From contig NZ_CP030028.1 in assembly GCF_003586445.1 (NCBI RefSeq), forward strand, positions 1,936,501 through 2,000,500: DNA of 64,000 nt, read 5' to 3'. A program made the position numbers and the translations under genes. Below are positions 1 through 64,000 of the stretch, piece by piece. Below the pieces are notes generated by a model that saw only the letters and a list, made by a program, of their open reading frames with translations, did not search any database and was not told where the DNA came from. Numbering within the stretch: position 1 is the first letter of the stretch; every line of letters starts with the position of its first letter. This stretch comes from Bacillus sp. Y1. GTDB taxonomy: Bacteria > Bacillota > Bacilli > Bacillales > Cytobacillaceae.

Positions 1-97
1 TTACAAACATACTTACATAAGATACAAAAGTTAATGAAACACTTCAATGAAAAAAAATACATGTAAGCGAAGTTTTCATCTTGACATTCAAGTAAAA

Positions 98-135
98 GTA
101 TGGTGGAGGAACGTTTTTTCGTTCCTCCACCATAC
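98..135. terminator. Perfect 16-bp inverted repeat, likely terminator
   Basis: The arms 98-113 (GTATGGTGGAGGAACG) and 120-135 are exact reverse complements around a six-T loop. No long T-run follows on the plus strand, although an A/T-rich stretch does. It probably ends a gene lying left of the window. Bases 1-97 and 136-261 hold no convincing gene. Confidence 0.5.
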
Positions 136-261
136 ATACCATTATTTTTGTTCTAATTTCTTCTTTTTAGCCAGTAATTGTTGATACTCCATACCTCATA
201 TCGTAAACATTTCTTTCCATGTATAATACGAGTAATAACAAAAAGGTGAGGGAGATTAGAA

Positions 262-765
262 ATGATTAAGATTCGCGTACTTAATGAAAAAGATGCAGTA
301 GCATACAAAGAAAAAAGAATAGAAGCACTACAAAATCACCCAGAGGCGTTTAGCTCGAGTGTGGAAGAGGAGATGGAATATTCAATAGAAGTTCATGCTT
401 CAAGACTTCGTGCAGTCAATGCATTTACCTTTGGTGCTTTTGAAGAAGACGAACTTGTTGGTGTAGTCACCCTTGTTACAGAAATCAAAAGGAAACTCAA
501 GCATCGCTCTGATATTTTTGCAATGTATATCTCGCCTCAAGTAAGAAGGTATGGAATAGGGAAACGATTAATGAATGCTGCGATTGAGAAGGCAAAAGAA
601 ATCGGTGGAGTGGAGCAGGTATATTTAACAGTTTCATCGAATAATACAGCTGCTAAAAAATTGTATGAATCTATTGGTTTTGAACTAATCGGAAGTGACC
701 CTCGCTCCATGAAAATAGACAATACTTATATCGGAGAAGATATGATGGCTCTCTACTTCAAGTAA
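262..765 (+). CDS. GNAT family N-acetyltransferase
   Basis: A 167-residue single-domain GNAT protein that should transfer an acetyl group from acetyl-CoA to an amine; the substrate cannot be told. The acetyl-CoA loop is RRYGIG at residues 95-100. The C-terminal NNTAAKKLYESIGF (127-140) is the usual beta5/alpha4 segment of the fold. The ATG follows a GGTGAGGGAG ribosome site. The gene stands alone, with its own terminator directly after the stop. Family assignment is secure. Confidence 0.9.
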   Translation: MIKIRVLNEKDAVAYKEKRIEALQNHPEAFSSSVEEEMEYSIEVHASRLRAVNAFTFGAFEEDELVGVVTLVTEIKRKLKHRSDIFAMYISPQVRRYGIGKRLMNAAIEKAKEIGGVEQVYLTVSSNNTAAKKLYESIGFELIGSDPRSMKIDNTYIGEDMMALYFK

Positions 766-795
766 GAAAGCGAGGGAACTCGCTTTCTTTTTCTT
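766..795 (+). terminator. Rho-independent terminator
   Basis: GAAAGCGAG (766-774) pairs with CTCGCTTTC (779-787) around a GGAA loop, followed by a T-rich run. It ends the acetyltransferase gene. Confidence 0.85.
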
Positions 796-816
796 TATTA
801 AAACGCTTACATAAAA

Positions 817-1521
817 TCATGAAAGGATACCCGTTCGAAACAGCTCTCCTACCGCATGTGAGCGGTTGTTTGCTCCGAGTTTTCTGATCGCCGTTTTCAC
901 GTACTGCTTGACTGTCAATTCACTAATGTTCATGGAATCAGCCATTTCCTTCGTGCTTTCTCCTTGAGAAATTCTCTTCATCACCTCTAATTCTCTCTTA
1001 CTTAATGAAGTGGGAGTATCTGTTTCTATGGAACTATGAAGATATTTTCCAACTAGTTTTCCGTATAAAGAAAGTGATGATAGTGTTTTCTCGTCTAAAA
1101 CTACCCCTTCCTTAAATTCCGTTGAGCAAATGTAACCGACAACAACAGAGCCAAAACAAATCGGTACGACCAACATAGAATCTACATTCGAAGGAAAAAC
1201 GTATCTACTGCTGATTTGTTTTAGATGTTCAATACCAGAACAATATTTTGCCTCGCGTTCTTTAATGGCTGAGTGGATAATGGGTAGAGCGCGGATATCG
1301 TCCCTGATCTCTCTAATATGTATGAGTTGAGTAGAGGTTAATTGGATAATTCCTTCGCCTAAATATCCTAAAGGTGAGTAACGAAATAAGAAGGCATTTC
1401 TAGTTGGGAAGAGTTTCAAATAGATGTCGAGAATATGATAGAGCTGTTCCTCATGGCTAGCTTGAACTTCAAGCTTTCGAACATGTTCCAAAACGGAGTA
1501 ATGGGTTGGTATAAGAATCAT
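817..1521 (-). CDS. LuxR-type transcriptional regulator with GAF-like sensor
   Basis: A 234-residue regulator. The last ~60 residues form a LuxR/NarL helix-turn-helix: LSKRELEVMKRISQGES, then TKEMADSMNISELTVKQYVK and a closing KLGANNRSHAV. The first ~165 residues resemble a GAF-like sensor (VDSMLVVPICFGSVVVGYIC), so a small ligand is more likely than phosphorylation; no receiver domain is present. It is divergent from the esterase/monooxygenase pair across ~130 bp, which suggests that it controls that pair (inference). The ATG directly abuts AAGGAG, so the exact start is uncertain. Confidence 0.8.
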   Translation of the reverse strand: MILIPTHYSVLEHVRKLEVQASHEEQLYHILDIYLKLFPTRNAFLFRYSPLGYLGEGIIQLTSTQLIHIREIRDDIRALPIIHSAIKEREAKYCSGIEHLKQISSRYVFPSNVDSMLVVPICFGSVVVGYICSTEFKEGVVLDEKTLSSLSLYGKLVGKYLHSSIETDTPTSLSKRELEVMKRISQGESTKEMADSMNISELTVKQYVKTAIRKLGANNRSHAVGELFRTGILS

Positions 1522-1653
1522 CTCCTTTTTAGGAAGTGTCTATATCTAAAATTGGGAATATTCAAATTATACAGAAAATATTACGATTTAGGTAGCATAT
1601 TAAGAAGGAATTTCTAAATATGTAAAAATACCTATTCGAGAGGAAGATGTCAG

Positions 1654-2601
1654 ATGGCTAATTTAGATCCACAAGCAAAAGTTTATTTAGAAGCGTTCAA
1701 TCAAATGCCTGCCCTTCACTCAATGGAAGCACAAGCAGTAAGAGATTTGTTTGCACTAGTACCACCAGTAGAAGTAGAACTTGCCCCGTTAGCAAGTGTT
1801 GAAGATAGATTAATACCAGTTGGAAACGATGCAGAAATCAATGTCCGAATTTATACACCAGAAGGAGAAGGTCCTTTTCCGCTTTTTGTTTATTACCACG
1901 GAGGTGGTTGGGTAATAGGGGACTTAGAAACAGCGGATGCAAGTTGCCGGATGATAGCAAATCGTACAGAGCGAGTGGTTGTGTCTGTAGATTATCGTCT
2001 GGCTCCTGAATACAAGTTTCCAGTTCCGGTAGAAGATTCATATGCTGCGCTGAAATGGGTAAAAGAGCATGCAACGGAGATAAATGGAAACGCTTCCAAG
2101 ATTGTGGTTGGAGGTGACAGTGCCGGAGGAAATCTTTCAGCAGCCATGACCCTCCTTTCAAAAGACGAGAAAGGGCCAGAGATTGAAGGTCAAATTTTAA
2201 TATATCCAGTGACAAGCCTAACCTATGATACCAAGTCATACTTTGAATTCCAGCAAGGTTTTGGATTAGATCGTGACTTAATGATTTGGTTTGGAAACTA
2301 TTATATTAACGGAGAAGAGGATGCAAAAAATAAGCTAGCTGCTCCACTAGAAGCTGAGGATGTATCTGGTCTCCCTCCTGCTTACGTGATAACGGCGGAA
2401 TATGATGTATTGCGAGATGAAGGGCAAGCCTATGCAGAAAAACTAAGGAATGCAGGAGTTCAGGTTGAAACGATCTGTGAAGAAGGGCTTGTACATGGTT
2501 ATTTTACGAATATGGCCGTTTTTCCAGATAGAATTAAAGCATCTATCGCAAACATTGCTGAATTTTTAAATACGATTAATAAAGAAGTTCGCCAGTCATA
2601 A
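1654..2601 (+). CDS. Alpha/beta hydrolase (HSL-type esterase)
   Basis: A 315-residue carboxylesterase of the hormone-sensitive-lipase family. The oxyanion-hole motif HGGG is at 82-85 and the nucleophile elbow GDSAGG at 154-159 (Ser156). The likely acid is Asp251 in AEYDVLRDEG and the base is His281 in LVHGYF, so the triad is complete. There is no signal peptide, so it is cytoplasmic. The start follows AGAGGAAG by seven bases. It lies 21 bp upstream of a Baeyer-Villiger monooxygenase and is probably co-transcribed. Esterases beside such monooxygenases commonly hydrolyse the ester or lactone they make. Confidence 0.92.
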   Translation: MANLDPQAKVYLEAFNQMPALHSMEAQAVRDLFALVPPVEVELAPLASVEDRLIPVGNDAEINVRIYTPEGEGPFPLFVYYHGGGWVIGDLETADASCRMIANRTERVVVSVDYRLAPEYKFPVPVEDSYAALKWVKEHATEINGNASKIVVGGDSAGGNLSAAMTLLSKDEKGPEIEGQILIYPVTSLTYDTKSYFEFQQGFGLDRDLMIWFGNYYINGEEDAKNKLAAPLEAEDVSGLPPAYVITAEYDVLRDEGQAYAEKLRNAGVQVETICEEGLVHGYFTNMAVFPDRIKASIANIAEFLNTINKEVRQS

Positions 2602-2622
2602 AAAAGAGTGGAGGGGAATGAA

Positions 2623-4245
2623 ATGAGTTCAACAAAACCATTTGATGCGGTCGTTATTGGTGCAGGCTTTTCAGGATTGTATATGCTGTATAGACTAAGA
2701 GAAGCAGGGTTTTCAACAGCAGTATTTGAAGCAGGAGATGGTGTTGGAGGAACTTGGTATTGGAACCGCTATCCTGGTGCTCGCTGTGATTCCGAAAGCA
2801 TTTACTATAATTATACATTTTCGGAAGAGCTATATAATGAATGGACATGGACTTCAAGATATCCCGCCCAGCCAGAAATTTTACGTTATTTAAATTTCGT
2901 AGCAGATAAGTTTGATCTTAAAAAGGACATCCAATTTAAGACACGTGTACAGTCTGCTCACTATATTGAAGATACAAAAAAATGGGAGATCCAACTTGAT
3001 AACGGTACAAGTGTTACAGCGAAGTACTTTATTACCGGGGTTGGATGTCTTTCTGCCGCGAATCTACCTAAATTTAATGGGTTAGAAAACTTTAAAGGGG
3101 AATTCTATCATACAGGACATTGGCCACATGGGGGAGTAGATTTTAAAGGGAAGAGAGTTGGAATTATAGGTACTGGATCAAGTGGAGTCCAGGCAATTCC
3201 AGTAATTGCACAAGAAGCTGAACATCTAACCATTTTCCAGCGTACTCCTCAGTATAGTGCTCCTGCTAGAAATCATCCATATAGTGATGAGTATGTGGAA
3301 CAAGCGAAGAAAAACTTTTTAGAAATCAAAAAACAAATGCGAGAATCAGCAGGTGGTCAGCCGGCGGTACCCCCAGATAAATCAGCACTTGAGGTAACTC
3401 CTGAAGAAAGACAACAAGTCTATGAACATGCATGGGAAAATGGTGGGTTAGGTCTTTTTGCAGCATACTATGATATCACGGTAAACGAAGAGGCGAATGA
3501 AACGGTTGCCGAATTTATCCGCGGAAAAATAAAAGAGATAGTTAAAGATCCTGAGACTGCCTCCAAGCTTCTACCAAGCTATTATTATGGTACGAAACGT
3601 CCGATTATCGATACGAATTATTATGAAACTTTTAACAGGGAGAATGTATCTCTTATAGACGTAAGGAAAAATCCGATCGAGGAGATTACAGATTCTGGAG
3701 TTCGTACATCTGAAGTAGAGTATGAGTTGGATGCGCTTGTCTTTGCGACAGGCTACGATGGTATGACAGGACCTCTTCTCAAAATCGACATTCGTGGAAA
3801 GGACGGTGTTTCCTTAAAAGAAAAATGGAACGGCGGAGCTTCTACTCGAACGTATTTAGGAGTAGCTAACGCTGGTTTTCCAAACTTCTTTATGATTACC
3901 GGTCCTGAAAGTCCGTCCGTCTTGAGTAATATGCCTGTATCGATTGAGCAGCATGTAGAATGGATTGGTGACTGCATTGAGCACTTTGAGAAGCAGGGTG
4001 TTGAAACGATTGAGGCAGCAGTTGAGGCAGAAGAGGCGTGGAGCAAGCATTGCCGCGAAGTAGCAGAAGCAACGCTCTTTACAAAAACAGACTCCTGGTA
4101 CACAGGAGCTAACATACCTGGAAAACCACGTGGATTCCTGATTTACTTAGGTGGGGTTGGTGCCTACCGTAAAAAATGTGAGGAGATCGCAGCTAATGGG
4201 TATGAAGGGTTTACGATTACGCTAACGAACCAAACAGTCGGGTAA
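2623..4245 (+). CDS. Flavin-containing Baeyer-Villiger monooxygenase
   Basis: A 540-residue class B flavoprotein predicted to use FAD and NADPH to insert oxygen next to a ketone. The FAD-binding GAGFSG is at 13-18, followed by GGTWYWNRYPGARCD at 42-56. The Baeyer-Villiger fingerprint FxGxxxHxxxWP is matched exactly by FKGEFYHTGHWP at 157-168. A second Rossmann motif, GTGSSG, is at 183-188. The ATG at 2623 is preferred over an in-frame GTG at 2608 because GGAGGGG sits at 2610-2616. The upstream esterase suggests a ketone-to-ester-to-acid route; the natural substrate is unknown. Confidence 0.92.
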   Translation: MSSTKPFDAVVIGAGFSGLYMLYRLREAGFSTAVFEAGDGVGGTWYWNRYPGARCDSESIYYNYTFSEELYNEWTWTSRYPAQPEILRYLNFVADKFDLKKDIQFKTRVQSAHYIEDTKKWEIQLDNGTSVTAKYFITGVGCLSAANLPKFNGLENFKGEFYHTGHWPHGGVDFKGKRVGIIGTGSSGVQAIPVIAQEAEHLTIFQRTPQYSAPARNHPYSDEYVEQAKKNFLEIKKQMRESAGGQPAVPPDKSALEVTPEERQQVYEHAWENGGLGLFAAYYDITVNEEANETVAEFIRGKIKEIVKDPETASKLLPSYYYGTKRPIIDTNYYETFNRENVSLIDVRKNPIEEITDSGVRTSEVEYELDALVFATGYDGMTGPLLKIDIRGKDGVSLKEKWNGGASTRTYLGVANAGFPNFFMITGPESPSVLSNMPVSIEQHVEWIGDCIEHFEKQGVETIEAAVEAEEAWSKHCREVAEATLFTKTDSWYTGANIPGKPRGFLIYLGGVGAYRKKCEEIAANGYEGFTITLTNQTVG

Positions 4246-4251
4246 TAGACT

Positions 4252-4288
4252 AGAAGAGATTATGTAAGCGCATAATCTCTTCTTTTTT
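4252..4288 (+). terminator. Rho-independent terminator
   Basis: AGAAGAGATTATG (4252-4264) pairs perfectly over 13 bp with 4271-4283, followed by five T. It ends the esterase/monooxygenase operon. Confidence 0.92.
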
Positions 4289-4350
4289 ATAGGGAAAAAG
4301 GGAATCTGTGTCGAATAAATAAGTAGAACCGCAATCCAGGAGGCAATAAA

Positions 4351-4941
4351 ATGCAAATATTACTGATACGACACGGACAATCAGAAGCTGATTTACTCCA
4401 TGTACATGAAGGTAGCGCAGATTACCCACTGACAGAAGAGGGAATAAGACAAGCGGTAAAGATGGCGATCCGGGTGAAAAGGGAATTTCCGCCTCAAATG
4501 ATATGGGCGAGTACCTATAAAAGGGCATCCAAAACGGCTTCCATATTAGCAGACGCCATAGGCTGTCCTATTGAATATGTTCATGAGTTACGAGAGCATG
4601 ATAATGGAGAGATGGCAGGTAAGCCACTCGAAGAGATTCCTTTCCCCTGGCACCTACTACCACACGAAAAGTTTGGGGGATATGGGGAATCAGCGATGGA
4701 GTTTCGGGCTAGAGGAGAACAAGTCTTTTCACATATTCTTGCGGTAAGTAGGAAGTATGAGCGTATTGCCATTGTTACCCACGGTGGAATGATTTCAAGA
4801 ATCCTAGAAAGCTTCCTGAACATCCCCTTTGTTCATAAATCCTTTTTTAAGACCGACGATACAGGTATCTCCCTATTAGAAATTACCGAACATGGAAAAC
4901 TCGTATTGTTTACGAATAGTTCCACTCATTTGAAGGAGTAA
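4351..4941 (+). CDS. Histidine phosphatase family protein
   Basis: A 196-residue phosphoglycerate-mutase-like phosphatase. The catalytic RHGQSEAD begins at residue 7 with His8 as the expected phospho-acceptor. Later hallmarks are the acid segment ELREHDNGEMAG and the second histidine in IVTHGGMISR. The spacing fits small-molecule phosphatases of this superfamily better than true glycolytic mutases, but the substrate cannot be assigned. The start follows CAGGAGGCAATAAA. Monocistronic, with its own terminator. Confidence 0.88.
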   Translation: MQILLIRHGQSEADLLHVHEGSADYPLTEEGIRQAVKMAIRVKREFPPQMIWASTYKRASKTASILADAIGCPIEYVHELREHDNGEMAGKPLEEIPFPWHLLPHEKFGGYGESAMEFRARGEQVFSHILAVSRKYERIAIVTHGGMISRILESFLNIPFVHKSFFKTDDTGISLLEITEHGKLVLFTNSSTHLKE

Positions 4942-4960
4942 TAGATAAGTATTTTGTTAA

Positions 4961-4985
4961 AGGGTGTCTTTTGGCACTCTTTTTA
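4961..4985 (+). terminator. Rho-independent terminator
   Basis: AGGGTGTC (4961-4968) pairs with GGCACTCT (4973-4980), with two G-U wobbles, followed by a T-run. It ends the phosphatase gene. Confidence 0.75.
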
Positions 4986-5063
4986 TCTATTAACCACATT
5001 CTTTTCATCGTATAATGTGACTAGGGTCAGTAATTTTCACACAGAGATAGCGGAGTGATTAAC

Positions 5064-5627
5064 ATGCAGGTTAAGAAAATACATATAATCGGTTCTGTCG
5101 GGAGTGGCAAAACAACTCTTGCTAAAAAACTTTCAAAAGATTTTAACATTCCGCATTATGAATTAGATAATGTTGTGTGGAAAAGGTTTCAAACAGGTGA
5201 TATAAGAAGATCAGAAAAGGAAAGAGATGCATTTTTGAGAAATATTATAAATAGTGGTGCGTGGATCAACGAAGGTGTTCATTATCAGTGGGTGACAGAG
5301 AGCTTTGTCAATGCTGAACTAATTATATTTTTAGATACACGCTTTTCTAAGCGAACGTACAGAATCATTAAGAGATATTTTTTCCAGCAACTAGGTTTAG
5401 AAAAAAGCAATTACAAGTCTACTTTTTCTATGTTTATGCGAATGTTTCGTTGGAATACATATTTTGAAAAAGTAAGTAAACGAGAGATTATACAGCTGTT
5501 AAAAGAATTCGATGATAAAGTCATTATCATCCGTGACAACAATGAGCTAGAAACATATTTAAGACAGATGGAAGATGGGGAAAAGTATGGTGGCATTGTC
5601 GAAATAGGTGTAGAGGAGAAACTATAG
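5064..5627 (+). CDS. P-loop nucleotide kinase-like protein
   Basis: A 187-residue P-loop protein of the family often labelled topology-modulation or FlaR-like, related to adenylate and shikimate kinases. Walker A GSVGSGKTT is at about residues 10-18, followed by HYELDNVVWKRF and a late GAWINEGVHYQW segment typical of this group. The substrate is unknown. ATG 5064 is chosen over the GTG at 5055 because CGGAGTG lies six bases upstream of it. The stop overlaps the next start by one base, so translational coupling to the acetyltransferase is likely. A second member of the family is at 32132-32635. Confidence 0.85.
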   Translation: MQVKKIHIIGSVGSGKTTLAKKLSKDFNIPHYELDNVVWKRFQTGDIRRSEKERDAFLRNIINSGAWINEGVHYQWVTESFVNAELIIFLDTRFSKRTYRIIKRYFFQQLGLEKSNYKSTFSMFMRMFRWNTYFEKVSKREIIQLLKEFDDKVIIIRDNNELETYLRQMEDGEKYGGIVEIGVEEKL

Positions 5628-6103
5628 TGGAATCAAGAGTATCACAAATAAGATCTTTGGATGTAATAGACAAAGAAGTAGCTGAAATCATACTCAAGTT
5701 ACAAATCCCCTCCTATATGGTGGAGGCAAAGTTGATCAATTTTTATGACATTCCTCCTCTTAAGGATACAGTGGAAACGCTTCAGAACTGTGGGGAGGAA
5801 TTTTTTGGTTACTTTATAGGGAATGAGCTTTGTGGTTCTATATCTTTTAAAGTGGAAGGAAAGACTTTGGATATACACCGACTGACAGTAAACCCCAATC
5901 ATTTTCGAAAAGGAATTGCCAATCAACTTTTACGCTTTATAGAAGAGCAAGTGGAGGGCATTGAGAAGCTCATTGTATCTACTGGATCAGAAAATAAACC
6001 AGCTGTCGAGTTTTATTTAAATAGGGGATTTACTATTGAGAGGTTGGTACAAGTGAATGAGCAATTGTCACTTACTTGTTTTGAAAAAAAGATTGCCAGG
6101 TAG
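5627..6103 (+). CDS. GNAT family N-acetyltransferase
   Basis: A 158-residue GNAT protein with the acetyl-CoA loop HFRKGIANQLL in the middle and the C-terminal SENKPAVEFYLNRGF. The GTG start overlaps the last base of the upstream kinase stop and follows AGAGGAG, so it is coupled to that gene. The substrate is not inferable. The stop codon lies inside a strong hairpin (6094-6119). Confidence 0.85.
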   Translation: MESRVSQIRSLDVIDKEVAEIILKLQIPSYMVEAKLINFYDIPPLKDTVETLQNCGEEFFGYFIGNELCGSISFKVEGKTLDIHRLTVNPNHFRKGIANQLLRFIEEQVEGIEKLIVSTGSENKPAVEFYLNRGFTIERLVQVNEQLSLTCFEKKIAR

Positions 6104-6119
6104 CTGTTTCTACCTGGCA
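6082..6119 (-). terminator. Terminator for the exporter gene, overlapping the convergent stop
   Basis: TGCCAGGTAG (6094-6103) pairs perfectly with CTACCTGGCA (6110-6119). The T-tract is on the minus strand (6082-6093), so it terminates the leftward exporter gene. It overlaps the 3' end of the acetyltransferase. Confidence 0.8.
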
Positions 6120-6156
6120 GAGTTGGTTGAGTTAGTAAAAGTTAAATTGAGTTTCT

Positions 6157-7134
6157 TTAAGAAAATTTCTCTTTTTTAACACTTATGTTTGGCTTTTGTC
6201 CCTTTTTCGATGAAAAACTATGCAATAGCATGCCGAACATAACGATAAATAGTCCTATTGTTGCGAGTGTACTCGGTAATGGGGTGGATAAAAGGAGGAC
6301 TTCCCCCACAATGACAAAAATGACTTGAGTCGACTGTGTTGCTTCAACGGCTGCTAGTTTATCGTGGTTATCTCTAACACGATCTGTAGCGATGAAGAAT
6401 AATGTTGTGGCAATCACCCCAGAGGAAATCGCGACGATAAATGACTGGGTTATTTGCTCAGCCGAGGGTGGACCCACCTGAACATATCCAATTCCAGCGA
6501 GTAGTAGCCAAAAAGGGAGGCTAGCAAGGGTCATACCAAACACCCGCTGAAAAGTATCCAATTTTCCCCCACAAATCTCCATCATTTTTCTATTTCCAAG
6601 CGGGTAGCAAAAAGCCGCCACAAGGACAGGAAAAGTGCTTGCTATCACTATTTCGAAGGTTAAACTTTGAGCGTGCTGCCATTGAATCAGTACAACACCT
6701 ATTAGAATGAAAAACGAAATGAATAAGGCCTGGATCGGGATTTGCTGCCGAACCTTGAGCGGCCCATTTTTTGATTCCACCGTTTTATAAAACAGCGGCC
6801 CCAGAAGAACACCTGCCACAATGGTAAGTGGCCAAGTACCAGCGACGAGCCAGCCTGGTCCGAATGCAGCGGCAAAGGTGATAGGTGCATAAAACAAAAC
6901 AAATCCTACAAAGCTCCATAAAAGCCAAGGAAGTGGATTGGAACGCATTTCTTTCCACATATGTTTTAGATTCCTTCTATACATGACGATCATAAATAAA
7001 AAGGGCACCATAAAAATGTAACGTAACGAGGAACTCCATAGCCAACTGCCTCCTGATAGCTCCATTGAACGATTCAAAATAAAGGTAACAGCAAAAAACA
7101 AAGAAGCTAAAATTCCTAATGTAATTTCCCTCAA
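6157..7134 (-). CDS. EmrE-type multidrug exporter (DMT superfamily)
   Basis: An integral membrane protein of about 325 residues with roughly ten hydrophobic segments, matching the larger 'multidrug resistance efflux transporter' group of the drug/metabolite transporter superfamily. It starts REITLGILASLFFAVTFILN; central helices include GPGWLVAGTWPLTIVAGVL. The likely role is proton-driven efflux; the substrate is unknown. I place the start at TTG 7134, eight bases after GAGAGGA; the longer ATG reading frame (7164) has no ribosome site and adds a non-hydrophobic MLLCLRGCAH extension. Confidence 0.8.
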   Translation of the reverse strand: MREITLGILASLFFAVTFILNRSMELSGGSWLWSSSLRYIFMVPFLFMIVMYRRNLKHMWKEMRSNPLPWLLWSFVGFVLFYAPITFAAAFGPGWLVAGTWPLTIVAGVLLGPLFYKTVESKNGPLKVRQQIPIQALFISFFILIGVVLIQWQHAQSLTFEIVIASTFPVLVAAFCYPLGNRKMMEICGGKLDTFQRVFGMTLASLPFWLLLAGIGYVQVGPPSAEQITQSFIVAISSGVIATTLFFIATDRVRDNHDKLAAVEATQSTQVIFVIVGEVLLLSTPLPSTLATIGLFIVMFGMLLHSFSSKKGQKPNISVKKEKFS

Positions 7135-7268
7135 ATGAGCACATCCTCTCAAACATAACAACATTATAATAGATAATTCTTATATAATACCATAAGATTC
7201 CAAATTTTTGGAGAATTCGCTTTTCCTAAGAATTAATGGTAAATTTTTTAAAGAAAGGGGTTTTTAAG

Positions 7269-7697
7269 ATGTACGAACAAAAGACAAAGGAAACAGACCG
7301 CAGTGTGCTTGAGTTTATTGAACAAGTGGAACAACCAAGAAAAAAAGAGGATGCCTATAGATTGTTAGACATTTTTACGACTACGAGCGGGTACGAAGCA
7401 AAGATGTGGGGACCAAGTATTATTGGTTTTGGGAAATACCATTACAAATATGAGTCAGGTCATGAGGGAGAAGCACCACTTATCGGTTATTCTCCTAGAA
7501 AAGCAAAAATAAGCTTATATTTTGCTCCTGGTGATTCCAATCGACAACAGCTACTTGAAAGCTTTGGAAAACATACGCAAGGAAAGGGCTGCGTATATAT
7601 CAATAAACTTGATGACGTGAATGTTGAGGTATTAAAACAATTAATTGTGCAGTCGATTGACTTTTTACAAGCTACATACCCTAACAACGAGGAGTAG
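7269..7697 (+). CDS. DUF1801 domain protein
   Basis: A 142-residue cytoplasmic protein of the DUF1801 (YdhG-like) family, recognised by MWGPSIIGFGKYHYKY, the following GEAPLIGYSPRKA and the C-terminal GKGCVYINKLDDV. The fold resembles the iron-chaperone-like YdhG group, but no activity is established. ATG 7269 is preferred over 7236 because GAAAGGGG lies just upstream. Nine bases separate it from the NUDIX gene, so the two probably form an operon. Confidence 0.85.
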   Translation: MYEQKTKETDRSVLEFIEQVEQPRKKEDAYRLLDIFTTTSGYEAKMWGPSIIGFGKYHYKYESGHEGEAPLIGYSPRKAKISLYFAPGDSNRQQLLESFGKHTQGKGCVYINKLDDVNVEVLKQLIVQSIDFLQATYPNNEE

Positions 7698-7706
7698 AGA
7701 AGGATT

Positions 7707-8156
7707 ATGAAGGAAATTTTGGTCTTTGGGAACAAGGGGGAAAATCTTCAGTATAAGACGAGAATTGGTGTGTATAGCATCATCTTCAATAAAAAAAGAG
7801 ACCAAATATTGGTGATTCGGACGACTCGAGGAGGGTACTTTTTACCTGGTGGAGGTTTGGAGGAAAAAGAAAATCACGAGGAGTGCTTACAAAGGGAAAT
7901 GCTCGAAGAAACGGGGTTTCAGGTGTTTATGGGTGAGTATATTGGACAGGCCCAAAAATACCACCTGGCTATGGGGAAAAATCCAACCTTGAATCATGCA
8001 CATTTTTACATAGCTACACTTGGTGAAAAGGTGCAAGAACCTGTTGAAATAGATGAAGAACCTATTTGGGTGCACATATCCGAAGTTGAAAACTTATTGT
8101 TTCATGAGCATCAAGTGTGGGGAGTGAAGCAGGCGTTTGTGAAATTAGGGATTTAG
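7707..8156 (+). CDS. NUDIX hydrolase
   Basis: A 149-residue NUDIX pyrophosphohydrolase. The NUDIX box is complete: GGGLEEKENHEECLQ followed directly by REMLEETGF, matching Gx5Ex7REUxEExGU. Such enzymes cleave nucleoside diphosphates linked to another moiety; the substrate could be a damaged dNTP or a nucleotide sugar. The start follows AGAAGG. It is in tandem with the DUF1801 gene. Confidence 0.9.
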   Translation: MKEILVFGNKGENLQYKTRIGVYSIIFNKKRDQILVIRTTRGGYFLPGGGLEEKENHEECLQREMLEETGFQVFMGEYIGQAQKYHLAMGKNPTLNHAHFYIATLGEKVQEPVEIDEEPIWVHISEVENLLFHEHQVWGVKQAFVKLGI

Positions 8157-8163
8157 AGAAGGT

Positions 8164-8192
8164 AAGAGAAAAAGACTGCATTTAACAGTCTT
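8164..8192. terminator. Bidirectional terminator between convergent genes
   Basis: AAGACTG (8172-8178) pairs with CAGTCTT (8186-8192). The minus-strand reading is followed by a T-tract, so it ends the small gene at 8210-8350 and may also stop NUDIX transcripts. Confidence 0.6.
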
Positions 8193-8209
8193 CTCCGCTT
8201 TGTTTATTA

Positions 8210-8350
8210 TTAGCTTTGTTTTTGATTATTGCGAATGGGGACATTTTTTGGTGTTTTTGGAAAGCCGTTTTTCCCCTTATCAGGTCCTGTTAATGTGTTT
8301 CTTTCGTCAAGAACTTTTCCACTATATTCGATTGGTCTTTCATCTGCCAT
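8210..8350 (-). CDS. Small hydrophilic protein, 46 residues
   Basis: This short gene is read leftward from an ATG at 8350, eight bases after a strong GGGAGGTG. A second ATG at 8353 would add one residue. The product begins MADERPIEYSGKVLDERN, continues LTGPDKGKNGFPKTPKNVPI and ends RNNQKQS. It is charged, rich in Pro, Lys and Asn, and has no membrane segment. I do not recognise the family. Its size and composition recall minor small spore proteins, but that is only an impression. A hairpin with a leftward T-tract follows. The rightward ORF covering the same bases is its shadow. Confidence 0.65.
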   Translation of the reverse strand: MADERPIEYSGKVLDERNTLTGPDKGKNGFPKTPKNVPIRNNQKQS

Positions 8351-8412
8351 CATCTTCACCTCCCATTAGTAGGGTGGGTGATTAGGTATGTTTAGATACA
8401 TGACTTTTGAAG

Positions 8413-8769
8413 TTATTCATCTAAGTACTTTAAGTACTCGTAATGATCTGATGGTACAGATTTAATTACTTCACCAGCTTCATTATTATAGATTTCGTAT
8501 TCCCTATAAGTTTCGATTATATAACCATCCACGAGTTCAGTTTTTTCTAGTTTTAGCTCTAATGATGCAATAACAGCCTCTTCCTCTTCGTTCTCTACAT
8601 CAGAATTTGCTTCTGTTGTTTCAGAAATGTCGGCATCCTCAATAGAAGGAATCGAAGAATACATATTTGTTCCTTCATTTGGATGAGTGAATGTAGAGTT
8701 TGGAGATTCCAAATAAGCTACAAGCCCTATGAGAGCAATTACGCTTATTAAATACATATATTTTTTCAT
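8413..8769 (-). CDS. Hypothetical single-pass or secreted acidic protein
   Basis: A 118-residue protein with a short basic start (MKKYMYL), one hydrophobic segment (ISVIALIGLVAYL) and then a strongly acidic Ser/Thr/Glu-rich stretch around DVENEEEEAV. It ends with a small mixed alpha/beta tail (GYIIETYREYEIYNNEAG). There is no lipobox. It is probably membrane-anchored facing outward, or secreted. I do not recognise the family. The start follows GAAGGAG. Standalone, facing the small gene downstream. Confidence 0.6.
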   Translation of the reverse strand: MKKYMYLISVIALIGLVAYLESPNSTFTHPNEGTNMYSSIPSIEDADISETTEANSDVENEEEEAVIASLELKLEKTELVDGYIIETYREYEIYNNEAGEVIKSVPSDHYEYLKYLDE

Positions 8770-8889
8770 AAATGAATTACTCCTTCACACAATATCTATT
8801 AAACTATATGCAAAGTTGTTATAAATAGACCAAGCTGTTAGGCTTTGTAAGTTGATTTATTTTACATCAGAATAGCTAAGTGGGATAGG

Positions 8890-8920
8890 GAGAACTTTTT
8901 ATAGAAGTTCTCTTTTTTAT
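8890..8920 (+). terminator. Orphan terminator-like hairpin upstream of the RsbW-like gene
   Basis: GAGAACTT (8890-8897) pairs with AAGTTCTC (8905-8912), followed by TTTTTTAT. It is oriented rightward, but no rightward gene precedes it; the nearest gene upstream reads leftward. It lies about 60 bp before the RsbW-like start, so it could be an attenuator or end an unseen small RNA. Confidence 0.65.
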
Positions 8921-8981
8921 ATTTGCAGAATGATTGACTAACAAAGGTTATTGTTGGTTCATAATAGAGGAAGGTATTATA

Positions 8982-9425
8982 TTGTATGTAATAAGGGAAG
9001 TGAAAGAGAAGAACATGCAAAAATCAATACAGATTTCAACATATGAAGAATACGAGACACTTGAACAGGAATTGGAAGATTATATAGGGAACTACGCAGC
9101 GGAAAAATTACATTTGGTAATGTACTCTATTCGAGAAGCGGTAAATAATGCGTTTGAACACGGCATAAAAAGTAATTCTTCATTGGTTATTACGGTTACA
9201 ACAGAGATAAGTGGAAGTGAAATCATTATAGAAGTTGAGCATAACGGAGATGGATTCAATCACGAAGAAAAGATCATGTCGGTTAAAGATCCAGATCAAT
9301 ATTTTATAGAATCATTATTAAGCACGAGGGGAAGAGGTATTGCCATTATGAAAAAGTGTGCAAAGCATATCTCCTACTCTGAAGGTGGAAGAAAGCTAAC
9401 ATTACTATTCGAGTTGGAAAAATGA
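8982..9425 (+). CDS. RsbW-like anti-sigma factor / serine kinase (HATPase_c)
   Basis: A ~147-residue GHKL ATPase of the RsbW/SpoIIAB type. The N-box is SIREAVNNAFEHG, followed by HNGDGF and the ATP-lid glycines RGRGIAIMK. Members bind a sigma factor or phosphorylate a STAS antagonist. TTG 8982 is proposed because AGAGGAAGG ends seven bases upstream; ATG 9015 is an alternative with a weak site. The stop overlaps the next ATG (ATGA), so kinase and phosphatase are translated together. No STAS protein or sigma factor is encoded nearby, so its partner must lie elsewhere. Confidence 0.85.
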   Translation: MYVIREVKEKNMQKSIQISTYEEYETLEQELEDYIGNYAAEKLHLVMYSIREAVNNAFEHGIKSNSSLVITVTTEISGSEIIIEVEHNGDGFNHEEKIMSVKDPDQYFIESLLSTRGRGIAIMKKCAKHISYSEGGRKLTLLFELEK

Positions 9426-10882
9426 ATATGAACTTTTATCAGTCATTAATTGAAGGTTCCCCGGATCTAATTTCAGTATTAGATAAAGAAGGTATTTGTG
9501 TCTATGTGAATACATCTTATGAGAAGGTGCTTGGGTACAAGAGGGAAGAAATATTAGGCAAGCACTTTTCAAAGGTAATTTCACTTGACCCGAACTCGTT
9601 AGAATATACTCTGTCTATTTTCTCTACCGTATTTTCTGGAGAAAAAACAGATGAATTCCAAGTGAAAATATATCATAAAGAAGGGTACCCATTAACATTC
9701 AATGTAAAGTACACGCTTTTAAAAGAAGAAGGATTTCTACAAATTGTTTTACGGGATATTACAGAGGAACAAAAATTAAAGAAACAAAAAAGTGAATTAA
9801 CAGAAATGAATAAGCTATTGGCGGACGTGCTTGACCATACCGGGATAGGAATTACTATCACTGATCCACATCAAGAGGATAACCCTATTATTTACCACAA
9901 TAAAGGATTCGAAAGTCTAACTGGATATGGTCCAGATGAGATTTTGGGTAAAAATTGTAGGCTTCTTCAAGGCCCATTAACGAGTAAGGATACAAAAAGG
10001 GTCATTAGAGAAAAAGTGTCGAATCAGGAAGAAGTTAAGGTAGAGATATTAAATTATCGGAAAGATCAAACTACTTTCTGGAATGAGGTCTGTATAAATC
10101 CCGTTCTTACTGAACAAGGAGAGGTAAGTCATTTTATTGGAATTCAAAAGGATGTAACGAAGAAGAAGCTATTAGAACTTGATTTAATGAGAGATTTTTC
10201 TTTATCTCGTGCCATTCAACAATTAATATTAAGCAAGGATATTGATGATCAATCAATTTCGATCTGTGGGTCTTATTTTCCGTCTCATGAAATTGGTGGT
10301 GATTTCTATAAATGGCAGAAAATAGATGATGATCTGTATTTTATTATGATTATGGATGTGATGGGGCACGGAATTGCTTCTTCTTTACTAACGATGTCGA
10401 TTAATGCAGAGCTTACATCGATTTTAAAATATGACACATGCCATCCTACTTATATTTTAAATAGACTTAATCAACATATGCTTGAGTTATTCTCAGAAGC
10501 CGAAAATGAGAGAATGACAAGAATGTATTTTACTTGTATTGTGCTCTTGATTGATATGAAAAACAAAAGTATAGATTATATTAATTCGGGACATCCATCT
10601 TTTATCCTTGAGGAAGGGGAGAGGCTAAGAGAAATCTCTTCCAATGAAATACCTGTAGGCTTTCTTCCAAATCATCAATTTCAAGCGGAAACTCTCTATT
10701 ATAAAGATTTGACAGAGTTGTTTCTTTACACTGACGGTCTCTTAGAGTATTTGAATTCCTCATTGGCAGAGTTAACGAAGAAAAAAGAAAAGGATAAAAA
10801 TCTCTTTCTCCATTTGTCAAAGGAATTGAAAACAAAACAACTTCAAGATGATGTATGTTTTATTCAGGTGAAATTACTTTAG
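9422..10882 (+). CDS. PAS-LOV-PP2C (SpoIIE/RsbU-type) phosphatase, putative blue-light sensor
   Basis: A 486-residue protein with three parts. An N-terminal PAS domain covers about 5-115. A LOV domain covers about 137-247, with the photoactive-cysteine motif GKNCRLLQG at 176-184 (Cys179; codon 9956-9958), FWNEVCINPV at 219-228 and the terminal GIQKDVT. A SpoIIE-type PP2C domain covers about 275-486. The metal-binding acids are present: Asp294 in GGDFYKW, Asp312 in MDVMGHG, Asp438 in YTDG and Asp477. The LOV segment closely resembles Bacillus YtvA. It should dephosphorylate a STAS antagonist in response to blue light or flavin redox state, opposing the overlapping RsbW-like kinase. Confidence 0.9.
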   Translation: MNMNFYQSLIEGSPDLISVLDKEGICVYVNTSYEKVLGYKREEILGKHFSKVISLDPNSLEYTLSIFSTVFSGEKTDEFQVKIYHKEGYPLTFNVKYTLLKEEGFLQIVLRDITEEQKLKKQKSELTEMNKLLADVLDHTGIGITITDPHQEDNPIIYHNKGFESLTGYGPDEILGKNCRLLQGPLTSKDTKRVIREKVSNQEEVKVEILNYRKDQTTFWNEVCINPVLTEQGEVSHFIGIQKDVTKKKLLELDLMRDFSLSRAIQQLILSKDIDDQSISICGSYFPSHEIGGDFYKWQKIDDDLYFIMIMDVMGHGIASSLLTMSINAELTSILKYDTCHPTYILNRLNQHMLELFSEAENERMTRMYFTCIVLLIDMKNKSIDYINSGHPSFILEEGERLREISSNEIPVGFLPNHQFQAETLYYKDLTELFLYTDGLLEYLNSSLAELTKKKEKDKNLFLHLSKELKTKQLQDDVCFIQVKLL

Positions 10883-10893
10883 AGTAAGCACAA

Positions 10894-10927
10894 GACCCTC
10901 TTACATAAAAAAGAGGGTCCTTTTTTT
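10894..10927. terminator. Terminator between convergent operons
   Basis: GACCCTCTT (10894-10902) pairs with AAGAGGGTC (10911-10919), followed by a seven-T run on the plus strand. It ends the LOV-phosphatase operon and may also act on the convergent iron transporter. Confidence 0.88.
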
Positions 10928-11933
10928 ATTTTTTTAATAGAAGATATAAGAAATAAGGTGCTCCAATAAGGGCCACCATGATACCAGCAGCAATACCTTC
11001 AGGTTCGATAATATTACGCCCAATTGTATCAGCAAACAATAATAGCCATCCTCCTACAAGAAGTGCAACGGGAATAAACAACTGGTTTCTCGGTCCAACC
11101 ATCGCTTTGGCCATATGTGGGGCCATTAAACCAATGAAGCTTATTCCGCCTGTCACGGAAACGGCAGACGCTGCCAATGCAACAGCTGTAATTAATAAAG
11201 TGATTCTCTCCTTCTCTATCGAAATCCCTACACCGATAGAAATGGACTCACCTAAGGCTAAAATATTTAAGCGATTCGCCTTGTATAAAGTAAAGGGAAT
11301 CAACACAAGAAGCCAAGGGAGAATGGCCCATACAAATGGCCAATCAGTCCCCCATATATTTCCTGCCAACCACTTTGCAATAAAGTCTACCTTAGCTCGT
11401 TCTGCAGATGAAATAAGAACGATCATAGCACCGGAAAGTGCCATCGAGAAACCGACCCCAACTAATACCAATCGTACAGGCTGAAGGCCAACACTTTTTT
11501 TATAAGAAAAGATATAAATAAGTGCTGATGTAAGGATAGCTCCGAAAAATGCAAGGATCGGAATCGCGTAAGCAAATGTTGATGCGTCGATTGGTGCAAA
11601 TAGAAAAAAGACAGTTATAGCAACACCAGCACCAGAATTAATTCCGATGATGCCTGGGTCAGCTAAATCATTCCGTGTAATTCCTTGAAGAATGGCACCG
11701 GATAGTGCGAGAGCCATTCCTGCTAACAAGGTAATGACAATGCGGGGCAGACGGATGTCAAAGAGAATAAATTCTTCCTTAAACGATCCATTCCCTAATA
11801 AGGTTGGTATGATTCGATCATAGCTAACAGCAGAATAACCAAGACTTAAACTCACTATCATAGTGCCAAGGATAAGTATGAGCAGAGCAATCACTAGGGC
11901 TCTTTGTTTTTTTATAAGGTTTTGATGAATCAT
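10926..11933 (-). CDS. FecCD-type iron-siderophore ABC transporter permease
   Basis: A 335-residue polytopic permease of the BtuC/FecCD family with about nine to ten helices. Family hallmarks are RLPRIVITLLAGMALALSGA near residue 50, GITRNDLADPGIIGINSGAG after it, and GLMAPHMAKAMVGPRNQ toward the C-terminus. It carries a ferric siderophore across the membrane as one half of a heterodimer with the upstream permease, overlapping it by four bases. It resembles Bacillus YfhA. It is the last gene of the Fur-controlled operon. Confidence 0.92.
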   Translation of the reverse strand: MIHQNLIKKQRALVIALLILILGTMIVSLSLGYSAVSYDRIIPTLLGNGSFKEEFILFDIRLPRIVITLLAGMALALSGAILQGITRNDLADPGIIGINSGAGVAITVFFLFAPIDASTFAYAIPILAFFGAILTSALIYIFSYKKSVGLQPVRLVLVGVGFSMALSGAMIVLISSAERAKVDFIAKWLAGNIWGTDWPFVWAILPWLLVLIPFTLYKANRLNILALGESISIGVGISIEKERITLLITAVALAASAVSVTGGISFIGLMAPHMAKAMVGPRNQLFIPVALLVGGWLLLFADTIGRNIIEPEGIAAGIMVALIGAPYFLYLLLKK

Positions 11934-12937
11934 GAGAATTCTTTCCCTCCTTTACGAATGATAAATAAAAAGAAGGGGAGCCCGATCATGGCAACAATGG
12001 CCGCTACAGGTGTTTCATAAGGTGAATTTAATGTACGTCCAATCGTATCTGCGAGAAGCATAAATGTTCCACCAAAAATGGTCGACATCGGAAGAATAAA
12101 GCGATAGTCCGTTCCGACAATTGCCCGCACGATATGAGGCACCAGTAAACCAACAAAAGCTAGATTACCAGCTAAGGCTACAGCGGCCCCTGCAAGAACG
12201 ATGACAATCACAAATAAAAAGGCTTTTACACGAGTCGTATTCTGTCCCAAGCCTACCGCCACTTCTTCATTTAAACTAAGAATGGTTAGTTGCCTTGAAA
12301 GAAAAATGGAAAGAATGATTCCGATAATAATGAACGGGACTACTATTTGAAGTTGGCCCCAGGTGGTTCCGATCACTCCTCCAGCTGTCCACATCGATAC
12401 ATCTTTTGAGATTTTAAAGAAGATAGCAATACCTTCTGAAATGGCAAAAAGAAAGGCAGATATTGCTGATCCAGCTAGAACGATACGGAAAGGAGAGAAT
12501 CCCCCTTTTTTTACTGCACTTATGCCGAAAACAAGCAGAGCTCCAACAGCCGCACCAATAAAACAAGCAAGCATGATTCCGTAGTAATTTGCGGATGGAA
12601 GAAGGGCGATGGTAATCGCTAGTCCTGCATTCGCTCCAGCAGTAAGACCTAATAAACCTGGATCAGCGAGCGGATTTCGTGTCATTCCTTGCATGATTGC
12701 CCCTGATACAGCTAGGGCTGCACCAACTACTATCGCAGCAACTTCCCGTGGCAATCGAATCTCTTGTAAAATTAATATTTTTTCACTTGTTTGATTGGAT
12801 AATAAGGCCAGCCAAACATCCTTGAAAGTTGTATCCGCGGCTCCGAAAACCATTGCAATGCTAAACATGAGTATAAATAAAAAAATTGCAACGATGCATT
12901 TGAAGAAAAACGATATAGGTTTGTTATTATGTAGCAA
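11930..12937 (-). CDS. FecCD-type iron-siderophore ABC transporter permease
   Basis: The partner permease, about 335 residues, with the same hallmarks: EIRLPREVAAIVVGAALAVS, GMTRNPLADPGLLGLTAGAN and GLLVPHIVRAIVGTDYRF. It resembles Bacillus YfiZ. The start is placed at TTG 12937, six bases after GAGGTG; a GTG at 12946 lies within that ribosome site. A 114-bp gap with a hairpin separates it from the ATPase gene upstream, while it overlaps the second permease by four bases. Confidence 0.92.
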   Translation of the reverse strand: MLHNNKPISFFFKCIVAIFLFILMFSIAMVFGAADTTFKDVWLALLSNQTSEKILILQEIRLPREVAAIVVGAALAVSGAIMQGMTRNPLADPGLLGLTAGANAGLAITIALLPSANYYGIMLACFIGAAVGALLVFGISAVKKGGFSPFRIVLAGSAISAFLFAISEGIAIFFKISKDVSMWTAGGVIGTTWGQLQIVVPFIIIGIILSIFLSRQLTILSLNEEVAVGLGQNTTRVKAFLFVIVIVLAGAAVALAGNLAFVGLLVPHIVRAIVGTDYRFILPMSTIFGGTFMLLADTIGRTLNSPYETPVAAIVAMIGLPFFLFIIRKGGKEFS

Positions 12938-12972
12938 TCTAGTCACCTCACTTTTTACATTTCAAAAGAAAG

Positions 12973-12998
12973 AGAGGAATTCGTTGATGAATTCCTCT
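12973..12998. terminator. Intra-operon hairpin between ATPase and permease genes
   Basis: AGAGGAATTC (12973-12982) pairs perfectly with GAATTCCTCT (12989-12998) around GTTGAT. The leftward reading continues into a T-rich stretch, so it could partly terminate or stabilise the ATPase message. Confidence 0.5.
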
Positions 12999-13060
12999 AC
13001 GTAAGTAAACTATTTTTCAAGAAAACTCTTAGTAAAGAACTCTATTTAATAGGAGTAGCA

Positions 13061-13906
13061 TTAGTAATTCACACTTACAGGAGTAAGAGTGGAAACCATG
13101 TGTTGTTCATTTAGTGAATTCCCTTTAAGAAGGTTATAGGTTATGCACATTGGCTTATTCGTCCGCGGATCTCTGCCGATTTCTGCATCAATTTGAAATA
13201 CCTCTCGTAATACCTCACGTTGAATTACTTCTTCGCAAGTTCCAGCTTTTACAATTTCCCCTGCTTTTAAGGCGATCAAATGATCGGCAAATCGAGCGGC
13301 TTGATTTAAATCATGTAGAACCATGACAATCGTTCGTCCCTCATTTTGGTTTAACTCTTGCAACAGTTCGAGAACCTCAAGCTGATGAGCCATGTCCAAA
13401 TACGTGGTAGGTTCATCCAGGAAAATAATATCGGTTTCCTGAGCAAGTGCCATGGCGATCCATACCCGTTGTCTTTGCCCACCAGAAAGGGCATCAACCG
13501 GTCGGAATTTAAAATCCATTGTTCCAGTTGCTTCAAGAGCCCAATCAATTACTTCAAAATCTCGTTTTGTTAAGCGGCCAAACCCTTTTTGGTAAGGAAA
13601 ACGTCCATAGCTGACAAGCTCTCCTACTGTAAGTCCACCAACACTTTCTGGTGACTGAGGGAGTATGGCCATTTTTCTAGCTAGTTCTTTTGTATGCTGC
13701 TTAGCAATATCCTCTCCATCTAAAAGGACTGTCCCAGCTTGTTGAGCAATTATTCGTGTAATGGCTTTAAGCAACGTCGATTTTCCACAGCCATTTGAAC
13801 CAATAATGGTCGTAATTTTTTTATCTGGTATATGGATGCTGAGGTTTTTCACTATCGTTCGTTCTCCATAAGCAACGGAAAGTTGGTCAGTATATAGGCG
13901 AACCAT
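13061..13906 (-). CDS. Iron-siderophore ABC transporter ATP-binding protein
   Basis: A 281-residue FecE/FhuC-type ATPase. Walker A GSNGCGKST is at 36-44, the signature is LSGGQRQRVW, Walker B is IIFLDEP, and the switch histidine is in VMVLHDLNQAARFAD. It should energise the two FecCD permeases downstream. The last ~25 residues (KGNSLNEQHM onward) extend past the usual end. The start follows AAGGAGG. First gene of the operon, with a Fur box directly upstream. No substrate-binding lipoprotein gene is present here, so that must be encoded elsewhere (as with the shared YusV ATPase of B. subtilis). Confidence 0.93.
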   Translation of the reverse strand: MVRLYTDQLSVAYGERTIVKNLSIHIPDKKITTIIGSNGCGKSTLLKAITRIIAQQAGTVLLDGEDIAKQHTKELARKMAILPQSPESVGGLTVGELVSYGRFPYQKGFGRLTKRDFEVIDWALEATGTMDFKFRPVDALSGGQRQRVWIAMALAQETDIIFLDEPTTYLDMAHQLEVLELLQELNQNEGRTIVMVLHDLNQAARFADHLIALKAGEIVKAGTCEEVIQREVLREVFQIDAEIGRDPRTNKPMCITYNLLKGNSLNEQHMVSTLTPVSVNY

Positions 13907-13938
13907 TGGAAACCTCCTTATGTAAATAATTTATTAAT

Positions 13939-13953
13939 TGATAATGATTATCA
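13939..13953. promoter_or_regulatory. Fur box
   Basis: TGATAATGATTATCA is a perfect 7-1-7 inverted repeat identical to the minimal Bacillus Fur consensus. It lies 33 bp upstream of the ATPase start codon, where a bound Fe-Fur dimer would block the promoter. The operon should therefore be induced by iron starvation. Confidence 0.92.
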
Positions 13954-14156
13954 GTATCGGATATATTAAATATAAAACGCATTCATCCCCCTGTCAATAA
14001 AATCTTTCACCTTTTGCGGTGACAGACACCCTTCGTGGACAGTTTTGGGGATTTTGTCCGTGTGGGGTGGACACTTGGTGCAAATTGACATATAGAGGAA
14101 TTCTTATATATATGGCGAATAATTCTTAATAGAGATTGGGAAGAAAGGATGTACGT

Positions 14157-15080
14157 ATGGAGAAAGTGAAGAAGCCATATAAAATAAGAAATTATGAGGA
14201 ACAGGATGCAAATCAAATTGCCAAGTTTGATTTTATTTCAATGTTAGCTTATCGATTCAATGGGGACTATGCTTCAGATAATATTTTCTGTGTCGTTAGT
14301 GAAGAAGGAGAAGTTCTCGCTTCCGCACATATTGCTCCCGATCAGTCTTGGAGCTTAATCGAAGATCCGAACAAGCCTTTGGACTTTGAATTTAAGCTAC
14401 AGATGGATTTATCCATAAATGAGAATACGACAGTTCCACAAGAAGCAGTGGATGAGTTAACTGATGCAGTTATGATTAGAGCTAAAATGATTCGAAGCCA
14501 ATACCCCAATAAAAAAATTACTCTTACACATACGATTTCTTCTGATGATTTAGAGGAGATGGATTTTTATTTATCAAAAGGATTTATATCGAAACAAAAT
14601 CATTTAGTGATGAAAAGAGATTTAACTGAACCAATCCCTCAATTTTCTTTACCACCAAATATAAAGGTATTAAATTGGAAAATGGAGACTCAAGAAGAGC
14701 AGGAAATGTATTTGCGTGCAGAGGCTGCTGGAGATCCAAACGGGATTTGTTGGAGCTTGAATCATCTAAGATGGACAAAGTCTGGCGCAGAATGGGATAC
14801 ATTTACGGCATTTGACGGAAATAATGTAGTGGGTAGTGTTATGACATGGGGACTCGGAGAAGAGAGAAGTGCCACTGAGAATATCTTTGTATTACCTGAT
14901 TGGAGACGAAAGGGAATAGCAAAGGCATTAATTACTGAAGCATTAACTTTTTTAAAGGAAAAAGGGAAAATAGAAGCAACATTAGGAGTGTTTGGAGATA
15001 ATCGAAATGCGATTTCACTATACCAATCCCTTGGATATCGCATGTTTTATACCATTATTGAGTTTGGTTACGACCTTTAG
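14157..15080 (+). CDS. Two-domain GNAT acetyltransferase
   Basis: A 307-residue protein with two GNAT-like halves. The N-terminal half (to about 160) lacks a clear acetyl-CoA loop. The C-terminal half carries WRRKGIAKALITEA and a closing DNRNAISLYQSLGY, so that is the active domain. The layout resembles tandem GNATs such as mycothiol-synthase-like proteins, but Bacillus does not make mycothiol, so the substrate is open. ATG 14157 follows AGAAAGGATG and is preferred over the TTG at 14136. The 250 bp upstream hold the Fur-regulated divergent promoter and a GGTGACAGACACC-like fragment. Confidence 0.85.
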   Translation: MEKVKKPYKIRNYEEQDANQIAKFDFISMLAYRFNGDYASDNIFCVVSEEGEVLASAHIAPDQSWSLIEDPNKPLDFEFKLQMDLSINENTTVPQEAVDELTDAVMIRAKMIRSQYPNKKITLTHTISSDDLEEMDFYLSKGFISKQNHLVMKRDLTEPIPQFSLPPNIKVLNWKMETQEEQEMYLRAEAAGDPNGICWSLNHLRWTKSGAEWDTFTAFDGNNVVGSVMTWGLGEERSATENIFVLPDWRRKGIAKALITEALTFLKEKGKIEATLGVFGDNRNAISLYQSLGYRMFYTIIEFGYDL

Positions 15081-15222
15081 AATCAGCTTGATTAGGGCTG
15101 TTTCTTTTTTTATGTACTTTGAAGTAAGAAGCTAGGATGGTGGTACAGTAAATATTATCTCTGCTTACTGTGTATTCACAGAGAAAGGGAGCATGTTAAT
15201 AATGAAAAGGGAGGTGTTAAAC

Positions 15223-15375
15223 TTGCCAAGAGGAAAAGAACTGGAACAATTACCAATGGCAAATACATTACCTGGTGCCGGAAGAGACACTAGTAAAATG
15301 AATCGAACGGGATTAACGGGAATGACCGAAGGCGATATGCCGAAGCCAGCTCAAGCTTCAAAAAAGAATAAATAG
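15223..15375 (+). CDS. Small hydrophilic protein, 50 residues
   Basis: TTG 15223 follows AAGGGAGGTG by six bases. An upstream in-frame ATG (15193) sits too close to its purine run. The product starts MPRGKELEQLPMANTLPGAG, continues RDTSKMNRTGLTGMTEGDMP and ends KPAQASKKNK. It is basic, glycine/proline-rich and without a membrane segment. I do not recognise it; small hydrophilic proteins of this kind in Bacillus are often spore-associated (impression only). It has its own terminator. Confidence 0.7.
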   Translation: MPRGKELEQLPMANTLPGAGRDTSKMNRTGLTGMTEGDMPKPAQASKKNK

Positions 15376-15382
15376 GGCGAAG

Positions 15383-15416
15383 AAACCAAATCTTTTAGAT
15401 CAGATTTGGTTTTTTT
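15383..15416 (+). terminator. Rho-independent terminator
   Basis: AAACCAAATC (15383-15392) pairs with GATTTGGTTT (15403-15412), followed by T's. It ends the small 50-residue gene. Confidence 0.88.
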
Positions 15417-15451
15417 GTGGTAATATATGGTTTGTAGAGGGAGGAGAAAAG

Positions 15452-15964
15452 ATGGAGATTAAAAACGGTAAACTAACAATTCGTCCCCTCGGGAAAGAAG
15501 ATGTGGATCATCTATCTAAATGGCTTTCAAACCCAACTGTACTAGAATACTACGAAGGTAGAGATCAACCTTTTTCAGTAGAAAAAGTGATGCAAACTTT
15601 TTTTCTGGAAGAGGAAGGATTATCGCGATATATTTTTTTGTTTGAAGAAAAGCCAATAGGATATATTCAAACGTATACAGTAGAAGACGAGAAAGTGAAG
15701 ACGTTTGGTATGGATCAATTTATTGGGGAAACGGATTATTGGAATAAAGGAATTGGGACGATTCTAATTCATACGATGGTAAATTATCTTGTAAACTCGA
15801 TGAGTGCAGAGCGAATCATTATGGATCCACATACTAGTAATAAAAGGGCATTGAGATGTTACGAGAAATGCGGATTTAGAAAAGTGAAATTACTCTCAAA
15901 GCATGAATTACATGAGGGAGAGTTTCGTGATTGCTGGTTGATCGAATTAATAATAGAGCGGTAA
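15452..15964 (+). CDS. AAC(6')-like GNAT acetyltransferase
   Basis: A 170-residue GNAT protein resembling aminoglycoside 6'-N-acetyltransferases and RimJ/RimL enzymes: the N-terminal KLTIRPLGKEDVDHLSKWLS, then GMDQFIGETDYWNKGIGT (acetyl-CoA loop) and SNKRALRCYEKCGF. The sequence supports the fold; aminoglycoside acetylation is possible but unproven, since many chromosomal homologues lack that activity. The start follows GGGAGGAG. Confidence 0.82.
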   Translation: MEIKNGKLTIRPLGKEDVDHLSKWLSNPTVLEYYEGRDQPFSVEKVMQTFFLEEEGLSRYIFLFEEKPIGYIQTYTVEDEKVKTFGMDQFIGETDYWNKGIGTILIHTMVNYLVNSMSAERIIMDPHTSNKRALRCYEKCGFRKVKLLSKHELHEGEFRDCWLIELIIER

Positions 15965-15975
15965 GTCCATGCTGT

Positions 15976-16001
15976 AAAAAAAGAGGGGCAAATCGCTCCT
16001 C
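15976..16001 (-). terminator. Terminator of the MerR gene
   Basis: GAGGGGC (15983-15989) pairs with GCTCCTC (15995-16001), one G-U wobble included. The T-tract is on the minus strand (15976-15982). Confidence 0.75.
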
Positions 16002-16004
16002 CTA

Positions 16005-16760
16005 TTATTCCGTAAAAATGGCTATCGCATCACGTAAAAACTCAGCTGTTCCAGGTTGATCTTTATCATAGTTGGCAGTGAATCTCTCATCATCGACGTA
16101 CATTTGGGCAAGTCCAGCATGCGCTTCTTTGCTGTAGGTTGGCCAAAAGTAACAAAGCCATTGTTTATGAAGCTCGGCTGCTTGTTGCGCAAGCGGACCT
16201 GCAGGATCACCACTTGTAAATGCTTGGGACAAAACGTCTCTTATTTGTTGCTCTAAAGCTGTCACCTTTTGATAGTCCTCCTCAGACAGGTTCATGAGCT
16301 TGGCATTGGATTGTTCTACGGTATCTTTTCCATACTTTTCACGAATTTCTTTTCCGTATTTCTTTTCATTTTCAGCAAGTAAATTTTGTTTAAACCCTTC
16401 AAATTTCTCTTTATTTGACATGGTAATTCTCCCTTCAGATTCTGCAATGGTCTTTTCCACATTACAAATTAACGTCTCTATTTGTTGCCGTTTTTCTATT
16501 AGCTTTAACCGATGTTCTCTTAGCGCCGCTTCTGCGTCAAACTTAGAGGAGGAGAGTATTTCTTTAATCGTATCCAAGCTAAATCCAAGCTCTTTATAAA
16601 AAAGAATTTGCTGAAGACGATTCACCTCTGATTGCCCATAAATTCGATAGCCATTCGAATTCACCCTGCTTGGTTCCAGAAGACCAATTTGGTCGTAATA
16701 CCGTAATGTTCTTGTACTAACTCCTGCTAATTGGCCGAGCTTTTGAACCGTGTATTCCAA
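16005..16760 (-). CDS. TipA/Mta-like MerR family regulator
   Basis: A 251-residue activator. The MerR winged helix is at the N-terminus (QLAGVSTRTLRYYDQIGLL, then NGYRIYGQSEVNRLQQI). A coiled coil covers about 80-110, and a C-terminal TipAS ligand-binding domain starts about residue 125 (KFEGFKQNLLAEN, KQWLCYFWPTYSKEAHAGLA, MYVDDERFTANYD). TipAS domains bind thiopeptide or other drugs and activate efflux or self-protection genes. Start TTG 16760 lies six bases after AAGGAGGTG. No transport gene is adjacent, so it may control only itself or distant targets. Confidence 0.9.
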   Translation of the reverse strand: MEYTVQKLGQLAGVSTRTLRYYDQIGLLEPSRVNSNGYRIYGQSEVNRLQQILFYKELGFSLDTIKEILSSSKFDAEAALREHRLKLIEKRQQIETLICNVEKTIAESEGRITMSNKEKFEGFKQNLLAENEKKYGKEIREKYGKDTVEQSNAKLMNLSEEDYQKVTALEQQIRDVLSQAFTSGDPAGPLAQQAAELHKQWLCYFWPTYSKEAHAGLAQMYVDDERFTANYDKDQPGTAEFLRDAIAIFTE

Positions 16761-16783
16761 TTCTTTCACCTCCTTATATGCTC

Positions 16784-16814
16784 ACTATAAACCTTTACGT
16801 AGCGTTAATGTAAA
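16784..16814 (-). promoter_or_regulatory. MerR-type promoter with 19-bp spacer
   Basis: Read leftward, TTTACA (16809-16814) and TATAGT (16784-16789) are 19 bp apart, the overlong spacer typical of MerR-activated promoters. The arms TTTAC and GTAAA of an imperfect dyad (16794-16814) fall within it. This supports autoregulation by the MerR protein. Confidence 0.75.
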
Positions 16815-16832
16815 TAGGGTAGAGAAAAAATA

Positions 16833-16869
16833 AAAACAATCTCCCAAGTAATTAGATGGAGATTGTTTT
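16833..16869 (-). terminator. Terminator after the hydrolase pseudogene
   Basis: AAAACAATCTCC (16833-16844) and GGAGATTGTTTT (16858-16869) form a 12-bp stem with a leftward T-rich tract. It ends the leftward sugar-dehydrogenase/epimerase/pseudogene transcript. Confidence 0.88.
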
Positions 16870-16886
16870 GTTTAAGGCTTGTCAAC

Positions 16887-17764
16887 CTAAAATTCTCTCT
16901 TTACTTTATCAATATATTTAAGGGTATCTGCTTTTCCTAAGGCGCCATGTCCACCTAACGCAGGCCTTACCGCTGGCCCTGGTCTTACAACATAATAAAA
17001 ATCAAGAATTACTTTATTTACTTGACATCCAGCTCCCATTCCTTGAATGCCGATAATAAAAGGTATTACATGGTCTTTTACATCTATTTCACAATAAGCG
17101 TTCTGCAGATAGTAAATTTTGGGGACATACTTTATTTGTTTATAAAAGTGTACTACGTTAATTCGATAAAAATAGTTATTAATAATTTCCGTATCTGACA
17201 TATTTGGATATGAGTATTTAAAAACCTGTTTAACGGGAACTTTCAGCCATTTTAATAAATCGGTTTGGGGACTATTAACTAGGGCTATGGAATCCTTTAG
17301 GTAACCAGAGAGAATTAGGGACATAAAGCCTCCTGCAGAGAGGAACCATAGAAAATCACTTTTTCAAAAGGGATACTTACTTTTTTTATTAGTTTTTCTA
17401 AAATGGTAGCAATATCTTTAATAAAAAATCTTTTATTAATACCTTGTCCCAATCCTACAAGTAATTCTGAATCAGCATACAAAGTTGGATCATTATAATA
17501 AATAGTAGAATCTTCAAAATCCTGAATCCATGAATGTCTTTGGAAATATGGTGGGAGAATTCGATTTTCGTTAAAATTCATTGCACCTGAACCTAACACA
17601 ATTAAGTGTTCTGAATGTTGTTTTAATTTGATTAGAAATTCAAAAGTGATTCCCTCTCAATTCAGCACTAAAATGAAAGGTTTATTGTACGGAAGCAACA
17701 GACTATCTAGATGTTCATAGTTTATATTCTTACGAGGGTACTCTTTAAGCAATCTTTTTCTCAC
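16887..17764 (-). pseudogene. Broken alpha/beta-hydrolase-like gene (Asp2-like)
   Basis: Three pieces of one protein can be read leftward. A GTG at 17764 after AAGGA starts VRKRLLKEYPRKNINYEHLD. An in-frame TGA at 17657-17659 interrupts LVLN/EGITFEF. The frame then continues through LIVLGSGAMNFNENR and YYNDPTLYADSELLVGLGQG to FYGSS. Here an extra CT (within 17338-17343) shifts the frame; removing it restores GSSAGGFMSLILSGYLKDS, a serine nucleophile elbow, and the rest follows to 16887 (ALVNSPQTDLLKWLKV). The fold resembles hydrolase-like proteins of surface-polysaccharide loci such as Asp2. It sits 25 bp after the epimerase gene. Confidence 0.8.
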
Positions 17765-17789
17765 CACATTCCTTATACAATCAATTGAA

Positions 17790-18758
17790 CTAGATATTTT
17801 CTTTAAACCATTCGATAGTTTCTGATAATCCTTCTATAAATGAAACTTTTGGTTTAAAAGATAATAAACTTGACATTTTAGATACATCTGGAAACCTATT
17901 TGGAATTTCTTCGAAACCTAATGGATAAACATCTTCAAATGGTACATATAAAATAGGGGAATTTGAGCGGGATAGTTTACGGACTAGTTTTGCTAAATTA
18001 AGGATATTCATCTCTGATTGGGAGCCAATATTAATGATTTCATTATTACACTCATCGTCTATAGCTCTAATCGTAGCTTCTACAGCATCACTTATATAGG
18101 TAAAACATCTAGTTTGAGTACCATCTCCATATACTTGGATAGGATCTCCTTTTAATGCCGCACTGATAAATCTTGGAATAACCCCCGCGTAGGGACCTTC
18201 CTTTGCACGTGGTCCGTAAATATTAAAATAGCGAACAACGGAAACCTTAAGTCCTTTGAGACCATAACCGAGACAAAGAGTTTCTTCTAAAGTTTTACTA
18301 ACTGCATAGCACCATCTAAGTTTATTTGTTGCACCGTACAGTCGATCTCCATCCTCTGCAAAAGGGGGAGTTGCCTTACCGTATACTTCAGAAGTTGAGG
18401 CAAAGACAACTTTTTTGTCATATTTTAAAGCAGCTCTAAGAACATTTCTTGTCCCATCTATGTTGGTCTCCATAAGCTCCACACTTCTATCCATTGTACT
18501 CTTAACACCTAAAATAGCACCTAGGTGAAATATTACATCATGATTAGCGACCAATAAATCAATCATCTCATAATCAAGGACACTAATTTTAAGAAATGGA
18601 ATTTTCTGAAATAGTTCATCGTGATAAGTTTGTTTCCCGTTATATAAATTATCTATGATAGTAACACGATGTCCCCTATTAACAAGTTCTTCGGCTAAAT
18701 GAGATCCAATAAAGCCTGCACCTCCTGTTATTAGACATCTAAATGATTTTTGAGTCAT
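17790..18758 (-). CDS. NAD-dependent nucleotide-sugar epimerase/decarboxylase
   Basis: A 322-residue extended short-chain dehydrogenase. The NAD motif GGAGFIGSHLAEEL is at about 11-24. The catalytic YAVSK is preceded by a Ser/Thr-rich ASTSEVYGKA, and RYFNIYGPRAKEGPYAGVIP and YGDGTQTRCFTYISD follow. It acts on a UDP- or dTDP-sugar. Coupled by a four-base overlap to a UDP-HexNAc-type dehydrogenase, it most plausibly epimerises or decarboxylates the uronic acid product; a UDP-GlcNAcA to UDP-XylNAc route is known in the B. cereus group. A paralogue is at 34493-35470. The start follows GAGGGGG. Confidence 0.88.
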   Translation of the reverse strand: MTQKSFRCLITGGAGFIGSHLAEELVNRGHRVTIIDNLYNGKQTYHDELFQKIPFLKISVLDYEMIDLLVANHDVIFHLGAILGVKSTMDRSVELMETNIDGTRNVLRAALKYDKKVVFASTSEVYGKATPPFAEDGDRLYGATNKLRWCYAVSKTLEETLCLGYGLKGLKVSVVRYFNIYGPRAKEGPYAGVIPRFISAALKGDPIQVYGDGTQTRCFTYISDAVEATIRAIDDECNNEIINIGSQSEMNILNLAKLVRKLSRSNSPILYVPFEDVYPLGFEEIPNRFPDVSKMSSLLSFKPKVSFIEGLSETIEWFKENI

Positions 18759-20020
18759 TGAGATTCCCCCTCATTTTCAAACCTTAGTACTCCTCTTGTA
18801 TCAACAATCCTTTTAGCCTCATTTTTAATTTGTTTCCAATTGATTGTGCTGTGATCTGTCAATATTACAACTGTATCAGCCTTTTGAATATCATAGGTTA
18901 ATAACTCAATAGAAACAAATTCTTGGTTTTTTATTGTAATTTTTGGGAAATAAGGATCATAGTAACTGACTTCCATTCCCTCCTCAACTAATAGCTCAAA
19001 GATGTCAAGGGAAGGTGACTCTCGTAAATCATTTACGTCCTTCTTATAAGCCATGCCAATAAGAAGAACTTTTCCTATCTTATTAGGAAGGGACTCTTTT
19101 ATTTGATTCACTACTTCATGAGGCATTTGATTGTTAATTTCTTCAGCAACTTCAATCATTCGACTCTTCATACCATACTGATTTAACTTCCATTGAAAGT
19201 AGATAGGGTCTACTGGGATACAATGTCCTCCAATACCAGGTCCTGGCCAATAGGGAGTAAAGCCAAATGGTTTAGTTGCAGCTGCTTGTAGAGACTGATA
19301 AAAGTCAATATTAAGTTTCCTACATAACAAAAATACTTCATTGACAAGTGAAATGTTTACAAGACGCTGAATGTTCTCAAATAATTTGCACATCTCTGCC
19401 ACTTTAGGTGAGCTAACAGGCACAGGTTTATCAAATGACTGCTCGTATAACCATAGGACCTGCTTGAGGCATTCATCGGTTTGTCCACTTACAACTTTAG
19501 GAATAGAAGCCAATGTGAAATTCGTATTACTAGGATCAATTCTTTCTGGGGAATAACCTAAATAAAAATCTTTGCCGACCTTTTTTCCAGTTTGTTCTAA
19601 TATAGGCAATATAACTTCTTCTAAAGTACCTGGATAGGTAGAACTTTCATAAATTATCGTTTGTCCTTGCTGTAAGTTGTCTCTAATAAAATTTGAAGAG
19701 GAAATAATGAAACCTAAATCTGGTTCGTTATTGTCTCCTAGTGGAGTGGGGACAGTGACAATCACGAAGGGAGTCCTTCTTAATAATTCATTGCCATCTT
19801 CAGGGAAAAAGGCCCTGAATAAGCCATTGTTATATAGTTCTACTAGTTCCTGGTCTGATACATCAGGGATGTAGCTTTTGTTTTTTTTTAGACTCTCAAT
19901 TTTTTTAGGGTCTTTATCCAAACCAATCACTGAAAATCCGCATTTGGCGAAATGAGTTGCAAGAGGGAGCCCCACATACCCCAAACCGATAACTACCACA
20001 CTTTTCTTGTCTTCTGCCAT
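18755..20020 (-). CDS. UDP-N-acetylhexosamine 6-dehydrogenase (WbpA/WecC type)
   Basis: A 421-residue nucleotide-sugar dehydrogenase that oxidises C6 of a UDP-HexNAc to the uronic acid with two NAD+. IGLGYVGLPLATHFAK opens the Rossmann domain. The catalytic cysteine motif GPGIGGHCIPVDP marks the WbpA/WecC branch rather than UDP-glucose dehydrogenases. YKKDVNDLRESPSLDI is the C-terminal domain hallmark. ATG 20020 is preferred; the reading frame extends to 20131 without a ribosome site. First gene of a leftward operon with the epimerase; a second copy is at 35467-36762. Confidence 0.9.
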   Translation of the reverse strand: MAEDKKSVVVIGLGYVGLPLATHFAKCGFSVIGLDKDPKKIESLKKNKSYIPDVSDQELVELYNNGLFRAFFPEDGNELLRRTPFVIVTVPTPLGDNNEPDLGFIISSSNFIRDNLQQGQTIIYESSTYPGTLEEVILPILEQTGKKVGKDFYLGYSPERIDPSNTNFTLASIPKVVSGQTDECLKQVLWLYEQSFDKPVPVSSPKVAEMCKLFENIQRLVNISLVNEVFLLCRKLNIDFYQSLQAAATKPFGFTPYWPGPGIGGHCIPVDPIYFQWKLNQYGMKSRMIEVAEEINNQMPHEVVNQIKESLPNKIGKVLLIGMAYKKDVNDLRESPSLDIFELLVEEGMEVSYYDPYFPKITIKNQEFVSIELLTYDIQKADTVVILTDHSTINWKQIKNEAKRIVDTRGVLRFENEGESQ

Positions 20021-20266
20021 TCTTTTATGAACCTTCCTTTCTAGATGATTAAATCTATGTCTCCAAGAGAATTCTCGATAAGGCACGTAGTATAAATTAT
20101 GCGTATTAAAAATTTGTGTATAGAAAAACAACCTACTTTCTAAATATAAATAATTCTGGTCATGTGATGAAGGTTTGGGCTGTAGGTTTGTTAATTTATG
20201 ATTCTAGTCTAACTGGCTAATTATGTAGCTTAGATAGGCACTACTCTAATCAAAGGTTAATAAACC

Positions 20267-20275
20267 GCATATCTT
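20267..20275 (+). promoter_or_regulatory. Possible sigma-K/E-like -10 element before the GT2 operon
   Basis: CATATCTTA fits CATAnnnTA, the -10 shape of mother-cell sporulation promoters, about 70 bp before the first GT2 gene. No convincing -35 was defined, so this is tentative. The 320-bp divergent region 20021-20342 contains nothing else I recognise. Confidence 0.25.
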
Positions 20276-20342
20276 ATAGAGAGGTATTACTCTTTTATAA
20301 TTTGAAAATAACAAAATTCTAATTAATAGGAGGTGCCATTAT

Positions 20343-21824
20343 TTGGAGGTTTCAGTTGTTGTTCCAGTTCAAAATGAAGAACACACAATAAGCCAAGTAT
20401 TGGGGGAACTAAGAAAGATTCAGCCAAAGGAAATTATTCTAGTTCTAAATGGATCAAATGATAAAACGGGAGAGATTGCTAAGAACTATGGATGTAAAAT
20501 AATTTATTACGAAGAGGCTTTAGGTAATGATATTGGAAGAGCAATAGGGGCGAAACATTGTACGGGAGATTGTATCTTATTTGTAGACGGAGATATTAAG
20601 GTTCAATACAAAGAGTTACAGCATTTTATTAACGCAATAAGAGAGGGGTTTGACGTTGCCCTAAATGATCTATCTCTTCTAGCTAATTCAAAGTCACGTC
20701 CACATTTTACGACTGTTAGTAAAATTGCTGTAAATGAATACTTGCATCAAAGCGAGCTTTCATTGAATTCATTATTAGCGGTCCCACATGCATTAAGTAA
20801 GAATGCTATAAACAGCATTGGATGGAAGAACCTCGCAGATCCAATTTTAGCCCAAGCTATTGCTGTCGCGAAAGGGTTACGTATTTGCGCACCGACCACT
20901 GTTGATGTAATTACCACAAATAGAATAAGACCTATCCATGTACAGTTAGATGAAAGATCAGGATTTGCCAAAACTACAAGTCGGATAATAGGTGATCATT
21001 TAAGAGCAATCAGATATATAGTGGATACCTATGGTCCTCGTGGTGCTTTTAAAAGTAGTACAAAAAACCGTCAAAAATTGTACAAGTTAATCTCACCAAA
21101 ATCTAAGAAAGATATAAAATATAGTGCCGTTATTATGTTATCGGAACATGGAAATAAGTTAGAAGCAACACTTAAAGAAGTGAAAACTGCTGGAGTAGAA
21201 GAGGTAATAGTCATTGGAAATAAAAATGATATCAATAGTAAGATGGGAGCCATTACAAATTTTAATTCCATTCAAATCATAGAATGTGAAAATAATAGTT
21301 TTTTTTCAATAGCACTTACGATAGGTAGTAGGCATTCAAATGCTAATATATGTGTTTTCCTGGAAGAAAATAATAGTATTACGTCTAAAGAAATTAAATC
21401 TTTACTTCAATCGATTGAAAGCGGAGCAGGAATATCACTTTTTGAACGTAAACAATTATTAGAAACAGATAAAGCACCTGATTCTGTAAGTATAGGTCAA
21501 TACTTTATAAATATGTGCATATCAAAGCCAGAACTATTAAACAATGGGTTGTCTACGTTTCCTTTTGCAATAAATAATCTGAAGATTTCCGAATTTATAG
21601 AAGAGGAATACCATTGTAACTCTACTTTGGTATTTTTAAAGGCAATGCTGGCAGACGTTAAAGTAGATGTCATTAATCAACCCCATTGGGCACAAATAAT
21701 CAATAACAAAATGCAAAATGAAGAAATTTTAGGAGACCAATTAGAAGCTCTAACATTTCTATTGAATATAACCAATGAGCGTGGTGGATTTACTGATGGA
21801 GGAAGAAGGAGGGGATTTTTGTGA
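20343..21824 (+). CDS. Two-module GT2 glycosyltransferase-like protein
   Basis: A 493-residue protein. The N-terminal GT2 module (1-~215) has VVVPVQNEEHTISQVL, ILVLNGSNDKTGEIA, GRAIGAKHCTGDCILFVDGD (DxD site VDGD) and a terminal IIGDHLRAIRYIVDTYGPRG. A second, degenerate GT2-like module (~255-493) lacks a DxD site (CVFLEENNS at that place) but ends ILGDQLEALTFLL and ERGGFTDGGRRR. It probably transfers an activated sugar to a surface acceptor. TTG start seven bases after AGGAGGTG. First of three tandem genes; overlaps the next by four bases. Confidence 0.8.
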   Translation: MEVSVVVPVQNEEHTISQVLGELRKIQPKEIILVLNGSNDKTGEIAKNYGCKIIYYEEALGNDIGRAIGAKHCTGDCILFVDGDIKVQYKELQHFINAIREGFDVALNDLSLLANSKSRPHFTTVSKIAVNEYLHQSELSLNSLLAVPHALSKNAINSIGWKNLADPILAQAIAVAKGLRICAPTTVDVITTNRIRPIHVQLDERSGFAKTTSRIIGDHLRAIRYIVDTYGPRGAFKSSTKNRQKLYKLISPKSKKDIKYSAVIMLSEHGNKLEATLKEVKTAGVEEVIVIGNKNDINSKMGAITNFNSIQIIECENNSFFSIALTIGSRHSNANICVFLEENNSITSKEIKSLLQSIESGAGISLFERKQLLETDKAPDSVSIGQYFINMCISKPELLNNGLSTFPFAINNLKISEFIEEEYHCNSTLVFLKAMLADVKVDVINQPHWAQIINNKMQNEEILGDQLEALTFLLNITNERGGFTDGGRRRGFL

Positions 21825-23695
21825 ACAATAGTCTAACAGTAGTTATTCCGTACTGGAACAAGGAAGACTTATTAAAGGATGTAATTCAAAATGCATTGTT
21901 ACTAAATCCAATAGAAGTAATAGTGGTAAAACCAGAAAATAAGAATGTCAACAGTATAGAGCTAACTTCTAATAAAAAAATAATCTTTGTTGAATGGAAC
22001 AAAGAAAATTCACCATACGATAAAGCATTTACGAAAGCAAGGGGAGAGATTTTACTATTTATAGATGGAAATATCCTATATAAAATGAGTGAGTTATTAA
22101 CATTTATACAACCTATTGCTACGGGTAATTCTGATCTCGTGTTAAGAGATTTAAATCCACTAATTATGAAGGGAGAGGTCTTAAGCCCTTTAATGGTTTG
22201 GTGTCAGAATATAAATGAAATTATTGGACATACAGATCTTGGTATCAACAATATCCTATCTTTTCCCTTTGCTTTTAAAAAAAGATCAGTTACATCAATG
22301 AATATGAAAAATCCTATAGTTTCCTATTTGGAGTTAATTCAAAAAGGAACTAAGATCACTAAGAGCTTTGTTACTCCAAGGGAAGGACTCTTTAAAGTTC
22401 GACCATTTAGTCATGAAGAAGAATCAACATATCATAACTGGATATTGGACGCTGTGGGTCATTGGTTAGAAATAAAAGGTAAAAGGGGTGCTCTTAGCGA
22501 TGGTGGCAAACGATTAGATATTTTAGAAGATTTGAAAGTTATGAAGGGTCCACTTAATTGTAAAAGCGGATGGGGCACCCAATCTTCATTTTATAAGGGG
22601 AAGAAATTATCAATAATTATTCCAGCTCAGGACGAAGAGTTAACAATAGGAGAAGTCATCCAAGAGTCTAGAAAACTGGAACCTTACGAAATTATCGTTG
22701 TAGTTAATGGTTCAACAGATAAAACAGCTGAAATTGCTAAAAATCTAGGTGCAACGGTAGTCGAATATCATGAGAGACTGGGTCACAATGTGGGACGTTC
22801 CATTGGTGCTTATATTTCTAAAGGCGATATTCTTCTGTTTATTGATGCTGATTTCCCTATCAAGACTAAAGAACTTCTTCCTTTCGCTACATCTATATGT
22901 AATGGAGTAGATATGGCACTTAACGATTTAAACAGTTTACTTCCAATTCAGTTCCCTCTTCACAATGTTAGTGCATTTAAGTATGGCTTAAATATACTTT
23001 TAGATAAAGAGTTACTTGGTATCGGTTCACTTTTAGCAGTACCACATGCTTTAAGTAGATCTTGTTTAGAACATATTGGTTTTGAATCGCTGGCATGTCC
23101 AAGTCTTGCACAAGTGAAAGCGATCGAAGGAGGTTATACGGTCTCATGCGTCCAACAAGTAGATGTTTTAAGGCCAAATAAAATACGTCCAGAACAGCAT
23201 CTAGGAAGTTATATTCATGGAGGAAGTAGACAGTATGTTTTAGAAAAAATATACGCAGACCCCAAGTATACTTCCAATAAAGTAAAATTTGAAAATCATA
23301 AACCAATACAAATGGGCTGGGGATGTTTTTCAAGTTTATATCAAGGGAAACAATTATCTGTCATTATTGCAGCACAAAATGCGGCACAAACAATAGAACA
23401 AGTTATTAATAAGGCAAGGAAAATAGAACCCCTGGAAATTATTGTTGTATTGACTGGATCAACGGATAATACAGAAGAAGTAGTTAAAAAGCTTGGTGTA
23501 ACTCTTTTTGTATTTAAAGAAAACATTGGTTTAGGCCAAGCACGTTATATTGGTGCACTCTCTTCAAAAGGGGATATCATCAATTTTGTGGATTCATCCC
23601 AAAAAGGACAGACACCGGCTGAACAAAGAATCATCGGGGATCATTTGGAAGCAATTTCTCATTTTATTCATCGCAGAAAGACTACAAATAATTAA
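21821..23695 (+). CDS. Three-module GT2 glycosyltransferase-like protein
   Basis: A 624-residue protein with three GT2-like modules. Module 1 (1-~240) is degenerate: the metal site reads FIDGNILY. Module 2 (~262-500) is complete, with LSIIIPAQDEELTIGEVI, VVVNGSTDKTAEIAKNLGA, GRSIGAYISKGDILLFIDAD and AVPHALSRSCLEHIG. Module 3 (~505-624) begins like module 2 but jumps from INFVDSSQKG straight to the closing RIIGDHLEAISHFI, so its acceptor half is missing. Linkers share a GWG-SS-Y-GK pattern. GTG start after GGAGGGG. Only the middle module looks catalytically competent. Confidence 0.8.
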   Translation: MNNSLTVVIPYWNKEDLLKDVIQNALLLNPIEVIVVKPENKNVNSIELTSNKKIIFVEWNKENSPYDKAFTKARGEILLFIDGNILYKMSELLTFIQPIATGNSDLVLRDLNPLIMKGEVLSPLMVWCQNINEIIGHTDLGINNILSFPFAFKKRSVTSMNMKNPIVSYLELIQKGTKITKSFVTPREGLFKVRPFSHEEESTYHNWILDAVGHWLEIKGKRGALSDGGKRLDILEDLKVMKGPLNCKSGWGTQSSFYKGKKLSIIIPAQDEELTIGEVIQESRKLEPYEIIVVVNGSTDKTAEIAKNLGATVVEYHERLGHNVGRSIGAYISKGDILLFIDADFPIKTKELLPFATSICNGVDMALNDLNSLLPIQFPLHNVSAFKYGLNILLDKELLGIGSLLAVPHALSRSCLEHIGFESLACPSLAQVKAIEGGYTVSCVQQVDVLRPNKIRPEQHLGSYIHGGSRQYVLEKIYADPKYTSNKVKFENHKPIQMGWGCFSSLYQGKQLSVIIAAQNAAQTIEQVINKARKIEPLEIIVVLTGSTDNTEEVVKKLGVTLFVFKENIGLGQARYIGALSSKGDIINFVDSSQKGQTPAEQRIIGDHLEAISHFIHRRKTTNN

Positions 23696-23743
23696 CTAAA
23701 AATTCAGACTTGTTAATAAAATATAGTTGGAGGGAGGATAAAA

Positions 23744-25261
23744 TTGGTTAATAAAGTATCTGTAATATTAATTGGCTCTAATATTTTTGATGAAGTACTC
23801 TTAGAAAAAGTCTGGTCAATCAAACCGTTTGAAATAATCGTAGTGTTATCGAATGAAGAAAATAGTGAATTTATTTCAGCTGTAAAATCAAAATCCTGTC
23901 AGATAGTAATTAGTGACGGAAATCAAGATAATAACGGATACGTATCAGCCTTAAATAAAGCTAAAGGTGAAATAATCCTATTTTTAGATAGTCGTTTATC
24001 TTCCATTAGTTCGGAGGAAATAAATAAATTTTTAGAACCTTTAACTAATAAACAAGCTGACGTGGTGTTAAATAATTTAATACCAAACGTTTTAAAAACT
24101 AGAAATAAACAATGGCCAGATCCAATTAGATTATGTAAGGAAGTGTATAATGATAGTCTAGGTCACAATTCCCTTTATATTGATACTCTGCTTTCGTTTC
24201 CTCATGCCTATAGTCAGCAGGTCAAAAATAAATTAGGAATCGACTGCTTTTTTAACTTAGCTGTAGCACACATGCAAATATTAGAACATGGATTTAAGAT
24301 AGCAAGACCCATTTACGTAAACATTTCTTCTATAGAAAGACAATATACTCGGGAACAGTCACATTTTTCAGTTCCATTAACCGAATGGGAACAAGAACAT
24401 ATAAAACTTTTCTTAGAGGGATGGGGTAATTGGTTTCAAATACATGGAAATAGAGGGAATTACCATGATAGTGGAAGAAGAAGAGACCTCGTAGTAGATA
24501 TCAAAAAGAATAATAATTTATCAAAGTATGCAAAAATTTATGAAGGCACTGGCAGAACCTCATCATTGTATAATGGGAAACAGTTGTCAATAATTATACC
24601 TGCACAAAATGAGGAAGCGACAATTGCAGCTGTCCTTACTCAAGCAAGGTATGCAGAACCGTTAGAAATTATTGTTGTAGTAAATGGGTCAACTGATAAC
24701 ACAGAAGAAATTGCAAGAATTTTTGGAACAACAGTTGTGGTATTTGAAGAAGCATTAGGTATTGATGTAGGGAGAGCGTTCGGAGCAAGCATTGCTAAGG
24801 GAGATATTCTATTATTTATTGATGCGGACTTTCCAATACCTTCCTATGATCTTCAGCAATTTGCCTTAGCAGTATCAAACGGAGTGGATGTCGCTCTGAA
24901 CAAATTAAATTTCGAGGATTTTCCGTTGTATGTGGTTAACCAATATAAGTACTTGTTAAATATTATATGTAAACGTAAAGATCTAGGTGTTGGATCAGTG
25001 GTTGCTATTCCCCATGCAATAAGCAAATCATGTCTAAATGGAATCGGTTGGTATACTTTAATGAATCCGAATATAGCACACGTAAAAGCCATTCTTCAAG
25101 GTTATACCATTTCAAATGTACACTTTGTCGACGTAATGAGTCCGAATAAAATAAGGCCCGATCAACACTTTTCATCATCCGGGCATCCTAAGGCTGTTTT
25201 ACGTATTAACGGAGATCATTTGGAAGCGATAGCATACCTATTGGATAATAGTATAAATTGA
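23744..25261 (+). CDS. Two-module GT2 glycosyltransferase-like protein
   Basis: A 505-residue protein. The N-terminal module (1-~245) is degenerate at the metal site (LFLDSRLSS) and ends GNWFQIHGNRGNYHDSGRRR. The C-terminal module (~270-505) is complete: LSIIIPAQNEEATIAAVL, IIVVVNGSTDNTEEIARIFG, GDILLFIDADFPIP and a final RINGDHLEAIAYLL. The degenerate-plus-catalytic layout mirrors the two preceding genes. TTG start after GGAGGGAGG. The operon ends at the nested terminator 25269-25316. Confidence 0.8.
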   Translation: MVNKVSVILIGSNIFDEVLLEKVWSIKPFEIIVVLSNEENSEFISAVKSKSCQIVISDGNQDNNGYVSALNKAKGEIILFLDSRLSSISSEEINKFLEPLTNKQADVVLNNLIPNVLKTRNKQWPDPIRLCKEVYNDSLGHNSLYIDTLLSFPHAYSQQVKNKLGIDCFFNLAVAHMQILEHGFKIARPIYVNISSIERQYTREQSHFSVPLTEWEQEHIKLFLEGWGNWFQIHGNRGNYHDSGRRRDLVVDIKKNNNLSKYAKIYEGTGRTSSLYNGKQLSIIIPAQNEEATIAAVLTQARYAEPLEIIVVVNGSTDNTEEIARIFGTTVVVFEEALGIDVGRAFGASIAKGDILLFIDADFPIPSYDLQQFALAVSNGVDVALNKLNFEDFPLYVVNQYKYLLNIICKRKDLGVGSVVAIPHAISKSCLNGIGWYTLMNPNIAHVKAILQGYTISNVHFVDVMSPNKIRPDQHFSSSGHPKAVLRINGDHLEAIAYLLDNSIN

Positions 25262-25268
25262 TAATATG

Positions 25269-25316
25269 AAAGCACCCTAAAAGTTAGATCAAAACTAACT
25301 TTTGGAGGTGCTTTTA
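25269..25316 (+). terminator. Nested strong terminator of the GT2 operon
   Basis: AAAGCACC (25269-25276) and AAAAGTTAG (25279-25287) pair in turn with CTAACTTTT (25295-25303) and GGTGCTTT (25307-25314), followed by T's. Confidence 0.9.
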
Positions 25317-25412
25317 TTATGGTTATGGGAACAGAAAATTAAAAGACTATCTCTGATTCTAATAGTCTCATATTTCATTCTTCAACTAATAGATTAAGTG
25401 CCTTTGCATTAG

Positions 25413-26702
25413 TTAGAAATAGCTAATCAATGGTTCTAATTGGTTATCCCACACCCATTTAGGGCTGTATCGCTGTCGTGCGAGTGTTTTTGCTTTTATC
25501 ACTGGATTTTCCCTCATCATATTTACAATGACCCTAGCATGTTCTTTTAAATAACTTTCCTCTGATGGATTATATGTTTCCTTCGTATCAAATCCAAAAT
25601 TTCTCGCATCCCACTTTATAAAATAAGCATTAAGGTTTTTTCCTAATTCTTCTAATGCAGGAACTCTTTCATTTAAAACCAGGTAATTGCCTTTGCTAGC
25701 CGCTTCTATAACGGTTAAACCAAACGATTCAGAGAACGATGGACATATAAAAAGATTGGATAGACTAAATAGTTCTAAAACAGCGTTCCTTGGGAAACCA
25801 GACTTAAATTCCTTTAAATCAGAAGTGAAAATAATATCTTGATTTGCTAGCCCATAAGTGGCACCTTGAGCCCGGATTAGTGCTTTATAGGTATTACTTG
25901 GAATATCACTGCTTGGAAAATCACAAAATACCACTGAAACGCTTTTTTCCCAGTGCTTTTTTATTGCCCCTCCTAACATAGCTACCTTTTCGAATTTTTT
26001 TGCTAGTGTTAAACGTCCGGGATATACGATTAACACATCGGGACTAAGTAAATCAATTTCTTTTGATAGAATCTGAATTTCATTACTAGCAAAACTTAAA
26101 ATATCTAAACTATTATTTACCACCCTGCATCTTCCCTCAGGTACATTATACTGTTTAGCTAATGCTGAAATACCCGATTGAGTTGGGTAAACATACAGGG
26201 TATTTGGCATGGGGGTATAACGGGCAGAAAAGGGCCATTTTGGATTATTTGGACGATTCACAGGAGCTGAATGGGTAAAGGCAATAAATTTCACTTTTGG
26301 CAATGTTTCCTGAGCCTTACGTATGGCCACGTTGTGAACTAAATGCCAGCCTTGATAATGTATATCATGCATGATACAAACATCAATATCTTGTAATTTA
26401 TCCACCATGTCTTCTGCAATGACATCCGCTTCTTTAAAAAAGGTTTCATGAACTTCCCCGCTTGTTTGGGAGTAGTCCCTCCAATGTATTTGTTGACCAT
26501 CTAGATGATTGATCACTTTTACCCATTCAATCCGTTCATCCAAAAATACACCAAATCGCTCCTCTAGAGGGCAACTCTCGCTTACGAGTACTTTTACTTT
26601 CATACCTGCATCCAATATCATGCGAAGTTGTTCTGCCACAACATTAACCAATGAGTAGGTGCTATTTAGTCCATTAAACATTGTAAGTAGAGCTATTTTC
26701 AT
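25413..26702 (-). CDS. GT4-family glycosyltransferase
   Basis: A 429-residue GT-B retaining glycosyltransferase. The C-terminal donor domain shows VLIVYPGRLTLAKKFEKVA and LFICPSFSESFGLTVIEAAS, which contains the Ex7E motif. The N-terminal acceptor domain is less conserved and has an unusual LLTMFNGLNSTYSLVNVVAE start. No membrane segment. The start follows GGGAGGTAATAA. It lies tail-to-tail with the GT2 operon and downstream of the Thr-rich surface protein gene, so a role in glycosylating that protein or spore polysaccharide is a reasonable inference. Confidence 0.88.
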   Translation of the reverse strand: MKIALLTMFNGLNSTYSLVNVVAEQLRMILDAGMKVKVLVSESCPLEERFGVFLDERIEWVKVINHLDGQQIHWRDYSQTSGEVHETFFKEADVIAEDMVDKLQDIDVCIMHDIHYQGWHLVHNVAIRKAQETLPKVKFIAFTHSAPVNRPNNPKWPFSARYTPMPNTLYVYPTQSGISALAKQYNVPEGRCRVVNNSLDILSFASNEIQILSKEIDLLSPDVLIVYPGRLTLAKKFEKVAMLGGAIKKHWEKSVSVVFCDFPSSDIPSNTYKALIRAQGATYGLANQDIIFTSDLKEFKSGFPRNAVLELFSLSNLFICPSFSESFGLTVIEAASKGNYLVLNERVPALEELGKNLNAYFIKWDARNFGFDTKETYNPSEESYLKEHARVIVNMMRENPVIKAKTLARQRYSPKWVWDNQLEPLISYF

Positions 26703-26848
26703 TTATTTATTACCTCCCTGGTGAAATAAGACATAATAATATATACGGTTAATACGCTTCTTGTGATAACTAATAAAGGTATGAATTAATACTATTATTT
26801 CTCTTAAAGTTTGATTTTTGTAACTCATTCGTTTGTCCTAATAAAAAG

Positions 26849-26877
26849 AGGTATAGCCAATGTAGATTGGAATACCT
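26849..26877 (-). terminator. Terminator of the Thr-rich protein gene
   Basis: AGGTATAGCCAAT (26849-26861) pairs with ATTGGAATACCT (26866-26877), with a leftward CTTTTTATT tract. The 330-bp interval 26703-27032 shows nothing else convincing. Confidence 0.7.
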
Positions 26878-27032
26878 CAATGCCTCCTTATTGATGATTG
26901 CTCATCGGTTTCCAGAAAAGAAAGGATGTTTCCTTAACAAATAGATAAGACATAAGTTTTCTATTACACTTTCTATTATATTTAGTAATGCAAGTGTTCT
27001 TGTAAATTTGGATTAGAAACAAGATTCATTGA

Positions 27033-27464
27033 TTAATTCCAAATATTTGCAAATGCATCGAGTCCAGTGGTACTTGTAGCGGTTTGAGTAGTACTAGTAG
27101 TAGTGGTAGTACTAGTAGTAGTAGTAGTAGTAGTTGATGTTGAAATAAAATCGAGAATATTTTCAAATTTGAATTGAAGTAACATTTCTTTTTTAATAAT
27201 GGTTTTCAACATTCCTTCTACTTCACGGTTAACTTGTAACAACTCAGCAAGACTTCCTGCAACAATATTTGGGTTAACTTGTGTTCCTCCATCATCTACT
27301 AGAGTACCTAATGCTCCTTGAACCTTTTCGGCTTCTGCATTGATTAGATGTGCTAAGCCAAGTTCTTCAAATGCAATTGAAGCTAGTAGTAAGAGAACTA
27401 CTTGTTCAGAATCAAGACCATCAATTGGGTTGATCCCATTGGAAGGTGTGTTTGGAAAAGACAT
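27033..27464 (-). CDS. Putative spore-surface protein with Thr/Ser-rich tail
   Basis: A 143-residue protein. Residues 20-105 form a helical domain (LLLASIAFEELGLAHLINAE, AEKVQGALG, KKEMLLQFKFENILDF). Residues 108-133 are almost only Thr and Ser, encoded by a GTA/GTG repeat. The domain recurs in the gene at 28786; from memory such domains occur in predicted spore-surface proteins of Bacillus and Paenibacillus. The Thr tract is an obvious O-glycosylation substrate next to many glycosyltransferase genes (inference). There is no signal peptide, as expected for a mother-cell-made spore protein. ATG after AAGGAGATG. Confidence 0.75.
   Translation of the reverse strand: MSFPNTPSNGINPIDGLDSEQVVLLLLASIAFEELGLAHLINAEAEKVQGALGTLVDDGGTQVNPNIVAGSLAELLQVNREVEGMLKTIIKKEMLLQFKFENILDFISTSTTTTTTTSTTTTTSTTQTATSTTGLDAFANIWN
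27085..27136. repeat. Triplet microsatellite encoding the Thr/Ser tract
   Basis: An imperfect (GTA)n/(TAC)n run inside the coding sequence. Slippage would change tract length in whole codons, so it would alter the number of Thr residues without breaking the frame. Confidence 0.8.
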
Positions 27465-27799
27465 TTAAATTTACATCTCCTTTTTTTTTATTTTTTACAA
27501 TAGTAGAGTATTTAGATTTTCCTTGGTTTGCTTGGACATTTATAAGATTTTCAAAAATTTATTTCCTATAAAGTCTATTGGATATCCCTCCTTCCTTTAT
27601 TTCTTTTTAGTTTATTCCTCCCTTGTAATATGGATCGGGCTTGTATCGTATAAATCTAAAATTATTTACACTTTTTATTTAATAAGATTGGGTTGTTGAA
27701 CTTACGATTCAAAAGGAACATAAATTTATTGTTGCCATACAATATTAGAGAATAGTCTATAAATGTATTCCTCATTTTATAAAGAGAATAGGTGAAGTT
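27465..27799. other. AT-rich divergent intergenic region
   Basis: This 335-bp gap separates the divergent Thr-rich protein and DUF7164-like genes. It is very AT-rich, with a T-run at 27481-27497. I see no hairpin, small gene or clear sigma-A promoter; the promoters for both genes should lie here. Confidence 0.5.
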
Positions 27800-28648
27800 A
27801 TGAAAAGGGCTTTAGTTGTTTTTCTTGAAGATAAACCTCACTTGATGCTTCAGTTTGGCTGCTTATACACATCTTTTAAATATATTGAAACAAATGACAC
27901 TGATATGGTTGTTTTCGGGACTTCCCAAGCACTTAAAAAAGTACCAGATGATTGTATTAAAGTAATATATAAGCCGATAAGTTATCAAGGTGAATGGAAA
28001 AATTATCATTATATTAATTCAATCAGCTGTTTGGCTAATGAATGTTCGAATTTTTTAGATCACTATGATTTAGTTCTGAGAACTGACGCCGATACCTTTT
28101 TAACACCAGCATGGAACAACTATTATCCAATGTTTTATACCTGTGGCAGGGGTGGGTACGTTAATAATGAGGACACAAAGGACAGGCTCCATAGAATTAC
28201 TAATAAACTAGGACTCAAACATAGGGGAGTCCATAACATCGGTTCAACGCATTATGGTTATGGACCATTAGTAAGGGAAGTATGTAAGGAAACTGTAAGG
28301 GTTGCCAAACATATTTTGAATAATGAGTTTATAGATGGCCCCGGACAGTGGCCAGGTTGGTATTCTGGTGTAACCTCTATGTACAGCTCAGAAATTGCAG
28401 TAAACCATTATGTGGAAAAAGTTATTATAGATGGTGAAAAATTAGACTATCCGTCAAGTTCAGGATCTGACGTACTGAAACATCCTCATATTCACTGTTG
28501 GCATACAAATGAAAGATTTTCAAAATTCCAATATGAAGCAGGACAATATGACAACATTCTCATGGATGATTTAGATCTTACAATTGTAAAGGATTATTGT
28601 CTTTATATAGGATTAAAGGCGAAAAAGGAAATGCCCTGGCTTCTGTGA
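27800..28648 (+). CDS. DUF7164-like putative glycosyltransferase
   Basis: A 282-residue cytoplasmic protein. YDLVLRTDADTFLTPAW holds a DxD-like metal site typical of GT-A enzymes, and GPGQWPGWYSGVTSMYSSEI and HPHIHCWHTNERFSKFQY are further conserved-looking blocks. It resembles the DUF7164 family (recollection, not a search). It lies between the two paralogous surface-protein genes, which supports a glycosylation role. The start follows AGGTGAAGTT. Confidence 0.65.
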   Translation: MKRALVVFLEDKPHLMLQFGCLYTSFKYIETNDTDMVVFGTSQALKKVPDDCIKVIYKPISYQGEWKNYHYINSISCLANECSNFLDHYDLVLRTDADTFLTPAWNNYYPMFYTCGRGGYVNNEDTKDRLHRITNKLGLKHRGVHNIGSTHYGYGPLVREVCKETVRVAKHILNNEFIDGPGQWPGWYSGVTSMYSSEIAVNHYVEKVIIDGEKLDYPSSSGSDVLKHPHIHCWHTNERFSKFQYEAGQYDNILMDDLDLTIVKDYCLYIGLKAKKEMPWLL

Positions 28649-28718
28649 TTCGAGCGCTAGAAATACTTGTAATGAAAATTAGCTGTTAATAAAAGATAAA
28701 CGGGCTTGGAAAGACGTC

Positions 28719-28746
28719 ACATAGAGGGATAAAAAAACATAAATTA
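28719..28746 (+). promoter_or_regulatory. Candidate sigma-K promoter
   Basis: AC (28719-28720) and CATAAATTA (28738-28746, fitting CATAnnnTA) are 17 bp apart, about 40 bp before the His/Cys-rich protein start. This is the mother-cell sigma-K pattern expected for a late spore coat or exosporium gene. Weak consensus, so tentative. Confidence 0.35.
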
Positions 28747-28785
28747 AAAAAGAAATTAGATAGACTTAAAGGAGGATCCTAATCT

Positions 28786-29232
28786 ATGAGTATGCCATCC
28801 ATTCCAAAAGAACCTCACCGTCCCGATAAAAAAGAAGTTGTCATTGATTTACTTGAATCCATTGCATTAGAAGAAATTGCATTGTCACATATTATGAATG
28901 CCGAGGCAGAAAAAATACAGGCGTTTGTAGGGGAGTGCTTGGATTTCCCTACCTGTCCTTCCAATGAAGAAATTCTTTTGTTTAATAAATCTGCGGGGAG
29001 ATTATTGGAAACAGTCGTTATGAAGGAATGGTTATTATTAAACAAACTACAAGACGTACTTGAATTCGCTAGTAGATTTAAATGTTTCAAAAAACATCAT
29101 GACCATCATAAACCTTGTTGTTGTCACGATGAATGTAAATGTAAAAATAAACGTTGTTTACAATGTGGTAAGCACGAATGCCATTGTAAACATCATCTAG
29201 TCAAGGATGATTATTTCGATTGTGAGGAATAG
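28786..29232 (+). CDS. Putative spore-surface protein with His/Cys-rich tail
   Basis: A 148-residue paralogue of the Thr-rich protein. Residues 20-95 share the helical domain (SIALEEIALSHIMNAEAEKI, then VVMKEWLLLNKLQDVLEF). From residue 100 the chain is Cys/His/Lys-rich (FKKHHDHHKPCCCHDECKCK and CLQCGKHECHCKHH), with 10 Cys and 10 His in about 40 residues. This could bind metal or form disulfide cross-links, as in insoluble coat or exosporium layers. The start follows AAAGGAGG. The gene at 29257 follows closely and is probably co-expressed. Confidence 0.75.
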   Translation: MSMPSIPKEPHRPDKKEVVIDLLESIALEEIALSHIMNAEAEKIQAFVGECLDFPTCPSNEEILLFNKSAGRLLETVVMKEWLLLNKLQDVLEFASRFKCFKKHHDHHKPCCCHDECKCKNKRCLQCGKHECHCKHHLVKDDYFDCEE

Positions 29233-29256
29233 ATTTTAATAAGTAAGGTGATAGGT

Positions 29257-29709
29257 ATGTTAGGCGACACCAATACCTCTATAAATGTATATAACCTGGA
29301 ATCAAGTATTAAAATGTTAGATTCTATACTTTTGTATCAAACATCTTTATTAAATATGTTGAAGGCAATGAATGAGAATGAGTTTTGTGACACGGTACTT
29401 ATACAAACAATCTATCAGATTCTAAGTGCATCATATGAATATATCCGATTATTAATACGCAGATTTGATTATTTACAATTAAACGAGTATCATTGTTCAC
29501 TTCAAATCGATGTTATTAATAAATTCGAGAATTATTATGAGAGTGTCTATATATTTTCTGGCAAGTTACATTCATCTCCTTATTTTCGAAAGGTTATTTC
29601 GGAATTAACAAGTATTATTCTTCGTGAACTCAGTGAACTGAAAAAATTTATTAAGTACCATAAAGATGAAAATAACATTAAATTATTGTGGAGATCTGAC
29701 TTCGTTTAA
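29257..29709 (+). CDS. Hypothetical helical protein in the spore-surface locus
   Basis: A 150-residue, largely alpha-helical, soluble protein (SIKMLDSILLYQTSLLNMLK; SYEYIRLLIRRFDYLQLNEY; late SELTSIILRELSELKKFIKY). I do not recognise it. ATG 29257 lies six bases after AAGGTG and is preferred over the GTG at 29248, which is part of that site. It starts 24 bp after the His/Cys-rich gene, so a shared transcript is likely. Confidence 0.65.
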   Translation: MLGDTNTSINVYNLESSIKMLDSILLYQTSLLNMLKAMNENEFCDTVLIQTIYQILSASYEYIRLLIRRFDYLQLNEYHCSLQIDVINKFENYYESVYIFSGKLHSSPYFRKVISELTSIILRELSELKKFIKYHKDENNIKLLWRSDFV

Positions 29710-29752
29710 ATAATAAGCGAAGTTTTAATATTTGAAATAAGGGAGTATGAAA

Positions 29753-29804
29753 AGGGGGAACACAATGTATCGAAACTTAAGGAAATGGGAGGAGTGTTCC
29801 CCCT
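29753..29804. repeat. 11-bp perfect inverted repeat
   Basis: AGGGGGAACAC (29753-29763) and GTGTTCCCCCT (29794-29804) are exact reverse complements 30 bp apart. No T-tract follows. It could be a weak terminator, an operator pair or a remnant of a mobile end. Confidence 0.5.
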
Positions 29805-29909
29805 CGAATGAAAAAAGGAAACAAAGCTAATGATAAGAGAGAATATAAAGCAACAAGTAATGTTTTTTTACTTGTTTTTTTTTATAACGAGGACTATAGT
29901 TATCTAGTA

Positions 29910-29928
29910 ATGACAGATGTCAAGACAG
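29910..29928. promoter_or_regulatory. Candidate NiaR operator
   Basis: ATGACAGATGTCAAGACAG, with GACA/TGTC half-sites, lies 16 bp upstream of the niaP-like start and overlaps the expected promoter. NiaR (YrxA) sites in Bacillus have similar TGTC/GACA spacing. Based on memory of the motif, so tentative. Confidence 0.4.
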
Positions 29929-29944
29929 AAGGAGGGTTACATAG

Positions 29945-31144
29945 TTGGAAAATAAAACAATTTCACAAAAGAAATTACTCGGCATTGCAGGTCTTGGTTG
30001 GATGTTTGATGCGATGGATGTCGGGATGCTTTCTTTCATTATTGCAGCTCTAAATGCTGATTGGGGATTAACGCCTGAACAAATGGGTTGGATTGGAAGT
30101 GTGAACTCAATAGGGATGGCTGTTGGTGCACTCGTATTTGGTATTTGGGCTGATCGAATTGGAAGAAAGAATATTTTTATTATTACACTTCTATTATTCT
30201 CATTAGCGAGCGGAGCTTCAGCCTTTACTACCACTTTAGCAGCTTTTCTCGTTTTGCGCTTCTTTGTAGGAATGGGGTTGGGAGGAGAATTACCTGTTGC
30301 CTCAACACTTGTTTCTGAAAGTGTACCAGCTAAAGATCGTGGACGTGTTGTTGTACTACTTGAAAGCTTTTGGGCATTCGGGTGGCTATTATCTGCACTT
30401 ATTTCGTACTTTGTTATACCATCCTATGGTTGGAAAATTGCCTTGATTATTAGTGCAATTCCAGCGCTTTATGCGCTATATTTACGATTAAAATTACCAG
30501 ATTCACCAGCTTTCTCAAAAAAGAAGGTAGAAAAAAGAACGGTGCTTCAAAATATCCAAGACGTATGGTCAAAAGATTATTCACGTTCTACCTTTGTATT
30601 ATGGGTTGTTTGGTTTACCGTTGTATTCTCTTATTACGGTATGTTTTTATGGTTACCGAGCGTGATGGTCATGAAGGGTTTTAGCATGATCAAGAGCTTC
30701 GAATATGTGCTAATCATGACCTTAGCTCAATTACCAGGTTACTTTACAGCTGCATGGCTAATTGAAAAACTAGGTCGTAAATTTGTATTAGTTACATATT
30801 TATTAGGAACAGCAGCTTCGGCACTAGTGTTCGGAAATGCCGAAACGACTGCCGTCTTAATGACAGCGGGAATTCTATTATCGTTCTTTAATCTAGGTGC
30901 ATGGGGGGCATTATATGCTTACACTCCAGAACAATATCCAGCTGTAATTCGTGGGACAGGCTCTGGGATGGCCGCTTCGATCGGCCGTGTGGGTGGAATT
31001 CTTGGTCCATTACTAGTAGGATCTCTGGTTGCTGCAGGCTATTCTATCGGATTTATTTTTACGATATTCTGTATTAGTATCGTTGTGGGTGTGGTAGTCT
31101 TAGCGTTATTTGGCAGAGAGACAAAACAAATTGAATTAACGTAA
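29945..31144 (+). CDS. niaP: MFS transporter, niacin permease NiaP-like
   Basis: A 399-residue 12-helix major facilitator. It closely matches the Bacillus YceI/NiaP sequence as I know it: KLLGIAGLGWMFDAMDVGML at the start, GALVFGIWADRIGRKNIFII (MFS motif A), RFFVGMGLGGELPVASTLVS and LESFWAFGWLLSALISYFVI. NiaP imports nicotinate/nicotinamide for NAD salvage. TTG start eight bases after GGAGGG. A candidate NiaR operator precedes it. Monocistronic with a terminator. Confidence 0.88.
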   Translation: MENKTISQKKLLGIAGLGWMFDAMDVGMLSFIIAALNADWGLTPEQMGWIGSVNSIGMAVGALVFGIWADRIGRKNIFIITLLLFSLASGASAFTTTLAAFLVLRFFVGMGLGGELPVASTLVSESVPAKDRGRVVVLLESFWAFGWLLSALISYFVIPSYGWKIALIISAIPALYALYLRLKLPDSPAFSKKKVEKRTVLQNIQDVWSKDYSRSTFVLWVVWFTVVFSYYGMFLWLPSVMVMKGFSMIKSFEYVLIMTLAQLPGYFTAAWLIEKLGRKFVLVTYLLGTAASALVFGNAETTAVLMTAGILLSFFNLGAWGALYAYTPEQYPAVIRGTGSGMAASIGRVGGILGPLLVGSLVAAGYSIGFIFTIFCISIVVGVVVLALFGRETKQIELT

Positions 31145-31153
31145 ATTCTACGT

Positions 31154-31188
31154 AACCTGTTCCTAAATAAATGGATACAGGTTTTTCT
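31154..31188 (+). terminator. Rho-independent terminator
   Basis: AACCTGT (31154-31160) pairs with ACAGGTT (31177-31183), then T's. Ends niaP. Confidence 0.75.
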
Positions 31189-31302
31189 TTTTACTTAAAA
31201 TAGTAGTGTTCTTTATAATAAACCATATCAATCAGTTTACTTCCCATCACGTAAGGAATATACTATGATCAATACATCACAAACTTTTAGGAGACGATAC
31301 AC

Positions 31303-31980
31303 ATGACAGATCATTCGAAAAAAAGAGAAGAAGTTCTAGAGGCCTTTCTTTTCAGACATGCGACAAAATCCTTCGATGCTTCCAAAAAAATCAGCGATGA
31401 GGACTTTCAGTATATACTTGAAGCAGGGAGATTATCGCCAAGCTCTGTTGGATATGAACCATGGAAATTTGTTGTTGTTCAGAATGCTGCCTTAAGAGAA
31501 AAATTAAGGGAAGTGTCCTGGGGAGCACAAGGCCAGCTTCCAACAGCTAGCCATTTTGTTGTGATTTTAGCTAGAACCATTAAAGATACGAAATATGATT
31601 CAGAGTATGTTAGACATCAAATGCTAGAGGTGAAAAAATTTCCTGAAGAGCTTTTTGGGAAAATTTTAGAAAGGTATAAAACCTTTCAGGAAGACGATCT
31701 TCACTTATTGGATAATGAAAGAACGATGTTGGATTGGGCTGGAAAGCAAACGTATATTGCTTTAGCAAATATGATGACAGCAGCGGCTTTAATTGGAATT
31801 GATTCCTGTCCGATTGAAGGATTTAGTTTTGATCAAGTACAAAAGATTCTGGAAGAGGAAAACTTACTCGAAGATGGACATTTGGCTGTTTCTGTTATGG
31901 TAGCGTTTGGTTATAGAGAGAAGGAACCTCGATCAAAAATTAGAAAAGACATGAAGGATATCGTTCAGTGGATTGAGTAG
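31303..31980 (+). CDS. NAD(P)H-dependent nitroreductase (YfkO-like)
   Basis: A 225-residue FMN oxidoreductase of the NfsB/nitroreductase family. FRHATKSFDASKKISDEDF and EAGRLSPSSVGYEPWKFVVV form the FMN-binding start, and a DWAGKQTYIALANMMTAAAL helix and IDSCPIEGF follow. It closely resembles B. subtilis YfkO, which reduces nitroaromatics and quinones. The start follows TAGGAGACGATACAC. Monocistronic. Confidence 0.88.
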   Translation: MTDHSKKREEVLEAFLFRHATKSFDASKKISDEDFQYILEAGRLSPSSVGYEPWKFVVVQNAALREKLREVSWGAQGQLPTASHFVVILARTIKDTKYDSEYVRHQMLEVKKFPEELFGKILERYKTFQEDDLHLLDNERTMLDWAGKQTYIALANMMTAAALIGIDSCPIEGFSFDQVQKILEEENLLEDGHLAVSVMVAFGYREKEPRSKIRKDMKDIVQWIE

Positions 31981-31994
31981 AATGTGTATATATG

Positions 31995-32034
31995 AAATGG
32001 AGAAAGAACCATTGTGTTCTTTCTCCATTTTTTT
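31995..32034 (+). terminator. Strong terminator
   Basis: AAATGGAGAAAGAAC (31995-32009) pairs over 15 bp with 32016-32030, followed by T's. Ends the nitroreductase gene. Confidence 0.92.
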
Positions 32035-32131
32035 GACAATAAGATTATAGGAAATCCAGGAATCATGATGTGGAAAATGGTTTGTTGTGAGAAAATAGAA
32101 AAATATTACATATAAAGAGGTGAGGATAAGA

Positions 32132-32635
32132 ATGAATCGAGTCATGGTGATTGGGGTATCGGCTGGTGTTGGGAAATCGACGTTTGCTAGGAAGCTTGGA
32201 CAGAAGCTACATATCCCCGTTTATCATCTAGATACTTACTTCTGGAAATCAGGTTGGATCGAGGCTTCAAATGAAGAATTTTTTGAAGCTCAAAGAAAGC
32301 TTGTGGAGAAAGAAACGTGGATCATTGAAGGAAATTACACAAAAACAATTCATATCAGAGAATCCAGCTGCGATACAGTTATTTATTTAGAACTCCCCTT
32401 ACGTTCTTGTCTTTACCGAGTAGTGAAGCGATTCCTTACAAACATTGGACATACGAGGCCAGATATGACGATCGGCTGCAAAGAGAAGCTAGATTGGAAA
32501 TTTACCAAATTTATTATATTCACCTATTTTACTAGGAAAGAAAAAATGAGAGAAAGACTGAAACAATACGAGTCAATTGGGAAAAAAGTAGTTGTATTAA
32601 AAACAAAGAAAGAAATTAGCTCCTATTTCAATTAG
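32132..32635 (+). CDS. P-loop nucleotide kinase-like protein
   Basis: A 167-residue P-loop protein of the same FlaR/topology-modulation-like family as the gene at 5064. Walker A is GVSAGVGKST, followed by the characteristic VYHLDTYFWKSGW and a late TWIIEGNYTKTI and RSCLYRVVKRF. The substrate is unknown. ATG 32132 is chosen over 32120 because AGAGGTGAGGA lies just upstream. No partner genes. Confidence 0.85.
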   Translation: MNRVMVIGVSAGVGKSTFARKLGQKLHIPVYHLDTYFWKSGWIEASNEEFFEAQRKLVEKETWIIEGNYTKTIHIRESSCDTVIYLELPLRSCLYRVVKRFLTNIGHTRPDMTIGCKEKLDWKFTKFIIFTYFTRKEKMRERLKQYESIGKKVVVLKTKKEISSYFN

Positions 32636-32721
32636 GTGAACTACACGAGGGCAATTCACTAAATATTGACCAATTCTGAAACAAATAGAGGGAGGAATGC
32701 ATAGAACTTAGTAATATTTTG

Positions 32722-32748
32722 AAGGCTCCTTTCGAAGAAAGGAGCCTT
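32722..32748 (-). terminator. Hairpin ending the leftward glycan operon
   Basis: AAGGCTCCTTTC (32722-32733) pairs with GAAAGGAGCCTT (32737-32748), 12 bp with a 3-nt loop. It overlaps the GT2 stop region; the T-tract is weak in both directions. Confidence 0.7.
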
Positions 32749-33529
32749 ATCTTATAGGAATTAATTGTTTAAGATGCTTCCATCCGTTTTCATACTCGAT
32801 AAACTCAGGTTCATATTTATTTCCCCAGCGTTTTAAGTTATCTCGTACAATCCATTCATATACCTCACCGTATACAGATAAATTATTTGTCTGGTTGTGT
32901 TGATGTCTTCTATGATTCAATAAAGTGTCATTTACCCAACCAATTTGATAATTATTTTCTAACAGACGAGAAAGAATTCGAATATCTTCCGCATAACGAC
33001 CGTCCCAAGGATCATCTACTGGCCATCCTCCAATACTTTTTAGTGTATTTGTCCGATAAAATCTAGGCCAAACAGATTGGTTTGATAATAGAAAATCATA
33101 TTGATTTGAAAATCCTCTACCTTTGACTATTTTAGATTTAATATGGTTTCTCCTTTGTGTCACTATGTTAAGATTTCCTCCCAAGACAGCTACTTTATTT
33201 GAGTTGTTTTCCATCTCATCTACGAAAACTTCAAGAGTATTTTGTGGAAACCAATCATCTGCATCTAGTGTGATAACATAAGAAGTATTTACAAAGTTTA
33301 GTCCAAAATTTAGTGATTTAGATTGGCCGATATTTTTTTGATTATGTAATAGGTTTATTTTTTCGTTACCTAAATAAGATTCAATGATTGATAAGCTGTT
33401 ATCAGTGGATGCATCATTGATTAAAAGTAGGTTCCATCTATCGAAAGTTTGCGAAACGATGGATTCTATTGCATCTTTTACGTAATTTCCGGGGTTAAAA
33501 AAAGGAATCATCACCGTGACTTTTCTCAA
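32747..33529 (-). CDS. GT2 glycosyltransferase
   Basis: A ~260-residue single-module GT-A enzyme: VTVMIPFFNPGNYVKDAIES, LLINDASTDNSLSIIESYLG, the metal site VITLDADDWFP, and a C-terminal DPWDGRYAEDIRILSRLLEN with the likely ED base. It resembles the pair at 40071 and 40907. Start TTG 33529 lies six bases after AGAAGGTG; the GTG at 33538 sits inside that site. It ends a leftward cluster with the epimerases and dehydrogenase. Confidence 0.88.
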   Translation of the reverse strand: MRKVTVMIPFFNPGNYVKDAIESIVSQTFDRWNLLLINDASTDNSLSIIESYLGNEKINLLHNQKNIGQSKSLNFGLNFVNTSYVITLDADDWFPQNTLEVFVDEMENNSNKVAVLGGNLNIVTQRRNHIKSKIVKGRGFSNQYDFLLSNQSVWPRFYRTNTLKSIGGWPVDDPWDGRYAEDIRILSRLLENNYQIGWVNDTLLNHRRHQHNQTNNLSVYGEVYEWIVRDNLKRWGNKYEPEFIEYENGWKHLKQLIPIR

Positions 33530-33546
33530 ATCTTTCACCTTCTTTT

Positions 33547-33573
33547 AGGTGTCAGGGGTTATGCCTGACACCT
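33547..33573. repeat. Palindromic intergenic repeat
   Basis: AGGTGTCAGG (33547-33556) and CCTGACACCT (33564-33573) form a 10-bp stem around GGTTATG. GGTGTCAGGC-type palindromes recur in Bacillus intergenic regions, and a related GGTGACAGACACC piece occurs near 14019-14031. It may be a dispersed repeat rather than a terminator, since no T-run follows. Confidence 0.5.
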
Positions 33574-34496
33574 TAATCTTTAAACAAGTTTTTATAGTAA
33601 CTAGAAGTTATTTCTAAACCTTCTTTTAGATTAGACAGGGGGGACCAAGATAACAATGTAATGGCTTTTTGATTATTTAGTTGGCTATAAAGAATATCTC
33701 CTGATCTTGTAGGGGAATAAAAAGGCTCGATATCTACGGGTATCACTTCTTTAATGTAGTTATATAGGGTATTGATACTTGTTTTACTATTACAGCTGAT
33801 GTTAATCACTTCTTTATTTGCCCGTGTGAGTGCCAGAACATTCGCTTTTGCCACATCCTTTACAAAAATGAAATCTCTCGTTTGTTTTCCATCTCCATAA
33901 ATTGTAGGTCTTTGATGTTGAAAAAGCTTAGAGTAAAAGATTGATATGACGCCTCCTTCTCCCTTTGGAGTTTGCCTAGGTCCATATACATTTGCATATC
34001 GTAAGATTGTATAGGATAAATCATTATGTTCTGAGAATTGTTTGATATATAACTCTGGAGTGTACTTGGAAATGCCATAATATGATAAAGGTTTTATTGG
34101 AAAATCTTCATGAATGCTACAATCTCCAGTTTCCCCATAGACTGCACATGACGAAGCATAAATGAATTTTTTAACTCCGAATAGTTTACAACATTGTAAT
34201 AATTTAATAGTAGAAAGGATGTTGTTGGTAGCATCCATTAATGGATTTTCCATTGATGTTGCCACATCTACATTCGCTGCAAGGTGGATCACAAAATCGG
34301 GTTGTTCAAGTTGGAAAATATCTATAATCTTTGTAGATAATATGTCAGTTTCATATAGTTTAATGTTCTTTGGAAGCCACGTTTTATTGCCAGTACTTAA
34401 ATTGTCAATAACAATGACCTCATAGTTTTTTTTTATTAATTCCTCAACTGTATGTGACCCAATAAATCCACAACCACCTGTTACTAGTACTTTCAT
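33573..34496 (-). CDS. GalE-like NAD-dependent nucleotide-sugar epimerase
   Basis: A 307-residue extended SDR. GGCGFIGSHTVEELIKKNYE is at the N-terminus, YASSCAVYGET holds the catalytic Ser, YYGISKYTPELY the catalytic YxxxK, and GDGKQTRDFIFVKDVAKA the substrate loop. It is closest in style to UDP-glucose/GlcNAc 4-epimerases. It overlaps the upstream epimerase by four bases (ATGA), so the pair is translationally coupled. It probably supplies a second epimer for the surrounding glycosyltransferases. Confidence 0.88.
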   Translation of the reverse strand: MKVLVTGGCGFIGSHTVEELIKKNYEVIVIDNLSTGNKTWLPKNIKLYETDILSTKIIDIFQLEQPDFVIHLAANVDVATSMENPLMDATNNILSTIKLLQCCKLFGVKKFIYASSCAVYGETGDCSIHEDFPIKPLSYYGISKYTPELYIKQFSEHNDLSYTILRYANVYGPRQTPKGEGGVISIFYSKLFQHQRPTIYGDGKQTRDFIFVKDVAKANVLALTRANKEVINISCNSKTSINTLYNYIKEVIPVDIEPFYSPTRSGDILYSQLNNQKAITLLSWSPLSNLKEGLEITSSYYKNLFKD

Positions 34497-35470
34497 TCGG
34501 AATCACTTATTCCCAATACAGTTTGATAATATGAAATCGTTTGTTTAAGTCCATTTTCTAAAGAAACTTTTGGATTGAAACCAAGTGTACTAGCTGCTTT
34601 GATTATATCAGGTAACCGATCGGGTGTATCTTCATATCCTAATCCATATGCACGTTCGTATGGGATATGAATAATATCTGAGTTGGAATTTGTTATGTCC
34701 TTAATCATCTGAGCTAATGAATTTATCGTAATTTGTTCAGTCGTTCCGATATTAAAGACTTCGTTATTTGCTTTTGGGTACATACATGCGACAGTACCAT
34801 CGATCATATCACTAATAAAGGTGAAACATCTTGTTTGATTACCGTCACCAAATACAGTAATGGGTTCATTTTTAAGTGCAGCTACAATGAATTTAGGGAT
34901 TACGCCTCCATATTGAGAAGATGTTTGTCTTGGACCATAAGCGTTAAAGTATCTTACGATTGATATAGGTAACCCATTCTTTCCATACGCAAAACACATA
35001 TGTTCGTCTAGTGATTTTGCAGTTGCATAACACCATCTACTTGTTTGTGCTGAACCAAGTATTCGGTCAGAATCCTCAGTAAACGGTAAATTTGGATTTT
35101 TTCCATACACTTCGGATGTAGAAGCAAATACGACTTTTACATTTTTTTCATAGGCTAGTTCAAGTACGTTGCGGGTTCCATCGATATTTCCATGAATAAT
35201 TTTTAAAGGATCTTCAACAGTGTTTTTTACACCGAGTGTTGCAGCAAGGTGAAAGACTAAATCACAATCTTTCAGTGTCTTCTCTAATAAGGGACGATCC
35301 ATTACGGAACCTTCAATAAATTGAATCTTTGAAGGTGGAAGGGTTGCAAGGAAAGATTTTCTTCCGTTTGATAGGTTATCAATCACAGTAAGATGATGCC
35401 CCATATTTGTTAACCTTTCGCAAAGGTGAGAACCTATAAAACCAGCGCCACCAGTAACTAAAATATTCAT
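34493..35470 (-). CDS. NAD-dependent nucleotide-sugar epimerase/decarboxylase
   Basis: A 325-residue paralogue of the enzyme at 17790-18758, with aligned motifs: GGAGFIGSHLCERL, VVFASTSEVYGKNPNLPF, RWCYATAKSLDEHMCFAYG (YxxxK as YATAK), RYFNAYGPRQTSSQYGGVIP and FGDGNQTRCFTFISD. It follows the sugar dehydrogenase with a four-base overlap, exactly as in the first cassette. Predicted to act on the UDP-HexNAc uronic acid produced by that dehydrogenase. Confidence 0.88.
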   Translation of the reverse strand: MNILVTGGAGFIGSHLCERLTNMGHHLTVIDNLSNGRKSFLATLPPSKIQFIEGSVMDRPLLEKTLKDCDLVFHLAATLGVKNTVEDPLKIIHGNIDGTRNVLELAYEKNVKVVFASTSEVYGKNPNLPFTEDSDRILGSAQTSRWCYATAKSLDEHMCFAYGKNGLPISIVRYFNAYGPRQTSSQYGGVIPKFIVAALKNEPITVFGDGNQTRCFTFISDMIDGTVACMYPKANNEVFNIGTTEQITINSLAQMIKDITNSNSDIIHIPYERAYGLGYEDTPDRLPDIIKAASTLGFNPKVSLENGLKQTISYYQTVLGISDSE

Positions 35471-36762
35471 GGACGACCACCACCAAGTTTTATTATTGTT
35501 GCATTTCCCTTTTGATCCTTGACAACATTTCTTGTGTCAAATACTAAGGAAGAGTGTTCAAGAATAGTATCTAATGGTATTTCTGAGTGGTCTGTTAGGA
35601 TAACGACACAATCCACTTGTCCAAGTGTTTCTTGTGTTAAAGGTGTGCTATTGAAAATTTTACTATCAATTTTTATCGTAGGAACATAAGGATCGTGATA
35701 AAGTACACTTCGGTTTATATTGAGAAGGCACTTAAAAAGTTCAACTGATTGTGAATCGCGAATATCACTGATATCTTTTTTATAAGTCATTCCATATAAT
35801 AATATAGATGATTCATTCATTGGCTTTTGAAGAATCTCTTTTATTTTTGCTATTATATGTTGCAGAATGGTTTTATTAATTGTACTGGCAGCAGTAATAA
35901 ATAAACTGGACATTTCATAATTAGAGATTTTCCATTGGAGGTAAAATGGATCGACAGGAATACAATGACCACCGATTCCAGGGCCAGGATAAAAGGCCGT
36001 AAATCCATATGGCTTTGTTTTTGCTGCATCAATTACTTCCCAAACATCTACGCCAAGACTATCGCAGATTGTTGCAAATTCATTGATAAAAGAGATATTG
36101 ATAAATCGATAGGTGTTCTCTAATAGTTTTGTTATTTCTGCTGTTTCTGTTGAAGAAACAGGTACTACATTTATATAAATCATTTTATAAAGATCTAACA
36201 TTTTTTCTAAGCAACCACTTGTAATACCGCTGATTATCTTAGGAACCTCATCGATTGGTATGGTTTGGTTACCTGGGTCAATACGTTCTGGCGAGTAGCC
36301 TAAATAAATATTTTCACCCACTTTTTTACCGCTATTCTCAAGTATAGGTAATATTACTTCGCGAGTTGTCCCAGGGTAAGTAGAACTTTCTAAAACGACA
36401 AGTTGATTTTCTTGTAAATAAGGGGTTATAGAGTTAGCTGCGGCAGTTACATAACTTAAATCTGGGGTTTGATGGGTAGTAAGAGGTGTAGGAACACAGA
36501 TAATGACTGCATTTGTAGTGGTAATATTGCGATAATCACTGGATACACTAAATTGTTTACTTTTAAATGCACCTTGGAGCTGAGAACTAGATATATCAGG
36601 TATATAGCTCTCGCCATTTAATAATTGGGATATCTTTCTTTTATCTACATCGATTCCAATTACATTCAAGTTTTTTTCTACTAATTTTATTGCTAATGGG
36701 AGGCCGACAAAGCCAAGTCCGATTATAGTAACAGTAGGTTGATTAACTTCAAAATCTTGCAA
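35467..36762 (-). CDS. UDP-N-acetylhexosamine 6-dehydrogenase (WbpA/WecC type)
   Basis: A 431-residue paralogue of the dehydrogenase at 18755-20020. IIGLGFVGLPLAIKLVEK opens the NAD domain, GPGIGGHCIPVDPFYLQWK contains the catalytic Cys, and YKKDISDIRDSQSVEL lies in the C-terminal domain. It is the first gene of the leftward cassette dehydrogenase-epimerase-GalE-GT2. TTG start after AAAGGA, a little distant. Having two such cassettes suggests either two different sugars or separate expression times. Confidence 0.9.
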   Translation of the reverse strand: MQDFEVNQPTVTIIGLGFVGLPLAIKLVEKNLNVIGIDVDKRKISQLLNGESYIPDISSSQLQGAFKSKQFSVSSDYRNITTTNAVIICVPTPLTTHQTPDLSYVTAAANSITPYLQENQLVVLESSTYPGTTREVILPILENSGKKVGENIYLGYSPERIDPGNQTIPIDEVPKIISGITSGCLEKMLDLYKMIYINVVPVSSTETAEITKLLENTYRFINISFINEFATICDSLGVDVWEVIDAAKTKPYGFTAFYPGPGIGGHCIPVDPFYLQWKISNYEMSSLFITAASTINKTILQHIIAKIKEILQKPMNESSILLYGMTYKKDISDIRDSQSVELFKCLLNINRSVLYHDPYVPTIKIDSKIFNSTPLTQETLGQVDCVVILTDHSEIPLDTILEHSSLVFDTRNVVKDQKGNATIIKLGGGRP

Positions 36763-36886
36763 TCATACACATTCCTTTCTATTCTAATAATCATATGTTG
36801 AAGTTGAGCTACTGCATTAGGCACATACCTTATCTTCATTTGATTATTGCTCGAATTAGAGTTATATATAGAATATTGGTTATGAT

Positions 36887-37660
36887 TTACATATCCATTA
36901 ACTTCTTAAGCCCTATTTCTTCATCAAGCCAATACTCACCTTCAATTTCACCTGTTATTAATGATTCCATTCCTTGACCAAGGTCAAATGCAACCTTTCC
37001 TCTTTCGTTAGCTATATATGAACCTAGAATTATTGCATTCGTACCTGCTGCAAGAAGACAAAGATCAAAATCATAGGAATCAATTTCGTTTTTTACTCTG
37101 GGTATATCAGAAAACTGTTTTATTTTTATGGCTCCTACAACATTGAAACCTAACTTTTTCATTAAATTTTTTTCAAGTGATTTTTTGACCTCATCTGCAT
37201 AATTACAGATGATTAAGATTTTCTTTCCTGCAAGCATTTGGTGGAATTTACTTTGTTGAGAGAACATGATAACACGTCTAATATATGCCTCAAAAACATA
37301 GTCAGGAGAAATCTTATAATAATCAAAAACCCTTTTTGTTAAGTTTCCGGCTGTAGGAATATTTAAGTTTAGACCAATAATGTTAGCCTCTTTAACGGCT
37401 TCAACAGTCACATCACGAGCTTGTATATTTGGGAAAATTAGTCCTCGGTGAAAATGTCCTCTGTCTAAGTTGCGATTTGAATTGGCTACAATTGTTTCTG
37501 GGTCATTCAAGATTTCTTCTTCAGATAAAATCGCATACTGTGCCATGACAAATGATTCTGTATAACCTACAGATACAATTGATAGTGGCTGTTTCCTGTT
37601 TAAGGCGTCGATGATTTTATCCATAAGTACACTACTGGTTAGTTGGATAGAATTCCCCAT
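36887..37660 (-). CDS. GT-D-fold-like protein, degenerate motif
   Basis: A 257-residue protein paralogous to the gene just upstream. Its ending LCLLAAGTNAIILGSYIANE and VAFDLGQGMESL aligns with the other's ILAAGVPATILTDKLAKATN and VIDFGHALDVM. At the position of the GT-D (DUF1792) motif RFGxGE it reads SIVSVGYTES, so catalytic capacity is doubtful. It may be a regulatory or divergent glycosyltransferase. The start follows GGGAGGTAACA. Confidence 0.65.
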   Translation of the reverse strand: MGNSIQLTSSVLMDKIIDALNRKQPLSIVSVGYTESFVMAQYAILSEEEILNDPETIVANSNRNLDRGHFHRGLIFPNIQARDVTVEAVKEANIIGLNLNIPTAGNLTKRVFDYYKISPDYVFEAYIRRVIMFSQQSKFHQMLAGKKILIICNYADEVKKSLEKNLMKKLGFNVVGAIKIKQFSDIPRVKNEIDSYDFDLCLLAAGTNAIILGSYIANERGKVAFDLGQGMESLITGEIEGEYWLDEEIGLKKLMDM

Positions 37661-37695
37661 TGTTACCTCCCTTTCAAATACATGTTGAATAAGCT

Positions 37696-38430
37696 TTACT
37701 CAATCATGTTATCGCGATACTCCTCAACAAGTTTATCAAAATCAAAAGCTTCTCCGTCAATCATGACATCTAATGCATGGCCAAAATCAATAACGACATT
37801 ATTTGTAGCTTTGGCGAGCTTATCAGTTAAGATCGTTGCTGGTACTCCAGCAGCTAAAATAGCAATATCCCATTCAGCTTTCTTGCTGACTAGCTCGTTT
37901 TGGAGTGTATTTATCTGATTGATTCCTTCTAGTTGTTTCGTATCTACAATGGTTACACCCATTTTTTCAAACAGTGGTTTTGCTTCAAGCGACCTCCTCC
38001 CAACTAATACAATTTTTAAAGGACGTAATGTGTCCCAAAAATCCATATCCTTTGACATAGGATGTGTGATAAAGGGGGAACACACATACTTTGGTTCGTA
38101 ATCTAATGATGTTAAAAGCCTAAGTGTTTCTCTGTGAAAAAAGTCATGTTCTTCTTTTGAAAGAAGCCCAACAACTTGCGTAGATAATAGAGCCCCAATC
38201 ACCAATTCTTTAAGCTTTTCTGGTTCAGCAGTTGCGCCATTGTAATGTGCACAATAGTCTAGTCCTTCTTGGTATGCTGTTGACGTTGGCCATAATGAAT
38301 AATAAATCTCAGCATGACCAAATCGAGCTAACGAAAAAGGTTTTTTATTATGAATAGCGTCCTTCATCATTTGTAATACAACTTGTAAACTCAAAAAACG
38401 TTGTTCAAACTCAAGTTTATTGGATTCCAT
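37696..38430 (-). CDS. GT-D-fold glycosyltransferase-like protein
   Basis: A 244-residue protein whose FSLARFGHAEIYYSLWP resembles the GT-D (DUF1792) signature RFGxGE, with Ala in place of Gly. The C-terminal half (KIVLVGRRSLEAKPLFEKMG, ILAAGVPATILTDKLAKATN, VIDFGHALDVMIDG) has the family's second nucleotide-binding-like lobe. GT-D enzymes extend O-linked glycans on serine-rich repeat proteins in streptococci (DGT1), which fits an island with a Thr/Ser-rich protein. The start follows TTGGAGTG. Forms a tandem pair with 36887-37660. Confidence 0.7.
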   Translation of the reverse strand: MESNKLEFEQRFLSLQVVLQMMKDAIHNKKPFSLARFGHAEIYYSLWPTSTAYQEGLDYCAHYNGATAEPEKLKELVIGALLSTQVVGLLSKEEHDFFHRETLRLLTSLDYEPKYVCSPFITHPMSKDMDFWDTLRPLKIVLVGRRSLEAKPLFEKMGVTIVDTKQLEGINQINTLQNELVSKKAEWDIAILAAGVPATILTDKLAKATNNVVIDFGHALDVMIDGEAFDFDKLVEEYRDNMIE

Positions 38431-38450
38431 GTAATCACTCCAAAGTGTAA

Positions 38451-39806
38451 CTATTTATCTAAAAGTGCATTTATTGTGGAAGAATCAGGGATGTGGTAAT
38501 TTCTAGGCATTTTTAGTGAATATTTTTTCAATATTCCAAGGTTATCTTTCACTAATGGACCTTCTTCTATGGACCTATGATCGTTCGGGAAGGTTCTTAC
38601 TTTGTAATATACCTCAAGAGTTGAATCGATCATTTTTGTATGATGCCAAGCAGTTAAGCCGAAATTCTTTGCTTTTTCTGCTAAATTTTTTCGTAATTTA
38701 TCATCTGAAAGGATTTTTTCTAAGCGATCGCATAGTTCGTCACTGTTATCTCGAGGGTAAAGCAAACCTGTTTCTCCATGTTCTATCATTTCAGGAACAC
38801 CGCCAGCATCAGAAGCGACGATTGGTTTACCAGCAATCTGTGCTTCAATAATTACAAAAGGTAAATTTTCAAGCAAACTAGGGAGTACAAAAACATCCAC
38901 ACTCGTTAATAATGCAGGAACATCGTCTCTTTTTCCTAAAAAGATCACATTATTTGAAAGGTTTTTTCTTTTAACTTCAGTCTTAAGAAAGTCCCCAAAG
39001 TCATCCCATTTATACGAGTCCCCAATAAATAAACAAATCCAATCGTTGCGAACTTTCTTTAGTTTTGCCAATGCCTGTAGTAATGAAAATTGTCCCTTTT
39101 CAAAAACAAGCCTTGCTGAGCATGCGATTATTTTTTTTTCTTCTGGAATTTTGATATCTGTAAATGTTGTTTGCTGTCTTTGAAAATCTAGAATATCAAT
39201 TCCATAAGGAATAACCGTCATCTCTGATTGTATCGAGTAATGCTTCATCTGATCCTTCAACCAATTTGAGGGGAGAATGGAGAGATCGGATGAATTTGGA
39301 CCAATGGATTCTAATTGTGAAATATACTTCCATCGTTGACTATTCGTAATTTGAGGATTTTTTTTCATTTCTGCTAGAAAGATTTCTTGAATCATTGATG
39401 AATGAATAGTACAAACCAATGGTGTATTAATAGATTTAACACGGGATAAGGCATGTGCAGTCACAACATCTTGAGCGTGAATAAGATCATACGAACTTAT
39501 ACCTAGATGAAAAGCAGCTATCTCTAGACTATGACGCTTACTTTCTTTTCTAATGATCCAATCATCTATCCCAAAGGATTTTTTTTCGAAATATTCTTTT
39601 AGTTTCATATATATTGTTCTTTCTAAAGGATTCTTATTGAAGGATGTTCCTTTTTTTAAAAGATAGTAACAATTATCATCAGGATGGAGAGCTAAAATAT
39701 CAACATCATGACCTTGACCTTCTAAGCCTTTTGTAAGTTGCTTAACATAGGTCCATACTCCTCCTGTTAATGGTAAATATGATCCGTATGCCAATAATAT
39801 TTTCAT
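38451..39806 (-). CDS. GT4-family glycosyltransferase
   Basis: A 451-residue GT-B enzyme. The N-terminal YGSYLPLTGGVWTYVKQLTK has the glycine-rich acceptor loop. The C-terminal domain has ACSARLVFEKGQFSLLQALA, VFVLPSLLENLPFVIIEAQI (Ex7E) and ASDAGGVPEMIEHGETGLLY. A ~60-residue tail follows the usual end. No membrane segment. The start follows GGAAGGGAG. First gene of the leftward run with the GT-D pair; the 264-bp gap upstream shows no other gene. Confidence 0.9.
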   Translation of the reverse strand: MKILLAYGSYLPLTGGVWTYVKQLTKGLEGQGHDVDILALHPDDNCYYLLKKGTSFNKNPLERTIYMKLKEYFEKKSFGIDDWIIRKESKRHSLEIAAFHLGISSYDLIHAQDVVTAHALSRVKSINTPLVCTIHSSMIQEIFLAEMKKNPQITNSQRWKYISQLESIGPNSSDLSILPSNWLKDQMKHYSIQSEMTVIPYGIDILDFQRQQTTFTDIKIPEEKKIIACSARLVFEKGQFSLLQALAKLKKVRNDWICLFIGDSYKWDDFGDFLKTEVKRKNLSNNVIFLGKRDDVPALLTSVDVFVLPSLLENLPFVIIEAQIAGKPIVASDAGGVPEMIEHGETGLLYPRDNSDELCDRLEKILSDDKLRKNLAEKAKNFGLTAWHHTKMIDSTLEVYYKVRTFPNDHRSIEEGPLVKDNLGILKKYSLKMPRNYHIPDSSTINALLDK

Positions 39807-40070
39807 AAGTCACTCCCTTCCTTTTCATTAGTTTCTTAGGCTGTAATCCTAATGATGTTGTCTCTAAGTAGCTGGAACGATATTGAATAAGGAACCCTTT
39901 AATATAACGAATATCCTAAAACTTTTCATTTTTATTCTATGTAGTTTGAAAGTGGGGGGAACTAACATTCTTTCGATTTTAAGACTTTTTGTTCCTATCG
40001 TACTTTTTAACACTCACAAGTTGATCTTGATTTAAATAAAATAGGAGTAACTACATTAGGAGGGTTTTTG

Positions 40071-40859
40071 ATGACCGTTAGTCAAGCCACTATTTTAATT
40101 CCTTTTTATAATCGTCAGGATTATTTAAGGGAAACATTAGAAACTGTATTTGCTCAAACATATAAAGATTGGAAATTAATTTTGATTGATGATGGTTCAA
40201 CAGATAGGAGTATTGAAACGATTAACGATCTTTTAAGTGATCCGAGAATTAAAAATATAAAAAATCATAAAAACTTGGGTAAATCAAAAAGTCTAAATAG
40301 AGCATTATCGCTTGTTGATACACCATATATACTAGAATTAGACAGTGATGATTGGTTATTTCCTAACACGCTACAGGTATTAATAGAAGAGTTTGAAAAT
40401 CAGCCTAATGATGTAGCAATTGTAAGTGGGAATTTACAGATGGTCGTGGAAGATAGACAGGGGCGAATTAAAAGGATTATTGAACGGAAAGGAAAAGCCT
40501 TTTCTGATAAAATTGAATTCCTTTTTGCTAATCAGGTCGTATGGCCGCGATTTTGTCGTACAAATGTGTTAAAGGAAATAGGTGGTTGGCCTATTGATGA
40601 TCCATATGAGGGCTGCCATGGAATTGATGATTTACGTTTATTGTTAAGATTGATTGATAGGTACCGATTTCACTGGATTGATCAATGTCTTTACAAATGT
40701 CGGGAGCACGAAAACAATTTGTCAAATAAACAACGGAAAAGAACTGCAGAAATTCGTGAATGGGCAATTAGGGATGCTCTGGATAGGTGGGGATATGAAC
40801 TCGAGCCTGTCTTTTATTATGATGAAGATGGATGGAATTATCTTGTTGATCTTATGTAA
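40071..40859 (+). CDS. GT2 glycosyltransferase
   Basis: A 262-residue GT-A enzyme: ATILIPFYNRQDYLRETLET, LILIDDGSTDRSIETINDLL, metal site LELDSDDWLFP, and FANQVVWPRFCRTNVLKEIG followed by IDDLRLLLRLID. ATG 40071 follows AGGAGGG by six bases. It is closely related to the next gene and to 32747-33529. First of three glycosyltransferases in a rightward operon. Confidence 0.9.
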   Translation: MTVSQATILIPFYNRQDYLRETLETVFAQTYKDWKLILIDDGSTDRSIETINDLLSDPRIKNIKNHKNLGKSKSLNRALSLVDTPYILELDSDDWLFPNTLQVLIEEFENQPNDVAIVSGNLQMVVEDRQGRIKRIIERKGKAFSDKIEFLFANQVVWPRFCRTNVLKEIGGWPIDDPYEGCHGIDDLRLLLRLIDRYRFHWIDQCLYKCREHENNLSNKQRKRTAEIREWAIRDALDRWGYELEPVFYYDEDGWNYLVDLM

Positions 40860-40906
40860 AAATGGATGTTATAAGGATGGCTATTCATTTCATGGAGGTG
40901 TTTCCG

Positions 40907-41710
40907 ATGTTACCAGAAGTCACGGTATTAGTACCATTCTATAATCGTGAACAGTATCTATGTTATGCATTAGAAAGTGTTTGTAAGCAAACTTATCTTA
41001 ATTGGAAAATGATTTTAATCGATGATGGTTCAACGGATCAATCTGTTCAAAGCGTCGCTCCTTTTTTGAATGATTCCAGAATATCTCTTATCAAATCTCA
41101 TAAAAACGAAGGTCAATCAAAAAGTTTAAATAAGGGGTTGGATTTAGTCGATACACCTTTTGTTATGACATTAGATAGTGATGATTGGCTTCATCCGGAC
41201 GCATTAAACATTCTTGTGAATGAGGCTAGGAGTCTTCCAGATACTTACGCGGTTGTACATGGAAATATTACAGCAGTTTTTCAAGATAAAAAAGGTACTA
41301 TTTCACGAGAGGTTATAAAGAAGGGGCAACAAATCAAAGACCGATATCATTTTGTACTAGGATATCCAGATACATTTATTTGTCCGCGGTTTTATCGAAC
41401 CTCTGCTGTAAAAGAATTAGGTGGATGGCCTACGGACGATCCTTATGGGGGAAGATATATTGAGGATTTACCAGTGATGTTACATCTTATAGAAAATTAT
41501 CAATTTCATTATACTAATAAAGCATTGTATTATTATCGGCAGCATACGGATATGTCCACGACTAATATTGAAATTGTTGCAGATAAAATGAAATGGGTAA
41601 TTAGACAGGCTTTAAAACGATGGGGAGATAGGTATGAACCTATTTTTAAAATCATTGATGATGGTTGGATTGTTGTCGAGCGATTAAAAGAAAAAGACGG
41701 TGAAAAATAG
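40907..41710 (+). CDS. GT2 glycosyltransferase
   Basis: A 267-residue GT-A enzyme, paralogous to the gene before it: VTVLVPFYNREQYLCYALES, ILIDDGSTDQSVQSVAPFLN, metal site MTLDSDDWLHP and DDPYGGRYIEDLPVMLHLIE. ATG 40907 is preferred over 40862 because GGAGGTG precedes it by six bases. The stop overlaps the next start by 11 bases. Confidence 0.9.
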   Translation: MLPEVTVLVPFYNREQYLCYALESVCKQTYLNWKMILIDDGSTDQSVQSVAPFLNDSRISLIKSHKNEGQSKSLNKGLDLVDTPFVMTLDSDDWLHPDALNILVNEARSLPDTYAVVHGNITAVFQDKKGTISREVIKKGQQIKDRYHFVLGYPDTFICPRFYRTSAVKELGGWPTDDPYGGRYIEDLPVMLHLIENYQFHYTNKALYYYRQHTDMSTTNIEIVADKMKWVIRQALKRWGDRYEPIFKIIDDGWIVVERLKEKDGEK

Positions 41711-42434
41711 AGTGGTTTCAATTATTACTTGCACAGTAAGAGATGAATTTATGGAGAATGTATTTGATAATTTTCAAAAACAAGATTATAAGGAAAAAGA
41801 ACTAATAATAATATTAAATAATGATAGTATTGATGCTGATAAGTGGAAAAAACGAGCGTTTTTAAACAGAAACATTATTATTGTTCAACTACCTCAATAT
41901 ACTAGTTTAGGGGATTGTTTGAATTATGGTGTTGAACATTCAAGGTATAAAACGATAGCCAAATTCGATGATGATGATTTTTATGGTCCATATTATATGA
42001 ATGAGGCAATGAATGTGATCGAAAATACGAAAGCTATGGTAGTAGGTAAGTCCACGTTCTATATTTATTTTCATCAAGAAAAGAGCTTATACTTATATAA
42101 TTATAATAATGAACAACGTTATATCTATCCAAAAAAACATTACTACACAAAGGATTTCTTAGCCGGAGCATCACTCGTAATTAACAAAGATGTATTCAAA
42201 CAAGTTACTTTTCCTAGCTTGAACTTAGGAGAAGATTCCAAATTCCAGCAAGAATGTTTAAAAAAAGATATTTCGATGTATTCTACAACTAGACAACATT
42301 TTGCATACATTCGTTACCCATATTCTCATTATCATAGTTCAGACGTTAAAGATTATTTTTTGAAAAAAAGAAGTCGACTGGTTTCGAAAGGAAGTGAATT
42401 TGAAAATTTACTTACTCAAATCAGCCCTTTATAA
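41700..42434 (+). CDS. GT2-like glycosyltransferase
   Basis: A 244-residue GT-A-like protein: VVSIITCTVRDEFMENVFDN, ELIIILNNDSIDADKWKKRA, metal site AKFDDDDFYGPYYMNEAM and ACCEPTOR-side block FLAGASLVINKDVFKQVTFP with GEDSKFQQECLKKD. It resembles glycosyltransferases common in Bacillus spore-coat and teichoic-acid loci. The GTG at 41700 overlaps the previous gene; a GTG at 41712 is possible. Last gene of the operon, with a terminator. Confidence 0.8.
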   Translation: MKNRVVSIITCTVRDEFMENVFDNFQKQDYKEKELIIILNNDSIDADKWKKRAFLNRNIIIVQLPQYTSLGDCLNYGVEHSRYKTIAKFDDDDFYGPYYMNEAMNVIENTKAMVVGKSTFYIYFHQEKSLYLYNYNNEQRYIYPKKHYYTKDFLAGASLVINKDVFKQVTFPSLNLGEDSKFQQECLKKDISMYSTTRQHFAYIRYPYSHYHSSDVKDYFLKKRSRLVSKGSEFENLLTQISPL

Positions 42435-42438
42435 TAAA

Positions 42439-42473
42439 AAAAGTTAGGCCCATCTATTATGAGCCTAACTTTT
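42439..42473. terminator. Terminator between convergent genes
   Basis: AAAAGTTAGGC (42439-42449) pairs perfectly with GCCTAACTTTT (42463-42473). It serves the rightward GT operon and, with its A-run, also the leftward Lsm-like gene. Confidence 0.85.
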
Positions 42474-42477
42474 GATT

Positions 42478-42882
42478 TTATATATCAGTTAGCAACTCAA
42501 CTGAGAAGCTTTCAATATCTTTACAACGAATTACTGTTAATCTTTCATTTACTTTTGGAGAAAGCATACCAGGTTCAATGATTTTTACGCAGCAATCTTT
42601 CACTTCTTTTAATATTCCTTCGATAAAATCCCCTGATTTTGTCTTTATTGAAACCTCTTGGCCTTCAAACTTCTGTAAAAGTTTACATAAGCAGTCATTT
42701 TTACAGTCGCATTCATGTTTTTCTTTACATTTATCCTTATGTTTATGACTATGATCTTTTATATCCACTTCAACTTCAACCTCGATTTCTAATTTACAAG
42801 GTTTATCTTTATCATCTTCAGGACATTTTTTCATATCAAAATCAACATCAACTTTATAAGGTTTTTTCTTTTTAAAACCCAT
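42478..42882 (-). CDS. Cys/His-rich protein with Lsm-like C-terminal domain
   Basis: A 134-residue protein in three parts: a Lys/Asp-rich start (MGFKKKKPYKVDVDFDMKKC), a central Cys/His/Lys-rich stretch (HSHKHKDKCKEKHECDCK and NDCLCK), and from about 70 a small beta-barrel-like domain (GQEVSIKTKSGDFIEGILKE, then VKDCCVKIIEP, ending LTVIRCKDIESFSVELL). The last part looks like DUF2642/Lsm-type domains found in Bacillus coat-associated proteins. The rich Cys/His content parallels the tail of the protein at 28786. Probably a spore-surface structural protein (inference). ATG 42882 follows GGAAGGTG. Confidence 0.6.
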   Translation of the reverse strand: MGFKKKKPYKVDVDFDMKKCPEDDKDKPCKLEIEVEVEVDIKDHSHKHKDKCKEKHECDCKNDCLCKLLQKFEGQEVSIKTKSGDFIEGILKEVKDCCVKIIEPGMLSPKVNERLTVIRCKDIESFSVELLTDI

Positions 42883-43041
42883 ATTTTTCACCTTCCTCAC
42901 TATTATATTTGTACTATATTCATATAAAATCAAAAATGTCAGGGCTACTCCCCAGAAATTGGGTTAATCTTGGGAACTATCGAATATATATTCATTTTAC
43001 GGTATGAAAGTGATTTAATTTAATGAACTTTTGAACACAAA

Positions 43042-43079
43042 AAAGAGTACATGCATACATGCACATGTACTCTTTTTTT
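43042..43079 (-). terminator. Strong terminator
   Basis: AAAGAGTACATG (43042-43053) pairs with CATGTACTCTTT (43063-43074). T-tracts occur on both sides; it ends the SRPBCC-arsR operon. Confidence 0.88.
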
Positions 43080-43080
43080 G

Positions 43081-43404
43081 CTACTTTTCCTGTTCTTCAA
43101 CAAGATATTTAAGCATTGAAAGCTTATTATCCCAGAATTGGTCGAAATAGCTTAACCAGTCTTTGATTTCTGTAAAGGTTTCAGGGTGAAGCTTGTAGAT
43201 TTTTTCTCTTCCTGCCTTAGTCATACCGACTAGATTGGACTCAGATAATATTCGGAGATGTTTAGATACCGCTGTTCGAGTGATCGGAAATTGATCACTG
43301 ATCGCAGTTACTGATAAATCTTGCTTGGCGAGAAGCATTAATATTTTTCTTCTTGTTGGGTCAGCAATTGCCTGAAACACATCGTGTTTTTGGACAGCGG
43401 ACAT
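43081..43404 (-). CDS. ArsR family transcriptional repressor
   Basis: A 107-residue winged-helix regulator: FQAIADPTRRKILMLLAKQD, ISDQFPITRTAVSKHLRILS as the recognition region, and GREKIYKLHPETF. No ELCVCDL metal site is present, so it is of the non-metal (SdpR/YceB-like) kind often paired with SRPBCC proteins. It is translationally coupled (TAATG) to the upstream SRPBCC gene. It probably represses its own operon through the AACCAAAAGGTT sites upstream. Confidence 0.92.
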   Translation of the reverse strand: MSAVQKHDVFQAIADPTRRKILMLLAKQDLSVTAISDQFPITRTAVSKHLRILSESNLVGMTKAGREKIYKLHPETFTEIKDWLSYFDQFWDNKLSMLKYLVEEQEK

Positions 43405-43820
43405 TACGCCTCAACAACCCCGCGTAGCTTCACGTCAACAAGAGGTCCCCATCCGCCATTCATGCGATCGCGAATAACTTGATGTGTTTCATTAGCCAAT
43501 GGAATAACTTCCTCTGTGTCTCCCCAGCCAGAATGAACAAGGGTAAACTCTGTCTGCTCTTCTAACTCTTTTAACTCAAATGTAACCACCCATCCATCTG
43601 TTCCCCAAGTAAATACGAGGCGGTGTGGCGGTTCTAGCTCTAACACTTTGCATGGACTCGGACCAAACGGAGACTGAATGGTAAATTCACTACCAACTTC
43701 TTGTTGAAAGTCATTTGGCATAAACCAAGAAGATATTCCCTCTGCAGTTGCTACTGCATTCCATACTTTTTGAATTGGTGCTTGAAACACTGTTGTTTTT
43801 CGAATATCTTGAACCTTCAT
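43404..43820 (-). CDS. SRPBCC (AHSA1-like) domain protein
   Basis: A 138-residue START-fold protein: IRKTTVFQAPIQKVWNAVAT, EGISSWFMPNDFQQEVGSEF and LVFTWGTDGWVVTFELKELE, ending with a C-terminal helix. Such AHSA1/CalC-like proteins bind hydrophobic ligands; those next to ArsR genes may bind the ligand that relieves repression (family knowledge). First gene of the two-gene operon; start follows AAGGATGGGG. Confidence 0.88.
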   Translation of the reverse strand: MKVQDIRKTTVFQAPIQKVWNAVATAEGISSWFMPNDFQQEVGSEFTIQSPFGPSPCKVLELEPPHRLVFTWGTDGWVVTFELKELEEQTEFTLVHSGWGDTEEVIPLANETHQVIRDRMNGGWGPLVDVKLRGVVEA

Positions 43821-43848
43821 TTTTCCCCATCCTTTTAAAATGATATGT

Positions 43849-43900
43849 AACCAAAAGGTTTCTTGTTGTGATTATACGAAACCTTTTGGTTTCATGTCAA
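43849..43900 (-). promoter_or_regulatory. Promoter with paired ArsR operators
   Basis: Leftward TTGACA (43895-43900) and TATAAT (43871-43876) are 18 bp apart. AACCAAAAGGTTTC (43849-43862) and GAAACCTTTTGGTT (43878-43891) are perfect reverse complements; each arm contains its own palindrome AACC-4-GGTT. One copy fills the promoter spacer and the other lies just downstream of the start point, which suits cooperative repression by the ArsR protein. Confidence 0.85.
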
Positions 43901-44046
43901 CTATCTTCTATTAAGTACTCTTATTATTTCCAAATCATTTAAAATAAAGAAAGAGTTAAGAACTTCTTAAGATTTTTAATGGTCGAATGTTAAGATTTAC
44001 CGGTTACTATAAAAAGAGAAGAAAGCTGCTAGAAAGTAGGGGGAGT

Positions 44047-44379
44047 ATGAATTCGTACAATGTACTTGTGGTGGACGATGAAAAAGAAATACGTGATTCT
44101 ATAGAAATTTATTTGAAGAATGAAGGGGTTATGGTTATTAAAGCTTGTGATGGAATGGAAGCACTACAAATCTTGAAAAAACAAGAAATTCACCTCATTA
44201 TTTTAGATATTATGATGCCCAACTACGGTCATGAAAGGCTTCTTTAAGATTTCATTAATTACACGAAGCTATTAAAAAACACCGAGGTATCTTTGGAGGA
44301 ACGAAAATCTTATATTGACATTATCGATCAAAAATCAAAACGGTTGAAAGTGTTAAACTTCTTTTTTAAAAATAATTAG
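44047..44379 (+). pseudogene. Decayed two-component system (receiver plus kinase fragment)
   Basis: An ATG at 44047 after GGGGGAGT opens a receiver domain (YNVLVVDDEKEIRDSIEIYL, LKKQEIHLIILDIMMPN) cut off after the phospho-acceptor Asp. A TAA at 44245-44247 follows. In the same frame the sequence continues DFINYTKLLKNTEVSLEERK and SYIDIIDQKSKRLKVL, a piece of the dimerisation/histidine region of a VanS-type sensor kinase, ending at 44379. A large internal deletion has apparently fused the two genes of an old VanRS-like system. No functional product is expected. Confidence 0.85.
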
Positions 44380-44407
44380 TTGCATTTTGCAAATAATGTG
44401 ATATAAA
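44380..44407 (+). promoter_or_regulatory. marR promoter and operator 1
   Basis: TTGCATTTTGCAA (44380-44392) is a perfect inverted repeat (TTGCA-TTT-TGCAA) that also supplies the -35 hexamer TTGCAT; TATAAA at 44402-44407 is the -10, 16 bp away. Regulator binding would cover the -35. A near-identical copy precedes the permease gene. Confidence 0.75.
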
Positions 44408-44425
44408 TAAAGAGAGGTGAAAATA

Positions 44426-44872
44426 TTGGAAAACTTACGTGATTTATTCCAGGTGTTAACAAGAAGATTTGGTATGTTAAATAAAAACTGTTGCTTAGTA
44501 GGTGGAATGGAAATTTCCCTCGTCCAAAGTCATATCATCCACGAAATTGATAAGCAAAACAAACCGAGTGTTCAGCAAGTCGCTGACTCACTAGGGATCG
44601 ATGTGACAACATTTAGTCGGCAGATACAGACCTTAACAAAGATGGGATTAGTAAAAAAGCAACAGTTGCCTGAAGACAAAAGAGTATATGTGTTATCCCT
44701 AACAACAGAAGGAAAGTTTGTCTCTACCTCAATTGATAACGAAATGAACCAATACTTGCAAGAAATATTTTCTCATATGAATGAATTTGAAAAAGATACA
44801 GTGATTCGATCCGTTAAATTATTAAATGTGGCCATGTCTAAATCCTCGGTATGTTGTAAGCCATACATATAA
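44426..44872 (+). CDS. MarR family regulator with Cys pairs
   Basis: A 148-residue winged-helix regulator: VQSHIIHEIDKQNKPSVQQV, ADSLGIDVTTFSRQIQTLTK (recognition helix) and PEDKRVYVLSLTTEG (wing). Two Cys-Cys pairs, at 22-23 (KNCCLVG) and 143-144 near the C-terminus, could sense thiol-reactive metals, metalloids or oxidants (inference). TTG 44426 lies six bases after AGAGGTG. It should repress itself and the downstream permease through the TTGCATTTTGCAA-type sites. Confidence 0.88.
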   Translation: MENLRDLFQVLTRRFGMLNKNCCLVGGMEISLVQSHIIHEIDKQNKPSVQQVADSLGIDVTTFSRQIQTLTKMGLVKKQQLPEDKRVYVLSLTTEGKFVSTSIDNEMNQYLQEIFSHMNEFEKDTVIRSVKLLNVAMSKSSVCCKPYI

Positions 44873-44901
44873 GCAGGTAAACTATCTTGCTTATATTTTT
44901 T
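44869..44901 (+). terminator. Terminator after the marR gene
   Basis: ATAAGCA (44869-44875, overlapping the stop) pairs with TGCTTAT (44888-44894), followed by TTTTTT. It may attenuate read-through to the permease, which has its own operator. Confidence 0.6.
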
Positions 44902-44913
44902 AATAAAATATAC

Positions 44914-44926
44914 TTGCATTTTACAA
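44914..44926 (+). promoter_or_regulatory. Operator 2, upstream of the permease gene
   Basis: TTGCATTTTACAA differs at one base from operator 1. It lies just downstream of a possible promoter (TTGCTT 44887-44892, 16 bp, TATACT 44909-44914), so bound repressor would cover the transcription start. Confidence 0.7.
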
Positions 44927-44946
44927 ATAAAATGAGGTGGAGAATT

Positions 44947-45810
44947 GTGGAAGAGTTAGTAAAGAGCTTTTTAAGTATTGCACTAGAATTAACCGTCTTA
45001 TTTGTAGGGATTTCTTTTTTAATTAATGTCCTACAAGGCTATATCCCTTATGAAAAAATGGAGAAACTGATGGAGCGCAGCCATCCGCTAGTTAGTGCAT
45101 TGATTGCCCTTGTATTTGCCTTCGTCACTCCTTTTTGCTCTTGCTCGACCATTCCGGTTGTGGTGAATTTATTAAATAAAAAGGTGCGCTTTGGTACGGT
45201 CATGATTTTTTTATTTGCATCTCCCGTACTAGATCCAACAATTTTGACGTTAATGACAGCTACACTCGGTTGGAAGGTAGCCATTGTTTACACATTGTTA
45301 ACAAGCATTTTATCAGTAGCGATTGGCTTTAGCCTAGAAAAACTTGGTTTTGAGAATCAGGTGAAAAATGTCATTATGACTGGATTTAAAGATCCGAATA
45401 AAAAACTAGACTGGAAAGGTGCGCTATTAGAAACCCTCCAGCTCATGAAGACAGTTTATCCATTCTTGCTAATTGGTGCTGCTATTGGGGCAGTTATTCA
45501 CGGGCTTGTACCTACTGAATGGATCACCACTTACATGGGGTCTGACGACTGGTGGTTAGTACCGATCGCTGCGATCATTGGAATTCCCTTGTATATCCGA
45601 CTTTCTACCATGATCCCTATTTCACAAGTCATGATATTGAAGGGGATGGCACTCGGCCCAGTCATGGCGTTAATGATTAGCTCGGCAGGTGCAAGCTTGC
45701 CAGAATTGACCCTACTGAATAGTATTTTTCGAAAAAAGCTTGTTGCAGCGTTTATCGCATCCGTAATGTTGATGTCCACTTTATCTGGTTTTTTATTTTA
45801 TTTAATATAG
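44947..45810 (+). CDS. Permease of the ArsP/DUF318 family
   Basis: A 287-residue membrane protein with about eight helices. The family hallmark TPFCSCSTIP is at 61-70 (Cys64, Cys66), followed by FASPVLDPTILTLM and a second-half ISQVMILKGMALGPVMALMI. ArsP members export trivalent organoarsenicals; other members of the family have unknown substrates. GTG 44947 follows GAGGTGGAG. Flanked by a Cys-pair MarR regulator and a Cys-pair peptide, which points to a soft-metal or thiol-reactive substrate. Confidence 0.88.
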   Translation: MEELVKSFLSIALELTVLFVGISFLINVLQGYIPYEKMEKLMERSHPLVSALIALVFAFVTPFCSCSTIPVVVNLLNKKVRFGTVMIFLFASPVLDPTILTLMTATLGWKVAIVYTLLTSILSVAIGFSLEKLGFENQVKNVIMTGFKDPNKKLDWKGALLETLQLMKTVYPFLLIGAAIGAVIHGLVPTEWITTYMGSDDWWLVPIAAIIGIPLYIRLSTMIPISQVMILKGMALGPVMALMISSAGASLPELTLLNSIFRKKLVAAFIASVMLMSTLSGFLFYLI

Positions 45811-45823
45811 GAGGAATGTAAAG

Positions 45824-45949
45824 ATGAACGTATTAAAAAGCTTATTTGGAAAAAAGGATCAAACTTGCTGTGAGGTAAAAATTGTTGAAAAAGTTGAAGT
45901 TGAGTCATGTTGTAAAGAAGAAGAGGAAAAAAGAGACGAGAAAAAATAA
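45824..45949 (+). CDS. Small Cys-pair protein, 41 residues
   Basis: This gene lies 13 bp after the permease, with GGAGGAATG before its ATG. The product starts MNVLKSLFGKKDQTCCEVKI, continues VEKVEVESCCKEEEEKRDEK and ends in Lys. It has two Cys-Cys pairs and a very charged tail. It recalls the short 'LDCC motif' putative metal-binding proteins of Bacillus (recollection). As the last gene of the operon it may pass a thiophilic ion to the permease. Confidence 0.75.
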   Translation: MNVLKSLFGKKDQTCCEVKIVEKVEVESCCKEEEEKRDEKK

Positions 45950-46008
45950 AACTTTAAAATCTAACCATTGAATATGTTTGCATTAGTAGGAGAGTAAAAA
46001 ATAAAAGA

Positions 46009-46045
46009 CAGCTCCCTTCAAGTAGATGAATAGGAGCTGCCTTTT
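46009..46045. terminator. Terminator between convergent genes
   Basis: CAGCTCC (46009-46015) pairs with GGAGCTG (46033-46039), followed by CTTTTT. It ends the permease operon. Confidence 0.7.
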
Positions 46046-46869
46046 TACGATCGAAAGGATGGTTTTGATAGCGAGCAAGTAGGATAAGTTATATCAGGGA
46101 CATAGTACGACAGCTTTTTTAAGAAATAACACGCTTCAGGAAAATGATGTTCAAGAAAACGTAATGTGGACTGATTTAATACTTCCTCATCTTTGTATAA
46201 CTGGACCATTTTTTCTACTAAACTGGTAAATCCGATAACAGCGATCACGACATCTCTTGCGAATTGGAGTTGTATCGGAAAGCCTTCTGGCGTAAATCGT
46301 AAATACCCTTTAATAGCCTCGTTTTTCACAATGAACGACTGGAATATTTGCATGTATTCTCTTGTTTGTGTTACTAGTGCCAGTTCAACTCCATCAAGTG
46401 CTCGAGCGAGTAAGGCCGCATGCCCCGCTTGGTCTTCAAGCCATAAATCCATTAAGTCGACAAGTGGGAGTATGGGAGGGGTTTGCCCGTTTACATAAAA
46501 GCTTAGCATTCGTAAATATTCTTGGTTTTCCCCTAGTGTTCCATTTAAATAGGTTGGAGTTAAATTCAAGTTCACTTTATTTTCAATGCGTAGGCGCTGA
46601 AGATGACCCTCAAAATGAAAATACCCATTGGCAATCGGATAGATTTCTCTTGCGAAGGTGATCATTTCAGAGGATGAAACTGATCCTGCCGGTGGGAGGC
46701 TAGATAGTTTTGAAAGCAAGCCGCGAAATAATTGGATATATTGCTTTGCCGTGTTTACATACTCGACTTCACTAGGAGATAAGAAATCGTGAATAAAGTG
46801 GGCGTGATCTTCTAATACTTCAAGCCAAAAAGCGTGTTCTTCAAAAACTGAAATGGGTTCATAGCTCAT
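46045..46869 (-). CDS. DUF2935 family protein
   Basis: A 274-residue all-helical protein of the Bacillus DUF2935 family (tandem four-helix bundles): ISVFEEHAFWLEVLEDHAHF near the start and DLWLEDQAGHAALLARALDG in the second half. The repeated EH/EDQ-H pattern suggests a ferritin-like metal-binding core, though no function is established. ATG 46869 lies seven bases after GGAGGT; the ATG at 46875 is too close. Monocistronic. Confidence 0.88.
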   Translation of the reverse strand: MSYEPISVFEEHAFWLEVLEDHAHFIHDFLSPSEVEYVNTAKQYIQLFRGLLSKLSSLPPAGSVSSSEMITFAREIYPIANGYFHFEGHLQRLRIENKVNLNLTPTYLNGTLGENQEYLRMLSFYVNGQTPPILPLVDLMDLWLEDQAGHAALLARALDGVELALVTQTREYMQIFQSFIVKNEAIKGYLRFTPEGFPIQLQFARDVVIAVIGFTSLVEKMVQLYKDEEVLNQSTLRFLEHHFPEACYFLKKLSYYVPDITYPTCSLSKPSFRS

Positions 46870-46955
46870 GTTCATACCTCCTTCAAAAATAAACTCAAGT
46901 ATTACAGTTTATGAGTAACAAGAATGGGTAAGAACGATTAATTCCCAAATGAAAA

Positions 46956-46977
46956 AACCCGTGAAAGCACCCGGGTT
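46956..46977 (-). terminator. Terminator of the small membrane protein gene
   Basis: AACCC and GTG (46956-46963) pair with CAC and GGGTT (46968-46977) with a two-base bulge, and the leftward side has a T-run. Confidence 0.6.
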
Positions 46978-46981
46978 GGAC

Positions 46982-47452
46982 CTACCTATAACGTGTTACA
47001 TATTTTTCGTATATGACTTGAAAACCGTACATAGCCATTGTTTTAAGTAAAAAAATAATGGACAGTTGAAGTCTATTTAATCGTACAAGAGTAACATATC
47101 CCATTTTTCGAAAGCCTCGCATCATTCCATAAGTAAAAAGTGAATCAACAATGATATTTATAATTAAATATAATTTGAATTTTCCGAAAGTGTATTTTAA
47201 TATCCAAATGGAACCAACGAAAAATGGTCCAAGAATGAGTGGAAATTCATTAAGTACATTTGGTTTGATATTAGATGGAAACCACCACCATTTTCTTCTC
47301 TGTGCAACCATTCCTTCGATTATGAGATAGAGCGAGATAAAACTGGCACCCGGAAGAAACCTTTTTACTGTCTTTCCGCCAATCAAAGGGACTGACAACC
47401 AAGGTAGTATAAAAAGAAGAGCTATATACAAATTAAATTTCTTCAACGCCAT
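46982..47452 (-). CDS. Hypothetical membrane protein
   Basis: A 156-residue protein with about four hydrophobic segments (LYIALLFILPWLSVPLIG; FISLYLIIEGMV; FPLILGPFFVGSIWILKYTF; LYLIINIIVDSLFTYGMM) and a basic C-terminus. It resembles unnamed Bacillus membrane proteins. ATG 47452 follows AGAAGG and is preferred over 47458. No informative neighbours. Confidence 0.7.
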   Translation of the reverse strand: MALKKFNLYIALLFILPWLSVPLIGGKTVKRFLPGASFISLYLIIEGMVAQRRKWWWFPSNIKPNVLNEFPLILGPFFVGSIWILKYTFGKFKLYLIINIIVDSLFTYGMMRGFRKMGYVTLVRLNRLQLSIIFLLKTMAMYGFQVIYEKYVTRYR

Positions 47453-47600
47453 CAGCATCCTTCTTCACTTATAATAATTTAGTGTGGCACAAGAAATGGA
47501 AACGTATGTGTTTCATTTAGAAAAAATTTGAAAAATAATATACAAAAAATGGTATAGTAAAAACTAGGAAAGATTGAATAGGGGGAGGATGGAACGGTTT

Positions 47601-48140
47601 ATGATTAAAGGAAATTCCATATTTATAAGACCGCTTACGCTTGATGATGCGGAGGAATGTCTAGACTTTCAGGTGCGCAATCGATCCTTTTTTGAAGCAT
47701 TTGCGATGGAACGTCCAAGTGACTTTTATACGATTTCGGGACAACAAAACTTAATCGAAAGAAAAATCTCTGCAGCTGAGAAGGATACAGATTATTATTT
47801 CGGAATTTTTCTACAATCAACAGGGGCTCTTATTGGTACAATGCAACTTTTTCAAGTGCTCCGAGGGTCTCTCCAAAGTGCATACATCGGATATTTCTTA
47901 GATAAGAAGCATAACAGCAAAGGCTATACAACAGAAGCGGCCAAGCTATTGGTATCATTCGGATTCGAAGAGTTAAAGCTACACCGCATAGAAGCGGGAG
48001 TCATGCCGCATAATATCGCCTCCATACGAGTGTTGGAAAAAGTGGGCTTTGAAAAAGAGGGAATCGCTCGGAAAAATGTAAGAATCAACGGAAAATGGGA
48101 AGACCATCAAGTATTAGCGATTATAAACCCACTGGATTGA
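47601..48140 (+). CDS. RimJ/RimL-type GNAT acetyltransferase
   Basis: A 179-residue GNAT protein like Bacillus YjcK/YdaF: GNSIFIRPLTLDDAEECLDF, YIGYFLDKKHNSKGYTTEAA (acetyl-CoA loop), HRIEAGVMPHNIASIRVLEK and VGFEKEGIARKNVRINGKWE. Relatives acetylate ribosomal protein N-termini or small amines. ATG 47601 is preferred; GGGGGAGG lies against an earlier ATG at 47589. Confidence 0.88.
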   Translation: MIKGNSIFIRPLTLDDAEECLDFQVRNRSFFEAFAMERPSDFYTISGQQNLIERKISAAEKDTDYYFGIFLQSTGALIGTMQLFQVLRGSLQSAYIGYFLDKKHNSKGYTTEAAKLLVSFGFEELKLHRIEAGVMPHNIASIRVLEKVGFEKEGIARKNVRINGKWEDHQVLAIINPLD

Positions 48141-48152
48141 GTGGATTATAAA

Positions 48153-48181
48153 CCCCTGTCGGTTATTTGTGCTGACAGGGG
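48153..48181. terminator. Hairpin between convergent genes
   Basis: CCCCTGTC (48153-48160) pairs with GACAGGGG (48174-48181). T-tracts are poor, so this may be a weak bidirectional terminator. Confidence 0.6.
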
Positions 48182-48207
48182 ATTGATAGAACTGTGATAG
48201 TGAAGAA

Positions 48208-48591
48208 CTATTTAAAAGTCCAATAATGATTCAAGAAAAAGTTTACGAGTGGAATCGTCAGCGTGGTAGCTATTTCTCCGATTAAATAATGAAAGGAGAG
48301 TACCTGGACGAGTGTATACATGATGACAAAATTCAATGTGAATCCGATAGAGGCTACGATGAAGAAACGCACTAATTTCTGCTTTGAAAACTCACCGCCA
48401 AAAGTAAACTTCATATTAAGAATGAAAGAAAAAAGAGTCATGATAACAAATGAAATAATGGAAGAGATTATAGGCTCCTTACCTATTCGCTCTACCAATA
48501 TAAACATTGAAAGAAAATAGATACAAGTGCAAATGCAGCCAACTAAGCTATACATCATAAATTTTTGAACAATGGGTTTCCTAACAAGCAT
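48208..48591 (-). CDS. GtrA family membrane protein
   Basis: A 127-residue protein with four hydrophobic helices (MMYSLVGCICTCIYFLSMFI; PIISSIISFVIMTLFSFILN; FFIVASIGFTLNFVIMYTLV; ATTLTIPLVNFFLNHYWTFK). The FxLNxxxTF and NFFLNHYWTF endings are the GtrA/PF04138 hallmark. Members help move lipid-linked sugars for surface glycosylation. No partner glycosyltransferase is adjacent. Start after AAAGGATG. Confidence 0.9.
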   Translation of the reverse strand: MLVRKPIVQKFMMYSLVGCICTCIYFLSMFILVERIGKEPIISSIISFVIMTLFSFILNMKFTFGGEFSKQKLVRFFIVASIGFTLNFVIMYTLVQVLSFHYLIGEIATTLTIPLVNFFLNHYWTFK

Positions 48592-48676
48592 ATAGGCATC
48601 CTTTCTAAATGGCTGTTAGTTCTTTTATATCATGTACGATGCGAAATGAAAATATTTTTTCAATAATCATTAACTA

Positions 48677-48706
48677 TTTACATAGTAATTGGATATACTA
48701 TACAAT
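48677..48706 (+). promoter_or_regulatory. Promoter of the MutS2-like leader transcript
   Basis: TTTACA (48677-48682) with TATACA (48699-48704, 16 bp) or TACAAT (48701-48706, 18 bp). Transcription would start near 48712, leaving a ~335-nt leader before the MutS2-like start codon. Confidence 0.6.
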
Positions 48707-48747
48707 GAAAATGCAACCCATTAAATTTTGATAAGGGAGTATGTTTT

Positions 48748-48771
48748 ATGTTAGGTGTCGTTCTTAACTAA
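48748..48771 (+). CDS. Leader peptide uORF (MLGVVLN)
   Basis: ATG 48748 is eight bases after AAGGGAG (48733-48739). It codes for seven residues and stops at TAA 48769-48771. The last four codons lie inside the 5' arm of the 11-bp stem, so a ribosome stalled here would open that stem. A competing ATG at 48741 is only one base from the ribosome site. Confidence 0.6.
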   Translation: MLGVVLN

Positions 48772-48913
48772 TCCAATCAATTGGATACGAGCATTCCGGT
48801 TTGTTTTCTAACCTTGAAAATTTCAAGGTTTTAGGAAGCTTATTTATCTATGGCCGCGAATGTAGTTAAGAACAATGGTCAAAAACAAGCATACTATCCT
48901 TAGCCGAGAGTGT

Positions 48914-48947
48914 AGCTGTGCACCACTGTGTAACAGCTTTTTATTTT
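48914..48947 (+). terminator. Leader terminator 1
   Basis: AGCTGT (48914-48919) pairs with ACAGCT (48933-48938), followed by TTTTTATTTT. It would end a short leader RNA of ~230 nt. Confidence 0.7.
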
Positions 48948-48996
48948 GGTTAAATAGTCTGAACAGAATGCTTTTTAATAGGATTCTGTTTACTTG

Positions 48997-49033
48997 CCGC
49001 GTTGACTCGTTCAACGCGGTTATTTTTATTTTT
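48997..49033 (+). terminator. Leader terminator 2
   Basis: CCGCGTTGA (48997-49005) pairs perfectly with TCAACGCGG (49011-49019), followed by TTATTTTTATTTTT. It ends just before the AGGAGG of the MutS2-like gene, so transcription of the gene requires antitermination. Confidence 0.9.
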
Positions 49034-49046
49034 AGGAGGAAAAAAG

Positions 49047-50975
49047 TTGAATAATCATACGTTTGAAACATTGCAATTTGAAGTGATTAAAGAGGAAATT
49101 GCCCATTATGCGTTAACCAACCAAGGAAAAGAAAAGGTGTTACAACTCACACCTTCCTTTCATTTAATACAAATCCAATCATGGATCGATGAGGTAACTG
49201 AAGCAGTGGAGATCATGAAAAAGAGCTCAAGTGTACCAGTTCACGGACTAGAAGGAATTGATACTTTACTAAATAGTATCAATAAAGGGGTTGCTCTTCG
49301 TGCTGACATATTAATGAAGCTTCATGAATTTTTAGATTGCTGTGGGAAAATGAGACGCTTTATGAAAGATAAGGAGTTTATGGCCCCTCGAGTCACAAGC
49401 TATATTTACTCCATTGATGAATTGCCTGGATTGGCAGAGGAAATTAATCGCTGTATCCGAAACGGAGTTGTGGACGATTACGCAAGTAAGGAATTACTTA
49501 AAATTAGAAAACAATTGGCAATACAAGAGGAGCGATTAAAAGAAAAACTTCAACAAATCGTCCGATCATCCAAACTAAAAACCTATTTGCAGGAAAGTGT
49601 TATCAGTCAAAGAGATGGAAGATACGTGATACCTGTGAAAAAGGAATATCGTCAAAAAGTAAAAGGGACGGTTCTAGATACTTCTGCCTCAGGATCGACG
49701 TTATTTATTGAGCCTGAAGAAGTTACCACTTACCAAGACCAACTTACCTGGATAAAGATGGATGAAGAAGCAGAAACTCAAAAGATTTTAATGTATCTTA
49801 CCGGGTTAGTCGAAGGAAAAGAACAGCAAATCCGATTGGCAGTCGAAACAATGGTTCACTATGACTTTTTGTTTGCCAAGGCAAAGTTTAGCCGAGCAAT
49901 CGATGGGAGAAGTGTATCCATAAACGAATCACACTTTATTGAATTAATTGAAGCAAGACATCCTTTAATAGGTAAGAATGTTGTCCCATTATACTTTAAG
50001 CTAGGTGCACCTGAAAATGCGTTAGTCATTACAGGTCCTAACACGGGTGGGAAAACGGTTGTCATAAAAACCGTTGGACTCTTAACACTAATGGCCCAAG
50101 CGGGTTTACACTTACCGGTTGCAGAAGGCAGTTCAGTGAGTATTTTTCAAAATATCTTAGTGGATATTGGGGATGGACAGAGTATTTTAGAAAACCTAAG
50201 TACCTTTAGTTCACGAATCGTAAATATTATTGACATTTTAAAAGAAGCCAATGATCGTACGTTAGTTTTATTGGATGAATTAGGTTCAGGAACTGATCCC
50301 GCTGAAGGAATGGGGCTTGCAACAGCAATCCTGGAGCAACTCTATAAGAAGGGAGCGACGTTATTAGCAACCACTCATTACAGTGAAATCAAAGAGTTTG
50401 CAGATCACCAGGATGGATTCATTAACGGATCGATGGAATTTGACTTAGACACTCTTCGTCCAACGTATCGTTTAATTATAGGAAAGGGAGGAGAGAGCCA
50501 AGCGTTTGCGATTGCGTTAAAGCTAGGTATTCACCCGAAAATCATCGAACGAGCTCATCAAATAACCTATAAAGAAGAAAAGGTGTATCCAGAATCGCAT
50601 GTATTACTTCAGGAAAAAATAGAACTCGAGAAGCAAATCATAATCAATAAATATCAATCGAGAGAAAAAGTAATGAAAGTTTCAAATCCTTCAGTACAAA
50701 AGTTTAATCAGGGTGATAATGTCATCGTCTCTCCTGAAAATGTGTTTGGTATTGTGTATAAAGGTCCAGACGAAAAAGGGAACTACATTGTTCAAATAAA
50801 AGGAGAAAAGGGATCTTATAACCATAAGCGTTTAACCCTTCATATTGAAGCAAGTGAGTTGTATCCGCCAGATTATGATTTCGATATTATATTTCAAACA
50901 AAAGAAAATCGAAAGTTAGATAAAATGTTATCAAAGAGACATATGGAGGGACAAAGCATTAATCACAAAAGTTAA
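49047..50975 (+). CDS. MutS2-like ATPase lacking the Smr domain
   Basis: A 642-residue MutS2-family ATPase. The clamp/lever region (1-~300) includes VIPVKKEYRQKVKGTVLDTS and GSTLFIEPEEV. Walker A GPNTGGKT is at 330-337, Walker B LVLLDELGSGTDP is centred on Asp410, and TTHYSEIKEFAD and GKGGESQAFAIALKLGI follow. A KOW-like segment (FNQGDNVIVSPENVFGIVYK) closes it. Canonical Bacillus MutS2 is ~785 residues and ends in an Smr nuclease domain, absent here. MutS2 splits collided ribosomes in B. subtilis, so this paralogue may act on the ribosome without cutting RNA. TTG start seven bases after AGGAGG. Confidence 0.9.
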   Translation: MNNHTFETLQFEVIKEEIAHYALTNQGKEKVLQLTPSFHLIQIQSWIDEVTEAVEIMKKSSSVPVHGLEGIDTLLNSINKGVALRADILMKLHEFLDCCGKMRRFMKDKEFMAPRVTSYIYSIDELPGLAEEINRCIRNGVVDDYASKELLKIRKQLAIQEERLKEKLQQIVRSSKLKTYLQESVISQRDGRYVIPVKKEYRQKVKGTVLDTSASGSTLFIEPEEVTTYQDQLTWIKMDEEAETQKILMYLTGLVEGKEQQIRLAVETMVHYDFLFAKAKFSRAIDGRSVSINESHFIELIEARHPLIGKNVVPLYFKLGAPENALVITGPNTGGKTVVIKTVGLLTLMAQAGLHLPVAEGSSVSIFQNILVDIGDGQSILENLSTFSSRIVNIIDILKEANDRTLVLLDELGSGTDPAEGMGLATAILEQLYKKGATLLATTHYSEIKEFADHQDGFINGSMEFDLDTLRPTYRLIIGKGGESQAFAIALKLGIHPKIIERAHQITYKEEKVYPESHVLLQEKIELEKQIIINKYQSREKVMKVSNPSVQKFNQGDNVIVSPENVFGIVYKGPDEKGNYIVQIKGEKGSYNHKRLTLHIEASELYPPDYDFDIIFQTKENRKLDKMLSKRHMEGQSINHKS

Positions 50976-51034
50976 ACATGATTATTCCTGATTTGGGTAC
51001 ACTACAGGGAAAGAGAGTCAGGAAGGGAGAAATC

Positions 51035-52045
51035 ATGGAACATACCTATCACGATGTAAAATTAACTGCTCCAGAGGTAGGAAGCTTGTGGATGCAGTAT
51101 ATAAGTGACAGTTTGTCCAAATGTGTTCTTGACCATTTTATTTATCATGTAAAAGACGAAGCAATTGGAAAAGTGCTGCGTTATGCCCGTAATTTATCGG
51201 AAAATCATCTCGAGAAAATCAAAGAGTTTTTTATAAAAGAAGAGCTTCCGATTCCAGTTGGTTTTACAGACGAAGATGTAAAGGTGGAAGCACCACCTTT
51301 ATTTACGGATACGTTTTTAATTGTGTACATTCATACCATGTCCATCCATGGGTTGACAAGGTATTCAGGTGCAATCGGAACATGTGTTAGAGAGGATGTA
51401 AGGAAGTATTTTATTCAATGTAGTGCAGAAACTACGCAATTGTATGATCAAGCAACGGAAGTGGTGTTGCACAAGGGAATCATCAGTAAACCTCCTACCA
51501 TGACAAACAAGTATACTGTGGAATATGTGACAAAACAAAGCTTTTTGACAGGATGGTTTGGAGATCATCGACCAATTAATTCGATTGAAATTGGTGGTAC
51601 GTATATAAATATGCATAAAAACGTAGTAAAGGTCGTATTAGAAATGGGCTTCAGGCAGGTAACTCAGTTAAAAGAAGTCGAGCAATTTATGACGCGTGCG
51701 GAAAAACTTTGTAAGAAACATATGGATATTTTATCTAAAATGCTAACAGACGATAATCTGCATGCGCCAAAATCATATGAACAAGAAGTCACTGATGCAA
51801 CTGTTGCACCATTTTCAGAAAAGCTTATGGTATACCATATTACAACTCTTCTTTCTGCTGCAATTGGGTATTATGGGGAAGCTTTATCAATGTGTCAAAG
51901 AAGAGATTTATCTGGAAGTTATGTAAAGATGATCACAGAAATAGGGTTATTAGCTGAAGATGGTGCGCAATTACTCATTGACTATGGATGGCTCGAACAA
52001 CCACCAGGAGCTCCAGATCGAGATAAATTAAAAAATGTAAAGTAA
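51035..52045 (+). CDS. DUF3231 family protein
   Basis: A 336-residue helical protein of the Bacillus DUF3231 family, with two CotF-like four-helix halves: LTAPEVGSLWMQYISDSLSK near the start and a repeat-like IGGTYINMHKNVVKVVLEMG and LMVYHITTLLSAAIGYYGEA in the second half. Function is unknown; relatives are spore-coat-like. ATG 51035 follows AGGAAGGGAG and is preferred over 50978. It lies 59 bp after the MutS2-like gene with no terminator between, so it shares the attenuator-controlled transcript. Confidence 0.88.
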   Translation: MEHTYHDVKLTAPEVGSLWMQYISDSLSKCVLDHFIYHVKDEAIGKVLRYARNLSENHLEKIKEFFIKEELPIPVGFTDEDVKVEAPPLFTDTFLIVYIHTMSIHGLTRYSGAIGTCVREDVRKYFIQCSAETTQLYDQATEVVLHKGIISKPPTMTNKYTVEYVTKQSFLTGWFGDHRPINSIEIGGTYINMHKNVVKVVLEMGFRQVTQLKEVEQFMTRAEKLCKKHMDILSKMLTDDNLHAPKSYEQEVTDATVAPFSEKLMVYHITTLLSAAIGYYGEALSMCQRRDLSGSYVKMITEIGLLAEDGAQLLIDYGWLEQPPGAPDRDKLKNVK

Positions 52046-52049
52046 GAAG

Positions 52050-52077
52050 GAGTTGCTCATATCGCAGCTCTTTTTTT
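52050..52077 (+). terminator. Rho-independent terminator
   Basis: GAGTTGC (52050-52056) pairs with GCAGCTC (52064-52070), one wobble, then seven T. Ends the MutS2-like/DUF3231 operon. Confidence 0.85.
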
Positions 52078-52225
52078 AAAAGGATAAAGGGACCATTTAT
52101 CGAATTATTTATATAGACAACAAATACCCCATTGAATTGAATACATTCCCTTTAAGTTTGTTATCATTGTACGTAGTTAGGGATGATATTTTATAAAATT
52201 TGACGTTAGATTAGGAGTTAGATAG

Positions 52226-52897
52226 GTGAGTTTTGGTGTACTTTTTATCATTGGAAATGTTTTAGCTGTTGTCATTATTAGTTGGTTATTAAAAAATAAA
52301 CTACTGTCCCGTAAATTTGTTTTTGTTCGAAAATTAATTATTTTTGGTTATGTCTTATTTCTACTCTCATTTATTAGTGTTGAGGGGCTAATTATAAAAG
52401 AGGCCTATGCTAAGGAGAATTATAATGAGAAAGAAATAGATTTTGTTGTTATTCTTGGAGCTGGCTTACAAGGAGAAGAGCCTTCAAAAACGTTGCAAGG
52501 AAGATTGGATGCAGGCTTAGAATTTTTGTTAGTTAACCGTGAGATCCCTGTCATTGTTTCGGGTGGTCAAGGTCCTGGGGAGACAATTACAGAAGCAGAG
52601 GCAATGGGAACATTTTTGGTGGAGAATGGCGTTGAAAAGGGACGAGTGTATTATGAGAGTCTATCCACTGACACGAACGAAAACCTAAAATTTTCTAGTG
52701 AAATGATGACTCAACTTGGTGTGAATAAACCGAAAATTCTTATCATTACAAGTGATTATCACTTGTTTCGAGCAAAGCTTTTAGCAGAGGAATACGGTTT
52801 AACTCCTTATGGGCTTGGTGGAGATTCCCCATTTTTTGTGAAGGTAAATTATTATATTCGTGAGTATTTTGGTGTGGTAAAGGATTTCGTTTTGTGA
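52226..52897 (+). CDS. YdcF/SanA-like DUF218 membrane protein
   Basis: A 223-residue protein. Two N-terminal hydrophobic segments (ITGNVLAVVIISWLL-like start and LIIFGYVLFLLSFISVEGLI) anchor a DUF218 domain: DFVVILGAGLQGEEPSKTLQ, VIVSGGQGPGETITEAEAMG, ESLSTDTNENLKFS and LIITSDYHLFRAKLLAEEYG. The family includes SanA/ElyC and is linked to envelope homeostasis; the reaction is not known. GTG start after GGAGTTAGATAG. Confidence 0.88.
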   Translation: MSFGVLFIIGNVLAVVIISWLLKNKLLSRKFVFVRKLIIFGYVLFLLSFISVEGLIIKEAYAKENYNEKEIDFVVILGAGLQGEEPSKTLQGRLDAGLEFLLVNREIPVIVSGGQGPGETITEAEAMGTFLVENGVEKGRVYYESLSTDTNENLKFSSEMMTQLGVNKPKILIITSDYHLFRAKLLAEEYGLTPYGLGGDSPFFVKVNYYIREYFGVVKDFVL

Positions 52898-52999
52898 GTT
52901 TCATTTGATTTTTAATGGAATTGGTTGTTTGTCCTGTACCAATCTTTTCATCCTTAAATACAATATTATGTGTATTAGTTTGAAGGGAGGAGTGACAGA

Positions 53000-53104
53000 A
53001 TGTCTTTGTTTATGGAGAAGTTTAACAAGAGGTATAAAGAAGCTGCTAAAGCAGAAAAAACAAAAGATAAAAAGAAAAAGAAGAAAGGTAAAAAAAAGAA
53101 ATAA
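53000..53104 (+). CDS. Small Lys-rich protein, 34 residues
   Basis: ATG 53000 after GGGAGGAG starts MSLFMEKFNKRYKEAAKAEK, followed by an almost pure Lys tail (TKDKKKKKKGKKKK). Very basic, possibly nucleic-acid- or spore-associated. I do not recognise it. A terminator follows at 53144. A longer ORF in another frame over the same bases is discounted because it lacks a ribosome site. Confidence 0.6.
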   Translation: MSLFMEKFNKRYKEAAKAEKTKDKKKKKKGKKKK

Positions 53105-53143
53105 GAAAAGTTCAATCCAAAAAAATAATTAAGTAGCAATCTA

Positions 53144-53195
53144 AAATCAATCACCAAGTTTTGAATACATGAAACGTTGGTAATTGATTTTTTTG
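53144..53195 (+). terminator. Terminator of the Lys-rich gene
   Basis: AAATCAATCACCAA (53144-53157) pairs with TTGGTAATTGATTT (53177-53190), one mismatch, then T's. The following 53196-53506 is AT-rich with no gene or hairpin that I can support. Confidence 0.85.
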
Positions 53196-53506
53196 TCTAT
53201 TTTCCGAATATGAGTGGAAGGTGTACTCAAATTAAAACAGAATAATAAAAATGTTCTAAATAAAACATAATTTAAGAGTAATTCCAATGTTCTAGCTATA
53301 AATTCAACTTGTCATCCTAATAATTGTTATTCTAATAAAATATTTCTAATATTAACTAATTCTAGGAGTAATAATAAATACAATAATCTCAACTTTTCTA
53401 CTTCCTCATGATACTATTGTAGTAGTATAATATAGGATAAAAGTAATTCATATGTCATAGCAACAATTTCTGAACCACACAATTATTCGAACTAGTGGAG
53501 GATAAG

Positions 53507-54073
53507 ATGTATATAAAAGTTGAGACATTGGCAGATCTTAATACATTTAATGAAATTTGGATGGAGTGTTGGCTCGAAAAGGGCTATATGCTAGATCCGA
53601 CCTTTGATGAGACAGATCGATTTATTATTCTTGATCAAGAGAATAGAGAAATTGGTACAATTGAGTTCAAATCCTACTATCCAACGAAGCAAAATTACAT
53701 TAACACGGTTTTCCCCTTTCACGAGATTGAGATGCTAGAAACAAATCCCATGAAGGTCATTGAAATAGATAAGGTATCTATTTTAAAGAAATATAGAGGG
53801 AAAAATCTTGAAAGATTATTATCCCTGTTTGTTCATTACACAGAATTCTACCAAATGAACTATTGCGTGGTTCTTTTGGAGAGAGTATTCTATAGAGCAT
53901 TAAGAAATGTATACAAAATACCTATCGAACCTGTTGCAGATCAAATGTATTACAAAGGTGATTACGTGATACCAGCAATTATTCACTCCCATGAAGTGTA
54001 TACAAAGAAGGAAGACTATCCATGGATTATTCATTCTAATCAAGGGTTCGAAAGGAAACCGATTTATACTTAA
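53507..54073 (+). CDS. GNAT-like (autoinducer-synthase-like) protein
   Basis: A 188-residue protein with an acyltransferase-like fold: FIILDQENREIGTIEFKSYY, VIEIDKVSILKKYRGKNLER (degenerate acetyl-CoA loop) and FYRALRNVYKIPIEPVADQM. The last block recalls N-acyl amino-acid/autoinducer synthases. ATG 53507 is preferred over 53495 (GTGGAGG five bases upstream). It is 12 bp before the GGDEF-EAL gene and probably co-transcribed, so it may belong to a signalling pathway. Confidence 0.65.
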   Translation: MYIKVETLADLNTFNEIWMECWLEKGYMLDPTFDETDRFIILDQENREIGTIEFKSYYPTKQNYINTVFPFHEIEMLETNPMKVIEIDKVSILKKYRGKNLERLLSLFVHYTEFYQMNYCVVLLERVFYRALRNVYKIPIEPVADQMYYKGDYVIPAIIHSHEVYTKKEDYPWIIHSNQGFERKPIYT

Positions 54074-54085
54074 AAGGAGAAAATA

Positions 54086-56434
54086 ATGTTCGCCCTCAAA
54101 AACAAAAAGTTTGCTTATCTTTTTATTGCTTTTTTTATTCTTACCAACTTCTTATGGAATTACTTCTTTCAGCATAAGCAAGCTTTTTTGGACTGGGGTG
54201 GAGTTACATTCCAAACCATTGCCTGCTTAACATCTTTTGGGTGGCTATTAGCAACGTATAAAAATGACGACGGCAAGGCCAAGAAGTTTTGGTTGTATTT
54301 AGGACTAGGAATCTTAAGTTATATTATAGGGATTCTTATTTGGGTTTTTTACGAGTTTATCTTAGGTGTTCATGGAGATACTCTTCTTTTGCCAAAAATC
54401 TTTTGGATTGGACAGAACGGGTTTTATTTTGTTGCCCTTTTATACATGATGAACGTTGTAAGAAGTAAGTTACTTACCATACGATTTTCCTTTGATATGT
54501 TGATCATCATGGCCGTTGCAACCACATTTAATTGGGTGTTCATTATCGCTCCGTTATTAAAAATGAAGGGAAATCCATTTCATCTCGTAGAACTCATGTA
54601 CCCAATATTAGATCTTGGGGTTTTAGGAGGAGTCATCAGTCTTTTTATTGCTTCAAACTCCGTTTTCAATAAAAAGACTTTATATCTATTAGTAGTAGGT
54701 TTATTAGTACAAATAATGGCTGATACGATTTTTTCATTTCTAACAGTAAAAAATTTGTACACGGTTGGAAGTATATCGGAGCCATTATGGATCCTATCAT
54801 TATTTATTCTTGCTTTGGCTGGACTTTATCATGAAGCTCCGTCCAATGTGAATGGCGAGAAAAGATACGAAACTGAGAGCAAGAACAAATTCTTCATTAA
54901 GCATAGCTTGCCTTATTTGGGAGTTGTGTTGCTATCATTGTATGTGATATCTCAAATTTACCATACTGCTCCTGTTGTTGTTGGATTGTTTTTAACGATT
55001 TTATTAGTGGTTTTAAGGCAACTATTTACCTTGTTAGAAAATGATAAATTGGTTTCTGAATTGAATGATTTAAATGAACAACTCGAGGTAAAGGTTAAAG
55101 AAAGAACGGACCGTTTAGTTGAAACGATTAATCAGATGGAATATTTAGCCTATCATGATGTTGTGACAGGCTTACCCAATAGAAGATTTATTGAAAAGCG
55201 GCTTTCAAGAGCGATCAGTAACCATAATGTACGTAGTAAAAAGAAAATCGCTTTCTTATTACTAGATTTAGATCGCTTTAAGCATATCAATGATAGTCTT
55301 GGACATTCATACGGGGATTTATTGTTAAAAGAGGTTGGAGATAGATTAAGTTCGAGTCTTAAACCCGATGAGCTAGTGTGCCGTATCGGTGGAGACGAAT
55401 ACGGGATATTACTCGAAAATACCAATGAATTACAAGTTGAGAAAATTTCGGAAAAAATTCTTACTGTCCTCCGTAAAACTTACGATATTAGAGGGGAAGA
55501 ACTATATGTAACACCTAGTATTGGGGTGTCAATTTTTCCAGAACATGGTAACAATTTTGAGTCCTTATTAATGAAGGCTGACACAGCAATGTATAAAGTG
55601 AAGGAAGCCGGCAAAAATCACTACAAAATATATCATGCAGAAATGGACATAGAGCCTCAAGTAACAATGGAAAACGCGTTACGAAAAGGGATAGAGCGGA
55701 ATGAACTAGAGCTTTACTACCAGCCTCAGGTTTCTCTTGAAAACAATAGTATTGTTGGTGTAGAGGCGTTGTTGCGTTGGATTAGACCTGATCTAGGGAT
55801 GGTTCCACCCTGCGAGTTTATCCCTCTGGCAGAGGAAACTGGACTTATTCTTCCTTTAGGAGAATGGGTATTGAAAGAAGCTTGTTTGCAATCTGTAAAA
55901 TGGGAAGAGCAGGGTCTTTTACCGATTCGAATTGCTGTCAATATATCAGCCATCCAATTTCAACAAAATAACTTTATTGAAAAGGTAACCGAGACTTTAT
56001 TTGAAACGAAAGCAAATCCAGAGAATATTGAACTAGAAATTACGGAAAGTGTGGCTATGGGTTCAATAGAAGAAACACTTTCTAAACTCCACTCTTTAAA
56101 GGAAATGGGCTTCCATATTGCTATGGATGATTTTGGTACAGGCTATTCTTCTTTGCAATATTTGAACCAGTATCCTATTGACCACTTGAAGATTGATCGA
56201 TCTTTTATTTCTTCACTAAATACTAGTGAGAAAAATGTTGCCATTGTTAAATTGATTATTTTGATGGCTAAAGGATTAAATTACAAGGTGATTGCTGAGG
56301 GAGTAGAAGACGATAGTCAAAAGATATTCTTACAATCCATCGAATGCGACGAATATCAAGGTTATCTGTTCAGTCCTCCTTTAAATAAGCTGGATACAGA
56401 AGCATTATTGCAGCATCAACTTAATAAAAGTTAA
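54086..56434 (+). CDS. Membrane GGDEF-EAL cyclic-di-GMP enzyme
   Basis: A 782-residue protein. About eight to nine helices cover 8-315, followed by a short coiled coil (LNDLNEQLEVKVKERTDRLV). A GGDEF domain follows with GGDEY at 435-439; the inhibitory-site position reads KPDE, so product inhibition is likely lost. The EAL domain has EALLR at 560-564, ITESV, MDDFGTGYSSLQYL, LKIDRSFI and IAEGVED, all needed for phosphodiesterase activity. Both synthesis and degradation of c-di-GMP look possible. Start after AAAAGGAG. Confidence 0.93.
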   Translation: MFALKNKKFAYLFIAFFILTNFLWNYFFQHKQAFLDWGGVTFQTIACLTSFGWLLATYKNDDGKAKKFWLYLGLGILSYIIGILIWVFYEFILGVHGDTLLLPKIFWIGQNGFYFVALLYMMNVVRSKLLTIRFSFDMLIIMAVATTFNWVFIIAPLLKMKGNPFHLVELMYPILDLGVLGGVISLFIASNSVFNKKTLYLLVVGLLVQIMADTIFSFLTVKNLYTVGSISEPLWILSLFILALAGLYHEAPSNVNGEKRYETESKNKFFIKHSLPYLGVVLLSLYVISQIYHTAPVVVGLFLTILLVVLRQLFTLLENDKLVSELNDLNEQLEVKVKERTDRLVETINQMEYLAYHDVVTGLPNRRFIEKRLSRAISNHNVRSKKKIAFLLLDLDRFKHINDSLGHSYGDLLLKEVGDRLSSSLKPDELVCRIGGDEYGILLENTNELQVEKISEKILTVLRKTYDIRGEELYVTPSIGVSIFPEHGNNFESLLMKADTAMYKVKEAGKNHYKIYHAEMDIEPQVTMENALRKGIERNELELYYQPQVSLENNSIVGVEALLRWIRPDLGMVPPCEFIPLAEETGLILPLGEWVLKEACLQSVKWEEQGLLPIRIAVNISAIQFQQNNFIEKVTETLFETKANPENIELEITESVAMGSIEETLSKLHSLKEMGFHIAMDDFGTGYSSLQYLNQYPIDHLKIDRSFISSLNTSEKNVAIVKLIILMAKGLNYKVIAEGVEDDSQKIFLQSIECDEYQGYLFSPPLNKLDTEALLQHQLNKS

Positions 56435-56442
56435 AAAAAGAG

Positions 56443-56474
56443 AAGCATTTCTTCATGAAGAAATGCTTTTTTTA
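56443..56474 (+). terminator. Palindromic terminator
   Basis: AAGCATTTCTTCA (56443-56455) and TGAAGAAATGCTT (56456-56468) form a full palindrome, then T's. Ends the GGDEF-EAL gene. Confidence 0.9.
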
Positions 56475-56605
56475 AAGCATAGTGTCTTATTTTTGAAAAG
56501 AGATGAAAGTTTGATTAGAATGATTATGATAAAGTATATATCCAAGTGGGCATAGGTTGTCTAGGGTATACATACATAACTGCATATGGTATTGGAGGAT
56601 TCATA

Positions 56606-57664
56606 TTGGAAATAGGTGTAAGTACATTTGTAGAAACAACACCGGATGTAGTGACGGGTGAGGTAGTGAGTCATGCACAACGGATCCGCGAAGTAGTGGA
56701 AGAAATCGTTCTAGCTGATCAAGTCGGTTTAGATGTGTTTGGGGTAGGGGAGCATCATAGAGAAGATTTTGCTGCTTCTTCTCCAGCAGTAGTATTAGCG
56801 GCTGCCGCTTCACAAACAAAACGTATTCGTCTTACGAGTGCGGTTACCGTTCTATCATCTGCTGATCCTGTTCGTGTGTTTCAAGATTTTGCAACCCTTG
56901 ATGCAATCTCAAATGGCCGAGCTGAAATTATGGCAGGACGAGGGTCATTTATTGAGTCATTTCCATTGTTCGGATACGATTTAGCGGATTATGATGAATT
57001 GTTTGAAGAGAAGTTGGATTTATTACTGAAGATTAGGGAGTCTGAGATTGTTACTTGGTCAGGTAACCATCGACCGGCCATTCATCAAAAAGGAGTATAT
57101 CCACGTCCGGTCCAACATCCACTTCCGGTATGGATAGGAAGTGGTGGGAATTCTGAATCAGTCATCCGTGCTGGAATTCTTGGCCTACCACTCGTATTAG
57201 CGATTATTGGAGGAAGACCCGTACAATTTGCTCCACTTGTTGAGCTTTATAAACAGGCAGCTGCTCATGCCGGTCATGATGTATCAAAGCTAACGGTAGC
57301 TTCTCACTCTCATGGATTTATTGCAGAAGAAACAGAACTAGCTGCAAACAAGTTTTTTCCATCAACCCAACAGGTCATGAATGTACTTGGGCGGGAGCGC
57401 GGTTGGGGGCATTATGGTCGTGCTAGCTTTGATGCGGCACGTAGCTTTGAAGGTGCTTTGTACGTAGGAGATTCAAAGACAGTGGCAGAAAAAATCATTT
57501 ATTTACGAAAAACTGTAGGGATTACACGTTTTATGCTTCACGTACCGGTTGGGTCTATGCCTCATGAAGATGTAATGAAGGCAATAGAATTACTAGGCAG
57601 GGAAGTGGCTCCAATCGTGAAGGAAGAAGTTGCAAAATGGGAAGCGTCTTTGGGTATCGAGTAA
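56606..57664 (+). CDS. LLM-class flavin-dependent monooxygenase
   Basis: A 352-residue luciferase-like oxidoreductase: LEIGVSTFVETTPDVVTGEV, LADQVGLDVFGVGEHHREDF (the EHH motif), LTSAVTVLSSADPVRVFQDF and AEIMAGRGSFIESFPLFGYD. It should use FMNH2 supplied by a separate reductase to oxidise an aliphatic substrate. TTG 56606 lies seven bases after GGAGG; the frame opens at 56546 without a ribosome site. Monocistronic. Confidence 0.9.
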   Translation: MEIGVSTFVETTPDVVTGEVVSHAQRIREVVEEIVLADQVGLDVFGVGEHHREDFAASSPAVVLAAAASQTKRIRLTSAVTVLSSADPVRVFQDFATLDAISNGRAEIMAGRGSFIESFPLFGYDLADYDELFEEKLDLLLKIRESEIVTWSGNHRPAIHQKGVYPRPVQHPLPVWIGSGGNSESVIRAGILGLPLVLAIIGGRPVQFAPLVELYKQAAAHAGHDVSKLTVASHSHGFIAEETELAANKFFPSTQQVMNVLGRERGWGHYGRASFDAARSFEGALYVGDSKTVAEKIIYLRKTVGITRFMLHVPVGSMPHEDVMKAIELLGREVAPIVKEEVAKWEASLGIE

Positions 57665-57729
57665 TGCCAAATCATTTGACTTCTTGGCTTGCTTACGCGT
57701 ATGATTGCTAGGAAGATAATTAATAATCG

Positions 57730-57846
57730 AAGGGGAGTAGCTATAACAGCAAAGTCGTCACTACGAGATGAAAATCTCCGGCTTTGTTGGGCAATCTTTG
57801 TTGCTAGCGAGACCTTTGCCATTGTTTTGGTAAAGGTCTGCCCCTT
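57730..57846 (+). ncRNA. yybP-ykoY manganese riboswitch
   Basis: AAGGGG (57730-57735) pairs with CCCCTT (57841-57846) as P1. GGGGAGTAGC opens the element, CAAAGTCGTCA (57750-57760) and CGGCTTTGTTG form the P2/P3 side, and GCTAGCGAGACCTTTGCC with GGTAAAGGTCT forms the second helix. These are the conserved blocks of the yybP-ykoY class as known from B. subtilis ykoY. It binds Mn2+ at the junction of the two helical legs. A terminator directly follows, so Mn2+ would promote read-through. Confidence 0.88.
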
Positions 57847-57851
57847 TTCGT

Positions 57852-57890
57852 AAGATCATTACCACGTTGGTAGTGATCTTTCTTATTTTT
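57852..57890 (+). terminator. Riboswitch expression-platform terminator
   Basis: AAGATCATTACCA (57852-57864) pairs with TGGTAGTGATCTT (57868-57880), one wobble, then TCTTATTTTT. It lies between the riboswitch and the lipoprotein gene. Confidence 0.88.
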
Positions 57891-57919
57891 CAAGAATAAA
57901 AAATATGGAGGAAAGAAGA

Positions 57920-58366
57920 ATGAAGAGAAAGTGGATGGCGTTAACATTAACGGCGGTTATAGCATTAAGTGGTTGTTCGTTCTTGGAAGAAGTGAACGGA
58001 ACACTTAACTATGTAAATCAAGCAACAGATTATGTAAATGAAGCGACGGAGTTTGCTAACGAAGTACCAGCTATGGCCGAGCAAGCAATTTCAGATACAC
58101 AAGCATTAGCAGAATTAGAAACAAGATTATTAGAGATGAAACAAGAGATTGAAGCATTTAGTCAACTTGAAGCTCCGAGTATTGCGGAGGAGCTCCACCA
58201 ACAAGTTATTGAGCAGAATGATAGGGCATTAGAAGGGATAAATGTATTTTTATCAAATATTGAAAACGGTGAACTGGATCCTACTTTGTTGGAAAATACC
58301 GAATTATTTACAACCATACAAGAGTTAACGGAGCTTTCTGATCAAATTCAGCAGCTTGGTGAATAA
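57920..58366 (+). CDS. yybP: DUF6376 lipoprotein, YybP-like
   Basis: A 148-residue lipoprotein. MKRKWMALTLTAVIALSGC carries a lipobox (LSGC), and the mature part is acidic and helical (LEEVNGTLNYVNQATDYVNE; ATEFANEVPAMAEQAISDTQ; LEAPSIAEELHQQVIEQNDR). It matches DUF6376. The preceding Mn2+ riboswitch and the 148-residue length fit B. subtilis YybP (inference, not a search). ATG 57920 follows GGAGGAAAG and is preferred over 57905. Its role in Mn2+ handling is unknown. Confidence 0.8.
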   Translation: MKRKWMALTLTAVIALSGCSFLEEVNGTLNYVNQATDYVNEATEFANEVPAMAEQAISDTQALAELETRLLEMKQEIEAFSQLEAPSIAEELHQQVIEQNDRALEGINVFLSNIENGELDPTLLENTELFTTIQELTELSDQIQQLGE

Positions 58367-58450
58367 TGCAGTCGAACACCATTGTGGCCAGAAGGTTGAA
58401 CTAATGGATAAGTGGCATATAGTCTTCAGAAGTAATGTAAATGTAAAAGA

Positions 58451-58484
58451 AAAGGTAAGCGTTATATCGCTTACCTTTTTTTCT
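58451..58484 (+). terminator. Rho-independent terminator
   Basis: AAAGGTAAGCG (58451-58461) pairs with CGCTTACCTTT (58468-58478), then TTTTTTC. Ends the DUF6376 gene. Confidence 0.9.
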
Positions 58485-58505
58485 CAATGGGATAATAGAT
58501 ACTGC

Positions 58506-58619
58506 TTATGCTTTACTAAAGACAGGCATCCTTAAGATTGATAATAGCATAAAGCTGAGTTTATCAAGCTTATATAATATTTTTACAATCATCATAAAGG
58601 AATGGATTAGCATATTCAA
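58506..58619 (-). CDS. Candidate small hydrophobic peptide, 37 residues
   Basis: Read leftward, TTG 58619 lies five bases after GTGGAGGGTG. The product starts MNMLIHSFMMIVKILYKLDK, continues LSFMLLSILRMPVF and ends SKA. One amphipathic or hydrophobic helix is likely. It could be a small membrane protein or toxin-like peptide, or a chance ORF with a good ribosome site. The rest of 58485-58792 shows only a short GTGTT/AACAC hairpin near 58645. Confidence 0.4.
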   Translation of the reverse strand: MNMLIHSFMMIVKILYKLDKLSFMLLSILRMPVFSKA

Positions 58620-58792
58620 AGTATCACCCTCCACATTGAATTGTGTTTTTTCAACACAGTATTAGTTTGCTTTAATAATTTAAGCGTATTCATTAAGGCA
58701 ATCTCGTGAATTAATGTAGTAAGTTCTTTTATTTGAATTCGAAAAGAATATAATGGAGAAAAATGTTGCTGTCACTCATGGAGGAATGTGTC

Positions 58793-60391
58793 GTGGATTG
58801 GGTTGTGGCGTTATTAAAAGAACCACTGCTATTATTATTTATTATCTTATTTTTAGGGTCCGTTCTCGGACAAATGGAGATTAGAGGGTTAAGTCTAGGC
58901 TCTTCAGGTGTTCTTCTTGTGGCCATGTTTTTTGGTCATTGGGGCTATGATATTCCTCAAACTGTTCAGAATCTCGGCTTAAGCTTATTTATTGTCGCGA
59001 TTGGTCTACAGGCTGGACCACGCTTTTTCCGGATGATGAGATCAAGTGGAATGATTTTTGGGTTTATTGGGTTAATTATTGTATTTGTCGCAGCGGTTAC
59101 AACTGTAGTGGTTGCGAAGGTGTTTGATTTATCACCTGCACTTAGTATAGGAATTATGACAGGAGCATTGACGAGTACTCCTGGTCTTGCAGCTGCCTTA
59201 CATGCTACAAATGATCCGCTAGCATCGGTTGGCTATGGGATTGCTTATCCATTTGGTGTATTAGCTGTGGTGCTTTTTGTTCAATTATTGCCAAAGGTAC
59301 TAAAAGTGGATATGGAAAAGGACCTGAATGAATCGAGTGGTCCTGTTAGAAATGAAGAATCTCCTGAAGTAACAACGATCGAGGTCATGGATCCAAACAT
59401 AAATAAAAAAACGTTAAAAGAGTTACGTTTTAACAAATATGGTTCTGTAGTCATCAGTCGAGTGATTCGCGGAGACAGAAATATTATTGCTTTGAATGAT
59501 ACGGTTATCTTGAATGGAGATCGATTGGTTGCAGTTGGCTTAAGGATAGACTTAGATCGAATTATTGAAGATGTAGGAAAAGAGGTTTCTACGAATTTAA
59601 AGAACCATGACCACGTAAAGATACGTAAAGTAACGGTTGATTCGGAAGAAATCATTGGCAAAAACATAAAAGAACTAGAGCTAAGAAGGAAATATGGAGT
59701 AACGGTTACAAGAATTGAACGTGGAGGGTTCGAGTATAACCAAAGTGCACGATGGCCACTCGAAAGAGGAGATATTTTAACATTGGTTAGTAGTGAAGAC
59801 CGTTTAAACGATGCGGAAAAGCTATTTACTAGAAAGACTTTAGTAGTAACGAATATCCATATCCTATCGCTAAGCTTAATTTTATTGATTGGAATTGCGG
59901 TAGGAATGCTTCCTATTCATCTTCCAGGGTTAGGTACCATTACACTAGGTGTTGCAGGGGGACCACTTTTTATCGCATTGTTTATTGGGCATTTTGGAAA
60001 AATTGGCCCGATTCGAGCTCGTTTTTTTCAACCTTCTAATCAAGTGATCCGTGATATCGGACTCGTTTTATTTTTAGCTGGAGCCGGAACAACAGCTGGT
60101 CAAGGGTTAGTTGAGGTAATTCAGGAAGAAGGCTTCCGCCTGGTGTTTGGTGGGGCATTAATCACAGTCATACCGATGATTGTAGGCTTCTTTTTATCAA
60201 GAAAGGTATTTAAGATGAGTGTTATCCATTCTCTCGGAGCGTTATGTGGGGGCATGACTAGTACACCAGGTTTAGGGGCGGTGAATCAACAAATCGATTC
60301 AGAAGATGCATCGATTGCCTATGCGGCTGCTTACCCTTTTGCCCTTATCTTTGTCGCGATTATTTCGCAGTTGCTTATTTTTTTCCTATAA
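58793..60391 (+). CDS. AspT/YidE-type transporter with TrkA-C domains
   Basis: A 532-residue membrane protein of the aspartate:alanine exchanger-like family. Two similar halves of about five helices each carry GLSLFIVAIGLQAGPRFF with TGALTSTPGLAAALHATNDP, and GLVLFLAGAGTTAGQGLVEV with GGMTSTPGLGAVNQQIDSED. Two TrkA-C domains lie between them (about 200-345). Known members exchange amino or dicarboxylic acids; the substrate here is open. GTG 58793 eight bases after GGAGG is preferred; ATG 58763 is possible. Confidence 0.85.
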   Translation: MDWVVALLKEPLLLLFIILFLGSVLGQMEIRGLSLGSSGVLLVAMFFGHWGYDIPQTVQNLGLSLFIVAIGLQAGPRFFRMMRSSGMIFGFIGLIIVFVAAVTTVVVAKVFDLSPALSIGIMTGALTSTPGLAAALHATNDPLASVGYGIAYPFGVLAVVLFVQLLPKVLKVDMEKDLNESSGPVRNEESPEVTTIEVMDPNINKKTLKELRFNKYGSVVISRVIRGDRNIIALNDTVILNGDRLVAVGLRIDLDRIIEDVGKEVSTNLKNHDHVKIRKVTVDSEEIIGKNIKELELRRKYGVTVTRIERGGFEYNQSARWPLERGDILTLVSSEDRLNDAEKLFTRKTLVVTNIHILSLSLILLIGIAVGMLPIHLPGLGTITLGVAGGPLFIALFIGHFGKIGPIRARFFQPSNQVIRDIGLVLFLAGAGTTAGQGLVEVIQEEGFRLVFGGALITVIPMIVGFFLSRKVFKMSVIHSLGALCGGMTSTPGLGAVNQQIDSEDASIAYAAAYPFALIFVAIISQLLIFFL

Positions 60392-60404
60392 GAATATTTT
60401 GAGT

Positions 60405-60436
60405 AACACCTCTTTTTAGAAAGAGGTGTTTTTTTG
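60405..60436 (+). terminator. Rho-independent terminator
   Basis: AACACCTCTTT (60405-60415) pairs with AAAGAGGTGTT (60420-60430), then T's. Confidence 0.9.
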
Positions 60437-60515
60437 TATCGGACGGTTGAATCAAAAATTCCTGTAGAGTAAATACTGTGTATATATGGAAATTGTTTTA
60501 AAAAAAGAGGTAAGT

Positions 60516-61307
60516 ATGGATAATTACACTAATGAAAATACAGCAAGAAGGTACAAAGCTCATGTAAGTATTCTAGGAACAACTCAACTTCATATTGGAA
60601 ACCCCTATGTAATAGGTTGGTGGAGTGCTGCTTTTCCTGGCTTTGGTCATTTGCTACTGTCTAAATATATACGGGGATTTGTACTATTTATATGGGAAGT
60701 TTTTGTAAATGTAAAATCAAATCTTAACTTGGCTATGATGTATTCATTCCAATGGGAAATTGATAAAGCAAAAGAAGTGCTAAATACGAGATGGCTATTA
60801 ATATACATTCCAGTTTATTTGTTCGCTGTTTGGGATAGCTATAGAACAACAGTTGATATGAATAAGGTATATGTATTGGCTGAACGTGAGGAACATCCAT
60901 TTAATTCCTTTAGTATTGGTGCTTTAGAAATTAATTATTTAGACAAAAGATCTCCTTTAATGGCTGTTATATGGTCGTTATTTGTCCCTGGGCTGGGGCA
61001 GCTTTATTTACATCGGATTGTGACAGCTTTCTTCGTTATCGTTTGGACTGTCGTCTTTTTTTATTTTTCGCATGGTCTTGAGGCAATCTCTCTATTGTTT
61101 CTAGGAAAGATAAAAGAGGCAACCACTGTCATAAACGGTGAATGGTTATTGTTTTTTCCTTCGATTTACGGGTTTGCCGTTTATGATGCTTATATCAATA
61201 CAGTTGAAAACAATAAATTGTATGAAAAGGAACAACGCTTCTACTTTGTTAAGAATTATCAATCTAGGAACTTTCAAATACTAAAAGGTCAAAAAAAAGT
61301 GAAGTGA
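60516..61307 (+). CDS. Hypothetical membrane protein with two TM2-like repeats
   Basis: A 263-residue protein with two similar halves. Each has a PGFGHLLL/PGLGQLYL turn between hydrophobic segments (GWWSAAFPGFGHLLLSKYIR; AVIWSLFVPGLGQLYLHRIV) and ends with a FAVWDSYRTTVDMNK/FAVYDAYINTVENNK motif. It resembles Bacillus membrane proteins of unknown function with TM2-type hairpins. ATG 60516 follows AAGAGGTAAG. Six bases separate it from the next gene. Confidence 0.75.
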   Translation: MDNYTNENTARRYKAHVSILGTTQLHIGNPYVIGWWSAAFPGFGHLLLSKYIRGFVLFIWEVFVNVKSNLNLAMMYSFQWEIDKAKEVLNTRWLLIYIPVYLFAVWDSYRTTVDMNKVYVLAEREEHPFNSFSIGALEINYLDKRSPLMAVIWSLFVPGLGQLYLHRIVTAFFVIVWTVVFFYFSHGLEAISLLFLGKIKEATTVINGEWLLFFPSIYGFAVYDAYINTVENNKLYEKEQRFYFVKNYQSRNFQILKGQKKVK

Positions 61308-61313
61308 AAAAAT

Positions 61314-61775
61314 GTGCAGCTGTTCTCCACGTTTGAACATACAATTCATATTGAAATGGCTATAGCAACATTAGAGAAAAAGGGCATTAAAAAGGATGCA
61401 ATTTTTGTCATTCCACTTGATAACCGTCAAGAAGAAAGGAAACTGTTTGATTCACAACATCGATCAGATGGGACATCTTTTGTTGATATTGGAATGGCAT
61501 TAGCAACAGCTTGTTCTGTTGTAACAGCAAGTATTGGATTTAATTTGTATTTGGGACCTATATATTGGGGGTTAATCGGAGCGTTTGGAGGATTTGTTAT
61601 TGGCTTTGCCATTCGATTGTTGACAGAATTTGTGTTAAAGAAGAGAAGAAGACGGTTAAAAGGATATCATTCAGAAATGATACTGATCGTTGATTGTGAA
61701 GAAAACCAAGGTGAGATGGTAGAGAATCTCCTTTTTGAACATTTTGCATTAGGAGTCGCAAAACATATTCAATGA
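61314..61775 (+). CDS. Hypothetical membrane protein
   Basis: A 153-residue protein: an N-terminal ~45-residue soluble part (TFEHTIHIEMAIATLEKKGI, KKDAIFVIPLDNR), two hydrophobic segments (IGMALATACSVVTASIGF; GAFGGFVIGFAIRLLTEFVL), a Lys/Arg cluster (KKRRRRLK) and a C-terminal soluble part. The soluble parts could form a small ferredoxin-like domain. The GTG start lacks a clear ribosome site and may be coupled to the gene before it, only six bases away. I do not recognise the family. Confidence 0.65.
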   Translation: MQLFSTFEHTIHIEMAIATLEKKGIKKDAIFVIPLDNRQEERKLFDSQHRSDGTSFVDIGMALATACSVVTASIGFNLYLGPIYWGLIGAFGGFVIGFAIRLLTEFVLKKRRRRLKGYHSEMILIVDCEENQGEMVENLLFEHFALGVAKHIQ

Positions 61776-61785
61776 GAAAGACGAT

Positions 61786-61821
61786 AAACAAAGCTTAGGG
61801 GAAGTGTCCTAAGCTTTGTTT
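61786..61821. terminator. Bidirectional terminator between convergent genes
   Basis: AAACAAAGCTTAGG (61786-61799) pairs perfectly over 14 bp with CCTAAGCTTTGTTT (61808-61821). Confidence 0.9.
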
Positions 61822-61825
61822 CATT

Positions 61826-62203
61826 TTAACATGACTTCTTTTTTCTCCATGCTATCTGATTCTGAAGTGACACTTTTTCCAGTATAAAGGAACATTCAAA
61901 TGTTTCTTGTGCGTTCGTTACAGAATAAACTCCTTTAAGACTAGTTCCAGCTTTCCCACATGAATGGAGTTTGCCAACGCCACCATATACTTGGTGATCG
62001 AACAGTTGATAATTAAGGGAATATTCTAAAATACCCTGTTTATTAATTAACCCGACTAACTCTCCATTTTTAATGCTTTCACCTTTAATACTTGCATGAA
62101 TGAGTCGGTCGTATTGTTTGAAAGAAAAAATCGTTCCACTAGGGAAAAGTGGTGTAGCGTCAATGGTTGTGCAAATAAATAATTTATTGTTGTAATCACT
62201 CAT
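61826..62203 (-). CDS. N-acetylglutamate-synthase-annotated beta-barrel protein
   Basis: A 125-residue protein rich in beta strands: NKLFICTTIDATPLFPSGTI, ASIKGESIKNGELVGLINKQ, LKGVYSVTNAQETFECSFIL. It resembles small Bacillus proteins often labelled N-acetylglutamate synthase, which look more like lipocalin-type barrels; that label is doubtful. It overlaps the upstream small membrane gene by four bases. Function unknown. Confidence 0.6.
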   Translation of the reverse strand: MSDYNNKLFICTTIDATPLFPSGTIFSFKQYDRLIHASIKGESIKNGELVGLINKQGILEYSLNYQLFDHQVYGGVGKLHSCGKAGTSLKGVYSVTNAQETFECSFILEKVSLQNQIAWRKKKSC

Positions 62204-62355
62204 TCTTCTTCATCCCCCAACCGTTTTCTGTTATAGTCAATAAAATAATCATCAAATGTACGAATTGGAACTACAAGAATGGTAGATCCTTCAGCCTTAA
62301 TCGTTAAATAAGCGAAAAAATAAATGGTGAAGCATAGTGCAATTAACCCTAACAT
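62200..62355 (-). CDS. Small membrane protein, 51 residues
   Basis: ATG 62355 follows GGGGGAAGTAAG. The product has one transmembrane segment (MLGLIALCFTIYFFAYLTIK) and a charged cytoplasmic tail (TFDDYFIDYNRKRLGDEEE). It is translationally coupled to the downstream beta-barrel gene. Function unknown. The longer frame to 62424 has no ribosome site. Confidence 0.65.
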   Translation of the reverse strand: MLGLIALCFTIYFFAYLTIKAEGSTILVVPIRTFDDYFIDYNRKRLGDEEE

Positions 62356-62474
62356 CTTACTTCCCCCTTCTTTGTGTATGGAGAAAAGGTAAAAGATGAT
62401 AAGATTACTAGTAAGATATACCATTCTAATGAAAAACCATTTCTCCCTGTTTATTACATTTTTAGCATAAATGG

Positions 62475-62488
62475 TGAAACGCGTTTCA
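62475..62488. promoter_or_regulatory. LacI-family operator
   Basis: TGAAACGCGTTTCA is a perfect 14-bp palindrome with the central CG typical of LacI/GalR-family sites. It lies 32 bp before the LacI-type gene, so autoregulation is likely. Confidence 0.8.
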
Positions 62489-62520
62489 GAGCAAGTAAAA
62501 GTTTTTTAAAGGGTGAGTGT

Positions 62521-63483
62521 ATGGCAAATATTCGAGAAATAGCAAAAATGGCTGGGGTTTCTGTTACGACTGTCTCCCGTGTATTAAATGATCACCCATA
62601 TGTGAGTGAAGAGAAAAAGGCAGCAGTACACCAAGCGATGGAGGAAGTGAATTATCAGCGTAATATCAATGCTGTTCACTTAAGTAAGGGAAAGACGTAT
62701 TTGATAGGAGTGGTTATTCCTTTCTCGAATTCTCCCTATTTCGGATTTTTAGTAGAGGGAATCGCAAATGAAGCAGTAAAAAACAATTACAAGCTAGTTC
62801 TTTTTCAAACAAACTATGAGTTGAATAGAGAAATAGAAGCATTAAATATGCTTAAGCAAAAACAAATCGATGCCTTAATTATTTGTTCAAGGATTAGTGG
62901 CTGGGAAGTAATCAATGAGTATAAATCATATGGACCGATTATTTTAAGTGAAGAAGTAGATGACAAGATCGTGTCTTCAACTTATATTGATCATTATAAA
63001 AGCTTCACGATTGCCTTAAATTATTTGCATCAAAAGGGGCACCATCGAATCGGTTATTGCATCGGGAGAAAATCAGGAACGAATAGTGAAATGCGAGAGG
63101 CCGCTTATAAGAATTTCCTTTTAGAACATGGGCATCCATTTTTACAGGATTATATTTTTTATGATAGCTTTCGTTTTGAAGATGGGGAGGGAATCATCGC
63201 CCGTTTAAAAGAAATGATCTCTCCCCCAACCGCTTTATTGGTTACAAGTGATCAAGTAGCTGCAGGAATTATTACTTGTGCGAGAGAATTAGGAATACTT
63301 GTTCCTCATGAGTTAGCTATTATGGGTTTTGATAATCAACCAATTGCCAAAATTATGAACATCACTACACTCGAAATTCCTCTAGTTGAGGTTGGAAGAA
63401 AATTATTTATTCAAGCGATGCAGTACCCAATGATCTTTCAGGAAGAAATTGAAGTGAAGTTAATTGAGCGATTAACAGTGTAG
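62521..63483 (+). CDS. LacI family transcriptional regulator
   Basis: A 320-residue repressor. The N-terminal helix-turn-helix is ANIREIAKMAGVSVTTVSRV, followed by the hinge RNINAVHLSKGKTYLIGVVI. The periplasmic-binding-protein-like effector domain runs to the end (SDQVAAGIITCARELGILVP; ELAIMGFDNQPIAKIMN). It probably senses a sugar; the downstream alpha/beta hydrolase may be a target. ATG 62521 follows AAAGGGTGAG; the frame opens far upstream without a ribosome site. Confidence 0.92.
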   Translation: MANIREIAKMAGVSVTTVSRVLNDHPYVSEEKKAAVHQAMEEVNYQRNINAVHLSKGKTYLIGVVIPFSNSPYFGFLVEGIANEAVKNNYKLVLFQTNYELNREIEALNMLKQKQIDALIICSRISGWEVINEYKSYGPIILSEEVDDKIVSSTYIDHYKSFTIALNYLHQKGHHRIGYCIGRKSGTNSEMREAAYKNFLLEHGHPFLQDYIFYDSFRFEDGEGIIARLKEMISPPTALLVTSDQVAAGIITCARELGILVPHELAIMGFDNQPIAKIMNITTLEIPLVEVGRKLFIQAMQYPMIFQEEIEVKLIERLTV

Positions 63484-63546
63484 TTCATATTAAAATGTCC
63501 CATGAATATAGTCTACAGAAAAGACTATAAGAATGGTGGGATTGGC

Positions 63547-64000
63547 GTGGGGTATTATGTAAAAGTGGAACCAGGTGTATCTGTTCATGTGGAGGATTTA
63601 AATCCAAGGAGTGAAAAAGCTATTCTGTTTCTTCATGGCTGGCCGGCCAATCACAAAATGTTTGAGTATCAATTGAACCAGCTCCCACAACAAGGCTATC
63701 GCTGTATTGGAATGGATGTAAGAGGATTCGGAAAATCGGATAAACCTTTTACCGGGTATGATTATAACCGGTTGGCAGATGACGTAAGAGCAGTGGTGGA
63801 TGCTTTACAATTAAGAGATATTACTCTTGTTGGTCACTCAACAGGCGGTTCAATTGCAGTAAGATACATGGCCCGTCATGGTGGATATGGAGTATCAAAA
63901 CTAGTACTACTGGCTACGGCGGCGCCTAGTCTCATTGAGCGGTCCTATTTTCCATATGGATTAAAAAGGGAAGCTGTCCTAAAAATAATTCAAGGGACAT
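63547..64000 (+). CDS. Alpha/beta hydrolase, partial at the window end
   Basis: The first 151 residues of a hydrolase that runs off the window. FLHGWPANHKMFEYQLNQLP carries the HGW oxyanion region, RCIGMDVRGFGKSDKP follows, and GHSTGGSIAVRYMARHG is the nucleophile elbow. This is the haloperoxidase/esterase type of the fold (like Bacillus YdjP). GTG 63547 lies six bases after GGTGGG. It follows the LacI gene by 63 bp and may be controlled by it. Confidence 0.85.
   Translation, partial: MGYYVKVEPGVSVHVEDLNPRSEKAILFLHGWPANHKMFEYQLNQLPQQGYRCIGMDVRGFGKSDKPFTGYDYNRLADDVRAVVDALQLRDITLVGHSTGGSIAVRYMARHGGYGVSKLVLLATAAPSLIERSYFPYGLKREAVLKIIQGT

Follow-up and report, generated by a model that had tools for sequence, protein, structure and literature searches.

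Locus and gene organization

The window, the whole stretch of 64,000 nucleotides that was analyzed, lies within a single 5.03-Mb contig of Bacillus sp. Y1. It contains a gene for a MutS2-like protein of 642 amino acids (49047..50975, TTG start), preceded by a Shine-Dalgarno (SD) sequence AGGAGG at 49034..49039; this gene and all features described below are on the forward (+) strand. All elements that an initial annotation had noted upstream of the gene were found in place, between 48735 and 49046. From 5′ to 3′ the order is an SD sequence, a short upstream open reading frame (uORF), hairpin H2, stem P3 with an inner hairpin, the sequence TTATTT, the 3′ arm of stem P1, two terminator-like hairpins, the SD sequence of the gene and the TTG codon. 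The predicted folding energy of the leader is −107.3 kcal/mol as compared to a mean of −73.9 kcal/mol for dinucleotide shuffles (z = −6.44), and none of 100 shuffles equaled it.

The uORF (48748..48771) has seven codons and a stop, ATG TTA GGT GTC GTT CTT AAC TAA, encoding MLGVVLN. The well-spaced ribosome site attributed to it in the initial annotation is indeed present (GGGAG at 48735-48739, spacing 8 nt), as is the perfect 11-bp stem said to use its 3′ codons. In this stem, P1, the 5′ arm GTTCTTAACTA (48760..48770) comprises codons 5-7 and the first two bases of the stop codon, and the 3′ arm is TAGTTAAGAAC (48863..48873). The ribosome binding site of the uORF is itself the 5′ arm (48732..48746) of a predicted stem P0, with its partner at 48887-48902. 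The small hairpin H2 is predicted at the uORF stop (48771..48786). It is followed by P3 (48791..48863; arms 48791-48801 and 48852-48863), which encloses a candidate pause hairpin at 48803-48839, and by TTATTT (48840..48845), which fits the NusG pause motif TTNTTT.

Two hairpins with T-rich tracts complete the leader. T1 (48914..48938, −10.6 kcal/mol) is followed by its tract, whereas T2 (48996..49033, −15.6 kcal/mol) consists of a hairpin at 48996-49020 and a tract that runs into AGGAGG (49034-49039). The earlier claim of two terminators, of which the second reaches the ribosome site of the gene, thus holds at the level of terminator-like hairpins and T-rich tracts; a stricter pattern scan of the window reported the second one only. 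Upstream of the uORF, a candidate sigma-A promoter (TTTACA, 18 nt, TACAAT; 48677..48706) matches the consensus at 10 of 12 positions, such sites being no commoner in the window than in shuffled sequences. Searching the 110 nt upstream of the uORF gave a promoter match at 9 or more of the 12 positions in 92 of 101 representative leaders, in a count made without a shuffle control. Rfam 15 gave no match in the window at the curated score; the best weak match had an E of 0.06 and 22.3 bits against a cut-off of 60.

The encoded protein is a MutS2 paralogue without SMR domain

The protein had been described as an Smr-less MutS2 homologue, and profiles, alignment and a predicted model agree with this. 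The NCBIfam profile mutS2 (TIGR01069) matched only up to position 517 of 790, Pfam MutS_V matched as well, and a C-terminal SMR domain was not found in the paralogue by NCBIfam, Pfam or alignment with the genome's own MutS2. The latter, canonical MutS2 is encoded by a separate gene (784 aa) and is 37% identical to the paralogue in the alignment. The paralogue has kept the core/lever, clamp and ABC ATPase regions with intact Walker A and B motifs; its linker is shorter. In an AlphaFold2 model based on 44 sequences (mean pLDDT 80.4), residues 558-600 form a five-strand barrel, as expected for a KOW domain; Pfam KOW gave no match in the paralogue. Foldseek matched the model best to MutS2 structures, including one on a collided disome. 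Among 150 relatives from the collected loci, 147 have a length of 635-652 aa and three of 529-571 aa, and the nearest named relative found is from Robertmurraya korlensis (93% protein identity). Residues 604-642 (window positions 50856-50972) contain a conserved end, ELYPxDYDFDIIFxSKENRK, which lines up with the beginning of the MutS2 SMR domain and could be its remnant.

As described in PMC10897456, MutS2 of B. subtilis splits collided ribosomes, an activity that depends critically on the ATPase and is less affected by mutations in SMR or KOW, and cells without MutS2 are hypersensitive to ribosome-targeting drugs. Judged by its sequence, the paralogue probably splits stalled ribosomes. A large set of such genes currently carries the annotation 'endonuclease MutS2' or else 'DNA mismatch repair protein MutS', and their products probably perform neither of these roles.

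Distribution and conservation of the leader

The paralogue is present in 114 of 193 family genomes (threshold 1e-150) and in 174 of 397 order genomes (1e-125). Upstream DNA was taken from 110 of the 114 family genomes, leaving out G163, whose copy of the gene contains internal stops, and G167, G038 and G039, and from part of the order and class sets. Also left out were L008-L012 (35-40% identity, residues to 514 only) as canonical or remote MutS2, and L087 and L108, in which the protein match fell short of the start. After dropping duplicates, as judged by the last 200 nt, 225 leaders were reduced to 197.

The conservation of uORF and stems in relatives, on which the initial reading depended, was confirmed in this set. 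An SD-preceded uORF of seven codons is present in 187 of the 197 distinct leaders of the MutS2-like gene, using a search that imposed seven codons and set the start 12 nt before the core; searches without a fixed start also returned seven codons only, in 109 of 113 loci and in 173 of 180 loci. The 187 uORFs encode 33 different peptides in which codons 2-4 are variable, but 183 of them end in Val-Leu-Asn. Arg-Leu-Arg (RLR), the motif of macrolide-type leaders such as those of hflXr and erm, is absent from all 33 peptides. A class-wide search for the protein matched 68 of 398 genomes, and 30 loci, all from outside the order, were fetched. Every one of these has a seven-codon uORF ending in VLN, as found by a scan that required this length and a loose match to VLN, with the exact P1 3′ arm in 29. 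The VLN end itself is old.

In a diverged subfamily of the protein (40-43% identity) the uORF has seven codons in 18 of 20 leaders with peptides such as MSGVVSK, VSAVGSK and MSIAGVN, the ends being VSK, GSK or GVN. Length and architecture thus outlast the peptide, and the subfamily argues against a single strict peptide. In the same subfamily (L232-L234, L236-L251) the sequence GAAGATAC occurs within the leader in 19 of 20 cases, and 10 of 20 have a complement, GT[A/G]TCTTC, located 42-47 nt upstream of the gene start.

The ten leaders outside the 187 are of several kinds. Four (L232-L235) belong to the diverged subfamily and have a different seven-codon uORF; L191 and L192, filed as Listeria and Enterococcus phage contigs, have the six-codon uORFs MSVAGI and MSVVGI; and L016 is at a contig end. 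Core and stop of the uORF are altered in L106, breaking the seven-codon frame, while its relatives hold intact copies. In L014 and L220 the gene is present without the leader. For L014 (genome G187; 92.5% protein identity) no trace of the leader motifs was found in the 900 nt upstream of the gene, which is perhaps constitutive or under different control.

To the other side, the link of leader to gene was examined with the pattern GG-N11-ATG-N9-RTTCTTAACTAA, which occurs in 50 of 397 order genomes against one for the reversed control. This number is a lower bound since the pattern is blind to other SD spacings. The gene lies some 270-580 nt downstream of all 41 matches examined, and the remaining nine are, by coordinates, at most about 740 nt upstream of it, so that 50 of 50 precede the MutS2-like gene.

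The possibility that this is a mobile resistance gene was considered and dropped. Matches were found in 17 plasmid records, but in only four of them did a site span 80% or more of the query; three of those four plasmids (from Cytobacillus spongiae and two Paenibacillus) are 116 kb to 2.7 Mb in size and typed as non-mobilizable. A phage collection gave 20 matches, all unannotated. Two that were examined are wastewater contigs, and we infer the examined contigs to be bacterial DNA. In L191 and L192, unannotated contigs that look bacterial to us, the gene behind the six-codon uORF encodes an Smr-less MutS2 homologue with 37-38% identity.

The stems and terminators are conserved along with the uORF. 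The P1 arms are identical, GTTCTTAAC and GTTAAGAAC, in 171 of 187 leaders, which makes this stem nearly invariant; L227 has changes on both sides with Asn kept, and several leaders preserve a pair via G-U. Scanning all stem lengths for a hairpin with a T-rich tract predicted T2 in 187 of 187 leaders and T1 in 169. In 154 leaders the P1 3′ arm is preceded by TTNTTT, which in B. subtilis serves as the NusG pause motif, compared to a mean of 62.5 and a maximum of 73 in 100 shuffles, and the motif is missing from the searched stretch in the other 33.

Covariation and alternative pairings

For P0 and the two alternative pairings described below, covariation was measured by comparing the fit of a leader's own parts to that obtained with parts from other leaders. 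The test used 101 representatives, picked from the 187 by 8-mer overlap, and 88 for pairings with T1, which 13 of the representatives lack. P3 covaries (z = −27.4) and forms at least four pairs in 99 of 101 representatives, and H2 covaries as well (z = −10.2; at least four pairs in 92). For P0, tested as the uORF ribosome binding site against the 41 nt after the P1 3′ arm, the fit to the own partner gave z = −8.4, and the predicted folds contain at least four P0 pairs in 96 of 101 representatives, with P1 and P0 both forming. A separate match was seen in L105, L107, L196, L197 and L198, where CGCACGT near the SD of the gene, within the 90 nt that precede it, complements ACGTGCG on the 3′ side of H2, in five out of five leaders with that H2; a second control at the level of translation is possible there.

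The initial annotation had proposed pairing of CCGCG (48854-48858) with CGCGG (49015-49019) as an antiterminator. These segments are present in the window, but as a conserved element the pairing had to be abandoned since it is confined to 2 of the 187 leaders (L001 and L015). The data support another antiterminator, in which the freed P1 3′ arm pairs with T2 and the bases after this arm pair with T1. The first of these pairings, AT2, uses GAAC(AAT)GGTCAA (48870..48882), for which the partner 49002-49012 is available once P1 opens; in the window 48870-48873 pairs with 49009-49012 and 48877-48882 with 49002-49007. Tested with the last part of the P1 3′ arm and the next 9 nt against T2, it covaries with z = −8.0. 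The second, AT1, has its region at 48876..48901 and its partner in the T1 5′ arm (48908-48925) once P0 and P1 open; the 24 nt after the P1 3′ arm covary with the T1 5′ arm with z = −5.0. GAAC belongs to both AT2 and P1, and the region of AT1 extends into the P0 3′ arm (48887-48902), so that the two sets of pairings should be mutually exclusive.

For P0, AT1 and AT2 the observed value was not reached in any of 2000 permutations each, which were done without an ancestry model, and three control pairings (z = +1.2, −0.9 and +4.4) showed no covariation. The covariation is an average effect: the median rank of the own partner is only about 24th to 27th among 88-101 leaders because most leaders are alike. 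The longest uninterrupted AT2 helix has at least 6 bp in 85 of 101 representatives as compared to 59 of 101 for an upstream control, a modest margin in a weak test.

The effect of a ribosome on the uORF was modeled by folding nascent RNA, truncated at the point where roughly half of a terminator had emerged, with a cover over the uORF and 12 nt on either side of it (48736-48783 in the window). With half of T2 emerged, covering the uORF raised the median number of antiterminator pairs from 0.25 to 13.3, and 94 of 101 leaders gained at least two pairs, as compared to 2 of 101 when a control cover was placed elsewhere. The corresponding values for T1 were 3.0 and 11.0, with a gain in 73 of 88 leaders and in none with the control. 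In the window itself the numbers rose from 0.004 to 12.2 (T2) and from 0.55 to 12.1 (T1), and in the T2-half fold T1 still formed with the uORF covered. When the region of the P1 3′ arm was shuffled, four or more pairs were still gained in 43 of 101 leaders, with a median of 2.7 versus 13.3. For complete leaders at equilibrium the terminators win with or without the cover; under the cover T2 lost more than one pair in 6 of 101 and T1 in 15 of 88. The switch would therefore have to be kinetic.

Proposed mechanism

We consider it highly probable that this leader is a ribosome-mediated transcription attenuator in front of the MutS2 paralogue that would be opened by a ribosome stalled on the uORF. 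That reading, already put forward in the initial annotation, is strengthened by the deep conservation of uORF, stems and terminators and by the covariation of the alternative pairings. With the uORF unoccupied, its ribosome binding site and last codons would pair downstream in P0 and P1, and RNA polymerase would stop at T1 or T2. For the on state, RNA polymerase would pause past the uORF, probably in a NusG-dependent manner, while a ribosome stalled on the seven codons would cover P0 and P1. The freed 3′ arms could then base-pair with the leading halves of the newly emerging T1 and T2, allowing read-through into the gene. The product, a MutS2-type ATPase without SMR domain, probably splits stalled ribosomes and would thereby clear the sensor, providing negative feedback. 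In this way it would shut down its own leader, as has been reported for MsrD.

With the footprint size that we assume, P0 and part or all of the P1 5′ arm should be covered wherever on the seven codons a ribosome sits, so a stall at the start, within the uORF or at its stop would serve. By analogy with MsrDL, the constant VLN-stop hints at a late or termination stall. P1 and AT2 hold the same letters as VLN-stop, which makes the constraints on peptide and RNA inseparable.

Antibiotics are the presumed inducers. The same switch could respond to an internal fault in translation rather than to drugs, the uORF sensing slow initiation or termination or a shortage of free subunits and the MutS2-like factor balancing ribosome traffic. 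The age of VLN-stop fits this. So does the gene itself, which lies on the chromosome in almost every locus seen and occurs widely (in 114 of 193 and in 174 of 397 genomes), more like a housekeeping than an acquired resistance function. However, the closest designs, vmlR, hflXr and msrD, respond to antibiotics (PMC9226507, PMC6310831, PMC10314930), and the drug hypersensitivity reported for B. subtilis without MutS2 (PMC10897456) also points to drugs, which leaves the internal signal a possible but rather doubtful explanation.

Readings in which the uORF is not a stall sensor appear much less probable. The strongly conserved folded domain with covarying stems would suit a riboswitch or protein-binding leader, with the three-way junction of P1, H2 and P3 binding a ligand or protein and the uORF being incidental. 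Yet the frame, the SD sequence and the exact length of seven codons persist despite changes in the peptide, P1 consists of the last codons, and P3 has a different arm pair in each of 99 leaders, with no conserved pocket noticed beyond the U-rich motif; we regard a binding domain as unlikely. An amino-acid attenuator of the trp/leu type, sensing uncharged tRNA for Val, Leu or Asn, is very unlikely: these codons do end 183 of 187 uORFs within a terminator/antiterminator leader, but there is no run of a single codon, codons 2-4 vary, the diverged subfamily ends in VSK, GSK or GVN, and by homology the gene has no role with amino acids. We give hardly any credence to an independent small RNA that terminates at T1 or T2 and merely has the gene as its neighbor. 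Terminators do close the unit and a promoter-like site is found upstream in 92 of 101 representatives, but 50 of 50 pattern matches precede one and the same gene.

Returning to the attenuator, we lean towards a wider interpretation, namely that the leader represents a new and ancient Bacilli-wide class of stall sensors controlling an inducible ribosome-splitting factor. The uORF would report ribosomes that become stuck in their first rounds of translation, to be removed by the Smr-less MutS2 paralogue, giving a self-limiting circuit for antibiotic tolerance or ribosome homeostasis that is parallel but unrelated to the HflXr and ABC-F systems. If true, ribosome splitting by a MutS-type ATPase, itself demonstrated only recently (PMC10897456), would also be an inducible response, with a paralogue clade that is silent until the leader stalls a ribosome. 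The leader would furthermore be a ready reporter of translation trouble as these bacteria perceive it.

Comparison with known systems

We rate the principle as known, and the leader class and target gene as new, with a wide distribution. In open PubMed Central (bioRxiv not included), a search of titles and abstract openings found no paper on a leader or attenuator of MutS2 or on an SMR-less MutS2 paralogue. After ABC-F and HflX, the paralogue would be a third, unrelated type of protein among the ribosome-acting factors under stall-sensing attenuators.

The paralogue resembles B. subtilis MutS2 as described in PMC10897456 in its core/lever, clamp and ATPase with intact Walker motifs and in the KOW-like barrel of its model. 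It differs in having no SMR domain, a shorter linker and 642 residues, versus 784 in the genome's own MutS2.

A parallel in gene context is the Listeria hflXr (lmo0762) leader rli80, a uORF attenuator that precedes a homologue of a ribosome-splitting factor, the housekeeping version of which is also present (PMC6310831). The uORFC-6-1 motif precedes hflX in Bacillales (PMC8632094). As given in these sources, hflXr encodes an HflX GTPase and has a 14-codon uORF with an RLR motif, whereas the target here is a MutS2 paralogue and RLR is lacking. The msrD leader is similar in its very short uORF (MsrDL, MYLIFM), a stall that is possible at the stop, the bypass of a terminator and a product that suppresses its own induction; it differs in its peptide and its ABC-F gene, and no P0/P1-type architecture is described in the available part of PMC10314930.

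A similar design is that of the B. subtilis vmlR leader, in which the uORF lies in an anti-antiterminator stem and a pause hairpin is followed by the NusG motif TTATTT, an antiterminator and an intrinsic terminator (PMC9226507). There, a drug-stalled ribosome opens the stem, and TTATTT limits leakage and aids induction. According to the same source, vmlR has a uORF of three codons (MIN), one terminator and an ABC-F ATPase as target, whereas the leader described here has seven codons, two terminators in 169 of 187 cases and a MutS2 paralogue as its target.
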